A stretch of DNA of 64,000 nt from Colwellia sp. (GTDB lineage: Bacteria; Pseudomonadota; Gammaproteobacteria; Enterobacterales; Alteromonadaceae), in contig NZ_JABSPA010000010.1 of assembly GCF_013214175.1 (NCBI RefSeq), forward strand, positions 62,001 to 126,000. Direction: 5' to 3'. The position numbers and the translations under genes are program-made. A model generated the notes under the pieces. It made no database searches, was not told where the DNA came from, and saw only the letters and a program-made list of their open reading frames with translations. This document shows, piece by piece, positions 1 to 64,000 of the stretch. Every line of letters begins with the position of its first letter. Position 1 is the stretch's first letter.

Positions 1-538
1 ATTTATTATTGGTAGTGGCGACTTCGCGGTAAATATCGCTTTAGTTGAAAATGGCTGGCCAACCCTTGGCGTTATTCACGCCCCCGATCATTGCCTGACT
101 TATTATGGCCAAAAAAACCTTGGAGCCTTTAAAGATAATTGTCAGGCTAGTTATGCGATTCGTGTGGCCGAGTATCAAGAAAACCGCCGTATTAAAGTTG
201 CTATAAGCCGTCGTCAGCAACTGCAATTGATGGGGCAATATTTAAATGATGATTACGATTATGACTACGTAGCTTTGGGCAGTTGTTCATTGAAAAACTG
301 TCTTATCGCTGAAGGCGGAGCTGACTGTTATTTGCGTATCGGCGTTACGGGTGAGTGGGATACCGGTGCTAGTCAGTGTATTTTAGAGCAAGCCGGCGGT
401 GATATTATCGATAGTGAGTTTAATCCGTTAAGTTACAATAAACGCGAAAGTTTACTTAACCCCGATTTTGTTAGTTTAGGTGCTAGAGACTTTCCTTGGC
501 AAAATATTATTAAAGCCCATAGAAAAGTATATGAATAA
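1..538 (+). CDS. cysQ: 3'(2'),5'-bisphosphate nucleotidase CysQ (5' end outside window)
   Basis: This is an inositol-monophosphatase-family phosphatase that removes the 3' phosphate from PAP/PAPS, the by-products of sulfate assimilation. The frame is already open at base 2 and runs 178 codons to a TAA, so the N-terminal metal-binding part lies upstream. Visible CysQ traits are the GDFAVNIALVENGWPTLGVI block, the GSCSLKNCLIAEGGADCY block and the second metal motif WDTGAS (usually WDTAAG). It ends with the typical RESLLNPDF tail. Family assignment is firm. PAP specificity is inferred from similarity to CysQ rather than to SuhB. Confidence 0.9.
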   Translation, partial: FIIGSGDFAVNIALVENGWPTLGVIHAPDHCLTYYGQKNLGAFKDNCQASYAIRVAEYQENRRIKVAISRRQQLQLMGQYLNDDYDYDYVALGSCSLKNCLIAEGGADCYLRIGVTGEWDTGASQCILEQAGGDIIDSEFNPLSYNKRESLLNPDFVSLGARDFPWQNIIKAHRKVYE

Positions 539-1023
539 CAGCGAGCTATGCCAGGTATATTGATTTCAAATAATACTTGGCCTTTTATTCTGTACTTTAG
601 TAAAGCGAAGTAGTTCGTTTTGCATAAGATTTATGCTAAATTAGCGCTATTAGTTGAAGTGAGCTTAGCGCAAACTTCCGGTATTACCGTCATTAGGTCA
701 TTTGTTTTAGCGATGTTATCCAACGTATTAAAAAAACACATATCACACCACCAAGCTGGACGTCGTCCTTGCTTCTTTAAAAGTATCGATCAAATCTAAT
801 TTTTTGGTGGATAGCCTATGCTGTCAGCCAAAATATCACTTTGCTATTTTCCCGACCATTTTGCTATCTGCTACTTTTTCAGCGATTAATTTTACTTGTA
901 TCTACACTTTTACTTGGAAAATTAACCGCTCGAGTTTTACACCCTAAATATTCAATTATCATTATTTAATATTCTATTAATGTTATTTAATTAAAAACTA
1001 CTCAATTAGTAAGAGGAAAAACC
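539..1023. other. 485-bp non-coding gap with a possible structured leader
   Basis: No convincing ORF is present. A dyad CCACCAA (748-754) / TTGGTGG (804-810) encloses a smaller GGACgtcGTCC hairpin. The rest is AT-rich and probably carries the promoter of the downstream DUF1338 gene. A ribosome binding site AAGAGG lies just before the ATG at 1024. No function is claimed for the dyad. Confidence 0.4.
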
Positions 1024-1839
1024 ATGGCAGCGCAAGTAACCGCACTTTTTAATGAGATCTGGCAACAATATCTCAGCGTGACTCCGTCAGCAAAAAAAAT
1101 TCACCAATTAATAGGGAATGGCAATGATGTAATCAATGATCATGTGGCTTACCGTACCTTTAATGACCCTAAAATAAACTTGGTACAACTAGCTAAAGGT
1201 CTTTTGGCTATTGGTTACACAGAATGTGGTCAATATGATTTTTCGTCAAAAAAATTGGATGCAAAACATTTTGAACATCCTGATAGTACTATGCCTAAAG
1301 TGTTTATTAGTGAATTACGTGTGGAAGAGTTCTCTACTGAAGTGCAAGAGATCATTGCCGGTTTAATAGCACAGTTACCAGAAGATGTTAGTGACCGTGC
1401 CGATTTTCTTTACTCGGGGCGTCTTTGGGAAATTAGCTCAAAAGACTATGAGACATTGTTAAGCGTCAGTGAATATGCTGCCTGGTTAGCTGCATGGGGT
1501 TACCGTGCAAATCACTTTACTGTCAGCATTAACCACTTAGCTAACTACCAAGATATTGAAGTAGTTAATGCTACGCTTAAAGAGGCAGGTTACGCACTTA
1601 ATACTAATGGTGGTGAAATTAAGGGTGATAAAGCAGTGATGTTAGAGCAATCATCAACACTTGCTGATAAAGCTCCGGTAGAATTTTCCGATAAAACCAT
1701 GGAAATCCCAAGTTGTTTCTATGAATTTGCTAAACGTTACCCACTTGCCAATGGCGAGTTATATACGGGTTTTGTCGCCGCATCAGCAGATAAAATTTTC
1801 GACAGTACTAACGCTAAAGTTGAGTTCGCTTTTAGTTAA
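1024..1839 (+). CDS. DUF1338-family protein (putative Fe(II) 2-oxoacid dioxygenase fold)
   Basis: The 271-residue product belongs to the DUF1338 family, whose characterised members (HglS/YdcJ type) are iron-dependent 2-oxoadipate dioxygenase/decarboxylases in D-lysine catabolism. Candidate metal ligands are His40 in NDHVAYRTF, His164 in ANHFTV and Glu234 in FYEFAKRY. It is much shorter than the roughly 450-residue YdcJ/HglS proteins, so the substrate may differ. The ATG follows an AAGAGG ribosome binding site. The gene stands alone, with a terminator directly behind it. The fold call is fairly sure; the reaction is inference. Confidence 0.75.
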   Translation: MAAQVTALFNEIWQQYLSVTPSAKKIHQLIGNGNDVINDHVAYRTFNDPKINLVQLAKGLLAIGYTECGQYDFSSKKLDAKHFEHPDSTMPKVFISELRVEEFSTEVQEIIAGLIAQLPEDVSDRADFLYSGRLWEISSKDYETLLSVSEYAAWLAAWGYRANHFTVSINHLANYQDIEVVNATLKEAGYALNTNGGEIKGDKAVMLEQSSTLADKAPVEFSDKTMEIPSCFYEFAKRYPLANGELYTGFVAASADKIFDSTNAKVEFAFS

Positions 1840-1873
1840 TTATTAACCGCAGGAATCAAACTGTAAAATTATT

Positions 1874-1900
1874 AAGCCAGTGCTATGCCACTGGCTTTTT
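1874..1900 (+). terminator. Rho-independent terminator after the DUF1338 gene
   Basis: A perfect 9-bp stem AAGCCAGTG/CACTGGCTT (1874-1882 and 1889-1897) with a 6-nt loop is followed by more T residues. Confidence 0.8.
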
Positions 1901-1962
1901 AGTTATTATTAGTAACTGTTATTCGCAATACTTATTAGTCTATTGATTAGTCATTGCCATTA

Positions 1963-2724
1963 TTATTCAATTTGATACTTCCTTAAAATAGCGGCAATAA
2001 CCCCTTGGTCTTTTAATTTTTTCAAGGCTTGGTTAAATTGAATAATAGTAATAGGGGCGTTTGGAGATAAGGCGGCTTGAACTTTGTGCTGACTAACGGT
2101 CAGCGCTAGTACTTTAAATACCTCAGCATTTTTGACGTGTTTTAATTGATAGTTTATCAAAATATCAGCATCAACAAGGGCGTCAATTCGGTTGAGATCT
2201 AAACGAATTAAATTTACATACAAGTTACTAACATCGTAGCGAGTAAAATGTTTTTCATCAAAAAACGGCTGTAAAGTCGGGTATTTATAGCCGCGAATGG
2301 TGCCAATAATCATGCCCCTAAAGTCGGATATCTGTTGATATGTCTTAGGGTTATCAGCACGGATGACGATTTTATCTTTTTCAATAAAAAGTGTGTCACT
2401 CCATTGGAGCTTTTCACTATTGCTAAGCCAAGCCGGATTAGAGATTAAAACGAGATGAATAGTATTATTTTCTAAATAGCGCTCGATGCGTTTTCGTGGG
2501 GTTTTGATATAGGAGACACTAATATCTAATTCATCAGAAATCTCAGTAATTATATCTCTTATGATACCGTCATAGAGTTGTTCTGCTCTTTCAATGGCGT
2601 AGGGAGCAGCATCGTGGTCACCGTAGCCAATGATTAACTTAGTTTTACTGTCAGATAAAACGAATGTTGAGAAGAAAGCAAAAAAAAGGATAACAAGCTT
2701 AACTATTTTTAATATCATCATCAT
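1963..2724 (-). CDS. Periplasmic substrate-binding protein (SBP_bac_3-like)
   Basis: About 253 residues with an N-terminal signal peptide (ILKIVKLVILFFAFFSTFVLS), then an amino-acid-type solute-binding fold: the start KLIIGYGDHDAAPYAI, a middle IVIRADNPKTYQQISDFRG and an end resembling LKKLKDQGVIAAILRKY. Such stand-alone proteins are common in Alteromonadales and may feed transporters or sensors encoded elsewhere. Three consecutive ATG codons follow a TTG. The AAGGG ribosome binding site best fits the ATG at 2722-2724. No permease or ATPase neighbour is present, so the ligand cannot be named. Confidence 0.75.
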   Translation of the reverse strand: MMMILKIVKLVILFFAFFSTFVLSDSKTKLIIGYGDHDAAPYAIERAEQLYDGIIRDIITEISDELDISVSYIKTPRKRIERYLENNTIHLVLISNPAWLSNSEKLQWSDTLFIEKDKIVIRADNPKTYQQISDFRGMIIGTIRGYKYPTLQPFFDEKHFTRYDVSNLYVNLIRLDLNRIDALVDADILINYQLKHVKNAEVFKVLALTVSQHKVQAALSPNAPITIIQFNQALKKLKDQGVIAAILRKYQIE

Positions 2725-2808
2725 CAAGTTTACCCTTCCTCTAAGCTTACTAAGGCTTTTACTTAGTATAGACGAGCGAGTGTTATTGCTTGTTCATTTG
2801 AAATTTAA

Positions 2809-3048
2809 TTAGCTTTGCTCTTCTTCCATGCCTGCTTTGAATTGATCACTGGGTAATATATTGACACTTTCATGGAGCTCTGAATAAACCAATAGCGCAC
2901 TACCTTGCTCAAGTTGTTTTTTTACTTGGGTAATCTTGGCTTGCTTACTAATATCCTCAGAACCATACTCAGTTCCTTCACGTAAAATGAAGTCTTCAAT
3001 AATCGCGGCTAAGGTGTCATTTGATAGTTGTTCTAAGGGGATAATCAT
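2809..3048 (-). CDS. yheU: YheU family (UPF0270) small protein
   Basis: The 79-residue protein matches the YheU/UPF0270 family closely: it starts MIIPLEQLSNDTLAAIIEDFILREGTEYG and carries the conserved SELHESVNILP block (E. coli has SELHETVNIMP). Function is unknown. E. coli keeps yheU near yheS and yheV; here both lie within 8 kb, so the neighbourhood is partly conserved although flagellin, SEL1 and HD-GYP genes separate them. The family identification is very likely correct. Confidence 0.92.
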   Translation of the reverse strand: MIIPLEQLSNDTLAAIIEDFILREGTEYGSEDISKQAKITQVKKQLEQGSALLVYSELHESVNILPSDQFKAGMEEEQS

Positions 3049-3109
3049 AAAGGAGTTTCAGAGCTTTAAATAATGAACTGCTATTGTACCGCTCAATTGC
3101 ACTATTGCT

Positions 3110-3244
3110 CTACACTAATTTATTAAAGAGGATGCCTTTACGCTCTTCTTCATTTTTCTTAGTAATAATCACACTTGGTAAAAGTGCTGTATTCTTTTCT
3201 TGTTCATTCGTTGCGGCGGAAAAATTGGTGTCTTCAATACTAGA
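3110..3244 (-). pseudogene. Flagellin C-terminal fragment, distal copy
   Basis: Read on the minus strand, this copy stays open for 44 codons from SSIEDTNFSAATNEQEKN to a KGILFNKLV end and a TAG stop. The intact gene has SRIEDTDFAAATSEQEQN and the same KGILFNKLV end. Amino acids are better conserved than expected for free decay. No start codon or separate promoter was seen, so it is called a fragment. Confidence 0.8.
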
Positions 3245-3303
3245 TAGGGGCGTACTATTCTTGATGTATCGTAAGTAAGATATCGCAGATTGACGTTCTG
3301 TAG

Positions 3304-3450
3304 TTAGACTAATTTATTAAAGAGGATGCCTTTACGCTCTTCTTCATATTTATTAGTGATGACGGCGCTTGGTAAAAGTACTGCATTCTTTTCTTGTTCA
3401 TTTGTTGCGGCGGAAAAATTTGGCTATAAAATACCAGAACGTGAAACACT
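3304..3450 (-). pseudogene. Flagellin C-terminal fragment, proximal copy
   Basis: This copy reads FSAATNEQEKNAVLLPSAV to EEERKGILFNKLV and a TAA stop, again in the flagellin frame. It has a TAG at about 3424-3426, where the intact gene encodes the IED segment. DNA similarity to the intact gene continues to about 3450. It lies directly downstream of the flagellin stop codon. Confidence 0.8.
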
Positions 3451-3497
3451 TTTCTTAAGGCCTCGTAATTAAGGTATCGCAGATTGACGTTCTGTCG

Positions 3498-4184
3498 TTA
3501 GACTAATTTATTGAAAAGGATGCCTTTACGCTCTTCTTCATTTTTTTTAGTGATTATGGCACTTTGTAAAAGCACTGCGTTCTGTTCTTGTTCACTGGTA
3601 GCGGCAGCAAAATCTGTGTCTTCAATACGAGAACGCGAAGCACTGACATTGATAATACTGGTTTGGTAGGTAGCTACTTGGCTGACCAAAGCATTATTTT
3701 GGGCACCTAAAGTACTGGCACTTTCATTTACTTGTTGTGAGGTGTCTTGAATAATGGTTTGTGTCGTCGCCGGATCGCTAGCATCGAGACTACTGATAAA
3801 GTTGTCTTGCCCTAATACATCACTAGCTAGGGTGTTTATTTGTTCGGTGATTTGGTCTAACTCACCTTGAATAGCATCACCAGCATAAAGCGGGTTGCCT
3901 GATTGTATCGATAACTCTTGCGCACGCAATAAGCCATCATTAATCGCAGATAAAGCGCCAGCCTCAACATTATTAATATTAGCTTGGTCTTGTGCGTTAA
4001 AGCTCAGTTGTTGGTTTTGATTAATTTGACTGGTGAGTCGATTAGCAATTTGCAAGCCAGCAGCATCATCGGCGGCTTTATTAATGCGTTTTCCAGAGAC
4101 GAGTTTTTCAGCTTGCTGTTCTCTTTGCTGATTGAGTTTATCAATAAAGCTTAAAGTAGCGGATGATTGATTTACCGACAACAT
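3498..4184 (-). CDS. Short flagellin-like protein
   Basis: The 228-residue protein has the flagellin D0/D1 N-terminal coiled coil (QREQQAEKLVSGKRINKAADDAAGLQIANRL) and a C-terminal flagellin helix (SRIEDTDFAAATSEQE). There is almost no variable D2/D3 region, so it is far shorter than common flagellins. Its end, TKKNEEERKGILFNKLV, differs from the usual LLG/LLR-type flagellin end. A TGAGG-type ribosome binding site precedes the ATG. No other flagellar genes are near, so it may be an accessory flagellin or a flagellin-like secreted protein. Its 3' end is repeated downstream twice. Confidence 0.85.
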   Translation of the reverse strand: MLSVNQSSATLSFIDKLNQQREQQAEKLVSGKRINKAADDAAGLQIANRLTSQINQNQQLSFNAQDQANINNVEAGALSAINDGLLRAQELSIQSGNPLYAGDAIQGELDQITEQINTLASDVLGQDNFISSLDASDPATTQTIIQDTSQQVNESASTLGAQNNALVSQVATYQTSIINVSASRSRIEDTDFAAATSEQEQNAVLLQSAIITKKNEEERKGILFNKLV

Positions 4185-4294
4185 AACTAGACCTCAATAG
4201 GCTAAATTTGACCTTACTATTAATTAGTATAGCAAGAGAGAGTTATTTAGCCTGTAATAAGCAGGAGAGTCTAGTTGATATATAAGTAATTAGG

Positions 4295-4432
4295 TTAGTG
4301 CTTTTTACAATCTTCTTGAATATGTGTAAGAAAGTAATAAACATAGAAGCCGCATATAGCTAACATAATGGCTAAGCCGCCAAAAGAGAACATCACGACA
4401 GGATCGTTAGCTAACATTGATAATAAGTTCAT
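4295..4432 (-). CDS. Small single-pass membrane protein (45 aa)
   Basis: This short gene encodes MNLLSMLANDPVVMFSFGG followed by a hydrophobic stretch LAIMLAICGFYVYYFL and a polar tail ending CKKH. A GGAG ribosome binding site sits 6 nt before this ATG; an in-frame ATG 12 nt upstream (4444) lacks one. The shape resembles the small DUF3149-type proteins of marine gammaproteobacteria, but that link is from memory of the pattern. The good start signal and single transmembrane helix argue that it is real. Function unknown. Confidence 0.6.
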   Translation of the reverse strand: MNLLSMLANDPVVMFSFGGLAIMLAICGFYVYYFLTHIQEDCKKH

Positions 4433-4510
4433 ATAGGGCTCCATAATTTACTAAGTAATTCTTGATGTACCTAGTGTAATTTAGTCGCCCACTGCCTATG
4501 CTGATTTAGA

Positions 4511-5287
4511 TCAATAGAAACGCTGTTTTTCTGCCATTTTTGCTTTGAGTTTTTGTTGCTCTAGAATATTGTTATAGAGTTTATTCGCTTTATCTATACT
4601 AAGTTCTATTTTTTTATAGGGTAAATCTCGTTCATCCATTAATCGACTTTTTTCTGCGTTTGGATAACCATTCCATGAGGCAATAGTATTCCAGACAAAA
4701 GACATTTCAGTGCTCTTTTCTACGCCTTTGCCTTCACTATAAAGTAAGGCCAAATTATATTGAGCAAGGGCATAGTTTTGGTTGGCGGCATTTTTATACC
4801 AACGAGACGCTTTAAAATCATCTTGTTTTACTCCCGCGCCGTCGGAATACATAACGGCTAAGTTAAATTGTGCGCTCGCTAAACCTTTTTTAGCCGCTTT
4901 ATGGGTTAATTCAAAAGCTTTTTTTATGTCTTGTTTAACGAACTTTCCTTCGGAGTAAAGTAAAGCCAACTCAAATTGCGCATCTGGATAATTTTGTCCG
5001 GCTGCAAGTTGGAGTAACTCGACTGCTTTCATACCATCTTTCGGCACAGAATAGCCGTTTTGATAAACCAAGGCCATTTGATACTGGGCTGGAGCATAGC
5101 CTTCGATAACTAACGGGCGAAATTGGGCAATAGCCGCTTTAAATTCACCACGATTTAATTCATAAATACCTTGCTCAAGATCATTACCCTGACTAAATGC
5201 AGAGAAACTAGCGAGTAAGAACATAGTTGGTAGTATTTTTTTTACGCTAAAGTGTGTTTTGAGAATTGCACTGGCTTTGGTGAGCAT
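4511..5287 (-). CDS. SEL1-repeat (tetratricopeptide-like) secreted protein
   Basis: The 258-residue protein has a signal peptide ending near ASFSAFSQG, then about four SEL1-like repeats of 36 residues (for example PDAQFELALLYSEGKFVKQD and ASAQFNLAVMYSDGAGVKQD) between roughly residues 57 and 200. It closes with a charged tail. SEL1 repeats form solenoids that bind partner proteins. It is probably periplasmic. AAGGA precedes the ATG. It is divergent from the HD-GYP gene, about 140 bp away, which may hint at shared control. No specific partner can be named. Confidence 0.85.
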   Translation of the reverse strand: MLTKASAILKTHFSVKKILPTMFLLASFSAFSQGNDLEQGIYELNRGEFKAAIAQFRPLVIEGYAPAQYQMALVYQNGYSVPKDGMKAVELLQLAAGQNYPDAQFELALLYSEGKFVKQDIKKAFELTHKAAKKGLASAQFNLAVMYSDGAGVKQDDFKASRWYKNAANQNYALAQYNLALLYSEGKGVEKSTEMSFVWNTIASWNGYPNAEKSRLMDERDLPYKKIELSIDKANKLYNNILEQQKLKAKMAEKQRFY

Positions 5288-5426
5288 AATTTTCCTTGGT
5301 CGGCTTAATTGCTATAAATAAGTGTAGCTTAGAACTTATGTGAGTTACATTAAAGAACTGTTTCAAGCGGTAACTTTTTTCAGCTATTGTTATAATTTAT
5401 TTTTTTCACCTCTGCGGAAGTCATTA

Positions 5427-8345
5427 ATGAAGGGTTTATTGAGAGGGTTTAAACTTTCTTTAACTAGTTATATAAGTTTAGCCTTTATCTTTTTTTTATT
5501 TATCAGTGCTGGTACTTTAATAACGGTTAACTATTACCGTATGTCGGAGTCAGCTTTTGATGAGACCTTACAAAAGTTTGACCTAGCAATAAAACGTCAA
5601 ACGCATAGCTTTCAAAAACACCTAACTCCTGCCGCTTTGCGATTACAGCAACACATCAGTAAGGATAAGTGGCACGACTTTTCAGCCTATATAAATGATA
5701 CTGCGCTATTGGATGAATTGGCCAATTACCTTGCCATTGACCCATTAAGTAATGCGGTGCATTTCGGCTTTAAAAATGGTGATTTTGTTTCAGTAAAGCA
5801 ATTACTTAATGAAGCAGATAGACAGCAATATAAAGCGCCGATAGCGGCAGTATTTGTTTTTGAAATACTAGAATACTCGCCTGATGGTCAGAGTAAGGTA
5901 ATATTTAGTTTTCTAAATTCTCAATTAGACCTTATAGGCAGCCCCATTGTCAGCAATACATCATATAAAGTTTTTAGTAGACCTTGGTATCTTAAGGGGT
6001 TAAATTCCAAAGAAATATCGGTTGTTGCTCCCTATCAAGAATATGAACAGCAACACCGTATTATTAGCCTGGTACTGAGTGATACCGAAGTAGTCAGTGC
6101 CATTGATTTTAATGTGCAAGCAGTATCAGAGCTAATGCAACTTAGTCAGGTTACCGAAAACGATCTACAGATAATTCTTAATAGTGAAAATGAAGTATTA
6201 GCCTATCAATACTCAGGTGACTTTACTCTGATAACAATGGATGAGCCAGTTGCTAGCGCTAACAAGTATGATCATCAAAGCATTATTAATTTTGCTGATA
6301 ATGATAAAAATCAACAAGGCTTAAATGAGTTTAGCTTTAATGGACAAGTCTGGGTGGCGAAAATAGCCCTGCTACATCCACAATTTCAAGCTAGTGCTAA
6401 GCTCCTTATAGCTACGCCTAAAGCTAAGGTGATTGCTGCGGTAAGGCAGTCGTTGTTTGACCATCTTGTTATATCAGCTGTGATTATCTTATGTTTTATT
6501 CCCATTACTTGGCTCTTTGCTCGCGTGATTGTTCGTCCAATCCATCGCTTAGTTAAAAGTACACATAGACTGGCAAGTTTACAATTTAATCAAGTTTCTT
6601 CAGGCGACTCTTTTATCGAAGAGCTAAATGAACTTGAGCAAGATATGTTAGCGGTAAGTAACTCTCTGCAAGATATTTTTTCCATCATTAATATGTTGGC
6701 AACAGAAAAAGACATAAAAACCTTGGCTAAAAATATCTGTAGCCAAGGATGCGAGATGTTAAAAGCTGATGCTGCTTTTATCTATCGTGCAGATAAAAAG
6801 CAACACTATATATGGGAAATATTTTTAGCCTGGGGTAATGGTACAGTGTTAGATCCTGAGCAGTTCACTTCGATTGACTCGGCGCAACAGACAGCTCAGC
6901 AAAGGGAAAATTTTTTACAAGGAGCAGGGCAAGCACAGTTTGCTAAATTAAATGAACAGCTTAAGGCTAGTTTTATTTATGAAAATATATATCAAAAAAG
7001 TGATGATGTTTATGTCTTATTTTTACCTCTGGTGGACCGTGACAAACAAGTCGATGGCTTCCTTGGCTTTACTTTCACTAGAACATTAACTGAATTTGAA
7101 AAAATGCAATATAAAGGGATTTGTACCGCCTTATCAAAATTTATATCGGTTGCCTTTGAAAGTAATGAATTGCTAGAAAACCAAGAGCGGTTGTTGAAGT
7201 CATTTATTCATTTAATTGCCGGTGCTATTGATACTAAGTCGCCTTATACCGGCGCGCATTGTCAACGTGTACCTACCTTAACTATGATGCTGGCTGAACA
7301 AGCAACTAAGTCAACACAGGTAAACTTAAAGAGCTTTAGCTTAACCGATGAACAATGGTATGAGTTAAAAACAGCAGCTTGGCTACATGACTGTGGCAAA
7401 GTAACTACTCCTGAAAATGTTGTTGATAAAGCCACCAAGCTAGAAACTATTTATAACCGCATTCATGAAGTTCGTATGCGTTTTGAAGTATTGCGACGAG
7501 ATGCGCACATTCATTCATTAGAGCAAATTCTTGCGGGAAAAGATCGAGCAGTAGCAGACAAATACTTAGCTAATGAGATTTCCGCCTTAGAAGAAGACTT
7601 TGCCTTTATTGCCAGATGTAATTTAGGGGAAGAAATGATGTCTAGTGAAGCGATAACACGGATCAATCAAGTCGCTCAGCGCCAGTGGTTACGTTATTTT
7701 GATGACACACTGGGTCTATCTCAGGCTGAAAAAGAGCGTAAACCTGCATCGACAGAGCAATTACCTGTACGCGAGTTTTTACTCGAAGATAAACCCGAAC
7801 ATTGTATCGATCATATCGCTGGTCATCTTGAGCAAGAGTCTCATGCTAGCTTTACCATGGCGGTTCCTAAATATCGCTTTAATTTAGGTGAGTTAAATAA
7901 CCTAGTGATAACACGAGGCACTATCAACACTGAAGAGCGCTATATTATTAATCATCATATAGTTCAAACTATTCAAATGCTTGAGAAATTACCTTTTCCT
8001 GATAATCTTAAGCGTGTTCCTGAAATTGCCAGTGCCCATCATGAACAGTTAAATGGCAAGGGTTATCCTAAAGGTTTAAAAGGGGATGAAATCTGTATAG
8101 AAAGCAGGATTTTGACTATTGCAGATATATTTGAAGCGTTAACCGCCAGTGATAGGCCTTATAAAGAGGCTAAGTCGTTAAGCCAGAGCATTGCTATTCT
8201 TGATAATATGCGCAAGGGCAAGCATATCGATAATGACTTATTTGAATTATTTTTAAGCTCGGGAGTTTATCTTGATTACGCGGAAAAATTCTTAACAGCA
8301 GAGCAAATTGATGAGGTGGACATTAGCCAATATCTATCAACATAA
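5427..8345 (+). CDS. Membrane sensor HD-GYP domain protein (probable c-di-GMP phosphodiesterase)
   Basis: About 972 residues. Order: an N-terminal membrane helix (SYISLAFIFFLFISAG), a Cache-like extracytoplasmic sensor, a second helix (VISAVIILCFIPITWLFA), HAMP, a GAF-like domain, then HD-GYP. Catalytic signatures are HDCGK (7386-7400), HHE (8037-8045) and GYP (8064-8069 region). HD and HHE are about 217 residues apart, much further than usual, so the domain has a charged helical insertion. An in-frame GTG at 5340 would add 29 residues, but GGAAG before the ATG at 5427 supports the shorter start. Hydrolysis of c-di-GMP is inferred from intact motifs. Confidence 0.88.
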   Translation: MKGLLRGFKLSLTSYISLAFIFFLFISAGTLITVNYYRMSESAFDETLQKFDLAIKRQTHSFQKHLTPAALRLQQHISKDKWHDFSAYINDTALLDELANYLAIDPLSNAVHFGFKNGDFVSVKQLLNEADRQQYKAPIAAVFVFEILEYSPDGQSKVIFSFLNSQLDLIGSPIVSNTSYKVFSRPWYLKGLNSKEISVVAPYQEYEQQHRIISLVLSDTEVVSAIDFNVQAVSELMQLSQVTENDLQIILNSENEVLAYQYSGDFTLITMDEPVASANKYDHQSIINFADNDKNQQGLNEFSFNGQVWVAKIALLHPQFQASAKLLIATPKAKVIAAVRQSLFDHLVISAVIILCFIPITWLFARVIVRPIHRLVKSTHRLASLQFNQVSSGDSFIEELNELEQDMLAVSNSLQDIFSIINMLATEKDIKTLAKNICSQGCEMLKADAAFIYRADKKQHYIWEIFLAWGNGTVLDPEQFTSIDSAQQTAQQRENFLQGAGQAQFAKLNEQLKASFIYENIYQKSDDVYVLFLPLVDRDKQVDGFLGFTFTRTLTEFEKMQYKGICTALSKFISVAFESNELLENQERLLKSFIHLIAGAIDTKSPYTGAHCQRVPTLTMMLAEQATKSTQVNLKSFSLTDEQWYELKTAAWLHDCGKVTTPENVVDKATKLETIYNRIHEVRMRFEVLRRDAHIHSLEQILAGKDRAVADKYLANEISALEEDFAFIARCNLGEEMMSSEAITRINQVAQRQWLRYFDDTLGLSQAEKERKPASTEQLPVREFLLEDKPEHCIDHIAGHLEQESHASFTMAVPKYRFNLGELNNLVITRGTINTEERYIINHHIVQTIQMLEKLPFPDNLKRVPEIASAHHEQLNGKGYPKGLKGDEICIESRILTIADIFEALTASDRPYKEAKSLSQSIAILDNMRKGKHIDNDLFELFLSSGVYLDYAEKFLTAEQIDEVDISQYLST

Positions 8346-8454
8346 CTGATGTTAGATATTGCTTAATGTAAAGTGGCTCAGTGCTCTGTTATTTAGCAGG
8401 ATAAGCTAAGAACACTTCCCTTAAATTCGACTAATAGCCGAATAATTGCATAGT

Positions 8455-8472
8455 CGACTAGGTAACTAGTCG
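8455..8472. terminator. Hairpin between convergent genes (possible terminator)
   Basis: A perfect 7-bp stem CGACTAG/CTAGTCG with loop GTAA lies between the ends of the HD-GYP gene and yheS. No strong T tract follows on either strand, so termination is only a guess from its location. Confidence 0.4.
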
Positions 8473-8506
8473 GCTAGCTGATTATTAGAGTAGGTAGTTA
8501 CCTACC

Positions 8507-10426
8507 TTAGACTGACATCATTTCTTCAATCTGCTCAGCAAGGTCAAGCCACTCCATTTCATTATCTTCAATATCGCTTTTCAATAGCCCTTGTTTTTTC
8601 AGTAAATCGGTCAATTCAACTTTGCGATCTGCTTGGTAAATCTCACTGTCGCTTAATAAAGCTTCTACCTTAGTTAACTCTTCCTGCCATTGATGTATCT
8701 TTTTCTCTAACTTATCGGCTTCTTTACGCAGTGGCGCAGATTTTTTTCTTAGCTCTGCTTGTTGTTGGCGCAGTTGTTTTTTGTCTAAGCCTTTATCACT
8801 GTTTTGTTGCTCACTTTTAATCGACTTTACCGCTTGTTTCTTATCATCATTAAGCCATTGTTGATAATCATCAATATCACCACTAAAGTCACTAACCTGA
8901 CCATTGGCAACCAGATAAAATTCATCAACACAGGATTCTAATAAAAACCTATCATGGGCAATTAATATAATAGCGCCTTCAAAGTCCTGCAACGCCATTA
9001 CTAAGGCTTGACGCATTTCTAAATCGAGATGGTTGGTTGGCTCATCGAGTAGTAATAATTGTGGTTTTTCTAAAACGATTAATGCCAGTACTAAACGTGC
9101 TTTTTCACCGCCCGACATGTTGGTAACCGGTTCAAGCGGTTGGTCGCCGCTAAAGCCAAATTTACCTAAAAAAGTACGAGCTTGCGGCTCACCTAAGGCA
9201 GGCTTGGCACGCAAGATATGATCAACAGGACTCGATGCCACATGCAATTGCTCTAATTGGTGCTGAGAAAAATAGCCAATCTTTAGCTCTTGTGCGCAAT
9301 ATCGCTCGCCGTTAAGTAAAGCAATATCTCCGGCGAGAGATTTAATTAAGGTTGATTTACCCGCGCCATTTCGCCCTAATAAACCAATGCGACTGCCCGG
9401 CACTAACGTTAAACCTACATCATTTAAAATAGTGACTTGTTCACCATGATCCGATTTAGGGTAACCACACTGACTTTCTTTAAGTGATAATAGTGGGTAG
9501 GGCAAACTTTCCGGTTGTTCAAAGCTGAAAGTAAATTGACTATCAACATGAGCCGGCGCTAAATCAGGTAATTTCTCTAAGCGTTTTAATCGGCTTTGTG
9601 CTTGCTTGGCTTTACTGGCTTTGGCACGAAAACGATCAACAAAAGCGGTTAGATGGGCAGCCTCTTTTTGCTGCTTTTGATATTGTGCGTCTTGCTGCGC
9701 TAGATGTTCGCGGCGTTGACGTTCAAAAGAGGTGTAGTTGCCGCTGTATAATTTTGCCTGTTGGTGCTCAATATGTAAAATTTGACCAATAACCGTATCA
9801 AGAAAGTCTCTGTCATGTGAAATCAGTACTAGCGTACCAGTAAAACGCTTTAACCAGCGTTGTAGCCAAATAACAGCATCTAAATCTAAATGGTTGGTCG
9901 GTTCATCGAGTAATAATAAATCAGCACGAGATATTAGCGCTTGCGCTAAGTTTAAACGCATGCGCCAACCACCCGAGAAATCTTTTACCGGGTTAGCTAG
10001 TTGTGACTGTAAAAAACCTAAACCATGTAATAACTCACCAGCACGGGCAGGTAAGCTATAGCCGTTAATGGTATCAATTTGATTAATAATGGTGGCTTCA
10101 AGGTTACCGTTATCCATGATACGAGCTTGCTCTAAATCATGTTCTAACTGACGAAATTCTTTATCGCCATCCATAACGTAATCAAGAGCGCTTCGCTCTA
10201 AAGACGGCGTTTCCTGTCTTACTGTCGCTATATCCCAGCTTGTTGGCATGGATAAATCACCAGCATCTGGGGTTAAATCACCCAAGAGTGCGGCGAAAAG
10301 AGATGATTTACCACAGCCATTACTGCCTACTAAGCCAACCTTATGATTAGGGTGAATGGTAAAGCTAGATGATTTTATTAGGTTTTTAGCCCCTCTATCT
10401 AAGCTTAGGTCTGTGGCTATAATCAA
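8507..10426 (-). CDS. yheS: ABC-F family ATPase YheS
   Basis: The 639-residue duplicated ATPase has no membrane segments. The first cassette has Walker A GSNGCGKSS, signature FSGGW and Walker B LLLLDEPTNHLDLD; the second has GRNGAGKST, MSGGE and LLLLDEPTNHLDLE. The ABC-F linker (DRFRAKASKAKQAQSRLKRL) sits between them and a C-terminal coiled coil is rich in Lys and Gln. ABC-F proteins act on the ribosome and affect translation. Alignment with E. coli YheS sets the start at a TTG at 10424-10426, which has GAGGA 7 nt upstream. The subfamily call is strong. Confidence 0.95.
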   Translation of the reverse strand: MIIATDLSLDRGAKNLIKSSSFTIHPNHKVGLVGSNGCGKSSLFAALLGDLTPDAGDLSMPTSWDIATVRQETPSLERSALDYVMDGDKEFRQLEHDLEQARIMDNGNLEATIINQIDTINGYSLPARAGELLHGLGFLQSQLANPVKDFSGGWRMRLNLAQALISRADLLLLDEPTNHLDLDAVIWLQRWLKRFTGTLVLISHDRDFLDTVIGQILHIEHQQAKLYSGNYTSFERQRREHLAQQDAQYQKQQKEAAHLTAFVDRFRAKASKAKQAQSRLKRLEKLPDLAPAHVDSQFTFSFEQPESLPYPLLSLKESQCGYPKSDHGEQVTILNDVGLTLVPGSRIGLLGRNGAGKSTLIKSLAGDIALLNGERYCAQELKIGYFSQHQLEQLHVASSPVDHILRAKPALGEPQARTFLGKFGFSGDQPLEPVTNMSGGEKARLVLALIVLEKPQLLLLDEPTNHLDLEMRQALVMALQDFEGAIILIAHDRFLLESCVDEFYLVANGQVSDFSGDIDDYQQWLNDDKKQAVKSIKSEQQNSDKGLDKKQLRQQQAELRKKSAPLRKEADKLEKKIHQWQEELTKVEALLSDSEIYQADRKVELTDLLKKQGLLKSDIEDNEMEWLDLAEQIEEMMSV

Positions 10427-10570
10427 TGGTAATTCCTCGATAAAATGGCATAGCGTTGCTGGAAAAATACAAGCTAAAAAAATGCAGGTGCATTGTCGCT
10501 TTTCCTATGACCACTATTCAAGGTAAAATAGCGATAATTAACTATTTAGTTGTAGAAGAAGTAGGTAAAA

Positions 10571-10774
10571 ATGAACAAAGCCCTAAAAAAGAGATTTATC
10601 GCTGGTGCAGTCTGTCCAAAATGTAAAGCTATGGATACCCTGGCACTGACCAAAGAAAATAACGTAGAAAAAGTGACCTGCGTTAGCTGTGGTGAACAAA
10701 TGGTGCAAACGGAAGCACAAGTTGAGAAAGTTGTGCGTGAACATGAACAAGTTATTGGTGTGTTTAAGCAGTAA
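10571..10774 (+). CDS. yheV: YheV family putative zinc-ribbon protein
   Basis: This 67-residue protein resembles E. coli YheV: KKRFIAGAVCPKCKAMDT at the start and an end of EHEQVIGVFKQ. Four cysteines in two pairs (CPKC and CVSC) form a likely zinc ribbon. E. coli keeps yheV near slyX and fkpA; both genes also occur a few kilobases downstream here. It is divergent from yheS with about 140 bp between. Function unknown. Family assignment is strong. Confidence 0.92.
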   Translation: MNKALKKRFIAGAVCPKCKAMDTLALTKENNVEKVTCVSCGEQMVQTEAQVEKVVREHEQVIGVFKQ

Positions 10775-10856
10775 TTAGCTTAAGTGAAAGCAGTCAATAC
10801 ACGATAACGCAATGTAGTCTTCTTTGTTAGCTACATGTCTATAAGAGTATTGAGTT

Positions 10857-10894
10857 AATAAAGAGGTCACAGCATTAGATGTAACTTCTTTATT
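10857..10894. terminator. Possible bidirectional terminator after yheV
   Basis: AATAAAGAGGT (from 10857) pairs with ACTTCTTTATT (to 10894) with one mismatch. It lies between the convergent ends of yheV and the lipoprotein gene. No long T run follows, so confidence is low. Confidence 0.4.
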
Positions 10895-10906
10895 GATATT
10901 GCTTAG

Positions 10907-11665
10907 CTAATTAATTTTTAATGGTAGCTTTATATTCTGAATTAAATTAGGTGTGCCAGTAATGGTGGCACTTAATAAGTCAGTGGTGGGATTGACTTGT
11001 GCACCAGCATAATAAGTAATGGATACTTTTGCTTCCTGGTCTATACAACCAGCGGTGTAATCTAGTGGCACCGTGATAACCTCATCATCCTCTGTCACTT
11101 CAATGTAAGTTGACGTATTCGCTTCGGAACACGTTGAGTCCATCATTACTGATATCCCTCCTGCGCTATGAGTACTGATTATCTTAAAAGTAAAATTTTG
11201 ATCTTGCGATACACTTAATGTTTGCGGTTTTTCTATCGTAATTGGCGCTGGAAACTTAATGTCAAAGCTATCTTCAACAATGCCTTGGCGTTTAAACTCT
11301 ACTCGCCAAGTATTATTATCTTGAATTTCAGCTAACGTCCGATTATCAATGCCACCGAAGTTACAGCACTCTAGGTCTGAAGAGTAGGCTATTGTAGTAT
11401 TTGTTCCTTTTATTACATGGTCTGCAGGGCTAATAAGGTTAAGTTGGTCATTATCTGATAACGATAGTCTTCCGGAACCTAGTAGCATAATATTTCCTAT
11501 TATATTATGGGTGCTAGGATCATCTCCATAAGCTGGGTATATAATATAGCTTAGTGTTTCGAAACCATAAACAAAATCGCTGCTCGATGTCGTCTCACTT
11601 TTTTCTGAAGAGCAACCAGATAAAGAAATAACGATAAGTAATATAAGAAAGTGTTTCATTTTCAT
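10907..11665 (-). CDS. Putative lipoprotein, paralogue A
   Basis: The 252-residue protein has a lipoprotein signal with lipobox LSGC near residue 18, then a Ser/Thr-rich linker and a beta-rich region. It is paralogous to the next gene (12009-12815). They share DFVYxxxTL near the start, the central motif WRVEFKRQGIVEDSF/WKVVFKRHGIIEDSF, a TTDLL segment and an LPLKIN end. Paired cysteines (ECC, CSE, GCID) recur in both. It matches no family I recognise. The position next to a secreted hydrolase suggests a linked surface role, which is inference. Confidence 0.65.
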   Translation of the reverse strand: MKMKHFLILLIVISLSGCSSEKSETTSSSDFVYGFETLSYIIYPAYGDDPSTHNIIGNIMLLGSGRLSLSDNDQLNLISPADHVIKGTNTTIAYSSDLECCNFGGIDNRTLAEIQDNNTWRVEFKRQGIVEDSFDIKFPAPITIEKPQTLSVSQDQNFTFKIISTHSAGGISVMMDSTCSEANTSTYIEVTEDDEVITVPLDYTAGCIDQEAKVSITYYAGAQVNPTTDLLSATITGTPNLIQNIKLPLKIN

Positions 11666-12008
11666 CAGCGTTCTTTTTAAAAGCCAATCTAATCAATGTA
11701 TTTAAATTGGCAATATGCAAACTATAGGTTTAACTTTAATAAGTCAGTAATGCCATAACGGTAATATACCTCGCTATGAGGGGAATGCTTACTGGTAAGA
11801 AAGGAATAAGTATCAAAATAGGTGCTGGTGTAATCGCCATTTCTTGCTTCTCTATCAGTAGTGGTTAAGCTTTAATTCTTGTCGGTGTGAGTGGGGTCAG
11901 ATCAACGTTAAGTACTCATTAAAGTTGATCTGACCCCGATTGAATTTATTAAATAAATTATTAAATTTGATCCTAATTATAAAATTAAATTGTTCTGCTA
12001 TTTACCTA
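11666..12008. other. 343-bp gap between the two lipoprotein genes
   Basis: It holds no supported gene. Its notable content is the inverted repeat at 11893-11937, listed separately. A 12-bp piece near 11733 (TAATAAGTCAGT) also occurs near the 3' ends of both flanking lipoprotein genes, which could be a decayed remnant of a third copy or chance. Confidence 0.4.
11893..11937. repeat. Perfect 14-bp inverted repeat of GGGGTCAGATCAAC
   Basis: GGGGTCAGATCAAC at 11893-11906 is followed after 17 nt by its exact reverse complement at 11924-11937. GGGGTCAGA-type palindromes often accompany REP-associated tyrosine transposase (RAYT-like) genes in marine gammaproteobacteria. No such gene lies nearby, so this would be an orphan REP-like unit. 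It may also act as a terminator hairpin. Confidence 0.7.
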
Positions 12009-12815
12009 CTAATTTATTTTTAATGGTAGATCAAAGAATTGTACAAAAAATGGTATTCCTCTTAGTGGGGCATTTAATAAGTCAGTTGTGTTATTCGCTT
12101 TGGCTTCGAAAATAAATCGAATATTTATGCTTGCTTCATGATCGCTACAGCCATCAGTGTTGCTTAGTGGTATTGAAAGGTTATGAGTACCTGCTTCAAA
12201 GCTAACGGTATCGAACCTTACTTGATCATTATCAAAGCACTTTGAATAAATAGTCCCGTCAACTGAACCAGCACTATTACTATCACTCCAAGTTAAGGTA
12301 AAATCCTGATCAGACAGTACGAATAATTTGTGCATGTCTGTTATTGCTACTGGAGCCGGATAAGCAATTGAAAAGCTATCTTCAATAATTCCATGGCGTT
12401 TAAACACTACTTTCCAAATATTGTCGTCTAATAATTTTTTGACCTTGTCGAAATTGATATTATTTTCGGGTAAGTTAATAGTAAATGAGCAACATGCTAA
12501 ATGTGATCCCCCTAAAGTGGTCTCATTATAATTTTCTCCGTGAGCTATAGTGCCGTAGGGTGATATAAGTGATATTTGGTCTGTTGAGGCTAAGAATAGA
12601 TCACCACCCGATTCTTTTTGTAGCAAAGTCTGAGCAACAGAGTGTGTGTCTATATGTGTAAAATAACCCTCGGCAGGTGTTAAATATTCATGTGATAAAG
12701 CGATAGTTAAGGTACTAATATCATAAATAAAACTACTACTTGATTCTGTATTGGTTTTATCTGAACGACAACTAGATAAAACCAATACAGTAATAAAAAT
12801 CATCATATATTTCAT
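12009..12815 (-). CDS. Putative lipoprotein, paralogue B
   Basis: About 268 residues from the ATG at 12813-12815, which has GAGGAG 5 nt upstream; a longer in-frame start 18 nt earlier lacks such a site. The lipobox is LSSC, followed by a polar linker and a beta-rich region with pairs of cysteines (ACCSF, KCF, GCSD). It shares its central WKVVFKRHGIIEDSF segment and LPLKIN end with paralogue A. The gene ends 21 nt after the hydrolase gene begins to be read away, so the two minus-strand genes probably share a transcript. Function unknown. Confidence 0.65.
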   Translation of the reverse strand: MKYMMIFITVLVLSSCRSDKTNTESSSSFIYDISTLTIALSHEYLTPAEGYFTHIDTHSVAQTLLQKESGGDLFLASTDQISLISPYGTIAHGENYNETTLGGSHLACCSFTINLPENNINFDKVKKLLDDNIWKVVFKRHGIIEDSFSIAYPAPVAITDMHKLFVLSDQDFTLTWSDSNSAGSVDGTIYSKCFDNDQVRFDTVSFEAGTHNLSIPLSNTDGCSDHEASINIRFIFEAKANNTTDLLNAPLRGIPFFVQFFDLPLKIN

Positions 12816-12836
12816 ATTTACTCCTCGATACAAGCG

Positions 12837-14525
12837 TTATAGCTTCAAAACGTTAGTTAATGTGTCTGAAAAAAGCACATACTTATGCTCTTGATGTCCG
12901 CCAGAAAAGCGATTTTCAGCAAAGGTATATTTATCAAAACTGCCATCTTTCCCAGCAAAGGCTGAGTCTGTGGTAACAAAAACATGTCTTCCTTGCATCT
13001 TATTATCTTGTTTTATTGCCTTTTTTATGTGGTATGACATATTTTTAGCTGCTATTAACTGCTTGCTAATATCAAAATATGTCATGGCATAGCTACCATT
13101 GCGTCCCTCTTTTGCTGTGGTATTTAAACGAGAACGCCTGTTTCCTGAAAGACGCCATTTAACATCAACTTTTAAATTATGCCTAGAGCCAGCACCAAAA
13201 TACACCTGAGGAATAGGTTTTGAAACTTCTGTGCCATATGAAACCGCAGTGCTTCGGGTTGGATTAAAGAAAATCGCTAAATCTTTAAAACGTTGTCGTA
13301 AGGCTATGTTTTGTGGGCTACCTTCATCCAACTGCTTGAAAGTGTAAGAATAAAAAATATCATTAATAGACTTTAAGCGGCGGCGCTCGTTTCTACATTG
13401 GCTTCTTCTACTGCTATGGCGGTAAAGCTTACATCTTATTTTTCTTGCTTGATTCTCTAATTCATCAGCAAAGCTCCTGACATCTTTTGGTACATGCACA
13501 CCATAAAAAGGTGCGTCAATGGCAACAAAGTCACTAACATTATGCACTTTACCGGTGTTTTCCATATACATGATGGCTAGTTTACCAACAATGCCGCCCA
13601 TGGAGTGACCAACAACCCTAACTTCAGCGCTTGTTTTGGCAAGCTTTTCTAACAAGGTCGCTAATGCCCAAGCGTTAGATTCTATGCCAGAATCTTGCTT
13701 GGCATAACGAAAGAGTACTAAGTCATAACCCGCATTATAGATATGTCTATAAGTATTGAGTTGTTTGCTATATTCTATAAAATCATCGAATTGATCTTTT
13801 TCATTAGCAACTTGGTTCATGGTAAAACCTTCGTTAAAATCACTACCATACCCCTGCACAAAAACAATCGGCTTATTGAGCCTTTTATCTTTACCGTAAC
13901 GCACGGAAACATAACCTGAAGTTGAACTTATTTGTCTTTGTCGCCATTCAACACAGCGAGATCCAGAAGCCCGTTCTGGGGCTATAAACTGTGTCTCTTT
14001 TGCTAAAAACTCAGCAGTAGACGTCACTTGGTGCGGTACAACCGCTGATATTTTATTGAATAAGGAAGTATCTTTACTATGTATTTGAGTTGAGGTTATT
14101 GGCAAAGGCTGTTCTGGATAAGCTTTTGGATTTTGGCCATCATATCTTACGCAGTAGCTTACAGTGCGTGTTGCTTGCGTGGTAAAGCTGGTATCAGGTG
14201 ATTTTTTATAACCACTGGTTAAGTATTTTGGAGGCTGTGGTGTTGGTGGTCTTGTTGGTGGTCTTGGGCAAGACTCGGGAGAGTATTGTCTTTCGCTATT
14301 AGCCTTATCTGTCGTCGTTGAACCTTGGTTATAACTTGCTTGAATTGAATCACAGCCATAACGCTGCGTTGTTTCGTTATCAGTTAAATTAAGTTCGTAT
14401 TTTAAAGGCGCTTCAAACTGTATAAAGTCAGTATTTTCGGCCACGGCGCTTACACTTGTTAACATGCTTGTTAATAGCAATAACTGAAGATTAAGCCCGT
14501 TTGTCTGTTTGTCCGTTTGCCTCAT
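12837..14525 (-). CDS. Secreted alpha/beta hydrolase (lipase/esterase-like)
   Basis: About 562 residues. A signal peptide (LQLLLLTSMLTSVSAVA) leads to a Cys-containing N-terminal region with a proline-rich stretch (RPPTRPPTPQPP), then an alpha/beta hydrolase fold: KPIVFVQGYGSDF near the oxyanion loop and the nucleophile elbow VVGHSMGGIVGKLA. An insertion rich in Arg and Cys (RKIRCKLYRHSSRRSQC) follows. Such folds include triacylglycerol lipases and PGAP1-like esterases. The ATG at 14523-14525 gives the best signal peptide. Substrate unknown. It lies immediately upstream of lipoprotein B on the same strand. Confidence 0.8.
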   Translation of the reverse strand: MRQTDKQTNGLNLQLLLLTSMLTSVSAVAENTDFIQFEAPLKYELNLTDNETTQRYGCDSIQASYNQGSTTTDKANSERQYSPESCPRPPTRPPTPQPPKYLTSGYKKSPDTSFTTQATRTVSYCVRYDGQNPKAYPEQPLPITSTQIHSKDTSLFNKISAVVPHQVTSTAEFLAKETQFIAPERASGSRCVEWRQRQISSTSGYVSVRYGKDKRLNKPIVFVQGYGSDFNEGFTMNQVANEKDQFDDFIEYSKQLNTYRHIYNAGYDLVLFRYAKQDSGIESNAWALATLLEKLAKTSAEVRVVGHSMGGIVGKLAIMYMENTGKVHNVSDFVAIDAPFYGVHVPKDVRSFADELENQARKIRCKLYRHSSRRSQCRNERRRLKSINDIFYSYTFKQLDEGSPQNIALRQRFKDLAIFFNPTRSTAVSYGTEVSKPIPQVYFGAGSRHNLKVDVKWRLSGNRRSRLNTTAKEGRNGSYAMTYFDISKQLIAAKNMSYHIKKAIKQDNKMQGRHVFVTTDSAFAGKDGSFDKYTFAENRFSGGHQEHKYVLFSDTLTNVLKL

Positions 14526-14579
14526 TGTTATGATATTCCTTATCGTTAATGAAATGGTATGGTTACATCTTATTAACAA

Positions 14580-14797
14580 TAAGAAAAGGGTTTATTTTTA
14601 GTCAGAGGATCGCTTTAAAGGGAGTAACTAGAATTTATTAGGGATAATAAAATAAGAAATTAGTAAAGCCAATGGTGAAAAAGATGGGCAGCCTGCTTTC
14701 TCTAGTGGCGCGGCTTGAATAAAGCTGCACCTACATAAAACTGAGGGAATCGCAGTGGATTCATTCTTGTCTGAGTTTGTATGATACTAACGATTAT
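14580..14797. other. Short non-coding gap
   Basis: About 220 bp between the hydrolase start and the slyX end. No ORF or clear hairpin was recognised. It should contain the hydrolase promoter, but no convincing -35/-10 pair was identified. Confidence 0.3.
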
Positions 14798-15061
14798 TTA
14801 ATAATGCGGTGGTGGTGGCTCAACGTCGTCTATATCATCTGATAAGCTACCAGCATCTTTAAGACGATTAGCGACTAATTGAATTTGATGTTTCAGCTCT
14901 GAGATTTCATGTTGATGGGCGGCTAGCTCTTCACTTAGCTGTTCAATTACATCATCTTGAAAAACGTTACGTGATTCTAAGGCGTCAACACGCTCTTCAA
15001 GCTGCTGAACATAGTTAGTTTTCGAGCTTTTAGCGCTAAGGGTTATTTCGGCATTGGCCAT
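14798..15061 (-). CDS. slyX: SlyX family protein
   Basis: The 87-residue coiled-coil protein contains the SlyX core LEERVDALESRNVFQDDVIEQL and ends in the typical proline/His tail EPPPPHY. SlyX is a small cytoplasmic protein of unknown function, normally next to fkpA and slyD. Its start overlaps the end of the upstream WD40 gene by 19 nt in another frame, so the two are probably translationally coupled. Here fkpA is divergent from the WD40-slyX pair. The family call is strong. Confidence 0.92.
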   Translation of the reverse strand: MANAEITLSAKSSKTNYVQQLEERVDALESRNVFQDDVIEQLSEELAAHQHEISELKHQIQLVANRLKDAGSLSDDIDDVEPPPPHY

Positions 15062-16026
15062 GATTCAACATATCCTGATGAACTTATCGTTAATAGATCG
15101 TTATTATCGCCAAATGCGACACTATACACAACAGCCCCGGTAGGTCTTTTTGCTTCTTTTGGTGTGACAAACCAATGTGCACGGCGTTTGCCTGTGGCAA
15201 TATCCCAAACACTGACTTTTCTGCTCGCCGCGCCGGTGATCATGGTTTTGCCATCGGGTGAAAAACGCACAGTACTAAATACTTCATGGCGTTTTGTCCC
15301 TTGTAAGGTACTTATACGTTTACCTGTTTTTAAGTCCCATATATAAGCCGACTTCATACTGTCGGCACTAAAGGCGTAACGGGCCTGCGCATCTAATGCT
15401 ACTTTTGATACGCGAGAGCTGTGATTAAATTGATAAACAACTTGTCCTGATTGAGTATCCCATACATAGGCAATGAAATCGTTACCCCCAGACATAGCCA
15501 CACGACCGTTGGGCAGCATATCAACGCTATTAACTTTTTCTTTATGGCCAAGGAATTCTAAGCGTCTACCTGTATCAACGCTGACATGCACCACAGTACC
15601 GTTGCTTTTGCCAATAAGTAAGTAATCACCGCCATTACTTATGGCAATATCTCTAATGTTCGACTCACGTACTTGCCAGTAACCCTCTGACTTGCCATTT
15701 TTCAGGTTCCATAAGGCAAAGTTTTTTCTATTAGCGGTGAGAACATGACTAGAGTTGTCACTTATATCGATGGTGAGTACTAAATTATCACTGCTATTTT
15801 GCTCTTGTGCCCAGTTATAAATGCGTTCATTCTTGGTTAAATCCCAAACACTCAAACCATGGTGAATAGAAGAAATAACCGAGAATTTGGCATCTTTAGA
15901 AATATTGCCGGCATAGGAACCTTCAACAGACTGCTGCCAACGCTCTATTGGCGCTTGCGTTACAGGTTTGCAAGCCATGAGTGTCGTCAATAAGATGACT
16001 GGATAAATCCAATTACATTTTAACAA
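15043..16026 (-). CDS. WD40-repeat lipoprotein
   Basis: The 327-residue protein has a lipoprotein signal (VILLTTLMAC, lipobox LMAC) and then about six WD40 blades, with recurring GxSVWDL, YVWDTQSG, YIWDLKTG and VSVWDIATG units. WD40 propellers are protein-binding scaffolds; this one should be anchored in the outer or inner membrane facing the periplasm. Linkage of such a gene with slyX is also known in related marine genera. The only in-frame start is a TTG at 16024-16026 with no strong ribosome binding site, so the start is uncertain. Confidence 0.82.
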   Translation of the reverse strand: MLKCNWIYPVILLTTLMACKPVTQAPIERWQQSVEGSYAGNISKDAKFSVISSIHHGLSVWDLTKNERIYNWAQEQNSSDNLVLTIDISDNSSHVLTANRKNFALWNLKNGKSEGYWQVRESNIRDIAISNGGDYLLIGKSNGTVVHVSVDTGRRLEFLGHKEKVNSVDMLPNGRVAMSGGNDFIAYVWDTQSGQVVYQFNHSSRVSKVALDAQARYAFSADSMKSAYIWDLKTGKRISTLQGTKRHEVFSTVRFSPDGKTMITGAASRKVSVWDIATGKRRAHWFVTPKEAKRPTGAVVYSVAFGDNNDLLTISSSGYVESWPMPK

Positions 16027-16210
16027 AATATTAATACTTTTTTATTTGCGCATTTATCGTTAGTATAAGTTCTTTTTTGAAATTGTTTAGTGTTATCTTT
16101 TTAATCGTGGCTTTAGTAAAGTCTTAATGGCGCTATAAAAGATAAATTAAACAATGAATAGCCGTAAATTGGGGGAATTCTCCAATTGTATTGTATAAAT
16201 GGAGATATAA

Positions 16211-16987
16211 ATGAAATTGTTCAAGCCTACCCTAATAGCCCTTGCGTTAGTTGCCGTTGTTGGTTGTAACGAAAAAGCGGTTGAAGAAGTCAAAGCACCG
16301 GTACTAGACACTGAAGTGCAAAAACAAGCTTATGGCTTAGGTGCTTCAATTGGTATGTACATGCAACGTAACTTAGAAGAGCATGACAAATTAGGTTTAA
16401 CCTTAGATAAAGAGCTTATTGTACGCGGTTTTGTTGACAGCATTGACGGTAAAGCTGTTATCGAAAAAGAAGAAATCCAAGCTTTACTAATGAATCTTGA
16501 TGCTAGCATGAAAGAAAAACAGCAAGCAGCAGCGATTGCCGCTTCTGAAGCTAGCCTAGCTGAAGGTGCTAAATTTCTTGCCGATAACGCTAAAAAAGAA
16601 GGTGTGATAGTAACTGAATCTGGTATTCAATATGAAGTGTTAACTGCTGGCGAAGGTGATACACCTGCGGCAACTGATACAGTAAAAGTGCATTACACAG
16701 GTACTTTCTTAAATGGTGAATCGTTTGATAGCTCATATGATGGCAAAGGTAAGCCGGTAGTATTCCCACTTAACCGTGTAATCAAAGGTTGGACTGAAGG
16801 CGTACAGTTAATGAATGTCGGTGCTAAGTACAAATTCACTATCCCTTCAGATTTAGCATACGGTCCTAACGGTAACCCACCAAGCATTCCGGGTAACTCA
16901 GTACTACAATTTGAAATTGAATTATTAGAAATTCAAAAAGATGAAGTAGCACCAAAAGCAGATGGTCACGACCACGCAGCTCACTAG
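16211..16987 (+). CDS. fkpA: FKBP-type peptidyl-prolyl isomerase, FkpA-like lipoprotein
   Basis: The 258-residue protein has a signal with lipobox VVGC, an N-terminal dimerisation helix domain (QKQAYGLGASIGMYM...) and a C-terminal FKBP domain (VKVHYTGTFLNGESFDSSYDG, GWTEGVQLMNVGAKYKFTIP, AYGPNG, LQFEIELLEI). FkpA assists folding of envelope proteins. Unlike E. coli FkpA it has a lipobox cysteine, so it is probably membrane-anchored. The tail is His-rich (DGHDHAAH). GGAGAT precedes the ATG. A strong terminator follows. Confidence 0.93.
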   Translation: MKLFKPTLIALALVAVVGCNEKAVEEVKAPVLDTEVQKQAYGLGASIGMYMQRNLEEHDKLGLTLDKELIVRGFVDSIDGKAVIEKEEIQALLMNLDASMKEKQQAAAIAASEASLAEGAKFLADNAKKEGVIVTESGIQYEVLTAGEGDTPAATDTVKVHYTGTFLNGESFDSSYDGKGKPVVFPLNRVIKGWTEGVQLMNVGAKYKFTIPSDLAYGPNGNPPSIPGNSVLQFEIELLEIQKDEVAPKADGHDHAAH

Positions 16988-17046
16988 TTAAAGTTTATGT
17001 GGGTTAAGTTTGTTTAGCTATTTACCTACTACTCGTTAAAAATATA

Positions 17047-17081
17047 AAGCCACCAGTAATTACTTACTGGTGGCTTTTTTT
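17047..17081 (+). terminator. Rho-independent terminator of fkpA
   Basis: A perfect 13-bp stem AAGCCACCAGTAA/TTACTGGTGGCTT (17047-17059, 17064-17076), a 4-nt loop and a T tract. Confidence 0.92.
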
Positions 17082-17115
17082 ATTTCCTGAGTATCTTATG
17101 AAAGGCTATATTTAA

Positions 17116-17541
17116 AGCCAAATTTTGTAGTTTTTTTTATAAGTAAGGATTCAATTAGATTAAATGTTCAAGAACAAGGCGATTGATTGAGCAATCGTAA
17201 TACCAAGTCCATTAAGTTAGTTCCCACTCAGAGCTTGTCAGCGGTTTGAGAATAAATAGAATTTTTTTGTATATAGTCGCTCTATATTAAAGGAATTCTG
17301 TGTGATTATCATATCGCTGAAAAGCTCCCAAAGGGCGAGTTTAAAAGGCTCATAGTCTTTGTTATTGATTTTGACAAGGGAATAAGCATTCTCTTCACTC
17401 AATGCCTTGCCTCTAAGCCTTTTAATTCTCGCTGAGTGGGAAGAAACTTATTGGAATTGGTATAAGCTATTGTGATTGAAAGCAACGATGTTATTGAGTT
17501 TTAAATGCCACTCAGGCCATTGAAAATGAGTGTGATTGGTA
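17116..17541. mobile_element. Older MITE-like element split by a second MITE
   Basis: The outer flanks of the 262-bp element at 17201 resemble the two halves of the element at 20792. On the left, ACAAGGCGATTGATTGAGCAATCG compares with GCAAGGCGCTCGATTGACCAATAG. On the right, CTATTGTGATTGAAAGCAACG compares with CTATTGGAATTGAGAGCAACG. The right end is TTGGTA followed by TAA at 17542; a degenerate left end near 17116 also follows TAA. The left boundary is uncertain. Confidence 0.5.
17201..17462 (+). mobile_element. 262-bp MITE-like element, copy 1
   Basis: The element begins TACCAAGTCCATTAAG and ends CTTATTGGAATTGGTA, giving imperfect terminal inverted repeats that extend inward to CCCACTCAG/CTGAGTGGG. 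It is flanked by direct TAA repeats (17198-17200 and 17463-17465). A second copy of equal length lies in inverse orientation at 58142-58403. No ORF of useful length is inside, so it depends on a transposase encoded elsewhere. Confidence 0.88.
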
Positions 17542-17553
17542 TAAAATAGCCCA

Positions 17554-18813
17554 ATGAAAAAACTCCTAATAATTGGCTATGTTTGGCCTGAACCTAACTC
17601 TTCCGCGGCAGGTAGCCGTATGATGCAGTTAATCCACTTTTTCCAAGGGCAAAGTTATCAGATTACCTTTGCCAGCCCAGCGCAACAAACTGAGCATATG
17701 GTTGATTTAAACGCCTTAAATATTACCATGGAAAATATCAATCTCAACTGCACCAGTTTTGATGAATTTATTGCTGACTTACAGCCAGATACAGTGATGT
17801 TTGATCGCTTTATGATGGAAGAGCAGTTTGGCTGGCGCGTCAGTGAGCATTGCCCTGATACCCTGCGAATTTTAGATACAGAAGATTTGTTTTGCTTACG
17901 TAATGGCCGTCATCAAGCCTATAAACAAAAACGTGATCTAACAGATGAAGACTTACTCACCAGTGATTTAGCTAAACGTGAAGTTGCATCGATATTCCGC
18001 TCTGATATCAGCTTAATGATCTCAAGTGTTGAAGTGGCTTTACTACAACGCTTATTTAAAGTTGATGCCAGCTTGATTCACTTTTGTCCCTTTATGTTGA
18101 GTGAGGCGCAGTTAACGCAAGATAATCCGAGTTATCAGCAGCGTGACGATTTTATGGCGATAGGTAATTTTCGCCATGCGCCTAATTGGGATGCGGTATT
18201 GTGGCTAAAACAGCAAATATGGCCACTTATTCGCAAACAATTGCCTGACGCTAAGCTAAATGTTTATGGCGCATATCCACCACCAAAAGCGACTGACTTA
18301 CATGATGAAAAGTCAGGCTTTCTGGTTAAAGGTTGGGTTGACGATGCGGTACTTGCTATGCAAAGCGCTAAAGTCTGTTTAGCGCCATTACGTTTTGGTG
18401 CCGGCATTAAAGGCAAGTTAGCTGAAGCTATGTATTGTGCGACACCATCAGTTACCTCTGATATTGGTGCCGAAAGCATGCAAACCGAGCTAGCTTGGCC
18501 GGGGGCAATAGCCAATGAGCCACAAACAATAGCTGATGCCGCAGTAAAGCTTTATCAAGATGAACAAGTTTGGCAAGTTGCCAGTGATTTAGGTCAACAA
18601 AATAGCCAATTAATGTATCAACAAGAAAGAATTTTAGTGGCGTTAGCGGACTGTTTATTAAAGCTGGCCGATAATCTTGAACAGCACAGGCAACAAAATT
18701 TTATTGGTAGCATGCTCAATCACCATCACCATAAAAGTACTCAATATATGGCGCAATGGATTGATGTGAAAACTCAGTTGAAAGACTTAGTTGAAGGACC
18801 TGAGAAAGAGTAA
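17554..18813 (+). CDS. Glycosyltransferase (GT4/GT-B type)
   Basis: The 419-residue protein has a Rossmann start KKLLIIGYVWPEPNSSAAGSR and a C-terminal GT-B nucleotide-sugar half with RHAPNWDAVLWLK, FLVKGWVDD and the FGAGIKGKLAEAMYCATPSV block, in which the usual E of the GT4 EX7E motif falls in KLAEAM. It should transfer a sugar to a surface polysaccharide or lipid acceptor. No polysaccharide cluster surrounds it. The ATG at 17554 lies just after the nested MITE region, so its promoter may sit in or be altered by that element. Donor and acceptor unknown. Confidence 0.82.
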   Translation: MKKLLIIGYVWPEPNSSAAGSRMMQLIHFFQGQSYQITFASPAQQTEHMVDLNALNITMENINLNCTSFDEFIADLQPDTVMFDRFMMEEQFGWRVSEHCPDTLRILDTEDLFCLRNGRHQAYKQKRDLTDEDLLTSDLAKREVASIFRSDISLMISSVEVALLQRLFKVDASLIHFCPFMLSEAQLTQDNPSYQQRDDFMAIGNFRHAPNWDAVLWLKQQIWPLIRKQLPDAKLNVYGAYPPPKATDLHDEKSGFLVKGWVDDAVLAMQSAKVCLAPLRFGAGIKGKLAEAMYCATPSVTSDIGAESMQTELAWPGAIANEPQTIADAAVKLYQDEQVWQVASDLGQQNSQLMYQQERILVALADCLLKLADNLEQHRQQNFIGSMLNHHHHKSTQYMAQWIDVKTQLKDLVEGPEKE

Positions 18814-18842
18814 AGGGTCTTATAAGCAGACAGGTATAAGAA

Positions 18843-18883
18843 AAAGGCGGTGATAAATCCTATTAGGGTTTAGCACCGCCTTT
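18843..18883. terminator. Terminator between convergent genes
   Basis: A 10-bp stem AAAGGCGGTG/CACCGCCTTT (18843-18852 and 18874-18883) with an inner paired ATCCTA/TAGGGT segment. A run precedes and T-rich sequence follows, so it can serve both the glycosyltransferase and the thioesterase. Confidence 0.8.
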
Positions 18884-18967
18884 ATACATTATTTTTGTAG
18901 GGAAATTTTATTCTGACGCCGTTTATCTACAACCATTACAGTTGCTTTAACATGGCGGCCTAAAGTC

Positions 18968-19444
18968 TTAATCGACAAAGATCTGCATTTCTTCACCAAT
19001 TTGTTTGCGCATCTCCATTAATTTAACCGCTGAAGAATGTTGTTTCTTATCTGCTTCTGTTTTTGGTTGCCATTGCGGCACACTTTCCGATTGTCCATTT
19101 TGATCAACTGCGACCATGATAACAATACAGTGGGTAGTTAAACGACGGTTTAATGATTTAGGGTCGCAAGCATTAACTTCTAAAGCAATATGCATTGACG
19201 AATTACCGGTATAAATAACTTTCGCTTCTACTTCCACTAAACTGCCAACATGAATAGGAGCAATAAAACGTATACCACCCGCATAAGCGGTAACACAGTA
19301 ACGTCCACTCCAGCCGGCAGCACATGCATAAGCGGCTAAATCTATCCATTTCATCACAGCACCACCATGCACCTTGCCACCAAAATTCACGTCTTGTGGT
19401 TCGGCTAAAAATCGTAAGGTAATGTCGCGTTGTGGTGTATTCAT
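18968..19444 (-). CDS. Acyl-CoA thioesterase (hotdog fold)
   Basis: About 158 residues from the ATG at 19442-19444, chosen because AAAGAG lies 7 nt upstream and the family begins here; 29 extra upstream codons look non-homologous. The hotdog core is AEPQDVNFGGKVHGGAVMKWID, with the catalytic-region Asn/Asp and the G-G-A-V-M-K-W-I-D helix, then GGIRFIAPIHVGSLVEVEAKV. These enzymes hydrolyse acyl-CoA to free acid and CoA. The chain-length preference cannot be seen. It is divergent from the NiSOD operon. Confidence 0.87.
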   Translation of the reverse strand: MNTPQRDITLRFLAEPQDVNFGGKVHGGAVMKWIDLAAYACAAGWSGRYCVTAYAGGIRFIAPIHVGSLVEVEAKVIYTGNSSMHIALEVNACDPKSLNRRLTTHCIVIMVAVDQNGQSESVPQWQPKTEADKKQHSSAVKLMEMRKQIGEEMQIFVD

Positions 19445-19564
19445 AAGTGTGCTCTTTATCGTTAATGGAGTTGTACAGGGTGGATCTGCAGCGGATAGCA
19501 CAAAAATATAGTGTTCACTGTTAATTAGCAAATATTATCTTTACAGAATCAAATAAAGCAAATA

Positions 19565-19585
19565 GAATGAGAACCATTATCATTT
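19565..19585. promoter_or_regulatory. Fur box upstream of the nickel SOD operon
   Basis: The reverse strand reads AAATGATAATGGTTCTCATT, close to the classic Fur operator pattern of GATAAT/ATTATC hexamers. It sits 24 bp before the first start codon of the operon, a typical place for repression. This predicts derepression under iron starvation. Fur binding itself is inferred. Confidence 0.82.
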
Positions 19586-19608
19586 GCGTTTAATTGTTTG
19601 GAAGGGTT

Positions 19609-20037
19609 ATGGAAGTCTGGCAAATATTACTTTTAAAGGGTAACGATAGTTTTAATAAACAACAGCTACCACTAGCTGAAGACTATTATCACCAAGCGAT
19701 AGAATGCTTAGAGCAGCAGTGGCAAGAAAATATTGAAGATAGTGAGCTATTAATGGCTTGGATCAGCGCTTTTCATAACTTAGCTGTTTTGTATGAAGAG
19801 CAGGACCAACCCAAAATGGCTTTTCGTTATTTACAAATACCCCATCAACGTATGGCTGAGTTATCTCAGCAAAGTCAATATAGCGAAGATTTACAGTCCA
19901 TAGCCTTACTTTCAATGAAATTAACGTTAATGCCACTGTTAGCTTTTAGTAAAAAACACCCCGCATGCGATGACTGTTTATCTTCGCTTAATAAAATGGC
20001 AATGGCCGTGAATGCCAGCCAACCGGTAATGCACTAA
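19609..20037 (+). CDS. TPR-like protein, first gene of the nickel SOD operon
   Basis: About 142 residues, no signal peptide, mostly helical. It contains TPR-like spacing (FNKQQLPLAEDYYHQAIECLEQQW and LMAWISAFHNLAVLYEEQDQPKMAFRYLQ). The C-terminal part has a CDDC motif (HPACDDCLSSLNK). The start is the ATG at 19609, preceded by GGAAGGG. It is the first gene behind the Fur box and is 25 bp from the next gene, so it is probably co-transcribed with sodN. A metal-handling or chaperone role is a guess from context. I do not recognise the family for certain. Confidence 0.7.
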   Translation: MEVWQILLLKGNDSFNKQQLPLAEDYYHQAIECLEQQWQENIEDSELLMAWISAFHNLAVLYEEQDQPKMAFRYLQIPHQRMAELSQQSQYSEDLQSIALLSMKLTLMPLLAFSKKHPACDDCLSSLNKMAMAVNASQPVMH

Positions 20038-20062
20038 TTTACTGACTACTAAGGATAACGAC

Positions 20063-20245
20063 ATGAGAAGAACAGCTATTATATTTGCTCTGACGGCATT
20101 ACTACTAAGTAATCCATTATTCGCCCATCCCGGACATGATCATAGCGCTCCAGGGGCTGGCTTAGTACATTTATTATGGTTAGTACCCGTTATTATCGCC
20201 GCAGTTGTTGTGGTCTTTAAAGAAATTACCGCCACTAAAGGCTAA
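20063..20245 (+). CDS. Small His-rich membrane protein in the nickel SOD operon
   Basis: The 60-residue protein has a signal peptide ending NPLFA, a mature N-terminus HPGHDHSAPGAGLVHLLW and one membrane helix (LWLVPVIIAAVVVVF). The HPGHDH motif resembles the metal-binding N-terminus of HupE/UreJ nickel permeases, but the rest of such a permease is absent. Position between the Fur box and sodN suggests a role in nickel delivery. AAGGA lies upstream of the ATG. The function is inference. Confidence 0.7.
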   Translation: MRRTAIIFALTALLLSNPLFAHPGHDHSAPGAGLVHLLWLVPVIIAAVVVVFKEITATKG

Positions 20246-20264
20246 GCCAAAATATAGGAAGAAG

Positions 20265-20774
20265 ATGATGATGCTTTATAACCTTATCGCTAAGTTGGAC
20301 AAGAAATTAAACTTTCCCGTGGTGATGGCACACTGCGATATACCTTGTAAAATCTACGATCCTATCAGTGCGCAAATTGCGGCATTAACTATGATCCGTA
20401 TGGTCGATTTACTTAATGAATTAAAAGCTAAGCCATCACTAACGTTAGATGAGCAAGCGCAGTTTTTACGACTAGTAAACCAAAAAGAAAAGCATGGTTT
20501 AAAAGTAAAAGAAGAAATAAACATAATATGGGGTGATTACATTAAAGCGCCACAATTAAGCCAATACCCAGAGTTGCATGACTTGGTGCACGGCATTATG
20601 CTCGCCAGCTCACAAGCAAAACAGCATATTAGTAGAGATGCTGCGCTGACGTTGTTGCAGCAAGTAAATCGGTTTGCTGAAATATTTTGGGCTACCAAGA
20701 AAGTGACTACCTTTACTGCCGTTTGTCCATATCCACCAGCAGAAATACTGGTATACCCCAAACTCCAACCTTAA
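20265..20774 (+). CDS. sodN: Nickel-containing superoxide dismutase SodN
   Basis: SodN dismutes superoxide with nickel held by an N-terminal hook. The precursor has about 22 residues before the processing site (VVMA) and then HCDIPCKIYDP, where His1, Cys2 and Cys6 of the mature protein are the nickel ligands; Streptomyces has HCDLPCGVYDP. Further family blocks are KEKHGLKVKEEINIIWGDYIK, YPELHDLV and EIFWATKK. Three ATGs in a row start at 20265 after an AGGAAG site. The tail beyond WATKK is about 26 residues longer than the Streptomyces enzyme. Lys replaces Gly after Cys6. Identification is firm. Confidence 0.95.
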   Translation: MMMLYNLIAKLDKKLNFPVVMAHCDIPCKIYDPISAQIAALTMIRMVDLLNELKAKPSLTLDEQAQFLRLVNQKEKHGLKVKEEINIIWGDYIKAPQLSQYPELHDLVHGIMLASSQAKQHISRDAALTLLQQVNRFAEIFWATKKVTTFTAVCPYPPAEILVYPKLQP

Positions 20775-20791
20775 CGGCTTTATTGATCTTA

Positions 20792-20948
20792 TACCAGTTT
20801 CACTAAGTTTGTGATCTTGTTGTGCACAGAAAAAATAAACCAAAGCAAGGCGCTCGATTGACCAATAGCTGGCTATTGGAATTGAGAGCAACGCCGCCTT
20901 GGCGTATTTTACCCCGCACAAGTGGGCAATAATTTAGTGAAATTGGTA
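20792..20948. mobile_element. 157-bp MITE-like element between sodN and sodX
   Basis: Ends TACCAGTTTCACTAA and TTTAGTGAAATTGGTA form terminal inverted repeats. TTA flanks both sides (20789-20791, 20949-20951). The centre is a palindrome CCAATAGCTGGCTATTGG. It starts 18 nt after the sodN stop and ends 28 nt before the sodX start. It has no coding capacity. Confidence 0.88.
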
Positions 20949-20976
20949 TTAGGCATACTTTTTATTAGGAGGCACT

Positions 20977-21273
20977 ATGTTTGGTTTTCATTTTTGCAAA
21001 GTTACTGGGGTGAGCATGTCACCTCGCATACCGGAAAACAGTTATGTTTTTGTCGTACCTTGGCTGAAAATATTTAGCTTAAAAGAAGGTAGCCTACTTA
21101 AGGTGTTGCACCCTCGCTATGGTCATATTGTTAAGTCATTAGCGAAAGTGGATAGAAACGGCTTATTTTGGCTTAAAGGTCATCATAAAAGTAGTGTGCC
21201 CATTGAAAAGTTAGGCCCAGTGGGAAAGTCACAAATACAAGGCAAGGTCTTGTGGGTATTCCCACCTAAATAG
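20977..21273 (+). CDS. sodX: Nickel-type SOD maturation protease SodX
   Basis: The 98-residue S24/S26 (signal-peptidase-like) protease has the catalytic Ser motif GVSMSPRIPENSYVFV and the Lys-containing HPRYGHIVKSLAKV segment. SodX cleaves pro-SodN to expose the His1 nickel hook. The pairing with sodN fixes the role. A strong TAGGAGG site precedes the ATG. A 157-bp MITE now separates it from sodN; without it the genes would be only about 45 bp apart. No membrane helix is evident, unlike in ordinary signal peptidases. Confidence 0.92.
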   Translation: MFGFHFCKVTGVSMSPRIPENSYVFVVPWLKIFSLKEGSLLKVLHPRYGHIVKSLAKVDRNGLFWLKGHHKSSVPIEKLGPVGKSQIQGKVLWVFPPK

Positions 21274-21370
21274 CTGATAGGCTTTTTAACATGTATAGCC
21301 AGCGAGTAAACTGTCGTGGCTATACATGGGCTAATAAAACAAGCTGTAGATAGGAAAAGCTAATATGTGT

Positions 21371-21916
21371 TTACAGCAAGCTTAGACCCTGTTTGAGTGA
21401 CGCAGCTGCTTCTTTATAACCACTCTTGTCTAAATAACTACTAAAGCTGTTGATTAAACCTGGTACTTGCTTACTAGACAAACCTAGTTTTTCAAAAGCT
21501 GAATTGAGGTAATCCAAACTTTCGGATTTTTTACCTGCTTCACCGGCACTTGAAAATAATGAACTCAATGATGACTTCGATACTTTAGGCGCTTTATCTA
21601 CATAACTTTGTGTATCTGGCACAGCTTTACTGATTAAGGCAAAGTTTTCCGGCGTTAAATTATCTCGGGCAACCTTAAGTAGTGAGCCAAAACTTGCTGA
21701 TACCGTCTCTTCAGATAGATTTAACTGCTTGGCAGCATATTCGATCATAGCATTAGTTTGAAATGGTACTCCGGCATCTTTGGCTGCTGCTTTAAGTTGC
21801 TCAGCCGAAGATTTAGTGATGCTTCCTAAATCAATGGCCATGGCCGGAAGTGAGGTTAAGCCAGCTAAACTTGTTAAGGCAACTGAGGCAGAAAGGCAGA
21901 TAATTGATAATTTCAC
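21371..21916 (-). CDS. DUF2780 secreted protein
   Basis: About 181 residues with a signal peptide (KLSIICLSASVALTSLAG...MA) and then the DUF2780 (VcgC/VcgE-like) fold with tandem amphipathic helices (QLNLSEETVSASFGSLLKVA and YLNSAFEKLGLSSKQVPGLI). The preferred start is a GTG at 21914-21916, which has GGAG 6 nt upstream and gives a clean signal peptide. An ATG 12 nt earlier (21928) has no ribosome site. It is convergent with sodX. Function unknown. Confidence 0.8.
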   Translation of the reverse strand: MKLSIICLSASVALTSLAGLTSLPAMAIDLGSITKSSAEQLKAAAKDAGVPFQTNAMIEYAAKQLNLSEETVSASFGSLLKVARDNLTPENFALISKAVPDTQSYVDKAPKVSKSSLSSLFSSAGEAGKKSESLDYLNSAFEKLGLSSKQVPGLINSFSSYLDKSGYKEAAASLKQGLSLL

Positions 21917-22040
21917 GGTTAACTCCATGTTAATTTTTTGTAATGAGTTACTTTAACATGCTTGAGGAAGTTTATTGTTGGAATTATTTAAAGGCAGATA
22001 AAAAGCCATGCTTTAACAAAGGTGATGACTTTGCACAAAT

Positions 22041-22069
22041 AAAAAAGCCTTTCTCAAAGAGAAAGGCTT
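22041..22069 (-). terminator. Strong hairpin with T run on the minus strand
   Basis: An 11-bp perfect stem AAGCCTTTCTC/GAGAAAGGCTT (22045-22055, 22059-22069) lies with an A run on its left, which is a T run on the minus strand. It would stop transcription entering from the right, but no minus-strand gene is visible to its right before hemE. It could instead belong to an unrecognised small RNA. Confidence 0.7.
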
Positions 22070-22622
22070 GAAATGCTCGCATTTTGGTCTTGTTAAACAA
22101 GATTCTTATTATTAATTTTTTAGCTAATATTTTTTTATTATTTTTATTAATTCTTAGCTTTATTTATTTTTATTTTTGTTCTTATTATTGTTTTTCTGTA
22201 GCGCAGGCATTTTATACCAAAGCATTTTTGCCACCGCAACAACTTTAGTAGAGCATAAGCACCACGATTTTTTTCGTACTAAACTGGTCCGACAAGCCAG
22301 TACTGCTAAGCTATTGATTCAATATTCATTGGCAGAAATCAAGCGTAAATTAATACTTTTGAAAAAAAATTAAATAAATTGAACTTTTAGGTTGTTGACG
22401 TGTTTTAAGTTCGAATCTGTATAAGGTTATTTTTCAGCAGTGTTGATTTAGCGCATAGATCAAAAGCTAGGTCAGTGCTAAACTGCGCATCATAAAACAC
22501 ATTCGCGCTGTTGTGCTGCATAAGGCGGCTTCGCAAAGAATTAAGGCAGTCCTTGCAGTCAGTTATGGTTAAGTCCTTAACTACTTGCCAGGACAAAGCA
22601 AGACAATTAAGAGGAACTATTG
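22070..22622. other. About 550-bp gap upstream of hemE
   Basis: The left third is a very T-rich tract (22110-22200). An open frame 22176-22373 can only start at a TTG without ribosome site and is not accepted as a gene. A possible promoter is TTGACG (22395-22400), 17 nt, TGTATA (22418-22423). A GTTAAG/CTTAAC hairpin lies at 22568-22581 in the putative leader. No riboswitch was recognised. Confidence 0.4.
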
Positions 22623-23690
22623 GTGACAGAATTAAAAAATGATACCTATTTACGTGCGTTATTAAAGCAACCAGTAGACTACACACCGGTATGGATGATG
22701 CGTCAAGCTGGTCGTTATTTACCTGAGTATCGTGAAGTACGTAAAAATGCCGGCGACTTTATGTCGGTATGTAAAAATGCTGAATTAGCATGTGAGGTAA
22801 CTATTCAACCGTTACGTCGCTTTCCATTAGATGCGGCTATTTTGTTTAGTGATATTTTAACTATCCCTGATGCTATGGGTTTAGGTCTGTACTTTGAAAC
22901 CGGTGAAGGTCCTAAATTTACTAACCCAATTACCTGTAAAGCCGATGTCGATAAGATTGGCATTCCTGATCCTGAAGATGAATTAGGTTATGTAATGAAT
23001 GCCGTGCGTACTATTCGCAAAGAGCTAAAGGGTGAAGTACCTTTAATTGGCTTCTCTGGTAGTCCATGGACTTTAGCTACTTACATGATTGAAGGTGGCA
23101 GCTCTAAAGCTTTCACTAAAATCAAAAAGATGATGTTTGCTGAGCCGCAAACCTTACATTTATTACTTGATAAGTTAGCTGACTCGGTTATTAGTTACCT
23201 AAATGCGCAAATTGCTGCGGGTGCGCAATCAGTGATGGTATTTGATACTTGGGGCGGCGTATTATCTCCACGTGATTACAATGAATTCTCACTACAATAT
23301 ATGGCGAAAATTGTTGATGGTTTAACTCGTCATAATGAAGGTCGTAAAGTGCCAGTAACCTTGTTTACGAAAAATGGTGGCATGTGGTTAGAGTCTATCG
23401 CAGCGACAGGCTGTGATGCAGTTGGCTTAGATTGGACCATTGATATTGAAAACGCCAAAGCGCGCGTTGGCGATAAAGTTGCTCTACAAGGCAATATGGA
23501 CCCATCAATGTTATACGCACCCTTGCCACGTATTGAACAAGAAGTTTCAAAAATATTAGCAGGTTTTGGTGAAGGTGGTACGGGTCATGTATTTAACTTA
23601 GGTCACGGCATTCACCCTGATGTGAACCCAGATCATGCTGGCCACTTCATTGAATCAGTACATCGTTTAAGTAAGCCTTACCATAAGTAA
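22623..23690 (+). CDS. hemE: Uroporphyrinogen decarboxylase HemE
   Basis: The 355-residue enzyme decarboxylates uroporphyrinogen III to coproporphyrinogen III in haem synthesis (cytoplasm). Signatures are [16 protein letters not shown] near residue 20, [32 protein letters not shown] and GHGIHPDV near the end. Similarity to E. coli (MTELKND) places the start at a GTG at 22623; a TTG directly before it is less likely. AAGAGGAA lies upstream. Length and all motifs are normal. A strong terminator follows, so it is monocistronic. Confidence 0.97.
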
Positions 23691-23722
23691 GCCTTAGCTT
23701 ATTATAAAGAGTGAAAAACAAT

Positions 23723-23770
23723 AAAGCCGTTGTTAACTTATCCCCTAGATAAGCTAACCACGGCTTTTTT
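23723..23770 (+). terminator. Rho-independent terminator of hemE
   Basis: A long stem AAAGCCGT.GTTA.CTTATC pairs with GATAAG.TAAC.ACGGCTTT, with a loop CCCTA, and is followed by a T run. Confidence 0.9.
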
Positions 23771-24097
23771 ATTGGCAATTTTTAATTAGCTTTTTGCCAA
23801 GCCCTTTAGCTACTCCGAAATACCCTCTATCACTCTGTGCTGTTTTCAGGCATAGCTAGTTGCTGACCCACGATTTTTATAATTGATATTGGTTTACATA
23901 CTCTGTTACATTCTTTAAAAACAATCATCCTAAATTAAAATCCTTATTAATAATCAATGAGTTAATTTATTGTTGTCAGTTGTTAACCGCATCTCATGCC
24001 ATCAATTGGATAAAATAACGGCAGACTGTTCTTGTGTTGTAGTGTGCTGGTGGTGTATAACACTAATATCTTTTTGGTATTATTCAAGGAAACGGGC
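23771..24097. other. Non-coding gap before the GntR/ABC operon
   Basis: No ORF, repeat or clear operator was recognised. YtrA-type regulators usually bind an inverted repeat near their own start; none stood out by eye. An AGGAAA site lies just before the regulator ATG at 24098. Confidence 0.3.
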
Positions 24098-24475
24098 ATG
24101 ACACCTCAATGGGATCCAGATAAACCGATATACCTGCAACTGTATCAGCAAGTCATTACGCGCATATTAGATGGCTATATCAAGGAAGGGGAAGCGTTAC
24201 CTTCAGTAAGGAAAGTAGCGGCTGAGTATCAGCTTAATCCAATTACTATTTCAAAGGCGTATCAGATGTTACAGGATGAAGAAGTGGTAGAAAAGCAACG
24301 AGGTAAGGGCCTATTTGTTATGCCTGGCGCACAAGAATTGATGCTAGATAGAGAGCGTGATAGTTTTTTGTCGCACCAATGGCCTGAAATTCTAATGCAG
24401 ATTTCACGACTAAAGCTGTCAGCAGAGCAGTTATTGTCAGTTAATGTGAATAACCCCGTGGAGGGCAAGATATGA
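24098..24475 (+). CDS. GntR-family regulator (YtrA type)
   Basis: The 125-residue protein has an N-terminal winged helix typical of GntR (PIYLQLYQQVITRILDGYIKEGEALPSVRKVAAEYQLNPITISKAYQMLQDEEVVEKQRGKGLFV) and only a short helical C-terminus instead of a ligand domain, as in the YtrA subfamily. These regulators usually repress the ABC operon they head. The ATG at 24098 follows AGGAAACGGGC; 22 upstream codons in frame are not expected. Its stop overlaps the next ATG by 4 nt (ATGA). The inducer is unknown. Confidence 0.9.
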   Translation: MTPQWDPDKPIYLQLYQQVITRILDGYIKEGEALPSVRKVAAEYQLNPITISKAYQMLQDEEVVEKQRGKGLFVMPGAQELMLDRERDSFLSHQWPEILMQISRLKLSAEQLLSVNVNNPVEGKI

Positions 24476-25329
24476 GCTCACTCATTTCAATTTCAAATTT
24501 AAATAAATCTTATGGCAGTAAAAAAGTATTGTCAGGAGTTAATTTATCGCTAAATGCCGGACAAATTGTTGGCTTAGTTGGCCCTAACGGCGCAGGAAAA
24601 ACTACTTGCTTACAAGCCATCTTAGGTTTGACCGACTTTGAAGGTGATATCAGTGTCTTAGGTCATCATCCGAGAAAAGACCGGGTAAACATGCTTAAAG
24701 ATGTTGCTTATATTGCCGATGTCGCTATTTTACCAAAATGGTTAAAAGTGTCACAAGCGTTAAGTTATATGCAAGACATTCATCCAAACTTTGCCATTGA
24801 AAAAGCAAAAGAATTTTTAGCTAAAACCAATATTATCTTAACCGATAAAGTTAAAAATTTATCTAAAGGCATGGTGGCGCAATTGCACTTAGCACTTATT
24901 CTAGCCATTGATGCCAAGGTATTAATTTTAGATGAGCCAACCTTAGGTTTAGATATTTTGACGCGCCGTCAGTTCTATAGCCACTTGTTGGAAGATTTTT
25001 ATACTGAAGATAAGTGCATTGTCATCACTACCCATCAAATTGAAGAAATTGAACATATCTTAACGGACGTTGCTTTTATTCAGCAGGGTAAGATCGTATT
25101 GGCACAAAGCACTGAGGATATAAAAGAGCGTTTTAATTTAGTTTCTGTTACCAATGAGCAACTGCCACAAGCTGATGAACTGCAGCCGTTATTTAAAAAT
25201 AGCATGATGGGACTGACCACTATGTTATTTGATAATCAAGATAAACAAAAACTAGAGGGCTTAGGTAAAGTGAGTGTGCCTAGTTTGGCTGATATTTTTG
25301 TTGGCGTGATGAATAAGGAGACTTGCTAA
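24472..25329 (+). CDS. ABC transporter ATP-binding protein
   Basis: The 285-residue ATPase has Walker A GPNGAGKTT (near residue 38), signature LSKGM, Walker B VLILDEPTLGLD and the H-loop TTHQIEE. The C-terminal part is variable. It couples to the permease that follows. Overlaps of 4 nt with the regulator and 1 nt with the permease show a tight operon. It resembles YtrB-type exporters linked to envelope stress in other bacteria, but the substrate cannot be read from sequence. Confidence 0.92.
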   Translation: MSSLISISNLNKSYGSKKVLSGVNLSLNAGQIVGLVGPNGAGKTTCLQAILGLTDFEGDISVLGHHPRKDRVNMLKDVAYIADVAILPKWLKVSQALSYMQDIHPNFAIEKAKEFLAKTNIILTDKVKNLSKGMVAQLHLALILAIDAKVLILDEPTLGLDILTRRQFYSHLLEDFYTEDKCIVITTHQIEEIEHILTDVAFIQQGKIVLAQSTEDIKERFNLVSVTNEQLPQADELQPLFKNSMMGLTTMLFDNQDKQKLEGLGKVSVPSLADIFVGVMNKETC

Positions 25330-26255
25330 TGAATACTGCAATAATGAAAGCTTCAATTAAAAAAGAGTTATGGGAATTTAACGGTATGCTGAAGTGGATA
25401 CCTATCACTTTGGCTGGTGTGTTCATTTTTATTCCAATATTAGCTGTAGTGCTTAATGGCATAAACATGCAGGACGTTTTACATGAGTTGTCGCAGATAG
25501 CGCAAGAACTTGAGCGATTAACGCAGATGCAGCAAACTGAGCGATTGGGGGAGATATTCTATGTTTCAGCCATTGCCCTGTTTAGCCCGTTTATCGCCAT
25601 AGGCTTTATTGTGCAAGTCTATTATTTTGTTACCTGCTTATTTGATGAAAGACGCGACCAATCGGTGATGTTCTGGCGCTCATTACCTGTTTCAGATGAG
25701 ATGACCATTGCCAGTAAATTAGTAACGGGTGCCGTTGTTATTCCTGTGATCTTTTTTAGCGCAGCGACATTCTTAATGCTACTGATGTTAGTACTTGCTG
25801 TTGTCACTTGTGTCATTTTATCTGTAGGTTTTGATATCTCTTTATGGGGTATGCTGGCTAGCGCAAATATTTTCAGTGGCGTAGGTTATATTTGGTTAAC
25901 ACTGCTGCCTATGGCAATTTGGTTATTACCTTTATATAGCTGGTTAATGTTAGCGTCTATTTACGCGAATAAAGCACCATTTTTATGGGCGGTGTTACCT
26001 ATTGTCGCGCTATTAGTCATTGAAACTATCGTGGTGCATTATTTGAATATTTCGCAACCCTTCTTCGGCCATTTCTTAATGGACTATTTCTCCCTTACAC
26101 CAGACAACCTTGCCGGTATGGCGGGAGAACAAGAGAAGTCACGTTCACTAGCATTAGAATTGTTGATAGCACAAATTGATTACCGCACAATATTGGTATC
26201 TGCGGGACTACTATTTGCAACTTACTGGTTTAGGGTCAATAAACAAGAAAGTTAA
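25329..26255 (+). CDS. ABC-2 type transporter permease
   Basis: About 308 residues with six or so membrane segments (for example WIPITLAGVFIFIPILAVVL, FFSAATFLMLLMLVLAVVTCVIL, AIWLLPLYSWLMLASIYA). A long cytoplasmic-looking segment (SQIAQELERLTQMQQTERLGE) separates the first two. The sequence CLFDERRDQSVMFWRSLPVSD is typical of ABC-2 permeases that act beside YtrA/YtrB-like partners. The start ATG overlaps the ATPase stop (TAATG). Direction and substrate are not known, though export is likely. Confidence 0.87.
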   Translation: MNTAIMKASIKKELWEFNGMLKWIPITLAGVFIFIPILAVVLNGINMQDVLHELSQIAQELERLTQMQQTERLGEIFYVSAIALFSPFIAIGFIVQVYYFVTCLFDERRDQSVMFWRSLPVSDEMTIASKLVTGAVVIPVIFFSAATFLMLLMLVLAVVTCVILSVGFDISLWGMLASANIFSGVGYIWLTLLPMAIWLLPLYSWLMLASIYANKAPFLWAVLPIVALLVIETIVVHYLNISQPFFGHFLMDYFSLTPDNLAGMAGEQEKSRSLALELLIAQIDYRTILVSAGLLFATYWFRVNKQES

Positions 26256-26304
26256 GCTGATTTTTACTTTAGTTAGGCTCGCTAATAAGCGAATCACCAA
26301 CGAT

Positions 26305-26339
26305 AAAAGCGATGTTTACTGAGTAAACATCGCTTTTTT
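26305..26339 (+). terminator. Rho-independent terminator of the ABC operon
   Basis: AAAAGCGATGTTTACT (26305-26320) pairs with AGTAAACATCGCTTTT (26322-26337), and more T residues follow. The arms nearly touch, so the real loop includes the ACTGAGT bases. Confidence 0.9.
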
Positions 26340-26396
26340 ATCATTAATTTTACCAATCTATAAGGTTTAGAGGTTATTGTTAATAAATAAGGCAAT

Positions 26397-26425
26397 AAAA
26401 AAGGTACTTAACAAGTACCTTTTTT
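26397..26425 (-). terminator. Terminator of metJ (bidirectional)
   Basis: AAAAAAGGTACTT and AAGTACCTTTTTT form a perfect 13-bp stem with a 3-nt loop. The A run on the left gives a T run on the minus strand, just beyond the metJ stop. Confidence 0.9.
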
Positions 26426-26450
26426 AGATGTTAGCTTTTATAAGAAATAG

Positions 26451-26780
26451 CTATTCTTCATCTATTTCATAAGCGCTAAAATCGGTAACACCTTTTGCTT
26501 CAAGTAATCGCCTGACGCTGGCAGGTAACTTTTCATTGTTATCTTTTGCTAAATCCTCATCGTCAGGTAAGGGCTGACCAGTAAAAGCATGTAAAAACGC
26601 TTCACATAACAATTCACTATTAGTAGCATGGCGAAGGTTATTTACTTGACGTCTAGTGCGTTCATCCGTCAATACTTTTAACACGCGCAAAGGAATAGAA
26701 ACGGTAATTTTCTTTACTTGCTCGCTTTTTTTACCGTGTTCGGCATAGGGATTTATGTACTCTTCATTCCACTGAGCCAT
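26451..26780 (-). CDS. metJ: Methionine repressor MetJ
   Basis: The 109-residue ribbon-helix-helix repressor uses S-adenosylmethionine as corepressor. The central block [65 protein letters not shown] is nearly identical to E. coli MetJ, including the KKITVSI DNA-contact strand; the C-terminus diverges. It is divergent from metBL, and Met boxes lie in the intergenic region. Autoregulation is expected. Confidence 0.98.
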
Positions 26781-26860
26781 GGATATTCCTCTGTTTTGCT
26801 ATATAAGATAATTAAATGTAATAAGGGTAGATTTTACCTGCTGAAAAAAACCAGTCAAGT

Positions 26861-26876
26861 AGAAGTTTAGATGTCT
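26861..26876. promoter_or_regulatory. Met boxes, metJ-proximal pair
   Basis: Two adjacent 8-mers, AGAAGTTT (6 of 8 to AGACGTCT) and AGATGTCT (7 of 8). MetJ binds such tandem 8-bp boxes cooperatively. This pair lies 80 bp upstream of metJ. Confidence 0.75.
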
Positions 26877-26908
26877 AAAATTACTTGACCCAATTAATCA
26901 AAGTGTTT

Positions 26909-26940
26909 AGAGTTATAGACGTCCAAACATCTAAACGTAA
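26909..26940. promoter_or_regulatory. Met boxes, metB-proximal array
   Basis: Adjacent 8-mers AGAGTTAT, AGACGTCC, AAACATCT and AAACGTAA match the MetJ consensus AGACGTCT with 4, 7, 5 and 5 bases. The array lies about 90 bp before the metB ATG and probably represses metBL. Confidence 0.75.
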
Positions 26941-27031
26941 ATTTTGCTATTTGTCGGTGCAATGACCGATAAAATAGGCAAATAATTAATGCGTTTGCGT
27001 GCTTACTTAATCAATTAATGGAGACAACTAA

Positions 27032-28198
27032 ATGTCGATTGCTAAAACAAGTAATATCACTACTTCGGCAGTAAGAGCCGGTATAAATAGCGATCAGCAC
27101 CATGGCGCTGTGGTTGCTCCTATCCATTTATCCAGTACCTATTCATTAAAAGGCTTTAACGATAAGCGTCAATTTGACTACTCTCGCACCGGTAACCCAA
27201 CCCGAGCTACTTTTGCTGAAACCATTGCAAAACTAGAGCAAGGCAGTGTTGGCATAGTTACCAGTACCGGCATGGCAGCAGTGCATTTAATTTGTCAGCT
27301 TTTATCAACGGATGACACAGTTGTTATTCCACATGATTGTTATGGGGGTAGTTTTAGATTATTTACCCATTTAGCTAAACGTGGTCAGTTCAAACTCATT
27401 GTTGTTGATCAAAATGATCAACAAGCATTGGCTAATGCTTTAGCCCACAAACCCAAATTAGTTTTACTTGAAAGCCCAAGCAATCCGTTATTACGCCTGG
27501 TCGATATTGAAGAAGTAACCAAAGCGTGTCATGCAGCGGGTGCGTTAGTGGCAGTTGACAACACTTTTTTATCGCCAGCACTGCAACAACCGTTAACCTT
27601 GGGCGCTGATATTGTTTTTCACTCAACCACTAAATATATCAACGGTCATAGCGATGTTGTTGGTGGTGTATTAGTTACCAAAACTGCTGAGCTTGGTGAA
27701 AAACTTGCTTGGTGGGCAAACTGTATTGGTATTACCGGCAGTGCCTTTGATAGTTTCTTAGCATTACGCGGTTTAAAAACTTTACCCGTACGAATGAAGC
27801 AACACCAAGAAAACGCCCTACAAGTAGCTGACTTTTTAAAGAACCATGATGCTATTGATGCGGTATATTTCCCCGGTTTTCCTGAGCATCCAGGTCATGA
27901 TATTGCCAAAAAGCAGCAAACTGGCTATGGCGCTATGTTAAGTTTTGAAGTTAAAGGTGGTGTTGAAGCGGTTAAAAAGCTATTCGAAAATCTTGAGTTG
28001 TTCACTTTAGCGCAATCATTAGGTGGCGTTGAAAGTTTAATTAGTCACCCATCAACCATGACCCATGCGGGTATGGAGATAGTCGATCAGTTAGCCGCGG
28101 GTATTACTCAGTCTTTAGTACGGATATCCGTCGGTATTGAGGATATTAATGATATACTGGCCGATTTAGCCCATGGTTTAGCGCAAAGCCAAAGGTAA
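27032..28198 (+). CDS. metB: Cystathionine gamma-synthase MetB
   Basis: The 388-residue PLP enzyme joins an activated homoserine ester with cysteine to give cystathionine in methionine synthesis. Motifs: RTGNPTRATFAETIAKLE, STGMAAVHLI, VDNTFLSPALQQPLTLGAD and the PLP lysine in HSTTKYINGHSDVVGG. The C-terminal LAQSLGGVESLISHPSTMTH is also diagnostic. Context with metJ and metL separates it from cystathionine beta-lyase. A GGAG site lies upstream of the ATG. Confidence 0.96.
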   Translation: MSIAKTSNITTSAVRAGINSDQHHGAVVAPIHLSSTYSLKGFNDKRQFDYSRTGNPTRATFAETIAKLEQGSVGIVTSTGMAAVHLICQLLSTDDTVVIPHDCYGGSFRLFTHLAKRGQFKLIVVDQNDQQALANALAHKPKLVLLESPSNPLLRLVDIEEVTKACHAAGALVAVDNTFLSPALQQPLTLGADIVFHSTTKYINGHSDVVGGVLVTKTAELGEKLAWWANCIGITGSAFDSFLALRGLKTLPVRMKQHQENALQVADFLKNHDAIDAVYFPGFPEHPGHDIAKKQQTGYGAMLSFEVKGGVEAVKKLFENLELFTLAQSLGGVESLISHPSTMTHAGMEIVDQLAAGITQSLVRISVGIEDINDILADLAHGLAQSQR

Positions 28199-28260
28199 TT
28201 TATCACCCATTAACAAATAAACAATTGTGAAAATAAATTTGCAATTGAGTAGGCACAGAG

Positions 28261-30807
28261 ATGACACCCGCAAGTATTACGAAAAATAACGTTAACGAAA
28301 AAAAAGCCGTGCTAAGCAAAGATATTGTCGAGCATGAATTTATCGCTGACTTTACCACGGAAAACAAACTAGCTAAGCATGCTATTCAAGTACACAAATT
28401 TGGTGGTAGTTCTTTAGCAACAGCCAAATGTATTAAACGTGTTGTTGAAATTATTCGTGAAAATTGTCAGTTAAACGATATTGTCGTGGTATCAGCTAAT
28501 GGTAAAAATACCGATGGCTTATTTGCTATTTACTCTCTGGCCGAACAAGTAATCGCTACACCAGCTAAGCAAACTAGTGATCAGTTAAGCCAAGCTATCG
28601 CTGAGTTAGCTCAGCAGCAAGAACAGTTAATCACTGAATTATTAAATACCAACAACACCAAGCAATTATTACATCTGTTAAGTAAAGACATTGAGCAATT
28701 AACTCAACGGTTAGCGGGCGATATTGTGCAACATCACAATGATATTTTAGCCTTGGGTGAAGTATGGTCAGCAAGATTGCTATCCGCTTTACTTAATGAG
28801 CAAGTTTGTCCAAGTAATAGTATTGATGCGCGTGATTTTCTTGTTATCGATAATGAACAAAGCTGTGCGGTAGACTCCGCGATAAGTGCTGCGCAATTAA
28901 GACAAAGGCGTCAGTTTGGTAAGTTAGCAGTAATTACTGGTTATATCAGTAAAGATAGCCGCGGCAACAGCTGTACCTTAGGACGAAATGGCAGTGATTA
29001 CTCGGCCACTATAATTGCAGCTTTAGTCGCTGCAAGTAATGTGACCTTATGGACAGATGTTGATGGTATTTATAGTGCCGATCCTCGTGTTGTGCCTAAT
29101 GCTAGGAAATTACATCGCTTGCCTAACGGTGTTGCCAAAGAATTAGGCCGTTTAGGTAACCCGGTTTTACATGCCAAAACATTATTGCCACTGATTAATC
29201 CTTCAAGTGAACATCATACCCACTTACATGTAGCTAGTAGCTTTGATGCACAAGTCGTTGGTACTGAAATTGGTAAGTTTGGCCAAATAGCTAAACAAGA
29301 GTTATCAGTTACTTATTTGAATGATTTATTGTTGGTGCAATCCGTGAGTTTTATCGGCGAGGCTGCGGCTAAAGCCAAAGCAGAGTTTTCACCTATTTGT
29401 ATAGATGATCAACAAGGCTTTATGGTCATCACCCAAGCACAACAAAAACCATTAAGTCAGTGGTTGGCAAGTCATGATGTTGATATCACTTTTAAGCCAG
29501 TGGCCATTATAGCCACTGTTGGCCATAAAGTAGCTGAACGTGGCGATATTAGAGCCCGTTTTAAACGCTCATTAAAAACAGCCAAACCATTAAACATAGT
29601 GGGCAGTGAGAATAACCATAGCGTTATTGCCATTTTACCAGAGCCTTGTTCCATTGAATTATTAAATACCGTTCATCACGACATGACCAAAGATGCTCGC
29701 CATATTGGCTTAGTGGTTGCTGGTATGGGTAACATAGGTGAACGCTTTTTAGAGTTATTACCCGCGCAACTTAATAAAGTATATGCCTTGGAAAACTTAC
29801 ATCTTGTTGGCTTGCTTTCCTCGAAAAAAGCCCTGATCAATAATGATGGTATTGATGTAAACTTAGCGACGTCATTATTTGCTCAAGATGCACAAAGTTA
29901 TGATGGAGAACAGCTTATTTCTTGGTTGAGTCATCATCCATACGATGAATTAATTGTGGTAGATATCACCCCTAGTGAAGATTTTAGCTTATTGTATGAA
30001 CAACTTTTTGCTTTAGGTATTCATGTTATCGGCGCTAATAAATGGGCCGCTTCAAGCAGTACCGAACATTATAATAACCTAGTCAATACTGCTGATAGTA
30101 ATAACAGCTTATGGTTAGGCAATACTACTGTCGGTGCCGGCTTACCTATTAATTACGCCATTGATGACTTGCGTCAAAGTGGTGATAGCATCAGTGAATT
30201 ATCCGGCATTTTTTCCGGTACGCTTTCTTGGTTATTTGAAACCTATGACGGCAGTTCAAAATTTTCAGAGCTGTTATTGAATGCTTTAGCCCAAGGTATT
30301 ACTGAACCTGACCCTAGAGAAGATTTATCAGGCAGAGATGTACAGCGTAAGTTATTGATTTTAGCGCGAAAAGCAGGGTTTGAGTTGGATCTAGTAGACA
30401 TTGACTGTCAAAACTTAGTACCAGAAGCATTACAATCATTATCAACCAGTGACTTTTTAGCCCGAGCGGATGAACTAGATGATTACTTTGCTACGGCATT
30501 AAGTGATGCCAATGATAAAGGTGCTTGTATCCGTTATGTCGCTCGTTTTCAGCATAACGAAAAAACAGGCTTAAGCGCTAAAGTTAGTTTGGAAGTATTG
30601 CCACAAAGTGATGCTTTTGCCAATTTAACGCCTTGTGATAATATTTTTCAAATCAATAGTCACTGGTATCAAGACAATCCTTTAATTATACGTGGTCCGG
30701 GGGCAGGGCGAGATGTCACTGCTGGTGGATTGCATTCAGATCTCGTTAAGATTTGTCAGCAACTTGCTCACAAAAAAAACCAGGTAAAAATAAAAGGTAT
30801 AAACTAA
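28261..30807 (+). CDS. metL: Bifunctional aspartokinase / homoserine dehydrogenase II
   Basis: The 848-residue fusion catalyses the first and third steps from aspartate to homoserine. N-terminal aspartokinase: VHKFGGSSLATAKCIKRVV and LGRNGSDYSATIIAALV, WTDVDGIYSADPRVV. A linker ACT-like region follows, then homoserine dehydrogenase: LVVAGMGNIGERFLELL, GANKWAASS and IFSGTLSWLFE, GRDVQRKLLILAR. The gene lies 62 bp after metB under MetJ control, so MetL rather than ThrA is the better name. It is slightly longer than E. coli MetL (810) because of an N-terminal extension. Confidence 0.95.
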   Translation: MTPASITKNNVNEKKAVLSKDIVEHEFIADFTTENKLAKHAIQVHKFGGSSLATAKCIKRVVEIIRENCQLNDIVVVSANGKNTDGLFAIYSLAEQVIATPAKQTSDQLSQAIAELAQQQEQLITELLNTNNTKQLLHLLSKDIEQLTQRLAGDIVQHHNDILALGEVWSARLLSALLNEQVCPSNSIDARDFLVIDNEQSCAVDSAISAAQLRQRRQFGKLAVITGYISKDSRGNSCTLGRNGSDYSATIIAALVAASNVTLWTDVDGIYSADPRVVPNARKLHRLPNGVAKELGRLGNPVLHAKTLLPLINPSSEHHTHLHVASSFDAQVVGTEIGKFGQIAKQELSVTYLNDLLLVQSVSFIGEAAAKAKAEFSPICIDDQQGFMVITQAQQKPLSQWLASHDVDITFKPVAIIATVGHKVAERGDIRARFKRSLKTAKPLNIVGSENNHSVIAILPEPCSIELLNTVHHDMTKDARHIGLVVAGMGNIGERFLELLPAQLNKVYALENLHLVGLLSSKKALINNDGIDVNLATSLFAQDAQSYDGEQLISWLSHHPYDELIVVDITPSEDFSLLYEQLFALGIHVIGANKWAASSSTEHYNNLVNTADSNNSLWLGNTTVGAGLPINYAIDDLRQSGDSISELSGIFSGTLSWLFETYDGSSKFSELLLNALAQGITEPDPREDLSGRDVQRKLLILARKAGFELDLVDIDCQNLVPEALQSLSTSDFLARADELDDYFATALSDANDKGACIRYVARFQHNEKTGLSAKVSLEVLPQSDAFANLTPCDNIFQINSHWYQDNPLIIRGPGAGRDVTAGGLHSDLVKICQQLAHKKNQVKIKGIN

Positions 30808-30914
30808 GGCGTTACTAAGGCATAAATGCGGCTTATTAGGGCGATAATCGTGCCGAATTTCCCTATATAGGTGTCACACTTTAGCTATTGCTCCAGATAA
30901 ATCAATGATGATGA

Positions 30915-30958
30915 CTTTGATGAACATAATTAATAACTTAGTTAATTGTTCATCAAAG
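30915..30958. repeat. Inverted repeat downstream of metL
   Basis: CTTTGATGAACATAATTAA (30915 on) pairs with TTAATTGTTCATCAAAG (to 30958), one bulged base, with an 8-nt loop. It could be the metL terminator, but no T tract follows. Role uncertain. Confidence 0.6.
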
Positions 30959-31037
30959 CCGTAGCTGCTTGTCTATCTGTTGCTTTTAGCTATTATTACT
31001 AGCATTATAGATATTATTTATTCCCTTCAGCGATACA

Positions 31038-32417
31038 ATGGCTAAAGATTCTCCGCACCAAACACACTACACTCGACAAATTCATCATTTGTTAGCAAAA
31101 GTCTATGGACGAAGTGCCGTTAAAGACTCTTTGTTAGATCGCGCTATCGGCTATTTTGAACAAGAAGAATTTCGTCCTTCAGATGATAAAACATCGACCG
31201 ATAAATCTCAGGTTGAACAAATGCAGCGCACTGAGCGCCATTCGAGTTTACTGTCGCTGGCACTCATTATTCTTGAGTTGGCCGAGGGCGATAGTTATGC
31301 TGAAAATAACCGTAAATCGGCACAATTTCTTGGCACACTTCAGTTAATCAGTCCTACCGAAGGAAAACGTGTCGCAGCAAGTAATGAACAGAGTAAGTCA
31401 GTTTATAAGGCGGTATTATGTTTACGTTTACTGGACCGCTTAATTATCGATGGTCAGATGGTCGAACCTTATATCACTAAATTTCTCAGCGGTATTTCCC
31501 CTGAACAATATAGTGATTTTGCCAGTCATGATAATAAAGCTTACCATCGCTTTGTTGAGCAAGTGAAAATTCCATTGATAATGGCGGCACTTATACAAGA
31601 TGTCGGTAACTATCACCCTAAAGCTCAAACTATTCTTGTTGGTGGCGATGGTAAATTAGATGTCTTTCGTACCCTTGAGGTGAAACAACGGAAAGAGCTG
31701 CTACAGATTAATTATCGTGAAACGTTGAAATACCTCAATGAAGGTATCGGCATGCCAATCTTCATTGGTAATACCAAGGCCGAGCGTGAGCAATTTATTA
31801 TCGATGAACAAGACAAATTATCTTTTATCAAGCAGTTATTAAAAACCAGTGTTAATCCTAAAAATACTATTGGTAATGTCTTAAAAGTTCCACAAATTTA
31901 TACTTCAATAATTTTGTCAACCAAGGCAAGTTATAATTACAAATTACTGCCGAAAGTCTTTCAGGTGCTTAATAAAAATGCTGAGGTCGGTGCTTGTGCA
32001 CAAAGTGTCGTTGATGCCTTATATAAGATCACCGGTATGTTTCCCCAAGGTTTTGGTGTTGTTTATATGCCATTAGGGGAATTTGGTGATCAAGGTGATT
32101 GTTATGAGTACAGCATTGTAAATAGTTTTTATCCTGAAAAAGCAGAGCAGCCGAATTGTCGAATGGCGACCCGTAAACTCACCTTTATTGGCTATGGCCA
32201 AAATACTGTTATCAAAAATAACAGTAACCTTTATTTCCCCCAAACGGCTAAAAAGCTAGCCACCTTGAGTAAAGATCGTTTGAATGAAATATTAGAGTTA
32301 CTAAGTTCAAATTCTCAGGAGCGTAAGGAATTAGATTTATTACCTCGCTGTTGGCATGCTAATGAATTTTTCTCATTAAAAGCACATCAAAACCTGTGGA
32401 ACAAAACGGATTCATAG
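31038..32417 (+). CDS. Degenerate HD-GYP-like protein of unknown function
   Basis: The 459-residue protein has no signal or membrane helix. Its middle resembles an HD-GYP domain with lost ligands: IPLIMAALIQDVGNYHP sits where xAALLHDIGKxxxP is expected (His to Gln, Lys to Asn). This is followed by LEVKQRKELLQINYRETLKYL and by LPKVFQVLNKNAEVGACAQSVVDALYKITGMFP, which resembles the later HD-GYP helices. If so it would bind but not hydrolyse a nucleotide, or act structurally. The call is by eye. ATG at 31038, monocistronic or read with the next gene 50 bp away. Confidence 0.65.
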   Translation: MAKDSPHQTHYTRQIHHLLAKVYGRSAVKDSLLDRAIGYFEQEEFRPSDDKTSTDKSQVEQMQRTERHSSLLSLALIILELAEGDSYAENNRKSAQFLGTLQLISPTEGKRVAASNEQSKSVYKAVLCLRLLDRLIIDGQMVEPYITKFLSGISPEQYSDFASHDNKAYHRFVEQVKIPLIMAALIQDVGNYHPKAQTILVGGDGKLDVFRTLEVKQRKELLQINYRETLKYLNEGIGMPIFIGNTKAEREQFIIDEQDKLSFIKQLLKTSVNPKNTIGNVLKVPQIYTSIILSTKASYNYKLLPKVFQVLNKNAEVGACAQSVVDALYKITGMFPQGFGVVYMPLGEFGDQGDCYEYSIVNSFYPEKAEQPNCRMATRKLTFIGYGQNTVIKNNSNLYFPQTAKKLATLSKDRLNEILELLSSNSQERKELDLLPRCWHANEFFSLKAHQNLWNKTDS

Positions 32418-32467
32418 GCTCCCAAAATAAGGGGCTTACCCCAGGTTTTTCAAAAGGAAGTGAATAA

Positions 32468-33595
32468 ATGACCAATGTAGTAAAAAGTAAACGTATCGCG
32501 GCAATAGATTGGATGCGCGGTTTTGTTATGATCATCATGGTGCTGGATCATGTTTCAATGGTTTATAACCGAGATCATTTATCAACTGACTCCGCAGTCA
32601 ATTATATTCTAGGCACTCCGTTGCCTGCGTTCGAGTTTTTTAGTCGCTGGATAAGTCATATTTGTGCGCCTGTTTTTGTTTTTTTGGCTGGTACTGCATT
32701 AGCTATTAGTGTTGAGCGCAAGTTATCAAGGGGTTTTGACAGTAAAGGCATTGATAAAGATATTTTGATTCGCGGCGCTTTTATCGCCCTATTAGACCCA
32801 ACCATTACTTCATTCTTCGGCGGAAAACTGACTTTTCAAGTACTCTATGCCATTGGTGTAGCTATGATGTGCATGGCCTTTTTTAGGCGCTTATCCACTA
32901 CACAATTATTGATTATTGCCATGGCGTGGATATTAGGTGGTGAGTTAGTAACCGCGCAGTTCTGGTTTGCTGGCGGTCAAGAGCAATCTATTCTTGTCGG
33001 TTTATTAATAGGTAAATATTCATCGGCAGACCTAAGTATTTCTTACGCGTTAGTACCTTGGTTATCAGTAATGATTTTGGGTTGGGTTTTTGGCCGCTAT
33101 ATTCTAGATTATGGCGATGGCAAGGTGACTGTTAGCCCGGCTAAATTACTTTTCCGCTTAGGCTTTGCCGCATTAGCTGCTTTTGTTGCTATCCGTTATT
33201 TCAATGATTACGGTAATATGTTTTTATTAAAAGAAGATAACAGTTGGCAACAATGGTTACATGTTAGTAAATATCCACCATCGGCAAGTTTTATCATGCT
33301 TGAGTTAGGGCTTATGGCGGTTATTCTAGCGTTAATGATTAAAGTTGAGCAGCGCATTGGAGTGCGCCCTAACGGTGTCTTACTGGTTTTCGGCCAAACT
33401 TCTATGATGTTTTATTTAGTGCATCGAATTCTCTTAACCGGTAGCGGTACTTATGGCGGCATGAGAGATATAACGGACCTATCAGGTACTTATATAATAA
33501 CGGGTGTTTTTCTACTTGCCTTATATCCATTTTGTTTGTGGTATCGAGGTTTTAAAGCTAAACACCCTGATTGCATTTGGTTGAAATATTTGTAA
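32468..33595 (+). CDS. DUF1624 family multi-pass membrane protein (HGSNAT-like)
   Basis: The 375-residue protein has about nine or ten membrane helices. The start RIAAIDWMRGFVMIIMVLDHVSMVYN is the hallmark of the DUF1624/heparan-alpha-glucosaminide N-acetyltransferase superfamily, with a conserved Asp and His (VLDHVS). Later parts include SHICAPVFVFLAGTALAIS and GQTSMMFYLVHRILL. Members are thought to acyl-modify envelope sugars. AAGGAAG precedes the ATG. The acyl donor and acceptor are unknown. Confidence 0.83.
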   Translation: MTNVVKSKRIAAIDWMRGFVMIIMVLDHVSMVYNRDHLSTDSAVNYILGTPLPAFEFFSRWISHICAPVFVFLAGTALAISVERKLSRGFDSKGIDKDILIRGAFIALLDPTITSFFGGKLTFQVLYAIGVAMMCMAFFRRLSTTQLLIIAMAWILGGELVTAQFWFAGGQEQSILVGLLIGKYSSADLSISYALVPWLSVMILGWVFGRYILDYGDGKVTVSPAKLLFRLGFAALAAFVAIRYFNDYGNMFLLKEDNSWQQWLHVSKYPPSASFIMLELGLMAVILALMIKVEQRIGVRPNGVLLVFGQTSMMFYLVHRILLTGSGTYGGMRDITDLSGTYIITGVFLLALYPFCLWYRGFKAKHPDCIWLKYL

Positions 33596-33608
33596 GTTCG
33601 CAGTAACC

Positions 33609-33646
33609 AAAAAAGGCCGTCATAGTTATATTATGACGGCCTTTTT
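33609..33646 (+). terminator. Rho-independent terminator of the DUF1624 gene
   Basis: AAAAGGCCGTCATA pairs with TATGACGGCCTTTT around a short AT loop, and a T tract follows. Confidence 0.9.
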
Positions 33647-33682
33647 ATTATCAATCATTTATGAAAAGTTAAATACTACAAG

Positions 33683-33912
33683 CAGTAGTGCTGGATCATT
33701 TTGGTTAGTATTAGCTCGTTCTTTTCTACTCTTCATCGATATGGCAGCTAAAAGTTAAAAACAGTAGTGCTGGATCATTTTGGTAAGTAATAGCTCGTTC
33801 TTTTCTACTCTTCATCGATATGGTAGCTAAAAGTTAAAAACAGTAGTGCTGGATCATGCTGGTGAGTAATTTCTCAGTTTTGGCTACTCTTCATTAATAT
33901 GGTCGCTAAAGA
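33683..33912 (-). repeat. Three tandem copies of the argE 3' end, 79-bp period
   Basis: CAGTAGTGCTGGATCAT starts at 33683, 33762, 33841 and 33920, exactly 79 bp apart each time. The last is inside argE, spanning its final codons. Read on the minus strand each copy encodes the argE C-terminus MIQHYC followed by F or L and a stop; the copy nearest argE reads AKTEKLLTSMIQHYCF versus DKTERLLTKMIQHYCC in argE. The copies have diverged from each other and contain frameshifts further up. Confidence 0.92.
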
Positions 33913-35061
33913 TTAGCAACAGTAGTGCTGGATCATTTTGGTTAGTAACCGCTCAGTTTTGTCTACTTCACTATGAGCCAAGAATTCATTTGGCTGATGG
34001 GCTTGATCAATAGAGCCAGGACCAAGCACAATGGTTTGACAGCCGAGTTGCTGAATATAAGGCGCTTCGGTCGCGTAATTAACCGCACAACAACTATGGC
34101 CACTAATTTCTTCAGCAATGTCTATCAATGTACTGGGTTTCTTTTGTTCGAAGCTAGGTGAGCTTGGGTGCATTTCAGCAAAGGTAATTCGGCCAGGGTA
34201 AAGTTCAGCTAAAGGTTTTAAGGCCTCACTCAACCAGTTTATCAATTCGTCATCACTCATGCCCGGTAAAGAGCGTAAATCAATATCTAGGTTACAGTGA
34301 CCACAAATTCGATTGGCATTATCGCCGCCAGAAATCGCCCCTAAGTTTAAGGTCGGCGCTGTTACATCAAAGGCTTTGTTTTCGTAATTTAGGTGCAGTT
34401 TTTCTTTTAATTCAATTAATTGACCAATGACTTTATGCATAATTTCTATGGCATTTACACCAAGGTTAGGTTTACTTGAATGGCCAGATTTACCCTCTAC
34501 ACTAATTCGGTGTGACATGTGACCTTTATGCATAACCACGGGTACTAAATTAGTTGGTTCACCGATAATGGCAACATCAGGCTTTATCGCTTGGCTCTTG
34601 GCAAAAAAACGGGCGCCAGCCATAGTCGTTTCTTCATCAGCAGTGGCAAGAATGTATAAAGGTTTTTTCAGTTGAGCAGCGGTTAAGTTTTTACAGACTT
34701 GCAAAATAAAAGCGAAAAATCCTTTCATATCACAAGTACCTAAACCAAAAAACTTATCATCTTGAATGACTACTTTATGTGGGTCTGATTGCCAGCTGTT
34801 TTCATCAAAGGGTACAGTGTCACTGTGGCCTGCCAGTAATAATCCGCCTTCACCACTACCTAACTTAGCAAGTAAGTTAAATTTATTGTCGGTCTCAGGT
34901 ACGGCTTGAATTTCAATAGTAAAACCAAGTTGCTCAAACCAGGTGGCTAAGAGTTGGATTACCTCTTTATTACCTTGATCCCAGCTTGGCTGAGTAGAAC
35001 TGATGGAAGGGCAAGCGATTAACTGGCTTAAGCTTTGACTGAAATCAGGCAGTTGTATCAT
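33913..35061 (-). CDS. argE: Acetylornithine deacetylase ArgE
   Basis: The 382-residue M20-family metallohydrolase releases ornithine from N-acetylornithine. Metal-site motifs: LLLAGHSDTVPF (His and Asp), GLGTCDMKGFFAF (bridging Asp), ATADEETTMAGA (catalytic Glu) and IIGEPTNL. The dimerisation domain follows. The end is KMIQHYCC. It is divergent from argCBFGH(A)-argA, as in Vibrio and Shewanella. An ARG box in the intergenic region should serve both directions. Its 3' end has three downstream duplicates. Confidence 0.95.
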   Translation of the reverse strand: MIQLPDFSQSLSQLIACPSISSTQPSWDQGNKEVIQLLATWFEQLGFTIEIQAVPETDNKFNLLAKLGSGEGGLLLAGHSDTVPFDENSWQSDPHKVVIQDDKFFGLGTCDMKGFFAFILQVCKNLTAAQLKKPLYILATADEETTMAGARFFAKSQAIKPDVAIIGEPTNLVPVVMHKGHMSHRISVEGKSGHSSKPNLGVNAIEIMHKVIGQLIELKEKLHLNYENKAFDVTAPTLNLGAISGGDNANRICGHCNLDIDLRSLPGMSDDELINWLSEALKPLAELYPGRITFAEMHPSSPSFEQKKPSTLIDIAEEISGHSCCAVNYATEAPYIQQLGCQTIVLGPGSIDQAHQPNEFLAHSEVDKTERLLTKMIQHYCC

Positions 35062-35075
35062 AAAGAACCTATAAA

Positions 35076-35093
35076 TTTGAATAATTACTTAAA
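35076..35093. promoter_or_regulatory. Probable ARG box (ArgR operator)
   Basis: TTTGAATAATTACTTAAA fits the ArgR consensus TGAATwwwwATTCA in 12 of 14 core positions. It lies between the divergent argE and argC genes. A partner box beginning about three bases further right is weak. ArgR binding is inferred. Confidence 0.7.
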
Positions 35094-35183
35094 TAGTTAT
35101 GCTGATTGTTTGCATAACTACCCATGTGGTGTTACCTTAGTTCTATAGTGTAAATAACCTGCTTTAATAAGGCTACTTCAAAA

Positions 35184-36236
35184 ATGACAACGGCTATACC
35201 AGATTCGAATAACAGTATGCAAAAAGTGGCGATTATTGGCGCCAGTGGTTATGCGGGTGCAGAACTTGTCGGTTTATTAAGTAAACATAGCCAAGCACAA
35301 ATCTGTCACCTTGTTGTTTCTGAAAATAGCAGTTCAGAAGATAAACTTTTTAGTGACTTACATGGCCGTTTTAAAGGTATCTGCGATTTACCCTTGCAAG
35401 CATTTTCGTCGACATGGTTTGATCAGTATGCAGCAGACTTGGATGTAGTGTTTTTTGCTACACCCCATGAATTTAGTGCTGATTGGGCACAAGCCTTTGT
35501 TGAAGCTGGCGTGAAAGTATTTGATCTTTCCGGTGGCTTTAGATTAAAAGATGCTGCTGACTACCCTAAATATTATGGTTTTGAACATGCCAATACTGAT
35601 GCTCTAGCTACTGCTAAGTATGGTTTAGCTGAATGGCAGCAAGAGGATATAGCCAATACCAACTTAATTGCTGTACCGGGTTGTTACCCAACGGCAAGTT
35701 TACTTTGTTTAAAGCCACTGACAGTGAACCGTTTAGTGCTAGAAAACTCATTGGTTGTTGTTAATGGTATTAGTGGTGTAAGTGGCGCCGGAAGAAGTGC
35801 CTCATTAGCGACTAACTTTAATGAAGTGAGCTTAAAGGCGTATAACGTATTGCAGCACAGACATCAGCCTGAGATCTCCCAAGAAGCAGCAATTGAAGTA
35901 GTATTTAACCCACATTTAGCACCTTATAAAAGAGGGCTGTTAGCCACAGTGACCTTGCAAGTTAATGCTGGTGTTAGTAATGCTCAAATAGAACAAGCTT
36001 TTACACAGGCCTATAGTGATAAGCCACTAGTAAGATTAGTGACAAGTTGGCCAGAAATTGGCAATGTCGCTTATACACCTTTTGCTGATGTGCATTGGCA
36101 GTTTGATGAAGCAAAGCAGGTTGTGGTGGTAAGTTGTGCCATTGATAATTTACTGAAAGGTGCAGCTTCGCAAGCCGTGCAATGTTTTAATATTTCACTT
36201 GGCTTGGCCAGTGAATATTCGTTACTAAACTCATAA
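35184..36236 (+). CDS. argC: N-acetyl-gamma-glutamyl-phosphate reductase ArgC
   Basis: The 350-residue NADPH enzyme makes N-acetylglutamate semialdehyde. It has the Rossmann motif VAIIGASGYAGAELVGLL near residue 15, the catalytic Cys in VPGCYPTAS, and HRHQPEI. It is the first gene of the arginine operon. The ATG at 35184 is used; an internal ATG at 35217 (MQKVAIIG) would match the usual short N-terminus but has no ribosome site. Length is a little above typical because of this extension. Confidence 0.95.
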   Translation: MTTAIPDSNNSMQKVAIIGASGYAGAELVGLLSKHSQAQICHLVVSENSSSEDKLFSDLHGRFKGICDLPLQAFSSTWFDQYAADLDVVFFATPHEFSADWAQAFVEAGVKVFDLSGGFRLKDAADYPKYYGFEHANTDALATAKYGLAEWQQEDIANTNLIAVPGCYPTASLLCLKPLTVNRLVLENSLVVVNGISGVSGAGRSASLATNFNEVSLKAYNVLQHRHQPEISQEAAIEVVFNPHLAPYKRGLLATVTLQVNAGVSNAQIEQAFTQAYSDKPLVRLVTSWPEIGNVAYTPFADVHWQFDEAKQVVVVSCAIDNLLKGAASQAVQCFNISLGLASEYSLLNS

Positions 36237-36279
36237 GCATATAGTTATAAGCCAATTTAAGGTATAGAGAGAAATAGAG

Positions 36280-37071
36280 ATGAGTCATTCTGTAAAACCT
36301 GAACTAAAACCATTAGTCATTAAAATTGGCGGCGCGATTCTTGAAAAAGAATCAGCTCTAAGTGCTTTACTCAGTGTGATTGCCACGTTGAAAAATAAAC
36401 AAGTGGTTTTAGTGCACGGCGGTGGCTGTGTGGTTGATGAAATGTTGACACAAGCGGGTTTTACCACAGAGAAAAAGCATGGCTTACGGGTTACACCTAA
36501 AGAGCAAATAGCATTAATCAGTGGCGCTCTCGCCGGCACGGTTAATAAAGCTATTGTTGCCACTGCTAATAGTATGGATTTAGCCGCGGTGGGTTTATCG
36601 TTAAATGATGGCGATATGATCTCTTGTACTTTATCCACGCAAGACTTAGGTCAAGTGGGTGTACCAAAAACCAATAGCAGTAAGTTATTAGACACTTTAT
36701 TAAAAGCTAATTTTCTCCCGATAATTTCTTCAATCGGTGCGCTAGATAATGGCGACTTAGTCAATGTCAATGCCGATGATGCCGCGGTGGCTATTTGTCA
36801 GCTACTTAATGCGGAACTATTGTTACTCACCGATGTGAATGGCGTTAAAGGCGCAGATGGCGAGTATTTATCATCACTTAACGCCGAGCAAGCCCAAGAG
36901 CTTATTAAGCAAGGTGTTATTGCCGGAGGCATGACCGCAAAAGTAAATGCCGCCTTGCATGCCGCGCAACAATTACGACGAAGTATCGCTGTTGCCAGCT
37001 GGCAATCGCCTGAGCAAATCAGCCAATTACTTGATGGAAATGGCATTGGCACACAAATACAGCCAAATTAG
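36280..37071 (+). CDS. argB: Acetylglutamate kinase ArgB
   Basis: The 263-residue amino-acid kinase phosphorylates N-acetylglutamate. The start KPLVIKIGGAILEKESALSAL holds the nucleotide-binding lysine and glycines; HGGGCVVDEML and NVNADDAAVAI are the substrate sites. The end LLLTDVNGVKGADG is typical. The form is the short type (about 260 residues) without the N-terminal helix of arginine-inhibited hexameric kinases, so feedback probably acts elsewhere. It sits between argC and argF. Confidence 0.95.
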   Translation: MSHSVKPELKPLVIKIGGAILEKESALSALLSVIATLKNKQVVLVHGGGCVVDEMLTQAGFTTEKKHGLRVTPKEQIALISGALAGTVNKAIVATANSMDLAAVGLSLNDGDMISCTLSTQDLGQVGVPKTNSSKLLDTLLKANFLPIISSIGALDNGDLVNVNADDAAVAICQLLNAELLLLTDVNGVKGADGEYLSSLNAEQAQELIKQGVIAGGMTAKVNAALHAAQQLRRSIAVASWQSPEQISQLLDGNGIGTQIQPN

Positions 37072-37099
37072 CCTAAACGAAATATTGAGATAAAACCTT

Positions 37100-38041
37100 A
37101 TGTCGACAGATAACGCATTACAATCATTAAACAATTTTTTAGCTGATGACCAGCTAAACAAAGAACAAATATTAGCATTAATCGAATTAGCTATTAATAT
37201 CAAACAACATCCTAGCGATTATAGCCAAGCATTAGCGGGCAAGTCAGTGGCGATGATTTTTGAAAAACCTTCATTAAGAACTCATGTTAGCTTTGACATG
37301 GGCATTAATAAGTTAGGTGGGCATTCGCTCTATTTAGGTCAACAAAATGGCAAGCTGGGTGAACGTGAGCGGGTTAGTGATTACGCAAAAAACTTATCCT
37401 GTTTTGCTGATCTAATTGTTGCCCGTGTATTTAGTCATGATTCTATTCAAGGTTTAGCTGAACATGCCAGTATTCCGGTTATTAATGCTTTATGTGACGT
37501 TTATCATCCGTGCCAAGCACTTGCTGATTTTGTCACTTTAGCAGAAACCTACCCTGATTTAAGCCAAGTAAAATTGGCCTATGTCGGCGATGGTAACAAT
37601 GTTTCTAATTCATTAATGATTATGGCAGCAATTTTAGGGGTCGATTTCACTTTAGTCTCTCCTGAAGGCCATGACGCTCAGGCAGATATCATTGAAAAAA
37701 CCAAGCAACTGGCACAAGAGTCGGGCAGTAAGTTGCACCTTACCAATGATATTAACGCCATCGGTAAACAGGATGTCATTTATACCGATACATGGATTTC
37801 TATGGGTGATGAAGATGCCAGTAAAAAAGCGGAAATTCTCGCTAAGTTTGCCCCGTATCAAGTTAATCACGCGCTAATGGCGAAAGCAGAGGCGACTATG
37901 TTATTGCATTGCCAGCCTGCGCATTTGGAAGAAGAAATTACTACCGAATTATTTGATAGTGAATTATCTAAAGTATTCCAACAGGCAGAAAACAGAATGT
38001 GGGCACAGAATGCCGTTCTAGTAACATTGCTTGTTAATTAA
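37100..38041 (+). CDS. argF: Ornithine carbamoyltransferase ArgF
   Basis: The 313-residue transcarbamylase makes citrulline. Motifs: the carbamoyl phosphate loop FEKPSLRTHVSFDMG, the DVYHPCQALADF block (HPCQ), and MLLHCQPAHLEEE where nearly all members have HCLPAHR. ENRMWAQNAVL closes the protein. Length is normal and the frame is intact between argB and argG, so it is probably functional. The Leu to Gln change in the HCLP ornithine site and the His in SLRTH are odd and discussed as a finding. Confidence 0.92.
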   Translation: MSTDNALQSLNNFLADDQLNKEQILALIELAINIKQHPSDYSQALAGKSVAMIFEKPSLRTHVSFDMGINKLGGHSLYLGQQNGKLGERERVSDYAKNLSCFADLIVARVFSHDSIQGLAEHASIPVINALCDVYHPCQALADFVTLAETYPDLSQVKLAYVGDGNNVSNSLMIMAAILGVDFTLVSPEGHDAQADIIEKTKQLAQESGSKLHLTNDINAIGKQDVIYTDTWISMGDEDASKKAEILAKFAPYQVNHALMAKAEATMLLHCQPAHLEEEITTELFDSELSKVFQQAENRMWAQNAVLVTLLVN

Positions 38042-38124
38042 TAAGAATTAGTAACGAAATAATTGAGACTAAGTTAGTAATGATACTAGCTAGTAACATT
38101 TAAAAAATTTAAGAGAGAAGAAAA

Positions 38125-39402
38125 ATGGCCTTAGTAAAGAAACAAATTAAAAAAGTAGTATTAGCATATTCTGGTGGCTTAGATACCTCGGCTATCATTC
38201 CGTGGTTAAAAGAAAACTACGATGGTTGTGAAGTTATCGCCTTTTGTGCCGATGTTGGTCAAGGTGATGAAGAGCTTGAAGGCGTAAAAGAAAAAGCCTT
38301 AGCTTCAGGTGCATCAGAATGTTACATAGTTGATCTTAAGGAAGAATACGTAAAAGAATATATTTACCCTATTTTAAAAACCGGCTCAGTGTACGAAGGT
38401 CAATATTTATTAGGCACGTCAATGGCGCGTCCCATTATTGCTAAGGCACACGTAGAGATTGCTCTTAAAGTTGGCGCTGATGCGGTTTGTCATGGTTGTA
38501 CCGGTAAAGGTAATGACCAAGTACGTTTTGAGTCTTGTTTTGCTGCCCTAGCACCAGAGCTTACGGTAATTGCGCCATGGCGTGAGTGGGATATGGTTTC
38601 TCGTGAAGACTTATTAGATTATTTAGCTGAGCGTGATATTCCTTGTTCAGCGTCATTAACTAAAATTTATAGCCGTGATGCTAATGCTTGGCATATTTCT
38701 CATGAAGGTGGTGAGTTAGAAGACCCATGGTGTGAGCCATCAAAAGAAGTATGGACCATGACGGTTGATCCAATGGATGCTCCAGATGTGCCAGAAAAAG
38801 TACAACTAAGTTTTCTTGATGGTGAATTAGTTGCTATTGATGGTAAAGATTTTTCTGGAAATAGTGAGGCTGGTAGTGAAAAGGGGGCTGGCGCTTATGA
38901 TGCGCTAATGTATCTAAATGAGAAGGGTGCGGCACACGGTGTTGGTAGAATTGATATTGTTGAAAACCGTTTAGTCGGTATGAAGTCTCGTGGTTGTTAT
39001 GAAACACCAGGTGGCACTATTTTAATGGCGGCATACAAGGGCTTAGAGACATTGATTCTCGATAAAGAATCACTTAAGTATCGTGAATCTGTTGGTCTTG
39101 AATTCTCTCATGTTATTTATGATGGTCGTTGGTTTACACCACTTGCTAAAGCGCAACTTGCTTCAGCAGCATCTTTTGCAGAAAAATTAACCGGTGATGT
39201 GGTTGTTAAGTTATACAAGGGCATGGCACAAGTGATCCAACGTCGCTCACCAAACAGCTTGTACTCAGAAGAGTTTGCTACTTTTGGTGCAGATGATGTT
39301 TACGACCAAAAACATGCCGAAGGTTTTATCCGTTTATTCAGCTTATCAAGTAGAATTACCGCGTTAAGCCAGAAAAGCAGCCTAAAAGATCAGGAGAAGT
39401 AA
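38125..39402 (+). CDS. argG: Argininosuccinate synthase ArgG
   Basis: The 425-residue ligase joins citrulline and aspartate with ATP. Motifs: [19 protein letters not shown] (ATP pyrophosphatase loop), [13 protein letters not shown] (citrulline/aspartate site), [20 protein letters not shown] and [12 protein letters not shown]. An unusual stretch of about a dozen residues ([18 protein letters not shown]) is inserted before ALMYLNEKG, near residue 247. AGAGAGAAG precedes the ATG. It lies within the arginine operon. Confidence 0.95.
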
Positions 39403-39404
39403 TT

Positions 39405-41354
39405 ATGGCTTTATGGGGCGGAAGATTTAAAGGCAAAGCGAGTTTACAGTTTAAGAAGTTTAATGACTCACTGCCGGTAGATTATCGTATGGCCGTGCAA
39501 GATATTGTCGGCTCAATCGCTTGGGCGCAAGCTATTCATGAAGTGGGTGTATTAAACGATGATGAGTTAGTACGTTTAACCGCAGCACTTGAAGAATTAA
39601 AAGCCTCGGTAGAAGATAATCCGAAGCAGATTTTACTATCTGATGCCGAAGATATTCATAGCTGGGTAGAAATTCAGTTAATCGAAAAAACCGGTGATTT
39701 AGGTAAGAAGCTCCATACTGGCCGTAGTCGTAATGACCAAGTAGCAACCGATTTAAAGCTTTGGTGTAAAGAGACCGGCGGCGATTTATTATTTGCCCTA
39801 GTGAACTTACAACAAGCGATGATGAATTTAGCCGAACGTGAAAAAGATACCGTGCTACCGGGTTATACCCATTTACAAAGAGCACAGCCTATTACTTTCG
39901 GCCATTGGTGTTTAGCTTATGTAGAAATGTTTAACCGTGATATCGGTCGTTTAAAAGATGCACTTTATCGTTTAGATGTTTCGCCGCTTGGCTCTGGTGC
40001 ATTAGCAGGTACCGCCTACCCAATTGACAGAAATGCTTTAGCTAGTCGTTTAGGTTTTAGAACCGCAACCCTTAACAGCCTTGATGCAGTTTCTGATAGA
40101 GACCACGTCATTGAATTATTGGCATCAGCCAGTATCTCCATGATGCATCTATCACGTTTTGCTGAAGACTTAATTTTCTACAATTCGGGAGAAGCGGGTT
40201 TTGTTGAAATGAGTGATTTAGTTAGCTCTGGTTCTTCATTAATGCCGCAAAAGAAAAACCCGGATGCTTGTGAATTAATTCGTGGCAAAGCTGGTCGAGT
40301 TTTTGGTTCGCTTACCGGCATGTTAACTACAATGAAAGGTTTAGCGCTTGCCTATAACAAAGATATGCAAGAAGACAAAGAAGGTTTGTTTGACGCCCTT
40401 GATACTTGGCAAGAATGTATGGAAATGGCGGTGTTAGTCGCCGATGGTTTAAAAGTAAACCGTTCACGTACTCTTGCCGCAGCACAACAGGGTTATGCCA
40501 ATGCCACTGAACTTGCCGATTACTTAGTAGGTAAAGATATTCCGTTCCGTGAAGCTCATCATATTGTAGGTGAAGTTGTCTTAGACGCAATTGATAAAGG
40601 TGTGCCGTTAGAAGATTTAACCATCAGTCAATTACAAGAATTCAGCGATAAAATTGAACAAGATGTATATCAACATCTTTCCATTGAATCGACGCTTAAT
40701 AAGCGTGAAGCACTTGGCGGTACTTCACGCTCACAAGTTGAAAAAGCATTAGCAACGACGCAGTCTGGTTATCAATTAGGCAATGAAGCTATTTTAAACG
40801 AGCAAGTTGTCGGCGCACCAGGCAAACAAAGAATTCAAGTGGCACTTAAACAGGTTAAACAACGTTTAAATGCGCAGCGTGCTGCGGCTATGTCGGTGCG
40901 TCGGGCAAAAATGTCTGATGTTGATAGCATTTTTAAGTTAGCCAATTTCTGGGCTGACAAAGGTGAAATCCTGCCACGTACACGTGATAATATTATTCAT
41001 GACATTCAGAATTTTGTTGTGGCAGAGCTCGATGGTAACGTTGTTGGTACAGCCTCACTTTACATTTATCAAACTGGTCTTGCAGAGATACGTTCGGTAG
41101 TGGTAGAAGAGAGTGCTCAACAGCAAGGTCAAGGTGAGGCGCTGGTTCAGTATTTGTTAGAGTTCGCCCATCAAATGGAGTTAGAACAAATTATCGTTTT
41201 GACTTATATTCCGAAATATTTTGAGCAACTTGGTTTTAACTTAATTGATAAAAGCTCGCTAGCTGAAAATATTATTGAAGACAGTGAGCCAAGTCCACAT
41301 AAAGATCCTACTGATGAAGTGGCGATGGAATATATCGTCAGTCAAAGTAAGTAA
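39405..41354 (+). CDS. argH: Argininosuccinate lyase fused to a GNAT acetyltransferase, ArgH(A)
   Basis: The 649-residue fusion has ArgH in residues 1-460 or so ([66 protein letters not shown]) and a GNAT domain from about residue 495 ([50 protein letters not shown]). The second half resembles the C-terminal part of ArgA, as in the ArgH(A) fusions known from Moritella and Vibrio. A classical argA follows directly, so two acetylglutamate synthase activities may exist. Start two bases after the argG stop. Confidence 0.93.
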
Positions 41355-41396
41355 CCAGTACACAACAGCAAAGAACAGAGTAAGTTAAATTAAAGA

Positions 41397-42716
41397 ATGG
41401 AAAGCATGAATAATAGTGATCAGAATTACGTAAAATGGTTTAGAAACGCAGCACCCTATATTAATGCCCATCGCGGAAAAACCGTGGTGCTTATGTTCGG
41501 TGGTGAAGCGGTGACGCACCCAAATTTTGCCAATATTATTCATGATATTTCGTTATTACGTAGCTTAGGAGTTAAATTGGTGGTGGTGCATGGAGCACGG
41601 CCGCAAATTGAAGACCGTATGAAACAGCGTGATCTTGAAGATAACGTGGTAAGCAATATTAGAGTCACCGATGCACAAACTTTAGTTGCCGTTAAGGATG
41701 CTACCGGTTCATTACGTCTGCACATCGAAGCATTACTCTCTACCGGTTTAGTGAATTCACCGATGCACGGCTCACAAATTAGAGTCAGTACTGGTAACTT
41801 TGTTGTAGCTAAGCCTATGGGGGTTCGCCATGGTACAGATTATAAATATACCGGCACTGTCAGAAGAATAGACTCTGACGGTATTAATATGCAGCTGGAC
41901 TATGGTTCAATTGTTTTACTTTCGCCTATTGGTTACTCACCAACAGGGGAAGTTTTTAATTTAGCGCTAGAAGATGTTGCCACCCAAACGGCTATTGCAC
42001 TGCAAGCCGATAAACTTATTGCCCTCACTGAAGACGAAGGGCTTATTGATAAGTCGGGTGAGTTGATACGTAGTTGTAGTGTGCGTACGGTGAAAACTCT
42101 ACTTGATGACAATGACTGTCATGTGCGTCAGTTATTGCTGCGCTCTATCATTCAAAGTGGTGAAAATGGCGTTGAGCGTTGTCACTGCGTTAGCTATCAA
42201 AGTGACAGTGCTTTGTTGCAAGAGTTGTTTACCCGTGATGGTGCAGGTACTTTGATCGCCAAGGATCACAAAGAGTTAATTGCCACCGCTACTATTGATG
42301 ATGTCGCCGGGATTTTAGAGCTGATACAACCCCTTGAGGAAGAGGGCGTGTTGGTTAAGCGTTCTCGTGAATTGCTTGAGATGGAAATTGGCTGTTTCAC
42401 TGTGCTTAAAAAGGAAGATGTAATCATCGCTTGTGCGGCCTTATATCCTTATCCCGAAGCGGAAACGGGTGAAGTTGCTTGTGTGGTAATTGACCCTGAT
42501 TATCGTAAAGGTAATCGCGGTGAAAGAATAATTAATGCTGTTGAGTTGAGTGCTAAAAAACAAGGTTTAACCTCGTTATTCTTACTAACGACGGTCAGTG
42601 GTCATTGGTTTAGAGAGCAAGGTTTTATTGAAACCTCTTTAGAAGAGCTGCCAGAGGGTAAAAAACAAATGTATAACTTTCAGCGTAATTCAAAAGTCTT
42701 TGTTAAAGATATATAA
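41397..42716 (+). CDS. argA: N-acetylglutamate synthase ArgA
   Basis: The 439-residue classical synthase commits glutamate to arginine synthesis. It has an N-terminal amino-acid-kinase-like arginine-sensing domain (GKTVVLMFGGEAVTHPNF, LVVVHGARPQIEDRM) and a C-terminal GNAT domain (VACVVIDPDYRKGNRGERIINAVE with the acetyl-CoA loop, LFLLTTVSGHWFREQGF). Arginine feedback is expected. It closes the operon before a strong terminator. It coexists with the ArgH(A) fusion. Confidence 0.95.
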   Translation: MESMNNSDQNYVKWFRNAAPYINAHRGKTVVLMFGGEAVTHPNFANIIHDISLLRSLGVKLVVVHGARPQIEDRMKQRDLEDNVVSNIRVTDAQTLVAVKDATGSLRLHIEALLSTGLVNSPMHGSQIRVSTGNFVVAKPMGVRHGTDYKYTGTVRRIDSDGINMQLDYGSIVLLSPIGYSPTGEVFNLALEDVATQTAIALQADKLIALTEDEGLIDKSGELIRSCSVRTVKTLLDDNDCHVRQLLLRSIIQSGENGVERCHCVSYQSDSALLQELFTRDGAGTLIAKDHKELIATATIDDVAGILELIQPLEEEGVLVKRSRELLEMEIGCFTVLKKEDVIIACAALYPYPEAETGEVACVVIDPDYRKGNRGERIINAVELSAKKQGLTSLFLLTTVSGHWFREQGFIETSLEELPEGKKQMYNFQRNSKVFVKDI

Positions 42717-42799
42717 TCGCTATAGGTCGTAGCTTGATATTACTTACTAATCATTTAGAAATTAATTATTAATTAGTAATGCAGTTGAATTAACACCAT

Positions 42800-42836
42800 A
42801 AAAAAGCAGCTAACTTAAACGTTAGCTGCTTTTTTT
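42800..42836 (+). terminator. Terminator of the arginine operon (bidirectional)
   Basis: AAAAAAGCAGCTAAC (42800-42814) pairs with GTTAGCTGCTTTTTT (42821-42835) in a perfect 15-bp stem. The A and T runs fit both directions, so it can also serve mrcA. Confidence 0.93.
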
Positions 42837-42880
42837 GTTACGACAATATAAATAGTAATACGGTTAAGCCCGATCCACGG

Positions 42881-45436
42881 TTAAAACAGCTCTTCTTCCT
42901 CTTCTTTTGACTTATCACCAGATAATATTTCGCTAGTGTTATCTGGTGTGGCATAGTCTGTAGGTACATTCCCTAGACGGAAATACTCAAATTGACTGCT
43001 TCTATCGGTTTTAGTCGTTAGTTTTCCGGTTGCCTTATCAATACGCACAGAAACTATATCAACGGGTTGCTCAAAGGCTTCAGTTTCAATGTCAGCTAGG
43101 GCAATACGCATAAACTCTATCCAAGCAGGTTGTGCTGATTTAGCACCAAACTCTTTACCTGTCGTTTGGTTCTTACCTAAATTGTTGTTATAAACAGTTT
43201 GGCCTAAGATATGGCGAGGATCATCAAAACCTATCCATGAGGTGGTGATTAAACGCCGACTGAAACCGGAAAACCAAGCATCTTTTGCATCGTTGGTGGT
43301 ACCTGTTTTACCAGCAATATCACGGCGCTTTAATGTTCTTGCACGCCAGCCAGTTCCTTGCCAACCTGGGGTTGCAGACCAATCTGCATCCCAAATAGCA
43401 CTATTAAGTGCCTGAGTTATTAAAAATGCATTTTGTGGGCTAATAACACGAGTCGCCTGTTTAATTACAACAGCTGGTGAATTTTCTACCAGCGTATTGC
43501 TGCTATCAATAAAGTATATTTCTTCTTCTAGCTTGGCCAAATCATCAGCTTGCAGGCAAGGGTCACAAGCTAAGGCCGGATTGGCCTGATAAATAACTTC
43601 GCCGTCACTGTTCTCGATACGTTCAATTAAATATGGTTCAATCAAAAAACCACCATTGGCAAAAGTTGCAAAACCAGTGGCAACTTCTAATGGTGTTAAT
43701 GAGGCAGAGCCAAGTGCTAAGGTTTCACTACGGGGTAAGTCTTGAGCATCAAAACCAAAAGCAGCTAAATGCTTGATGGTATTGGTAACGCCGATACTTT
43801 GTAATAAACGTACCGCAATAACATTTTTAGATTGTGCTAAACCTAAACGAACGCGTAAAGGACCTGCATAAGTTTCAGGGGAATTTCTAGGACGCCAAAC
43901 TACGCCTGAGCTTCTATCCCATTGATTTATCGGCGCATCATTTACCAATGAAGCTAAAGTGAAACCATGCTCAAGGGCAGCGGAATAGATGAAAGGTTTA
44001 ATATTGGAGCCTACTTGACGCTTAGCTTGAGTAACTCGGTTAAATTGACTTTGAGTGAAGCTAAAGCCGCCAACGGCAGCTTTAATAGCACCATCATCTG
44101 GAGAGAGTGAGACTATCGCGGCACTTGCTGTCGGCAGTTGTCCGAGACGATAATTACTGTCGGGCATTTTACTCACTAAAATAACATCACCATAGTGGAG
44201 GATATCACTGGCTAGCTTAGGTGGCCTACCTTGTCTTTGGTCATTAATATACGGTCGAGCCCATGCTAATCCAGGCCATTTAATGGTCGCAGTTTCTTTA
44301 TTTCTTAACTGGATAGATACAGATTTTTCTTCAACAGCGATAACTACCGCGGGAACAAGCATTTGGTAATAGTTGGTTTTAGCAAGGGCACTGTCAATTT
44401 TTTCCTGTGTTAGCAAGGAAGGTTCTTGTTCGGCAAGTGTATTGGTTTTTGACGCTTGGTTGGTTCTTAGAGAGACCAAAGGACCTCGGAATCCATGGCG
44501 CTGGTCATAGTTTAATAGATTATTCACCAATGCTTGTTGAGCTGCAGTTTGAAGTTTAGCGGTAACCGTAGTGAATACTTTGTAACCTTCGGTATAAGCT
44601 TTTTCTTTGCCATAACGTTTAAGCACTTCTTGGTGAGCCATTTCAGCAATATAAGGGGCATTTAGCTCTATTTCCGTGCCGTGCCTTTTTCCGGTAATTG
44701 GGGCTGCTTTAGCGCTTTGGTATTCTTGCTTAGTGATATAACCACTAACTAGCATACGATGGAGGACTACAGCGCGACGGGCTATAGCTCGTTTGGGCGA
44801 ACGTATAGGATTTAATGTTGACGGTGCTTTAGGCAGACCTGCCAGCACAGCAATTTGCGCCAGATTGAGTTCGCTAACTTCTTTACCGTAATAAACTTGC
44901 GCTGCAGCGCCAAAGCCAAAGGATCTATGACCCAGCGGAATTTTATTAATGTAGAGCATTAATATCTCATCTTTACTGAGCAAGCTCTCAATATGAAAAG
45001 ATAAGAATATCTCTCGAATTTTTCGGGTGTAGGTTACTTCTCTTGTTAGGAAAAAATTACGCGCTACTTGCATGGTAATGGTACTAGCGCCGCCTTTGTC
45101 TTGCCCCATCAACTTACCAAGCACTGCGCGGCCCATGCCTATTGGATCAACACCAAAATGCATATAAAAACGATCATCTTCTGTTGCCAATAAAGCATCG
45201 ATAAGTTGTTGCGGAACTTGCTCTAGTGTTAAGGGGGTACGTTTCTTCTCACCAAACTGAGATATTAGCAAACCATCGCGACTAAAAACTTGCATCGGCG
45301 TTTGCCAATGCAAGTCTTTTAATGAGTCAACACTGGGTAAATCTGAACGCATTGTCAGGTATAAACTATAACCGGCAATAGCTATCAAAATGAACACTAT
45401 CAGACTGACTTTAAATAATTTTTTGATTGAAAACAC
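42881..45436 (-). CDS. mrcA: Penicillin-binding protein 1A MrcA
   Basis: The 851-residue class A PBP makes and cross-links peptidoglycan. It has an N-terminal membrane anchor (VSLIVFILIAIAGYSLYL), a transglycosylase domain with EDDRFYMHFGVDPIG and GGASTITMQVARN, an OB-like insertion, and a transpeptidase domain with SxxK in VGSNIKPFIYS, SKNV and KTG in AGKTGTTNDAKDAWFSGF. An acidic tail (KSKEEEEELF) ends it. The only in-frame start before a stop is a GTG at 45434-45436. It is divergent from pilM, as in many gammaproteobacteria. Confidence 0.95.
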   Translation of the reverse strand: MFSIKKLFKVSLIVFILIAIAGYSLYLTMRSDLPSVDSLKDLHWQTPMQVFSRDGLLISQFGEKKRTPLTLEQVPQQLIDALLATEDDRFYMHFGVDPIGMGRAVLGKLMGQDKGGASTITMQVARNFFLTREVTYTRKIREIFLSFHIESLLSKDEILMLYINKIPLGHRSFGFGAAAQVYYGKEVSELNLAQIAVLAGLPKAPSTLNPIRSPKRAIARRAVVLHRMLVSGYITKQEYQSAKAAPITGKRHGTEIELNAPYIAEMAHQEVLKRYGKEKAYTEGYKVFTTVTAKLQTAAQQALVNNLLNYDQRHGFRGPLVSLRTNQASKTNTLAEQEPSLLTQEKIDSALAKTNYYQMLVPAVVIAVEEKSVSIQLRNKETATIKWPGLAWARPYINDQRQGRPPKLASDILHYGDVILVSKMPDSNYRLGQLPTASAAIVSLSPDDGAIKAAVGGFSFTQSQFNRVTQAKRQVGSNIKPFIYSAALEHGFTLASLVNDAPINQWDRSSGVVWRPRNSPETYAGPLRVRLGLAQSKNVIAVRLLQSIGVTNTIKHLAAFGFDAQDLPRSETLALGSASLTPLEVATGFATFANGGFLIEPYLIERIENSDGEVIYQANPALACDPCLQADDLAKLEEEIYFIDSSNTLVENSPAVVIKQATRVISPQNAFLITQALNSAIWDADWSATPGWQGTGWRARTLKRRDIAGKTGTTNDAKDAWFSGFSRRLITTSWIGFDDPRHILGQTVYNNNLGKNQTTGKEFGAKSAQPAWIEFMRIALADIETEAFEQPVDIVSVRIDKATGKLTTKTDRSSQFEYFRLGNVPTDYATPDNTSEILSGDKSKEEEEELF

Positions 45437-45562
45437 AACAGAAGGCCAATAAGTGGATTAATATGTAAGATAATACTAGTATATCGTGTAAAAGCATGTA
45501 ATAAATGTATTTATGCGTATTTTGCGTCTAAAATAATTACAAAAATAAAATTGTAGGTCGTT

Positions 45563-46642
45563 ATGCTAGACAAACTGTTTAAAAAGAAAAGCTCAATGAT
45601 GGTGGGGATCGATATTGGTTCCCATTCGGCAAAAGCCGTCTTATTGAGTCAGGGAAGCGAAGGCTTTGTAATGGAAGATTTTGCTATAGAGCCAATGCCA
45701 CGAGGTTCGGTGGTAGATCGCGAAATTCAAGATATTGAATCGGTTGGCGCGGTTATAGCAAAACTTAGAAAGAAAATTTCAGCTAAAGCTACAGAAGCCG
45801 CTGCCGCGGTATCAGGACAAACGGTTATTACCAAAGTTATCTATATGGATGTTGCTTTGACTGAAGATGAACTTGCCAGTCAAATCGAGATTGAAGCAGA
45901 TAGTCTTATTCCATTCCCATTAGATGAAGTCAGTTTAGATTTTGAGACTCTTGATGTTAACGAGTCAGATCCAAGTAAAGTTAATGTATTGCTAAGTGCA
46001 GCTCGTACTGAGTCCATTGAGGCTCGTGTTGCGGCTTTAGAAGCCGGTGACTTTCATGCCAAGGTGATTGATGTTGAGTCATATGCTGTTGGTCGAGCCT
46101 ACGACCTTTGCTTAACGCAATTACCTGAAGATGCCAAAGATAAAGTTGTTGCTATAGTTGATATAGGTTCAACGGTAACGCTTTTTTCGGCTACCGATGC
46201 GGGTAAGCATATTTATAGTCGAGATCAAATGTTTGGTGGTGAGCAATATACTCGCTCAATTGTTTCATACTATAATAAATCCTTTGAACAAGCTGAAGAG
46301 GCTAAAACCTCAAATGATTTACCGCCCAATTATACTTTTGAAGTGTTAGCTCCTTTCCATACAGTACTAATGCAACAGATACGTCGTGCTATCCAAATGT
46401 TCTTAACGACTAGTGGCCAAGACAAAGTTGATTATTTATTAATTTCTGGTGGCACAGCTGGATTAGAAGGTATTGAAGTTTTACTTACTGAAGAGTTAGG
46501 TATTCATACCGTTATTGCTAACCCCTTTCATGATATGACCATTAGTGAGTTAGTAGATCAAGACGAACTCGCTAAAGTTGCTCCTCAATTGATGGTAGCA
46601 ACTGGACTCGCTTTAAGGAGCTTTACGCCATGGCACATATAA
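45563..46642 (+). CDS. pilM: Type IV pilus assembly protein PilM
   Basis: The 359-residue actin-like ATPase of the inner-membrane alignment complex is cytoplasmic. Motifs: MVGIDIGSHSAKAVLLS (phosphate 1), VVAIVDIGSTVTLFSA (phosphate 2) and YLLISGGTAGLEGI (adenosine). It binds the N-terminus of PilN. It is the first gene of a pilMNOPQ operon; pilN begins 13 nt before its stop. A divergent promoter with mrcA is expected in the 126-bp gap. Confidence 0.96.
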   Translation: MLDKLFKKKSSMMVGIDIGSHSAKAVLLSQGSEGFVMEDFAIEPMPRGSVVDREIQDIESVGAVIAKLRKKISAKATEAAAAVSGQTVITKVIYMDVALTEDELASQIEIEADSLIPFPLDEVSLDFETLDVNESDPSKVNVLLSAARTESIEARVAALEAGDFHAKVIDVESYAVGRAYDLCLTQLPEDAKDKVVAIVDIGSTVTLFSATDAGKHIYSRDQMFGGEQYTRSIVSYYNKSFEQAEEAKTSNDLPPNYTFEVLAPFHTVLMQQIRRAIQMFLTTSGQDKVDYLLISGGTAGLEGIEVLLTEELGIHTVIANPFHDMTISELVDQDELAKVAPQLMVATGLALRSFTPWHI

Positions 46643-47205
46643 ATCTTCTTCCTTGGCGTGAAGAAGCACTCAAGGCACAACAAAAACAATACTTTACTGT
46701 TCTAGCCGCAGTCGGTTTGACCGTATTAGCACTAGTACTTATCATTAATTTTTATTTTCAGGCACGAATTGATGGTCAAAATACTAAAAATCAATACCTA
46801 AAAAATGAGATTGCACAGCTGGATATTCAAATTGCTGAAATAAGAACCTTAAACGATAAAAAAGCCGCACTTGAAAAACGTATTAATGTTGTTGAGCAAT
46901 TACAACGTAGCCGAAATGTAGGTACGCAAGTACTTGATGAAATAGCTAAGATTATTCCTAATGGTATTTACATTACTGAAATGGAAAAGCAAGGTAACAC
47001 TTTACAACTGATCGGAAAAAGTGAATCGAACAACCATTTAGCTAATATGATTCGAGCTGTTGAGTTATCTGACTTATTTGTGGATGCGACCCCCGAGTCT
47101 ATTACGGCTGACGATGGCTCTCCTAAGTTACTTAGTAGTTTTAAAATGAAAGTTAAAATAAAAGGCTTAGTGGATGATGTTAGCGCAAGGAAAGGGAGCA
47201 AATGA
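46630..47205 (+). CDS. pilN: Type IV pilus assembly protein PilN
   Basis: The 191-residue bitopic inner-membrane protein starts with the conserved PilM-binding tail INLLPWREE, followed by a transmembrane helix (FTVLAAVGLTVLALVLIINFYF), a coiled coil (YLKNEIAQLDIQIAEIRTLNDKKAALEKRI) and a periplasmic ferredoxin-like domain (IIPNGIYITEMEKQGNTLQL). It pairs with PilO. The start overlaps pilM by 13 nt and its stop overlaps pilO. Confidence 0.96.
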   Translation: MAHINLLPWREEALKAQQKQYFTVLAAVGLTVLALVLIINFYFQARIDGQNTKNQYLKNEIAQLDIQIAEIRTLNDKKAALEKRINVVEQLQRSRNVGTQVLDEIAKIIPNGIYITEMEKQGNTLQLIGKSESNNHLANMIRAVELSDLFVDATPESITADDGSPKLLSSFKMKVKIKGLVDDVSARKGSK

Positions 47206-47801
47206 TGAAGTTTGATGCATCCCAGTTTGATAATCTCGAACTTGACAATATAGGTCAATGGCCTGCTGCGGCTAAGTTGCTGCTAGCTGTTTTTTTAGCG
47301 GTAGCAGTAGCTTTTTTGGGATATATGGCCTTAATTAGTGATCAAATTAAGCAACTTGATCGTGGTTTCGTTGAAGAAAGCACTTTAAAACAGTCTTATC
47401 GAACAAAGTATCATGTCGCGGCTAATTTAGATTTATTCCGCGCACAGATGGTTGAGGCTGAAGAAACTTTTGCTACTCAACTAAGACAATTACCTAATAG
47501 TCACGAAATTCCTGGTCTGTTAGATGACATAACTTTTGTTGGTACCACTAGTGGTCTTGATTTTGTCAAATTAGAGTGGCAGCCAGAAATTAGTAAAGAA
47601 ATATACATTGAATTACCTATTGATATCGAAGTCATCGGTTCGTACCACTCCTTTGGCCAATTCGTCAGTAAAATTGCTGGTCTGCCAAGGATTGTAACCT
47701 TGCATGATTTTAAAATTAAGATTAAGCAGGATGACAGTAATACCTTAAATTTAACGTTACAAGCTAAAACCTACCGTTATCAACAAGGGGCAGCCGAATG
47801 A
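47202..47801 (+). CDS. pilO: Type IV pilus assembly protein PilO
   Basis: The 199-residue bitopic protein has an N-terminal cytoplasmic stretch (NLELDNIGQWPAAAKLL), one helix (LLAVFLAVAVAFLGYMAL), a coiled coil and a periplasmic domain containing LRQLPNSHEIPGLLDDIT. It forms a heterodimer with PilN. Two ATGs in a row overlap the pilN stop (ATGATG), and the stop overlaps pilP by 4 nt, so translation is coupled. Confidence 0.96.
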   Translation: MMKFDASQFDNLELDNIGQWPAAAKLLLAVFLAVAVAFLGYMALISDQIKQLDRGFVEESTLKQSYRTKYHVAANLDLFRAQMVEAEETFATQLRQLPNSHEIPGLLDDITFVGTTSGLDFVKLEWQPEISKEIYIELPIDIEVIGSYHSFGQFVSKIAGLPRIVTLHDFKIKIKQDDSNTLNLTLQAKTYRYQQGAAE

Positions 47802-48355
47802 CAACACATAGTTTAACTGCTAAAACAATAAATATACTTGGTGTAGTCTCGCTTGTTTTAGTCTCTGGCTGTTTTGATGATACCACTGAAATAAAAGCGC
47901 ATATGGCTCAGGTGAAAGCAACCACAACTAATTACATTGACCCTATACCAGAGGTCAATCCTTTTAATCATATAGCTTACTCAGCAGATGATTTACGTAG
48001 TCCATTTGTATTGCCAAGACCTGAAGCTATTCAGCAAAAAATGCAGCAAATGGCAGGGTGTTTAAGCCCTGATACTAACCGTCGTAAACAACCGTTAGAA
48101 AAATATGCTTTAAGTGACTTAACAATGCGCGGCACCTTAGGTGATGCAAGCATGCTCTGGGCTTTATTAGAAGCCTCAGATTCAAGTTTACATAGAGTTG
48201 CTGTTGGAAACTACCTAGGCTTATACAATGGCCGTATCACACAAGTGAGTGCAAAAACTGTGAAAATTATTGAATTAGCCCCAGATGGTGCCGGATGTTG
48301 GGCAGAGCGTGAAGCGAAATTGAATATCGTACAATCTGAAGAGTCAAATAAGTAA
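47798..48355 (+). CDS. pilP: Type IV pilus lipoprotein PilP
   Basis: The 185-residue lipoprotein has a lipobox VSGC at the end of its signal, a disordered linker (EVNPFNHIAYSADDLRSPF) and the PilP beta domain (LEKYALSDLTMRGTLGDASMLWALLEASDSSLHRVAVGNYLG). It connects PilN/O in the inner membrane to the PilQ secretin. It has two cysteines beyond the lipobox (near residues 88 and 168). ATGA overlap with pilO. Confidence 0.95.
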   Translation: MTTHSLTAKTINILGVVSLVLVSGCFDDTTEIKAHMAQVKATTTNYIDPIPEVNPFNHIAYSADDLRSPFVLPRPEAIQQKMQQMAGCLSPDTNRRKQPLEKYALSDLTMRGTLGDASMLWALLEASDSSLHRVAVGNYLGLYNGRITQVSAKTVKIIELAPDGAGCWAEREAKLNIVQSEESNK

Positions 48356-48366
48356 AGGAATTAATA

Positions 48367-50445
48367 ATGCTATTTAATCAAATGAAAAATTATAAAGGCT
48401 TTACTGCTATTAAAGGGCTCTGGCTTACGACACTGTTACTGTTATCTACATCCTTGCTGTCAGTATCAGCAAGTGCTGCTGATACTGACAATGAACTGCT
48501 TGGTATTTCTTATAACACCATACAAAATGATCAGATTGTATTAGTTTTTAGTTTTGCTGAAAATATTACAATCTTACCTGAAATTCAAACATCAATGACA
48601 CCTGCTTTTGTCGAGGTAACTTTTGATGCTAAAGCTTTTGGTAAAGATATAAAAGAAACATTAGTGAATCACGCAGGTGTTAAAACTATTGCTTTAGATG
48701 CAACCTCAGGAAAGGTTGTTGCTTTAATCAGTTTAGAGAAACTATCAGTTTTTGATGTTACTCTCAATAATGACAAAGAGTTTGCCATTACCTTTAACTA
48801 TGGTGATTCAGCGCATGTGGTAGAGACTTTAAGCCCAGCAGGTGAAGCGTATATCAACCATATAGAGTCAATTGATTTTAGATTAAATAGCGATAATGAA
48901 GGGCAAATATTAGTTTACCTTAAAAGCAGTATGCTAGCTGCAGATGTTAATGACAGGTTAGGTAAATTGAATCTTGAATTTCATAACACTGAAATTATTG
49001 ACGATTTACTTTATAAATTAGATGTGACGGACTTTGGTACGTTAGTTACCAGTATTGAAACCTTTAAAGAGGGACGTAACGCTCGTTTAGTCATTGACGT
49101 TGCAAGTGGTTTTATATTTACCCAGAAACAGGAAGAAAACCTGTTTATATTAACGGTAAAAGAGAAGCCTGTAAAAGCACCAACATACTTAGGAGAAACT
49201 GATGACTTTAAAGGTCGTAGTATTTCATTAAGTTTTCAAGACATACCGGTACGTACCGTTCTACAGATAATCGCCGACTATAACGAATTTAACCTCATTA
49301 TCAGTGATACAGTCACAGGTAATATTACCCTACGTCTAGATGGTGTGCCATGGGATCAAGCTTTAAGTATTATTTTAAAGGTTAAGGGCTTAGATAAACG
49401 CATGCAAGGCAATATCTTGATGGTTGCGCCAAGTGATGAACTCGCTGCCCGCGAAGCTCAAGCTTTACAAGCTAAGCAACAAGTTGAGGAACTTGCTACC
49501 TTGTATACTGAGTACGTGCAAATAAATTATGCTAAAGCGGCAGAGTTTGCCGAATTAATTAAAAATGAAGATACCAGTATTTTATCTGCACGCGGTAGTG
49601 TCTCGGTAGATGAACGTACTAACACTTTATTAATCCGTGATACAGCTAAGAGTATTGAAGACATTAAACGTATGGTTACTATTCTCGATGTTCCTGTTCG
49701 TCAAGTTGTTATCGAAGCTCGAATGGTTACTGTTAAAGATAATATGAATGAAGAGCTAGGTATTCGTTGGGGCGTAACTAATACTGATGGTGAAGGAACT
49801 ATATCAGGAAGCTTAGAAGGTGTTGATGTAGCTCGTGGAGGTAGTGTGCCTGACTTAGCTGATAGGTTAAATGTTAACTTACCTGTGGCGACACCGGCAG
49901 GTACAATCGCCTTTCAAATTGCTAGATTAGCCAATGGTACTATTTTAGATCTTGAACTTTCAGCACTTGAGAAAGAAAATAAAGGTGAAGTGATTGCTAG
50001 TCCACGTATTACGACGGCAAATCAGAAAGAGGCTTACATTGAGCAAGGTGTTGAAATACCTTATCAAGAGGCCGCATCAAGTGGTGCAACCTCCACACAA
50101 TTTAAAAAAGCAGTGTTGAGTTTAACGGTAACCCCACATATTACCCCTGATGATAAAATCATTTTAGATTTGGTTGTAACACAAGATACCATATCAGATA
50201 TTACTAGTGGTTTTGCACCCGCGATCGATACTCAGCGCATTGGCACACAGGTACTAGTCAGTAATGGTGAAACTATTGTACTCGGCGGTATTTATCAACA
50301 AGCAATTATCAGTACAGTTTCTAAAATTCCAGTGCTAGGTGATATTCCTTATTTAGGTTGGTTATTTAGAACGACCAGCCAGTTAAATGAGAAAAAAGAG
50401 TTGTTGATCTTCGTCACGCCTAGAATTGTTACCGAAGAATTCTAA
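48367..50445 (+). CDS. pilQ: Type IV pilus secretin PilQ
   Basis: The 692-residue outer-membrane secretin forms the pilus pore. A signal peptide (LWLTTLLLLSTSLLSVSASA) is followed by two AMIN domains that bind peptidoglycan, a secretin N0/STN domain (GRSISLSFQDIPVRTVLQIIADYNEFN), an N1 domain (YVQINYAKAAEFAELIKN, SVSVDERTNTLLIRD) and the secretin core with VPVLGDIPYLGWLFRT-type ending (KIPVLGDIPYLGWLF) and LLIFVTPRIV. It closes the pil operon; a terminator separates it from aroK. Confidence 0.97.
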   Translation: MLFNQMKNYKGFTAIKGLWLTTLLLLSTSLLSVSASAADTDNELLGISYNTIQNDQIVLVFSFAENITILPEIQTSMTPAFVEVTFDAKAFGKDIKETLVNHAGVKTIALDATSGKVVALISLEKLSVFDVTLNNDKEFAITFNYGDSAHVVETLSPAGEAYINHIESIDFRLNSDNEGQILVYLKSSMLAADVNDRLGKLNLEFHNTEIIDDLLYKLDVTDFGTLVTSIETFKEGRNARLVIDVASGFIFTQKQEENLFILTVKEKPVKAPTYLGETDDFKGRSISLSFQDIPVRTVLQIIADYNEFNLIISDTVTGNITLRLDGVPWDQALSIILKVKGLDKRMQGNILMVAPSDELAAREAQALQAKQQVEELATLYTEYVQINYAKAAEFAELIKNEDTSILSARGSVSVDERTNTLLIRDTAKSIEDIKRMVTILDVPVRQVVIEARMVTVKDNMNEELGIRWGVTNTDGEGTISGSLEGVDVARGGSVPDLADRLNVNLPVATPAGTIAFQIARLANGTILDLELSALEKENKGEVIASPRITTANQKEAYIEQGVEIPYQEAASSGATSTQFKKAVLSLTVTPHITPDDKIILDLVVTQDTISDITSGFAPAIDTQRIGTQVLVSNGETIVLGGIYQQAIISTVSKIPVLGDIPYLGWLFRTTSQLNEKKELLIFVTPRIVTEEF

Positions 50446-50458
50446 GGTACTTGATGAG

Positions 50459-50506
50459 AAAAAATCCATTAAATGTCATCTAATTATGGCATTTGATGGA
50501 TTTTTT
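50459..50506 (+). terminator. Terminator between pilQ and aroK
   Basis: AAAAATCCATTAAATGTCAT pairs with ATGGCATTTGATGGATTTTT including G-U pairs, with a T tract. aroKB-damX-dam must therefore use its own promoter. Confidence 0.88.
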
Positions 50507-50688
50507 AATTTTAAAAGCGGTTTTTTAACCAAGTTAGTACTATTGTTACTTGCATTTTATAGTCAACACTTGCGATAATTACGCCCTTGAAATTTCTGAG
50601 GGAGACCTCTTTTTGGTCAAAAGCACTATTTCATTGAGATTTAGTCTTCTGGCTGTTCTGTTAACACAACGAGTATTAAGTAAATCTA

Positions 50689-51207
50689 ATGGCAGAAAAA
50701 CGTAACATATTCCTTATAGGCCCTATGGGTGCTGGAAAGAGCACTATCGGTAGAGAGATAGCCGACCGATTGCATCTTGAGTTTTTTGACTCTGATCAGG
50801 AGATAGAACGTCGTACAGGAGCAGATATTGCTTGGGTTTTTGATCTTGAAGGTGAAGAAGGTTTCCGCAAAAGAGAAGAAACTGTAATTGAAGATCTAAG
50901 TGAAAAACAAGGTATTGTTTTAGCGACCGGTGGTGGCTCAGTAATCAGTACCAATGTTCGTAATCGCTTATCCGCTCGCGGTATTGTAGTTTATCTTGAA
51001 ACGACAATTGACAAACAAGTTGCACGAACTCAAAGAGATCGTCGTCGTCCACTATTGCAAACTTCGGAAGAGCCTCGTACAGTCCTAGAAAACTTGGCTG
51101 TTGAACGTAACCCTCTTTATGAAGAAATTGCAGATATCATAGTGCAAACTGATGATCAAAGTGCAAAAGTAGTCGCTCACAAAATTATTGAAAGACTCGA
51201 TTTTTAA
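50689..51207 (+). CDS. aroK: Shikimate kinase AroK
   Basis: The 172-residue P-loop kinase phosphorylates shikimate. Motifs: [19 protein letters not shown] (Walker A), [13 protein letters not shown] (shikimate site DxD), ATGGGSV and the lid Arg in RDRRRPLL. It matches AroK rather than AroL by position before aroB. It begins the aroK-aroB-damX-dam unit. Confidence 0.97.
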
Positions 51208-51242
51208 ATTTATTCTGTATCGGAAGCTAGTAGTAACTTGTT

Positions 51243-52307
51243 ATGGCAATTCTTAATCTTGATCTAGGCACGCGTAGTTATCCTATTTACATTGATTCAG
51301 GTCTGTTAAGTAAAACAGAACTGCTTTCTTCGCATATCCGTGCCAAGCGAGTTTGTATTGTCTCAAACGACCTAGTAGCTCCTTTATATATCGATGCACT
51401 CAAAGCAAAATTAACTGACTTTACTGTTGATGAAGTCATTCTTCCTGATGGTGAGGCTGAAAAAAGCTTAGCTAATTTTGAAGTCATTATGTCCCACCTG
51501 TTAACTAACGAACACGGCAGAGACTCTACTTTGATAGCCTTAGGTGGCGGAGTTATTGGTGATATAACGGGTTTTGCAGCAGCATGTTATCAACGCGGCA
51601 TTGATTTCATTCAAATACCAACAAGCTTGCTGTCTCAAGTTGACTCTTCGGTAGGAGGGAAAACTGCGATAAATCACCCTTTAGGTAAAAATATGGTTGG
51701 TGCATTTTACCAGCCTAAAGCTGTTTTTATTGATATCGATAGTCTTAAAACTTTACCAGTTCGTGAGTTTAACGCGGGAATGGCAGAAGTAATTAAGTAC
51801 GGAATCTTAGGTGATAAAGAGTTCTTCGAGTGGCTTGAAGCCAATATCGCGGCGATAAAATCTGCAGACAAGCAAGTTTTAGCGCAGATGATTGAAAAGT
51901 GCTGTCAGTGCAAAGCTGATATTGTCGCCAGTGATGAAAGAGAATCGGGCGTTAGAGCGCTGCTAAACCTAGGTCATACCTTCGGTCATGCCATCGAAGC
52001 TGAACAAGGCTACGGGGTATGGTTACATGGTGAAGCTGTAGCAACTGGCATGGTACTTGCTGCTAAACTAGCAGTAGCAATGAATTTGCTTGAAGTGTCA
52101 GAATTACGACGAATGGAAAAACTAATTACAGCATTTGATCTACCTGTTATTGCTCCACAGGATATGGGATTTGCTGAATTTATGCGTCATATGCGCCGAG
52201 ATAAAAAAAATATTGCCGGTAAACTCCGATTTATTATACCAACCGCGATAGGCCAGTCTGAAATCCGTGACGATGTCACCCAGGATACGCTTCAAGAAAT
52301 TCTATAA
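51243..52307 (+). CDS. aroB: 3-dehydroquinate synthase AroB
   Basis: The 354-residue NAD/zinc enzyme makes 3-dehydroquinate from DAHP. Motifs: [10 protein letters not shown] (NAD site), [41 protein letters not shown], and zinc ligands in [18 protein letters not shown] and [11 protein letters not shown]. It lies 35 bp after aroK and 63 bp before damX, in the standard order. Confidence 0.97.
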
Positions 52308-52370
52308 TTATCTTTTTCTTATTTGCTTAACGGTTATTAAGAAAAATTTACAGTATAGAAAGGATTAAGC

Positions 52371-53801
52371 ATGTCCGCGTTAGAGAGTACTTCGACAACA
52401 GAGCAAGCCCTTGTTGGACATAACCCCTTGTCTGCAAATGCGCCTACAGATATTAGTGTATCTACACGGATAGATTATAACTTACGCTTTGCAAAGCAAG
52501 CGGTGTTAGTTATAGCTAACAGCACAGAGCAGTACTCTCAATTAGCTAGCCAATATCTGGTAAGCCTTTCTAATGGACCTTCCGATAAGAACGAAAGTCA
52601 TTTCAATGTAGCCTTTGTATCAGCGTCAATAAAATTAAACGATATTCAAATTCGCTGTCGGTTAGTAGAGCAGTTGTTTATAAATACTTTATTTGATCCT
52701 GAGCAGTCCTTAGCTGTGAGTGTCTTACGATTTGCTAAGCAACAGGGTGAAGCTATATCTATAGTCATAGATCATGCACACGCGCTTTCGTTACAGCTTA
52801 AGTACGAATTAAGTCAGTTAGTCCATTTGGCTAAGAAACATAACCTGATAATTAATGTGGTACTTTTTGGCTTAACCGACGCGGCAAAGCAATTATCGTC
52901 AAATAAAAGCCTATTTAAAAATAAAATAGCTGTAATTGATGCTGCATCCGGACAAGTACTAAGCTTGGACGACAAAAAAATACACCATGATGAAGTCAGC
53001 AGTTCATTAACACAGTGGCAAAAATTCAGTTTGTTTTTAGTCATGCTCGTACTGGCAGGTATAGTTATTTGGGGCTATCAATTAATTACAGAAGACTTCA
53101 ATAAAAACCGTAGTAATTTGAGCCAAGAGTCCATTTACGCCAAAAATAGTGATACCGCTTTGTCAGTAACAAAAAACACGGATAGTTCAGCTGAGCAAAT
53201 TGTTAGACAGATGGAAAAGAAACAAAAACTAGTTACTGCTGATAATATCGTTAAAGTAGGGCTAGCGTTAGCCGCTTCGGCTGAAGAGATTAATAGGGCA
53301 ATATTGGCTTTACCGGTTTTAAGTCAGGCTATGCAAGTGCCTGCTAATGCCGATGATGTGATAAATGCGTTAGCTCAGTCATCTAATAGTTTAACAACAG
53401 CAGTCATCCCCCCTAAAGGTATTGCCAATAAACAGGTTAAAGAGCAAGGCGATAAAAAACCAACCGAAATAGTCAAAACTACAACAGTTACACAAATAGA
53501 TAACAATTATTATCAAAACCAAGTAGTGGTCTACGAACATGGTTATGTTATTCAACTTGCGGGTTTTACTGATAAAAAACTTTGGCATGGCTTTATTGAC
53601 AAATACCCCACAGAGAGCTTATTTAGCTATCAAAGATTACTAGCGCAGCAACGTTTTATTGTGGTTACTTCAAAAGTTTATGCAAATAAAGCTATGGCCA
53701 AAGCAGCGTTAAAGTTATTACCCGTAAGTCTTAGTATACGTGAACCTTGGCTTAAGGATATTTCATTGGTAATAAGTGAAATAAATACCTTTAAGGGCTA
53801 A
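52371..53801 (+). CDS. damX: DamX cell-division protein with SPOR domain
   Basis: The 476-residue bitopic protein has an N-terminal ATPase-like cytoplasmic region (FAKQAVLVIANSTEQYSQLA, AISIVIDHAHALSLQLKYEL), a transmembrane helix (FSLFLVMLVLAGIVIWGY), a polar linker and a C-terminal SPOR domain (GYVIQLAGFTDKKLWHGFIDKY, RFIVVTSKVYANKAMAKAALKLLP) that binds septal peptidoglycan. The N-terminal half resembles AAA proteins of the ExeA type but lacks a clear Walker A. Position between aroB and dam is diagnostic. Confidence 0.93.
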   Translation: MSALESTSTTEQALVGHNPLSANAPTDISVSTRIDYNLRFAKQAVLVIANSTEQYSQLASQYLVSLSNGPSDKNESHFNVAFVSASIKLNDIQIRCRLVEQLFINTLFDPEQSLAVSVLRFAKQQGEAISIVIDHAHALSLQLKYELSQLVHLAKKHNLIINVVLFGLTDAAKQLSSNKSLFKNKIAVIDAASGQVLSLDDKKIHHDEVSSSLTQWQKFSLFLVMLVLAGIVIWGYQLITEDFNKNRSNLSQESIYAKNSDTALSVTKNTDSSAEQIVRQMEKKQKLVTADNIVKVGLALAASAEEINRAILALPVLSQAMQVPANADDVINALAQSSNSLTTAVIPPKGIANKQVKEQGDKKPTEIVKTTTVTQIDNNYYQNQVVVYEHGYVIQLAGFTDKKLWHGFIDKYPTESLFSYQRLLAQQRFIVVTSKVYANKAMAKAALKLLPVSLSIREPWLKDISLVISEINTFKG

Positions 53802-53859
53802 TACAAGCTACAATCCGCCTTTAATTTGATTAAGTGAAGTTGCGGGTTTAGTCGGTAGC

Positions 53860-54678
53860 ATGAATAATAAACATCGAGCATTTTTGAAGTGGGCTGGCGG
53901 TAAATATAGGCTGTGTGATGTTATTTCAAAAATGCTACCAAATGAACGTCGCCTTATCGAACCTTTTGTTGGTGCAGGGTCCGTTTTTCTAAATACTGAT
54001 TTCGATGAGTATATTCTGAATGATATTAATCAAGATTTAATAAACCTTTATAAAATAGTCCAAGTAAATTCGGACAGTTTCATTGAAGATGCCCGGAAAT
54101 TTTTTAATCCTGAGCATAATCAAGCTGAAAGATATTACCAATTGCGTGCTGATTTCAACGCCAGTAAAGATAGCTACTTTCGCTCCTTAGTCTTTTTATA
54201 TATGAATCGTCATGGTTATAACGGCTTATGTCGTTATAACAAGAAAGGCGGCTACAATGTTCCATTTGGAAAATATAAGCGTCCTTATTTCCCCGAGGCT
54301 GAATTAAACTATTTTGCTGAAAAATCTCAAAAAGCGACATTTGTCTGTGAGGGCTATCGTCAAACATTTGCACGAGCAGAAAATGGCGATGTGATTTATT
54401 GTGATCCACCGTATGTGCCATTGAGTAAAACAGCAAGTTTTACCAGTTATGCAGGAAATGGTTTTGGTTTAGATGAACAAGCAGATCTTGCCAATGCGGC
54501 TGAAGAAGTTAGCGAGAATGGTACTATTTCTGTGGTGATTTCTAATCATGATACCATTTGGACACGAAAGATTTACGAGCATGCGGTAAAGATAAAATCA
54601 CTCAAGGTCGCTCGAACCATTAGTCAAAGTGCTAACAAGCGTAAGAAAGTTGCCGAGCTATTGGCATTATATAAGTAA
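53860..54678 (+). CDS. dam: DNA adenine methylase Dam
   Basis: The 272-residue enzyme methylates adenine in GATC. Motifs: FLKWAGGKYRLCDVI (AdoMet site FxGxG-like), RLIEPFVGAGSVFLN, YILNDINQDLINLYK and the catalytic DPPY in VIYCDPPYVPLS. An orphan methylase for mismatch repair and replication control, not part of a restriction system. It ends the aroK-dam unit and is convergent with DUF2970 only 10 bp away. Confidence 0.96.
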   Translation: MNNKHRAFLKWAGGKYRLCDVISKMLPNERRLIEPFVGAGSVFLNTDFDEYILNDINQDLINLYKIVQVNSDSFIEDARKFFNPEHNQAERYYQLRADFNASKDSYFRSLVFLYMNRHGYNGLCRYNKKGGYNVPFGKYKRPYFPEAELNYFAEKSQKATFVCEGYRQTFARAENGDVIYCDPPYVPLSKTASFTSYAGNGFGLDEQADLANAAEEVSENGTISVVISNHDTIWTRKIYEHAVKIKSLKVARTISQSANKRKKVAELLALYK

Positions 54679-54688
54679 TAGTACCTAT

Positions 54689-54889
54689 TTAACTTGGTAT
54701 CACTAAGCTAACAATCGCGATTAATGAAGCAATAAATATCAGTACAGCAATAATTCCTACCACAATAAAGTGACTGAGTTTACCTTGTGAGAAATCACGT
54801 TTTCGAGCACTTTCACTTTGCACACCAAAAAATGCCGCAGCAACACTTTTAAAAGTAGTCAAGAGGCTACTTAGTATGACACAGAGCAT
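54689..54889 (-). CDS. DUF2970 small membrane protein
   Basis: The 66-residue protein carries the DUF2970 core TTFKSVAAAFFGVQSESARKRDFSQGKLSHFIVVGIIAVLIF and one C-terminal membrane helix. Function unknown. Its ATG follows the stop of the upstream small gene by one base (TAATATG), so the two are translationally coupled. It interrupts the usual dam-rpe junction together with the next two genes. Confidence 0.85.
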   Translation of the reverse strand: MLCVILSSLLTTFKSVAAAFFGVQSESARKRDFSQGKLSHFIVVGIIAVLIFIASLIAIVSLVIPS

Positions 54890-54890
54890 A

Positions 54891-55196
54891 TTAATGGAAG
54901 CTATAATGGAGCAACTCGGCTAAATCTAAGAAGTGTAAATGTGTAGATTTACTGTCACCAGATAGCCAAGATAACCAGGTTTTATTTGACATGCCACTAG
55001 CTTGGCAGGGATGGTTTACATGGTTCATTGGCAGCTTAGTCTCAAGAGTCATACATGAACTAAGTAATTGTATTTTGAAATTTTGCTGTGCGTTATATTT
55101 ACTTAAGCTAAATAACATAACGAAAGTAAAAATGAAGGCAAAAGTTAATTTGTTTAACTTTGATAAAATAGTGGTTGTCATCATCCGTTTTGACAT
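54891..55196 (-). CDS. Small signal-anchored protein coupled to DUF2970
   Basis: The 101-residue protein begins with a basic stretch and a hydrophobic helix (LTFAFIFTFVMLFSLS), then a polar region containing a conserved-looking block NKTWLSWLSGDSKSTHLHFLDLAELLHYSFH. Two cysteines (residues ~48 and ~64) could pair in the periplasm. The stop is one base from the DUF2970 start, which supports coding. An overlapping plus-strand frame (54991-55212) is rejected as a shadow. Family not recognised. Confidence 0.65.
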   Translation of the reverse strand: MSKRMMTTTILSKLNKLTFAFIFTFVMLFSLSKYNAQQNFKIQLLSSCMTLETKLPMNHVNHPCQASGMSNKTWLSWLSGDSKSTHLHFLDLAELLHYSFH

Positions 55197-55214
55197 CGCT
55201 TTATACTATTAACT

Positions 55215-55249
55215 AAAAGAGGTGAACCAGTATATCTTAGGCTCGCCTC
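55215..55249 (-). terminator. Terminator of the TorF-like porin gene
   Basis: On the minus strand GAGGCGAGCC pairs with GGTTCACCTC (one mismatch and one G-U pair) and TTTTAGTTA follows. Confidence 0.65.
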
Positions 55250-55302
55250 AATGTCATTGACTGTTTTTTAAACTATTTACTCACCACTATGGTAATTAAT
55301 GC

Positions 55303-55971
55303 CTAAAGGTCAATATCAATACTATAAGAAACGTAGAATTTCATATCATCACTACTGCCACCGTCATCGTAATCAGTTTTTGATACACCAAAAGTGAAAT
55401 TGTCTTTGCTTATTGAAATACCAAAGTCAGTAGAGTCAGTAGAGAAGTCACCACTGTAATTACCAAGGTGAAAATTAACTTCAGTTTCATTACCAAGGGT
55501 TAATGCGTAATCGGCACTGGCGTAAATGGAATCACCAGCATCGGCACCTTCAGCTGACGTTAATACTGCAGCAGCTACCGTTAAGCTGGTAAAGGTAAAG
55601 CTAGCGTAAACTTCAGAGAAATCTGCTTTACCACTGATTGAATCAGGGTAAGCATAATAAATGAAACCGACATCATATGACATGCTGTCATTAATATCGG
55701 CTCCAAAACCACCATAAAGGTCTAATTCAGTTTTCATGTCACCCCAAGAAGCGTTAGATACCCAAGTACCTACATAAAAGCCTGAGTCACTAGCATAATC
55801 AATACCACCAGAAACCGCAGCAGCACCGCCCGTTTGCTCAAGGCCACGCCATAAATAGTTGTTAGTCACAGCAACATTAGCTGACAAGCCTTCAGTAGCT
55901 GATGCTTGAAATGAAATAGCAGAAGCTGCCAATAGTGATGTGATAACCATTGTTGTTATTGTTTTTTTCAT
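55303..55971 (-). CDS. TorF family putative porin
   Basis: The 222-residue outer-membrane beta-barrel has a signal peptide ending SFQASA and begins the mature chain with LSANVAVTNNYLWRGLEQTGG, the hallmark of the TorF/Gcw_chp (TIGR02001) family. Alternating strands run to a C-terminal VSYSIDIDL. Members are thought to be porins in marine bacteria; the substrate is unknown. It is in the dam-rpe insertion and is divergent from rpe. Confidence 0.88.
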   Translation of the reverse strand: MKKTITTMVITSLLAASAISFQASATEGLSANVAVTNNYLWRGLEQTGGAAAVSGGIDYASDSGFYVGTWVSNASWGDMKTELDLYGGFGADINDSMSYDVGFIYYAYPDSISGKADFSEVYASFTFTSLTVAAAVLTSAEGADAGDSIYASADYALTLGNETEVNFHLGNYSGDFSTDSTDFGISISKDNFTFGVSKTDYDDGGSSDDMKFYVSYSIDIDL

Positions 55972-56284
55972 AATCTGGTCTCATTGTCGTTTGTTATAAA
56001 AAGTGTCTACTGGTTAATTAGCAAGCATGATGCCTAGATTAAAAAATATGGTATTTAATCTGTATTGATCTTTTTATTATTTAAAATCAGATATTTAGTA
56101 TTGTTGGCTTTTAATTTAATGTTCACTAACTGCTTGTTTCAACTCTGAGGTGAGCAATATTGGTGCGCTTATTTGGTAAATGTTCACTAAAAGTGCAGCT
56201 GCCTAGGTGCTCGCTTGGGCTCGACACTCGCATTTTCACCTAGCATGGGTATAATAGCGGCATATTTTTCTAGGATTCACACTC
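55972..56284. other. 313-bp divergent promoter region of torF-like and rpe
   Basis: A perfect -10 hexamer TATAAT lies at 56250-56255, 30 bp before the rpe ATG; no good -35 is seen at the right distance. A dyad CTAGGTG (56203-56209) / CACCTAG (56237-56243) lies just upstream of it and could be an operator. No ORF was found. Confidence 0.5.
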
Positions 56285-56956
56285 ATGTCACCATTTTTAA
56301 TTGCTCCCTCTATTTTATCAGCCGACTTTGCTCGTTTAGGTGATGATGTTGCTAAGGTTTTAGCAGCCGGTGCCGACGTTGTTCACTTCGATGTGATGGA
56401 TAATCACTTTGTGCCGAACTTAACTTTCGGGCCAATGATCTGTAAATCGTTACGTGATTACGGTATTACCGCGCCAATTGATGTGCATTTAATGGTTAAA
56501 AATGTTGATACGCTTATCCCTGGATTCGCTAAAGCAGGAGCTGACATCATCACTTTTCATCCTGAAGCTAGTGATCACATTGATAGAAGTTTACAACTAA
56601 TTAAAGACAATGGCTGTAAAGCGGGATTAGTACTAAACCCGGCAACACCTTTGCATTGTTTAGACTTTGTTATGGACAAGCTTGACGTTATTTTATTAAT
56701 GTCAGTTAACCCAGGTTTTGGTGGCCAATCTTTTATTCCAACAACATTAGATAAGTTACGCTTGGTAAAAGAAAAGATTAAACAAAGCGGTTATGACATA
56801 CGCTTGCAAGTTGATGGTGGCGTTAAAGCTAACAATATTGCAGAAATCGCCGAAGCAGGTGCAGATATGTTTGTTGCAGGCTCGGCAATATTTTCTCAAG
56901 GTGACTATAAAGTCGCAATTGATGAAATGCGCGCTGAGTTAGCCAAAGTCTCGTAG
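56285..56956 (+). CDS. rpe: Ribulose-phosphate 3-epimerase Rpe
   Basis: The 223-residue TIM-barrel enzyme interconverts ribulose-5- and xylulose-5-phosphate in the pentose phosphate pathway. Motifs: [33 protein letters not shown] (metal ligands), [18 protein letters not shown] and LQVDGGVK. It precedes trpS by 55 bp; the phosphoglycolate phosphatase gene gph found between them in E. coli is absent. Confidence 0.97.
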
Positions 56957-57011
56957 TTAACATAAACAAGTAAATATAAGTTAAGAATTAAGTCTTCTAA
57001 GGGTATAAGTA

Positions 57012-58019
57012 ATGACAAGTAAACCTATTGTATTAAGTGGCTGTCAGCCATCAGGCGAGTTAACTATCGGTAATTATTTAGGCGCATTAAAGCAATGGGT
57101 CAATATGCAATCGACCCATGAATGTTATTACATGCTTGTTGATCAACACGCTATAACCGTTCGTCCTAAAGCCGAGGACTTACGCAAAGCAACCTTAGAT
57201 GGTTTAGCCTTGTATCTAGCTTGTGGTGTTGACCCAGAGCAAAGTACTATCTTTATACAGTCTCATGTACCCGAGCATGCACAATTGAGCTGGGTGCTTA
57301 ATTGTTATACACAAATGGGCGAGTTAAATCGCATGACTCAATATAAAGATAAGTCACAAAAATCTGAAGCTAATATGAACTCAGGTTTATTTACTTACCC
57401 AGTATTGATGGCTGCGGATATCTTACTTTACGGCGCTAATTGTGTGCCAGTAGGGGATGATCAAAAGCAACATTTAGAATTAGCAAGAGACATAGCCACT
57501 CGTTTTAATAACCTTTATGGCAATATTTTCACTGTACCAGAGCCTTTCATTCCTGAGCAAGGTGCACGAGTAATGAGTTTACTTGAGCCAACTAAAAAAA
57601 TGTCTAAGTCAGATACTAACCCAGGCAACTTTATTGGTTTATTAGAAGACCCTAAAAAAATTGCTAAGAAAATTAAACGTGCTGTTACTGATTCTGACGA
57701 GCAAGCGCGTATCTATTTTAATACGGAAGAAAAGCCAGGAGTATCGAACTTATTGTCGTTATTATCTTGTGCTACCGGACAAAGCATTGCCGATTTAGTA
57801 CCAGCTTACGAAGATAAAATGTATGGACACTTAAAAGGTGATGTCGCTAATGCGGTAGTTGCGTTGTTAGAGCCCATTCAAAGCAAATACCATGAATATA
57901 GACAAGACCAAGCATACTTAGAGCAAGTTATGCGTAATGGTGCTGAAAAAGCATCAGCTCGCGCAAGTAAGGTGCTTAGCTCGGTATATGATGCGGTAGG
58001 TTTTATTCCTCGCCCATAA
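57012..58019 (+). CDS. trpS: Tryptophanyl-tRNA synthetase TrpS
   Basis: The 335-residue class I synthetase charges tRNA-Trp. The HIGH-like motif is in [18 protein letters not shown] and the KMSKS motif in [26 protein letters not shown] is the tryptophan/ATP site. Length and motifs match the E. coli type. A strong terminator follows at 58072. Confidence 0.97.
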
Positions 58020-58071
58020 TTCACTCTCACTAGGCGTTTCCCCTTGGGGCAACCTCGCTTATAGAGATAGT

Positions 58072-58107
58072 AAAAAGGCTTATTTCCCGAGGAAATAAGC
58101 CTTTTTT
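58072..58107 (+). terminator. Rho-independent terminator of trpS
   Basis: AAAAAGGCTTATTTCC (58072-58087) pairs with GGAAATAAGCCTTTTT (58091-58106), 3-nt loop. Confidence 0.92.
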
Positions 58108-58141
58108 ATTGGTGCTTTTGTTTAGCTGCTTTCGATAGTTA

Positions 58142-58403
58142 TACCAATTCCAATAATTTTCTTCCCACTCAGCGAGAGTTAAAAGGCTTAGAGGCAAGGC
58201 ATTGATTGTAGGTAATGGTTACTCCCTTATCAAAATCAATAACGTAGCATGTAAGCCTTTTAAACTCGCCCTTTGGGAGCTTTCCAACGATTCGATAACC
58301 GCAAAGAATTTCTTTCATATAGGGTGACTATATGCAAAAAAATTCTATTTGTTCTCAAAACGCTGGCAAGCTCTGAGTGGGAACTAACTTAATGGATTTG
58401 GTA
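58142..58403 (-). mobile_element. 262-bp MITE-like element, copy 2
   Basis: This is the reverse complement of the element at 17201-17462 with identical length and high identity, including the internal block CTCCCAAAGGGCGAGTTTAA. TTA flanks both sides (58139-58141, 58404-58406). The right flank abuts the stop codon of the FHA gene at 58407-58409. No ORF inside. Confidence 0.88.
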
Positions 58404-58406
58404 TTA

Positions 58407-59462
58407 TTACTCTTGTTGAGCTGCCTTACTGGCTTGCTCAAACAAAGCATTACTTCGCTCTAAAAAAGTATCAACGTCACTGCTGGGAGCAATTAAAAAC
58501 TTGGGTGCCATTATGGTGGCATTGTATTGTGGCCGAGGGTTAAACTCAGGCTTTTTACTGTATTGTATTAAGTAGCTACCACCGAATAATAGTGTAGTAA
58601 TGCTTATGGCGACAATCATTCGACGCTTAGCGCTGACATGAAAACCAATATAACTGTTTAACCAAAATAGACTAAAGGCTATTCCTATTGGCAGTAAGCT
58701 AATAATTAAGCCAAGCATTGAACTGCTCGCTGAATTAAAGGCAATAATCTCTTCCAATAAATCGCTAAGCCACAAAAGAATGAAAAAAGTAAAGCTTATA
58801 CCCAGTTGCGCTAATATGCGCGGATCATGTTTGGTCAGGTGAGAAACTAATGCCACTCCGGCAGGCCAGACTGCAAATATTAAGGTCATTTTCAGTGCGC
58901 TAACAAATAACTGGCTGATATTGATTTCTGTCGGTTGGCTTAAGTAGGAGATATTGGCAGAAATCAGCATAAATAAAGCAATACTGATAAACACGGCAAT
59001 TGGGTTTCTGATGATATCGATAAGGGATTCAAAGGGACTAAAAGCAATGGTATCTGCTACCTTATGGTCACTAAACATCACTCTTAACTGGCTTTTCCCG
59101 ACAATAATGACATCGCCATCATTAATTATCTGTTGATTTTCATCTTGCTGATTTTTTTTGTTTCTTTCTAATACTGTGCCGTTAACTGAATTGTTGTCAT
59201 TAAGCTGCCATGTGCCTTTCGCAAATTTTATCGTTAAGTGTTGTGGGCAAATATGTGGGTCGGCCAAAATAATATCATTTTGATAACCACGTCCAATAGC
59301 AACCTCATGTTGATTTAAGCGGTGCCTATGTAATAGTTTATGGTTACGGGTGATTTCTTCAATAATTATTTCACCGGCCTCTAGGGACACGTCATTATTT
59401 GTCATAGCTATCATAGGTTCAGTTGTTGTGAAGGCATCCTGATTTTCTTTAATTATTTCCAT
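58407..59462 (-). CDS. FHA-domain membrane protein
   Basis: The 351-residue protein has a cytoplasmic FHA domain in residues ~35-110 (VAIGRGYQNDIILADPHICPQHLTIKF, NDNNSVNGTVL), carrying the Gly-Arg and Asn of phosphothreonine-binding FHA, although Cys-Pro replaces the usual Ser at the SxxH position. About five membrane helices follow. The first codons overlap the end of the serine protease gene by 10 nt. The pair probably forms a signalling or regulated proteolysis unit. A MITE lies directly at its 3' end. Confidence 0.85.
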   Translation of the reverse strand: MEIIKENQDAFTTTEPMIAMTNNDVSLEAGEIIIEEITRNHKLLHRHRLNQHEVAIGRGYQNDIILADPHICPQHLTIKFAKGTWQLNDNNSVNGTVLERNKKNQQDENQQIINDGDVIIVGKSQLRVMFSDHKVADTIAFSPFESLIDIIRNPIAVFISIALFMLISANISYLSQPTEINISQLFVSALKMTLIFAVWPAGVALVSHLTKHDPRILAQLGISFTFFILLWLSDLLEEIIAFNSASSSMLGLIISLLPIGIAFSLFWLNSYIGFHVSAKRRMIVAISITTLLFGGSYLIQYSKKPEFNPRPQYNATIMAPKFLIAPSSDVDTFLERSNALFEQASKAAQQE

Positions 59463-60724
59463 GACACCGCCTCCATAAACTTACCTGCAAAAGTCATCGC
59501 ATTTTCTTGGCTTACTCCGGCTAAGGTAAAGTGACTAAGTAAAGCTTGCTGATTTTTATCTATGCTGGCGCCTAAATATAAAACATCGAATAATCCGGGG
59601 AAGTCTTTGTAAGCACGAGTGCAAAAAATACTTTTATTATTTATGGCTTGGCTGGTGTTTGCTGTGCTGCTAGGGCTGACTAAGTCATGATGGCACTGAT
59701 ACTCACTAACATCATCTTTTCCTGCTCTATTACCTGCGCTGGCACGGGATATTTGCTGTTGATATAAGTGATAAAATTTATTATCGCTGAGGTCTTTGGC
59801 TTGCATATAACTAAAATCTAGCTCAACAGTACCGGTAAAAAAATGTGAAGATAGGTACGTGGTCTCATTTAACGAACAATTGGCAATGGCGCGCAAAATA
59901 AGAGCATCCTTTTTATCGGCATTAGAGTCACCCCAACAACGAATAAAAGGTACTTCAATAATTGGTATAATTGCTTTACCGGCTAGTTCTTTACTTTGCC
60001 AAGGGCTATTAATAAGTGCCGACATTAGTTTGTTTTGGCTTGCCATTAATTGCGCTGACATTTGTTGCTTAATATCGCTGGGTGGGTGGTTTTTGTAGTC
60101 GCTAAATAGTTGTATCAATTTATCATGGGGTACTAAGAAGCCGATTTGGTTACCTGAAGTCGCAACATTAATACCAACAACCTGCTCGTTTTTATTAACA
60201 ACAGGGCCTCCGCTCATACCTGAGTTAATTGAACCGGTAAAATGAATGCGTTCATTAAAGGATTCTTTTTTCAAACCATTATAAGTGCCTGGTACCACAA
60301 TCATGCCCAAATCATGAGGATTACCTAAAGCAAATAGCTTTTCACCTTTAATAGGCTTTTTATCAGCAAGTATGAAATAGGGCATCTCTCCATCAACTTT
60401 ACGTTTGACTAGCGCCAGATCATTAATAACATCGACACTGACCAAGTCAACTTGCGCCGCTTTGCCTTGGTGGTCTAAGTATTCAATGCGATATTTTTCC
60501 GGGTGACGGGCATAACTAGATATCACATGGTAATTAGTGGCAATAATGCCATCTGCACTGATCTGAAAGCCTGAGCCGATAGAAGACTTCTCGCCACTGG
60601 CTTTATCAATCAATTTAATTTGATAAAGTGATGGCGTCAGCTGAGCGAAAATTTCTTCGGCTTGCTCTGTAGCAAAAGTAGTAGCACTTAATAGTATAAA
60701 AACTAAGGTAAAAAAAGCTTTCAT
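59453..60724 (-). CDS. Secreted trypsin-like serine protease with C-terminal extension
   Basis: The 423-residue protein has a signal peptide (FFTLVFILLSATTFA) and an S1C-type protease fold. Triad: His in GIIATNYHVISS, Asp in VINDLALVKR and Ser in GSINSGMSGGPVVN. No PDZ domain follows; instead a roughly 200-residue C-terminal region with several cysteines (RCWGDS, ANCSL, YQCHHDL, FCTRAY) suggests disulfides. AGGAAG precedes the ATG. The protein is periplasmic and co-encoded with an FHA membrane protein. Substrate unknown. Confidence 0.87.
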   Translation of the reverse strand: MKAFFTLVFILLSATTFATEQAEEIFAQLTPSLYQIKLIDKASGEKSSIGSGFQISADGIIATNYHVISSYARHPEKYRIEYLDHQGKAAQVDLVSVDVINDLALVKRKVDGEMPYFILADKKPIKGEKLFALGNPHDLGMIVVPGTYNGLKKESFNERIHFTGSINSGMSGGPVVNKNEQVVGINVATSGNQIGFLVPHDKLIQLFSDYKNHPPSDIKQQMSAQLMASQNKLMSALINSPWQSKELAGKAIIPIIEVPFIRCWGDSNADKKDALILRAIANCSLNETTYLSSHFFTGTVELDFSYMQAKDLSDNKFYHLYQQQISRASAGNRAGKDDVSEYQCHHDLVSPSSTANTSQAINNKSIFCTRAYKDFPGLFDVLYLGASIDKNQQALLSHFTLAGVSQENAMTFAGKFMEAVSWK

Positions 60725-60786
60725 TCATCTTCCTGTTGATAACCTATGCATCCATTGTGACATTAAATTAGCGTTTGTCACCACCT

Positions 60787-60823
60787 CAATGACATAAATC
60801 ATCTTGCTTGATGTATGTCATTG
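60787..60823. promoter_or_regulatory. Operator-like dyad upstream of the beta-lactamase gene
   Basis: CAATGACATA (60787-60796) and TATGTCATTG (60814-60823) are perfect inverted repeats with further pairing (ATCA/TGAT) inside. The dyad lies in the gap between the divergent protease and beta-lactamase genes. A regulator is not encoded beside it. Confidence 0.55.
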
Positions 60824-60895
60824 TTTCCCCCGTTGAAGCAGCGTATTATTTTTGTTCTTAATAGCACCAAATCAATAGCCAATAAGGACGTTTTT

Positions 60896-61783
60896 GTGAA
60901 AAAAATTATCAGTATTGTTAGTGCCTTGGCACTGAGCAGCCTTACTTATCAAGCAAGTGCCAGCAATGAACTTTGCCTAGTCAGTAATAATGACTGTACC
61001 TTTGTCTTGTTAAGTACAAAAGTCAGCGTCAAGGTTAGTCAAATAGTAAGTGAACAAGAGAGTGACAAAGTGACTCAAGGTGCATCATTCATTGAAGAAA
61101 GTGAAAAGTTATTATTAGTGAATAAAGCAAGAGCAAGACAACGTTTCTCACCTTTCTCTACCTTTAAAGTCCCAAACAGTTTAATAGGGCTCGACACTCA
61201 AATAATAGCAGATGCCAAGCAGGCGTTAACTTTTGATAAAGAAAAATACCCAGTGCAAAAGTGGTGGCCATCGGTATGGAAGTTAGCTGAGTATAATCTT
61301 AATTCAGCTTTAAAGTTCTCAATGGTGGCAATATATCGACAACTTGCTACGGATATTGGTCAGCAGAAAATGCAGTCTTATGTCGATAACTTTGCTTATG
61401 GCAATCAAGATATCTCTTCAGGCATAGACAATTTTTGGCTAGGTGGCAGCATGAAAATATCTGCTATTGAGCAAGTACAATTTTTACAACGAATGCATCA
61501 ACATCAGCTAGCGGTTAAACCGCAAAGTATTGAAATATTAACAGAGGTTATGTTGGTTGATAGTACGGCAGATTATAAGTTATATGCTAAAACCGGAGCA
61601 GGTAAAGTTACTGCTACAGATAAAAGCAGTAAAGCCATGTTGGGTTGGTATATCGGTTTTGTAGAAAACTCAGCAGGGGTGCACTACTTCGCTTTTAATT
61701 TTACTCGTGCTTCATACGCAAAAATGAAGGCTGCACGTATTAAAATCGCCATGAACCACCTGAAAAAAGCGGGCATTATTTAA
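60896..61783 (+). CDS. Class D (OXA-type) beta-lactamase-like protein
   Basis: About 295 residues. All class D motifs are present: STFK (active-site Ser and Lys, in RFSPFSTFKVPNSL), the SxV box SMV (LKFSMVAIYRQ), YGN (NFAYGNQDIS) and KTG (LYAKTGAGK). GWYIGFVE follows as in OXA enzymes. The start is a GTG at 60896, chosen because AAGGA lies 7 nt upstream and it gives a clean signal peptide (KKIISIVSALALSSLTYQASA). No mobile-element marks touch it, so it looks like a resident chromosomal gene. Substrate range cannot be predicted. Confidence 0.92.
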   Translation: MKKIISIVSALALSSLTYQASASNELCLVSNNDCTFVLLSTKVSVKVSQIVSEQESDKVTQGASFIEESEKLLLVNKARARQRFSPFSTFKVPNSLIGLDTQIIADAKQALTFDKEKYPVQKWWPSVWKLAEYNLNSALKFSMVAIYRQLATDIGQQKMQSYVDNFAYGNQDISSGIDNFWLGGSMKISAIEQVQFLQRMHQHQLAVKPQSIEILTEVMLVDSTADYKLYAKTGAGKVTATDKSSKAMLGWYIGFVENSAGVHYFAFNFTRASYAKMKAARIKIAMNHLKKAGII

Positions 61784-61842
61784 AGGCTTTTACTAACATG
61801 ACCCAGGCATATTTGACCTAGCGCAACTAAGCCGGCTTTAAG

Positions 61843-61861
61843 GTGCGACACATTGTCGCAC
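61843..61861. promoter_or_regulatory. Palindrome between beta-lactamase and TonB receptor genes
   Basis: GTGCGACAcatTGTCGCAC is a perfect 8-bp dyad with 3-nt spacer, about 105 bp before the receptor ATG. It has the size of a dimeric repressor operator. No T tract follows, so a terminator is less likely. Confidence 0.6.
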
Positions 61862-61964
61862 ATTGGCTATTTCCCTTTGTTTTCAAAGCTAATCACTTAC
61901 AAAATAGCGTTATCTTAATTCTATTACTGAATTCCTCTTAATATTACTTGTAAGTGAGTAACCG

Positions 61965-64000
61965 ATGAACTTTTCCCTTAAACCTCTTGCTGTCGCTGTT
62001 AACCTAGTTATCTTGGGGGGCAGTGCTTTAGCACTGCCAACCTTGGCAAATAATGTCCAAGGCGCTTTTAAAGATAATCAAAATAATAACGACATTGAAA
62101 TTATCACTATTTCAAATCAACGACATAACGCATTTACAGATAACCAAAGTTATGCCCAAGGAAAAACCACGGTAGCTGATTTAGCAAATTGGTTAGCATC
62201 AGTCCCGGGCGCGAATATTAATAGCAATGGTCCTATTACCGGTATTGCCCAATATCGTGGTTTATTTGGCGACCGTGTTGCTACCTCACTTGATGGCCAT
62301 CCTATTATTGGCGCAGGTCCTAATGCCATGGATACACCCTTAAGTTATTCAACGCCACTCATTGTTGACTCTATGACAGTTTATCGCGGTATTGCACCGG
62401 TATCGGCGGGTATGAATACCTTAGGTGGTGCTATTGATATTAAAATGCGTAAAGCAGAAGTTATGGACTCTGAAACTGCGCAAGTAAGTGGTGACTTACA
62501 AGCTGGCTATCGTAGTAATAATGGCGCCAGTACACTTTCAGGTGTTACTAATATTGCTAAAGGTGATGTTGCTCTACTGCTTTATGGCAATACCCAAGGA
62601 GGTGATGACATGGAAAGTGGTGACGGTACTGTGATTTCACCCACTGAGTTTGATAAAACTCAAGCTGGGTTTGATATCAGACATTCAGCTGAAAATAACA
62701 CCGTTGGTCTAAGTTATCACTACACTAAAACCACTGACTCTGGCACACCGGCGCTTCCAATGGATATTGAGTACATTGAAAGTCAACGTATCAATTTAGA
62801 TGGTGATTTCTTATTAGGTGAATGGCAAGGTGAATGGTCATTAGGCTATTTAGATGCTGATCATGGTATGACTAACTTTGCTATGCGTGCCCATGATCCG
62901 ATGAAACAGCGTCGTAATACTGCCCTTGCAGATACCACTGATTTCAAATTTGTCTTAAATCGTGAATTGAGCTTTGGCGGCTTTTCCTTAGGTGAAATAG
63001 CGTTCGGCGTTGATGGTTATTTAGCAACACACGACTCAGTGATCTCTAACCCTAGTGATGCCATGTTTGAGGTAGTTAACTTCAATAATGTGCAAGATGA
63101 TAGGTTTGGCATATTTACTGAGTGGCAAAATCAATATGGACAAACTGACGTGCAATTTGGTGTCAGAGTTAAACATGCCATAGCTAATGCCGATGAAGTA
63201 AATACCTCTATGGCGAATATGCCAATGGCTGGTATGACTCCTAATATGGAAGATAAGCACTCAGGTATGGATTCTGCTATGGGCAATATGAACGGTATGC
63301 CAAGCCTGGCTGAGTTAGCCAGTGACTTAGAAGACGACTTTAATAACGCCGACAGAAAAATCTCTGACACCAATGTAGATATTGCTTTAAGCACCCAAAC
63401 TCAGTTAAGTGAAAGCTTATCGCTGTATATTGGCGCGGGCGTGAAAAGCCGCGCACCTTCATATCAAGAACGTTATTTATGGACACCAATGGAGTCGACA
63501 GGTGGTTTGGCTGATGGTCATACTTATATCGGCGATATAAATCTTGAGTCTGAAACTGCTTATCAAGGTGATCTTGGTTTAACATGGCAAAGTAGCGACT
63601 TCATGATTGCGCCGCATATTTTTTATCAAAACATTGATAATTATATTCAAGGTACACCAATGGGAATGGAAGACTCTTCAGCTAAAATGATGGCATCTAT
63701 GATGTCAGGTGATGATAATCCGCTAAAATTTAGTAACGTTGATGCTAAATTATATGGCGCTGATGTTAACTGGTATTACAATATAAACGACAATTTTCAA
63801 TTATCAGGTATTGCTAGTTATGTTAAAGGTGAGCGTCGCGATATTGATGATAACTTATACCGTATAGCGCCGTTAAATGGCCAAATAAGCTTTAGTTACC
63901 ATGATGAAAATATTATTACTAATTTAACCTTAGTTGCGGTAGCTGCACAAGATGATGTATCAGCAACGAATACCGAACAAGCTACCTCAGGTTATGGTTT
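61965..64000 (+). CDS. TonB-dependent receptor, Met-rich, copper receptor-like (3' end outside window)
   Basis: An open frame runs from the ATG at 61965 to the window end (678 codons). It has a signal peptide, a TonB-box-like segment DIEIITISNQ, a plug domain (TTVADLANWLASVPGANI, RVATSLDGHPI, GMNTLGGAIDIKMRK) and the beginning of the barrel. The segment GPNAMDTPLSYS resembles the plug of copper receptors of the OprC type. Two Met-rich stretches occur (around 63209-63300, with 11 Met, and 63655-63710), as do His residues. This suggests copper uptake or binding. The frame was checked codon by codon and has no interruption. Confidence 0.88.
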   Translation, partial: MNFSLKPLAVAVNLVILGGSALALPTLANNVQGAFKDNQNNNDIEIITISNQRHNAFTDNQSYAQGKTTVADLANWLASVPGANINSNGPITGIAQYRGLFGDRVATSLDGHPIIGAGPNAMDTPLSYSTPLIVDSMTVYRGIAPVSAGMNTLGGAIDIKMRKAEVMDSETAQVSGDLQAGYRSNNGASTLSGVTNIAKGDVALLLYGNTQGGDDMESGDGTVISPTEFDKTQAGFDIRHSAENNTVGLSYHYTKTTDSGTPALPMDIEYIESQRINLDGDFLLGEWQGEWSLGYLDADHGMTNFAMRAHDPMKQRRNTALADTTDFKFVLNRELSFGGFSLGEIAFGVDGYLATHDSVISNPSDAMFEVVNFNNVQDDRFGIFTEWQNQYGQTDVQFGVRVKHAIANADEVNTSMANMPMAGMTPNMEDKHSGMDSAMGNMNGMPSLAELASDLEDDFNNADRKISDTNVDIALSTQTQLSESLSLYIGAGVKSRAPSYQERYLWTPMESTGGLADGHTYIGDINLESETAYQGDLGLTWQSSDFMIAPHIFYQNIDNYIQGTPMGMEDSSAKMMASMMSGDDNPLKFSNVDAKLYGADVNWYYNINDNFQLSGIASYVKGERRDIDDNLYRIAPLNGQISFSYHDENIITNLTLVAVAAQDDVSATNTEQATSGYG

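Follow-up and report, generated by a model that had tools for sequence, protein, structure and literature searches.

A tandem array at the tail of argE in Colwellia sp.

Why should a housekeeping gene be followed, beyond its own stop codon, by further copies of its own coding end? The question is raised by argE in a stretch of 64,000 nucleotides from Colwellia sp., the whole of which was analysed and is referred to here as the window. The argE product matches NCBIfam NF003474 (acetylornithine deacetylase) at 598.7 bits against a cut-off of 460, carries the Pfam domains Peptidase_M20 and M20_dimer and is of full length, like the argE of relatives. Below, G000 denotes the window's own genome, G001 and similar labels the genomes of relatives, and L numbers extracted loci. 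Across the array, argE faces a convergent gene for an HGSNAT_cat/acyltransferase-type protein, and the parts are arranged as follows.

32468..33595, plus strand: convergent neighbour, HGSNAT_cat/acyltransferase-type protein (ORF list, domain search)
33610..33646, no strand: 15-bp perfect inverted repeat with a 7-nt loop and arms ending A5/T5, between the convergent genes
33676..33754, minus strand: distal copy (MIQHYCL, stop)
33683..33967, minus strand: tandem array, period 79 bp, 3.6 copies
33755..33833, minus strand: second full copy (MIQHYCF, stop)
33834..33912, minus strand: first full copy beyond the argE stop, a short post-stop spacer and then the argE tail with its own stop (MIQHYCF, stop)
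33913..33967, minus strand: genic copy, the final 55 nt of argE with its stop (ending MIQHYCC, stop)
33913..35061, minus strand: argE, acetylornithine deacetylase, 382 aa, intact (ORF list; NCBIfam, Pfam)

The 17-mer CAGTAGTGCTGGATCAT is found at 33683, 33762, 33841 and 33920, exactly 79 bp apart and with the last site within argE, just as an earlier note on this DNA had reported; there is no other site in the window with three mismatches or fewer, and in 100 shuffles the 17-mer occurred 0.12 times on average and never four times. Nor is homology confined to this block, the case in which that note was prepared to give up the array: a stretch of 143 nt is repeated in register at 87% and 78% identity, and Tandem Repeats Finder places the array at 33683–33967 with a period of 79 bp, 3.6 copies, 87% matches and 0 indels. 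The end originally given, 33936, was too short, the true end being 33967. The last 55 nt of argE, stop included, form its share of the array, the remainder lying past the stop. Moving away from the gene, the four copies end in MIQHYCC, MIQHYCF, MIQHYCF and MIQHYCL, each followed by a stop on the minus strand, which bears out the earlier reading of MIQHYC plus one residue. The post-stop spacer of the first full copy is best split at 15–25 nt, a weakly determined figure, and the sequence past the stop of the distal copy resembles that directly 3′ of argE in G001 and G052.

The inverted repeat at 33610–33646 lies outside the argE unit and beyond the array. It is probably a two-way terminator for the convergent genes, and it is absent from the output of a simple terminator scan. 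The unit itself is confined to one locus, the next best match elsewhere in the genome having an E value of 0.39 over 17 nt, and a dispersed repeat is thereby ruled out. The argE locus is a tandem repeat, a minisatellite, which begins inside argE.

The preferred explanation, with a probability of about 0.78, is that a short tandem duplication spanning the gene tail and its stop was tolerated and subsequently changed in copy number, with no need for any function. One end of this duplication would have fallen in the last argE codons and the other a few to tens of bases past the stop. The first copy would have kept the complete gene end and its stop, leaving argE intact, such that the duplication was not removed by selection; replication slippage, or unequal recombination among the copies, would then have expanded and contracted the array, while those past the stop drifted. 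We infer both the mechanism, slippage or recombination, and the neutrality. The spacer within the array matches the sequence downstream of the distal copy hardly better than shuffles do (4, 6 and 12 of 60 shuffles were as good), and where the original duplication ended on the right is therefore not firmly fixed.

With regard to age, the gene and its copies, pooled over copies, differ at 25 of 152 coding sites and 11 of 48 post-stop sites. This is near the divergence of 23% at fourfold sites between G000 and G001, which argues that the array is old and not an assembly slip. Judged by these differences, the array would be roughly as old as the split between G000 and G001, and G001 may have lost it.

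Among 39 genomes of the genus searched for argE ends, G000 included, 38 gave a match, the lone exception (G051) being 76% complete. The only other genome with a homologous array is G010, which has three such matches: its contig C10 opens on an 80-bp unit, a homologue of the 79-bp unit of G000, in 6.9 copies, and its contig C7 stops in argE at the point where the C10 array begins; the array is cut by the contig end, and seven copies are seen, the last partial. By eye, the junction of spacer and argE tail is nearly identical in the two arrays. Copy number accordingly runs from 3.6 in G000 to 6.9 seen in G010, a comparison between species only. The remaining 36 of the 38 matched genomes have a single argE-end match and no array, with the proviso that this search can overlook a diverged second tail, as happened in G021. 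There, a protein search detected a single further argE tail about 1 kb downstream, on the far side of a ParE/Phd pair and preceded by a run of N; in the 41 genomes which that search covered, 25 of them from the genus, it returned no other extra tail. The two argE tails of the G021 locus (L021 2646–3760) enclose a ParE toxin and a Phd/YefM antitoxin in an insertion-like arrangement at the argE 3′ end, the domain search having covered two ORFs of L021.

Tandem Repeats Finder, applied to the argE loci L009–L164 at periods of at least 30, reported arrays only in G000, G010, L105, L111 and L123. Those of L105 and L111 were set aside, lying some 100–115 bp past argE and not including it, as was the argE-tail repeat of L123 (Thalassomonas sp. 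M1454), which is 206 bp long, 100% identical and has N at its joint, and is likely an assembly artefact. A long inverted repeat was also seen by eye directly 3′ of argE in this Thalassomonas locus (L123 ~3645–3720). In an argE tree of 23 genomes, G000 falls with G001 and G052, and G010 with G005 and G049. Since the tree separates the two groups, either an old array was lost in many species, or the arrays had two origins, or there was exchange.

The argE array is not alone in its placement. Tandem repeats were sought in 1.664 Mb of G000, about a third of the genome (C12 1–1,200,000, C1 1–400,000 and the window), with genes called mechanically as ORFs of at least 80 codons. The sample holds 23 arrays with a period of at least 30 and 16 with a period of at least 50, the latter comprising seven within coding sequences (CDS), six across a gene 3′ end, three intergenic and none across a 5′ end. 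Six of the nine non-CDS arrays therefore run across 3′ ends and none of the nine across a 5′ end, an outcome (at least six at 3′ ends with none at 5′ ends) reached in 2 of 5000 random placements of nine arrays, the two window arrays included; leaving out these two, which prompted the question, there are four across 3′ ends, none across 5′ ends and three intergenic. Two of the three intergenic arrays of this period lie 23 and 45 bp past a stop, and the third 344 bp upstream of a gene start. At periods of 30–49 there are three further intergenic arrays, one of which sits between divergent genes at 42 and 46 bp from their starts, such that upstream regions are not wholly free of arrays.

The six genes with 3′-end arrays are argE, a flagellin-type gene (below the NCBIfam cut-offs), a proA-like gene (below the cut-off, with only 157 of 429 residues given as query), pdhR (above the cut-off), a TPR-type gene (TPR matches below the cut-off) and one without an NCBIfam match. 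The gene after the TPR-type gene is presumably mshE, and on that assumption the TPR-type gene is mshN-like. It was the flagellin-type gene, also in the window, to which the earlier note had likened argE.

3114..3613, minus strand: flagellin-type gene 3′-end array, 194-bp period, 2.6 copies (for comparison)

The likeness holds to the extent that this array likewise begins in the last codons of its gene; it carries no tie to surface variation, the layout being shared by four further genes. Copies of the flagellin-type array number three in G000, two in G001, three in G002, three seen over two contigs in G020 and one in G052. The array at the mshN-like tail (G000 C12 621605–621992, 159-bp period) ends 7 bp before the next gene in the same direction, and both genes are open.

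A precise boundary at the stop codon was considered as a signature common to these arrays and was dropped once a split test had given scattered right-hand ends, at 8–34 nt past the stop for argE, 18–49 for the flagellin-type gene, 0–7 for the proA-like gene, 2 for pdhR, 8 for the TPR-type gene and 22–32 for the gene without a family (ranges being the best splits within one point, over all units). A same-strand gene follows three of the six array genes, and convergent neighbours are therefore not the whole reason for the 3′ placement. Duplications at gene starts would disturb promoters or ribosome-binding sites and be lost, while those at gene tails would persist; within the portion of the genome sampled, such selection accounts well enough for arrays being placed at gene tails. 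In 400 kb of G045 there is one array, inside a CDS, and in 400 kb of G029 there are five, three intergenic and two inside CDS. As neither sample has an array across a gene end, the 3′-end pattern is seen in one genome only. The three intergenic arrays of G029, with periods of 161–201 bp, fall within about 11 kb (L265–L284; G029 C1 ~1256009–1266602).

Two hints fit the duplication view less well, namely a third-codon bias and the spacers shared by distant species. Over the six arrays, differences between gene and copy number 24, 25 and 64 at the three codon positions, and those between copies 15, 20 and 30, in pairs that are not independent. In three of the six arrays, the columns that vary among the non-genic copies divide as 6, 8 and 17 (17 of 31 at the third position, nominal p 0.02 against one third), and the sites private to the gene as 3, 4 and 13 (p 0.004). 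The latter bias is what selection on the gene should produce. That among the copies is not predicted by plain decay, and in a small and nominal test it suggests copies derived from the gene on separate occasions or from more than one allele.

The spacers were compared over 26 nt past the stop, with one G000 copy and two G010 copies as queries. The three inner copies of G000 are identical to the two tested G010 copies at 19–21 of the 26 positions. Against the sequence downstream of single-copy argE, the array spacers score 17–18 of 26 in G002, 14–15 of 26 in G020 and 5–11 of 26 in G005 and G049, and against the distal downstream sequence 8–9 of 26 in G000 and 12–14 of 26 in G010. The argE genes of G000 and G010 differ at 48% of fourfold sites, and the likeness of their spacers goes beyond what would be expected of drift at that divergence, though 26 nt is little. 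The pattern suggests exchange between lineages, or some constraint.

Exchange is the basis of the alternative that survives best. DNA from other Colwellia lineages would have recombined at argE and been added instead of substituted, such that argE ends of different origin came to be stacked; homology-facilitated illegitimate recombination could add imported tails. Such an origin would suit the third-codon bias among the copies, as well as the spacers of G000 and G010, which are closer to each other and to the G002 downstream sequence than to those of their neighbours. At its coding end, moreover, the second full copy resembles the argE end of G001 (..CGAGCTATTACT..), and the lead of G001 over G002 in likeness to G000 argE is down to 0–2 points in the last four sliding windows. 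That lead shrinks without reversal, however, and no full switch of G000 argE to G002-like sequence was found at its end; of 21 sliding windows along the whole gene, 19 have G001 or G052 as the closest or joint closest sequence to G000 argE, the period is fixed within each array (79 or 80 bp), and the spacer test is based on 26 nt. An imported origin is, on balance, unlikely. Still more doubtful is a wider proposal in which a process of the lineage acts specifically to copy 3′ coding ends anew just behind the stops of many unrelated genes, partly with the tails of other lineages, and in which the arrays would form a fossil record of former gene ends as opposed to plain decayed duplications.

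Very little probability attaches to the idea that elements integrating at the argE 3′ end each brought a replacement tail, the repeats being their attachment sites: the argE tails of G021 do flank about 1 kb with a toxin-antitoxin pair, but a 79-bp unit leaves no room for a gene or element, and similar arrays occur at unrelated genes. It is harder yet to credit that the downstream copies are a silent store of variant gene ends from which gene conversion alters the C-terminus. One expressed copy followed by partial copies is indeed the layout of such a system, and the last residue does vary among the copies (C, F, F, L); the genes affected, however, include the proA-like gene, pdhR and argE, where variation has no obvious value, and the terminal Cys of argE is in none of the three downstream copies, with no sign of conversion at that codon in the one genome.

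A functional small RNA or a peptide MIQHYC-X encoded by the repeats is equally hard to entertain: the four copies share the 17-mer unchanged and each keeps its stop, and the region 33600–33980 folds better than shuffles (z −2.8), but that stretch includes the terminator-like hairpin, which is strong and sits beyond the array, and the 17-mer block is well conserved within argE itself in relatives, such that no further reason need be sought for its being identical across the four copies in G000. A known RNA family was rejected, no Rfam match for the region coming near its gathering score (the best has 24.4 against 59 bits). A conserved MIQHYC mini-peptide is unlikely from the sequences compared, and as a candidate was rejected on the G010 copies, two of seven of which have ATA in place of ATG. 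The hint in the earlier note of a special function or mechanism thus finds no support, given also that no such array was seen at argE in most relatives and that copy number varies by species.

Three known systems stand close to the locus. Bacterial minisatellites serve as the VNTR loci of MLVA typing, and the argE array shares with them a head-to-tail order, one period, units of tens of bases, degenerate copies and a copy number that differs between lineages (here between species only); it differs in having a gene's coding end as its first copy. The rtT repeats after tyrT in Escherichia coli are tandem units, each reproducing the 3′ end of the gene before it, as do the argE units, and have been linked with a small RNA and a peptide; there the gene is a tRNA gene, whereas here it encodes a protein. 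The MIRU repeats of Mycobacterium, a dispersed family of tandem units overlapping stop codons, are similar to the argE unit in size, in tandem order and in that overlap, but the argE unit is at one place only. Among the titles and openings of abstracts listed by one open-access library, none dealt with gene-tail arrays, which does not show that they are absent from print.

The argE array is, then, real and old, and is a further case of a known class, the bacterial minisatellites. For argE itself it means little, the gene being intact, and the more interesting part of the finding is that, in the portion of G000 sampled, arrays sit at gene tails. Arrays that lie, outside CDS, at tails and not at starts in this third of the genome give a simple measure of where duplications are tolerated, and those whose first copy is functional allow duplications to be dated against the gene's own divergence.
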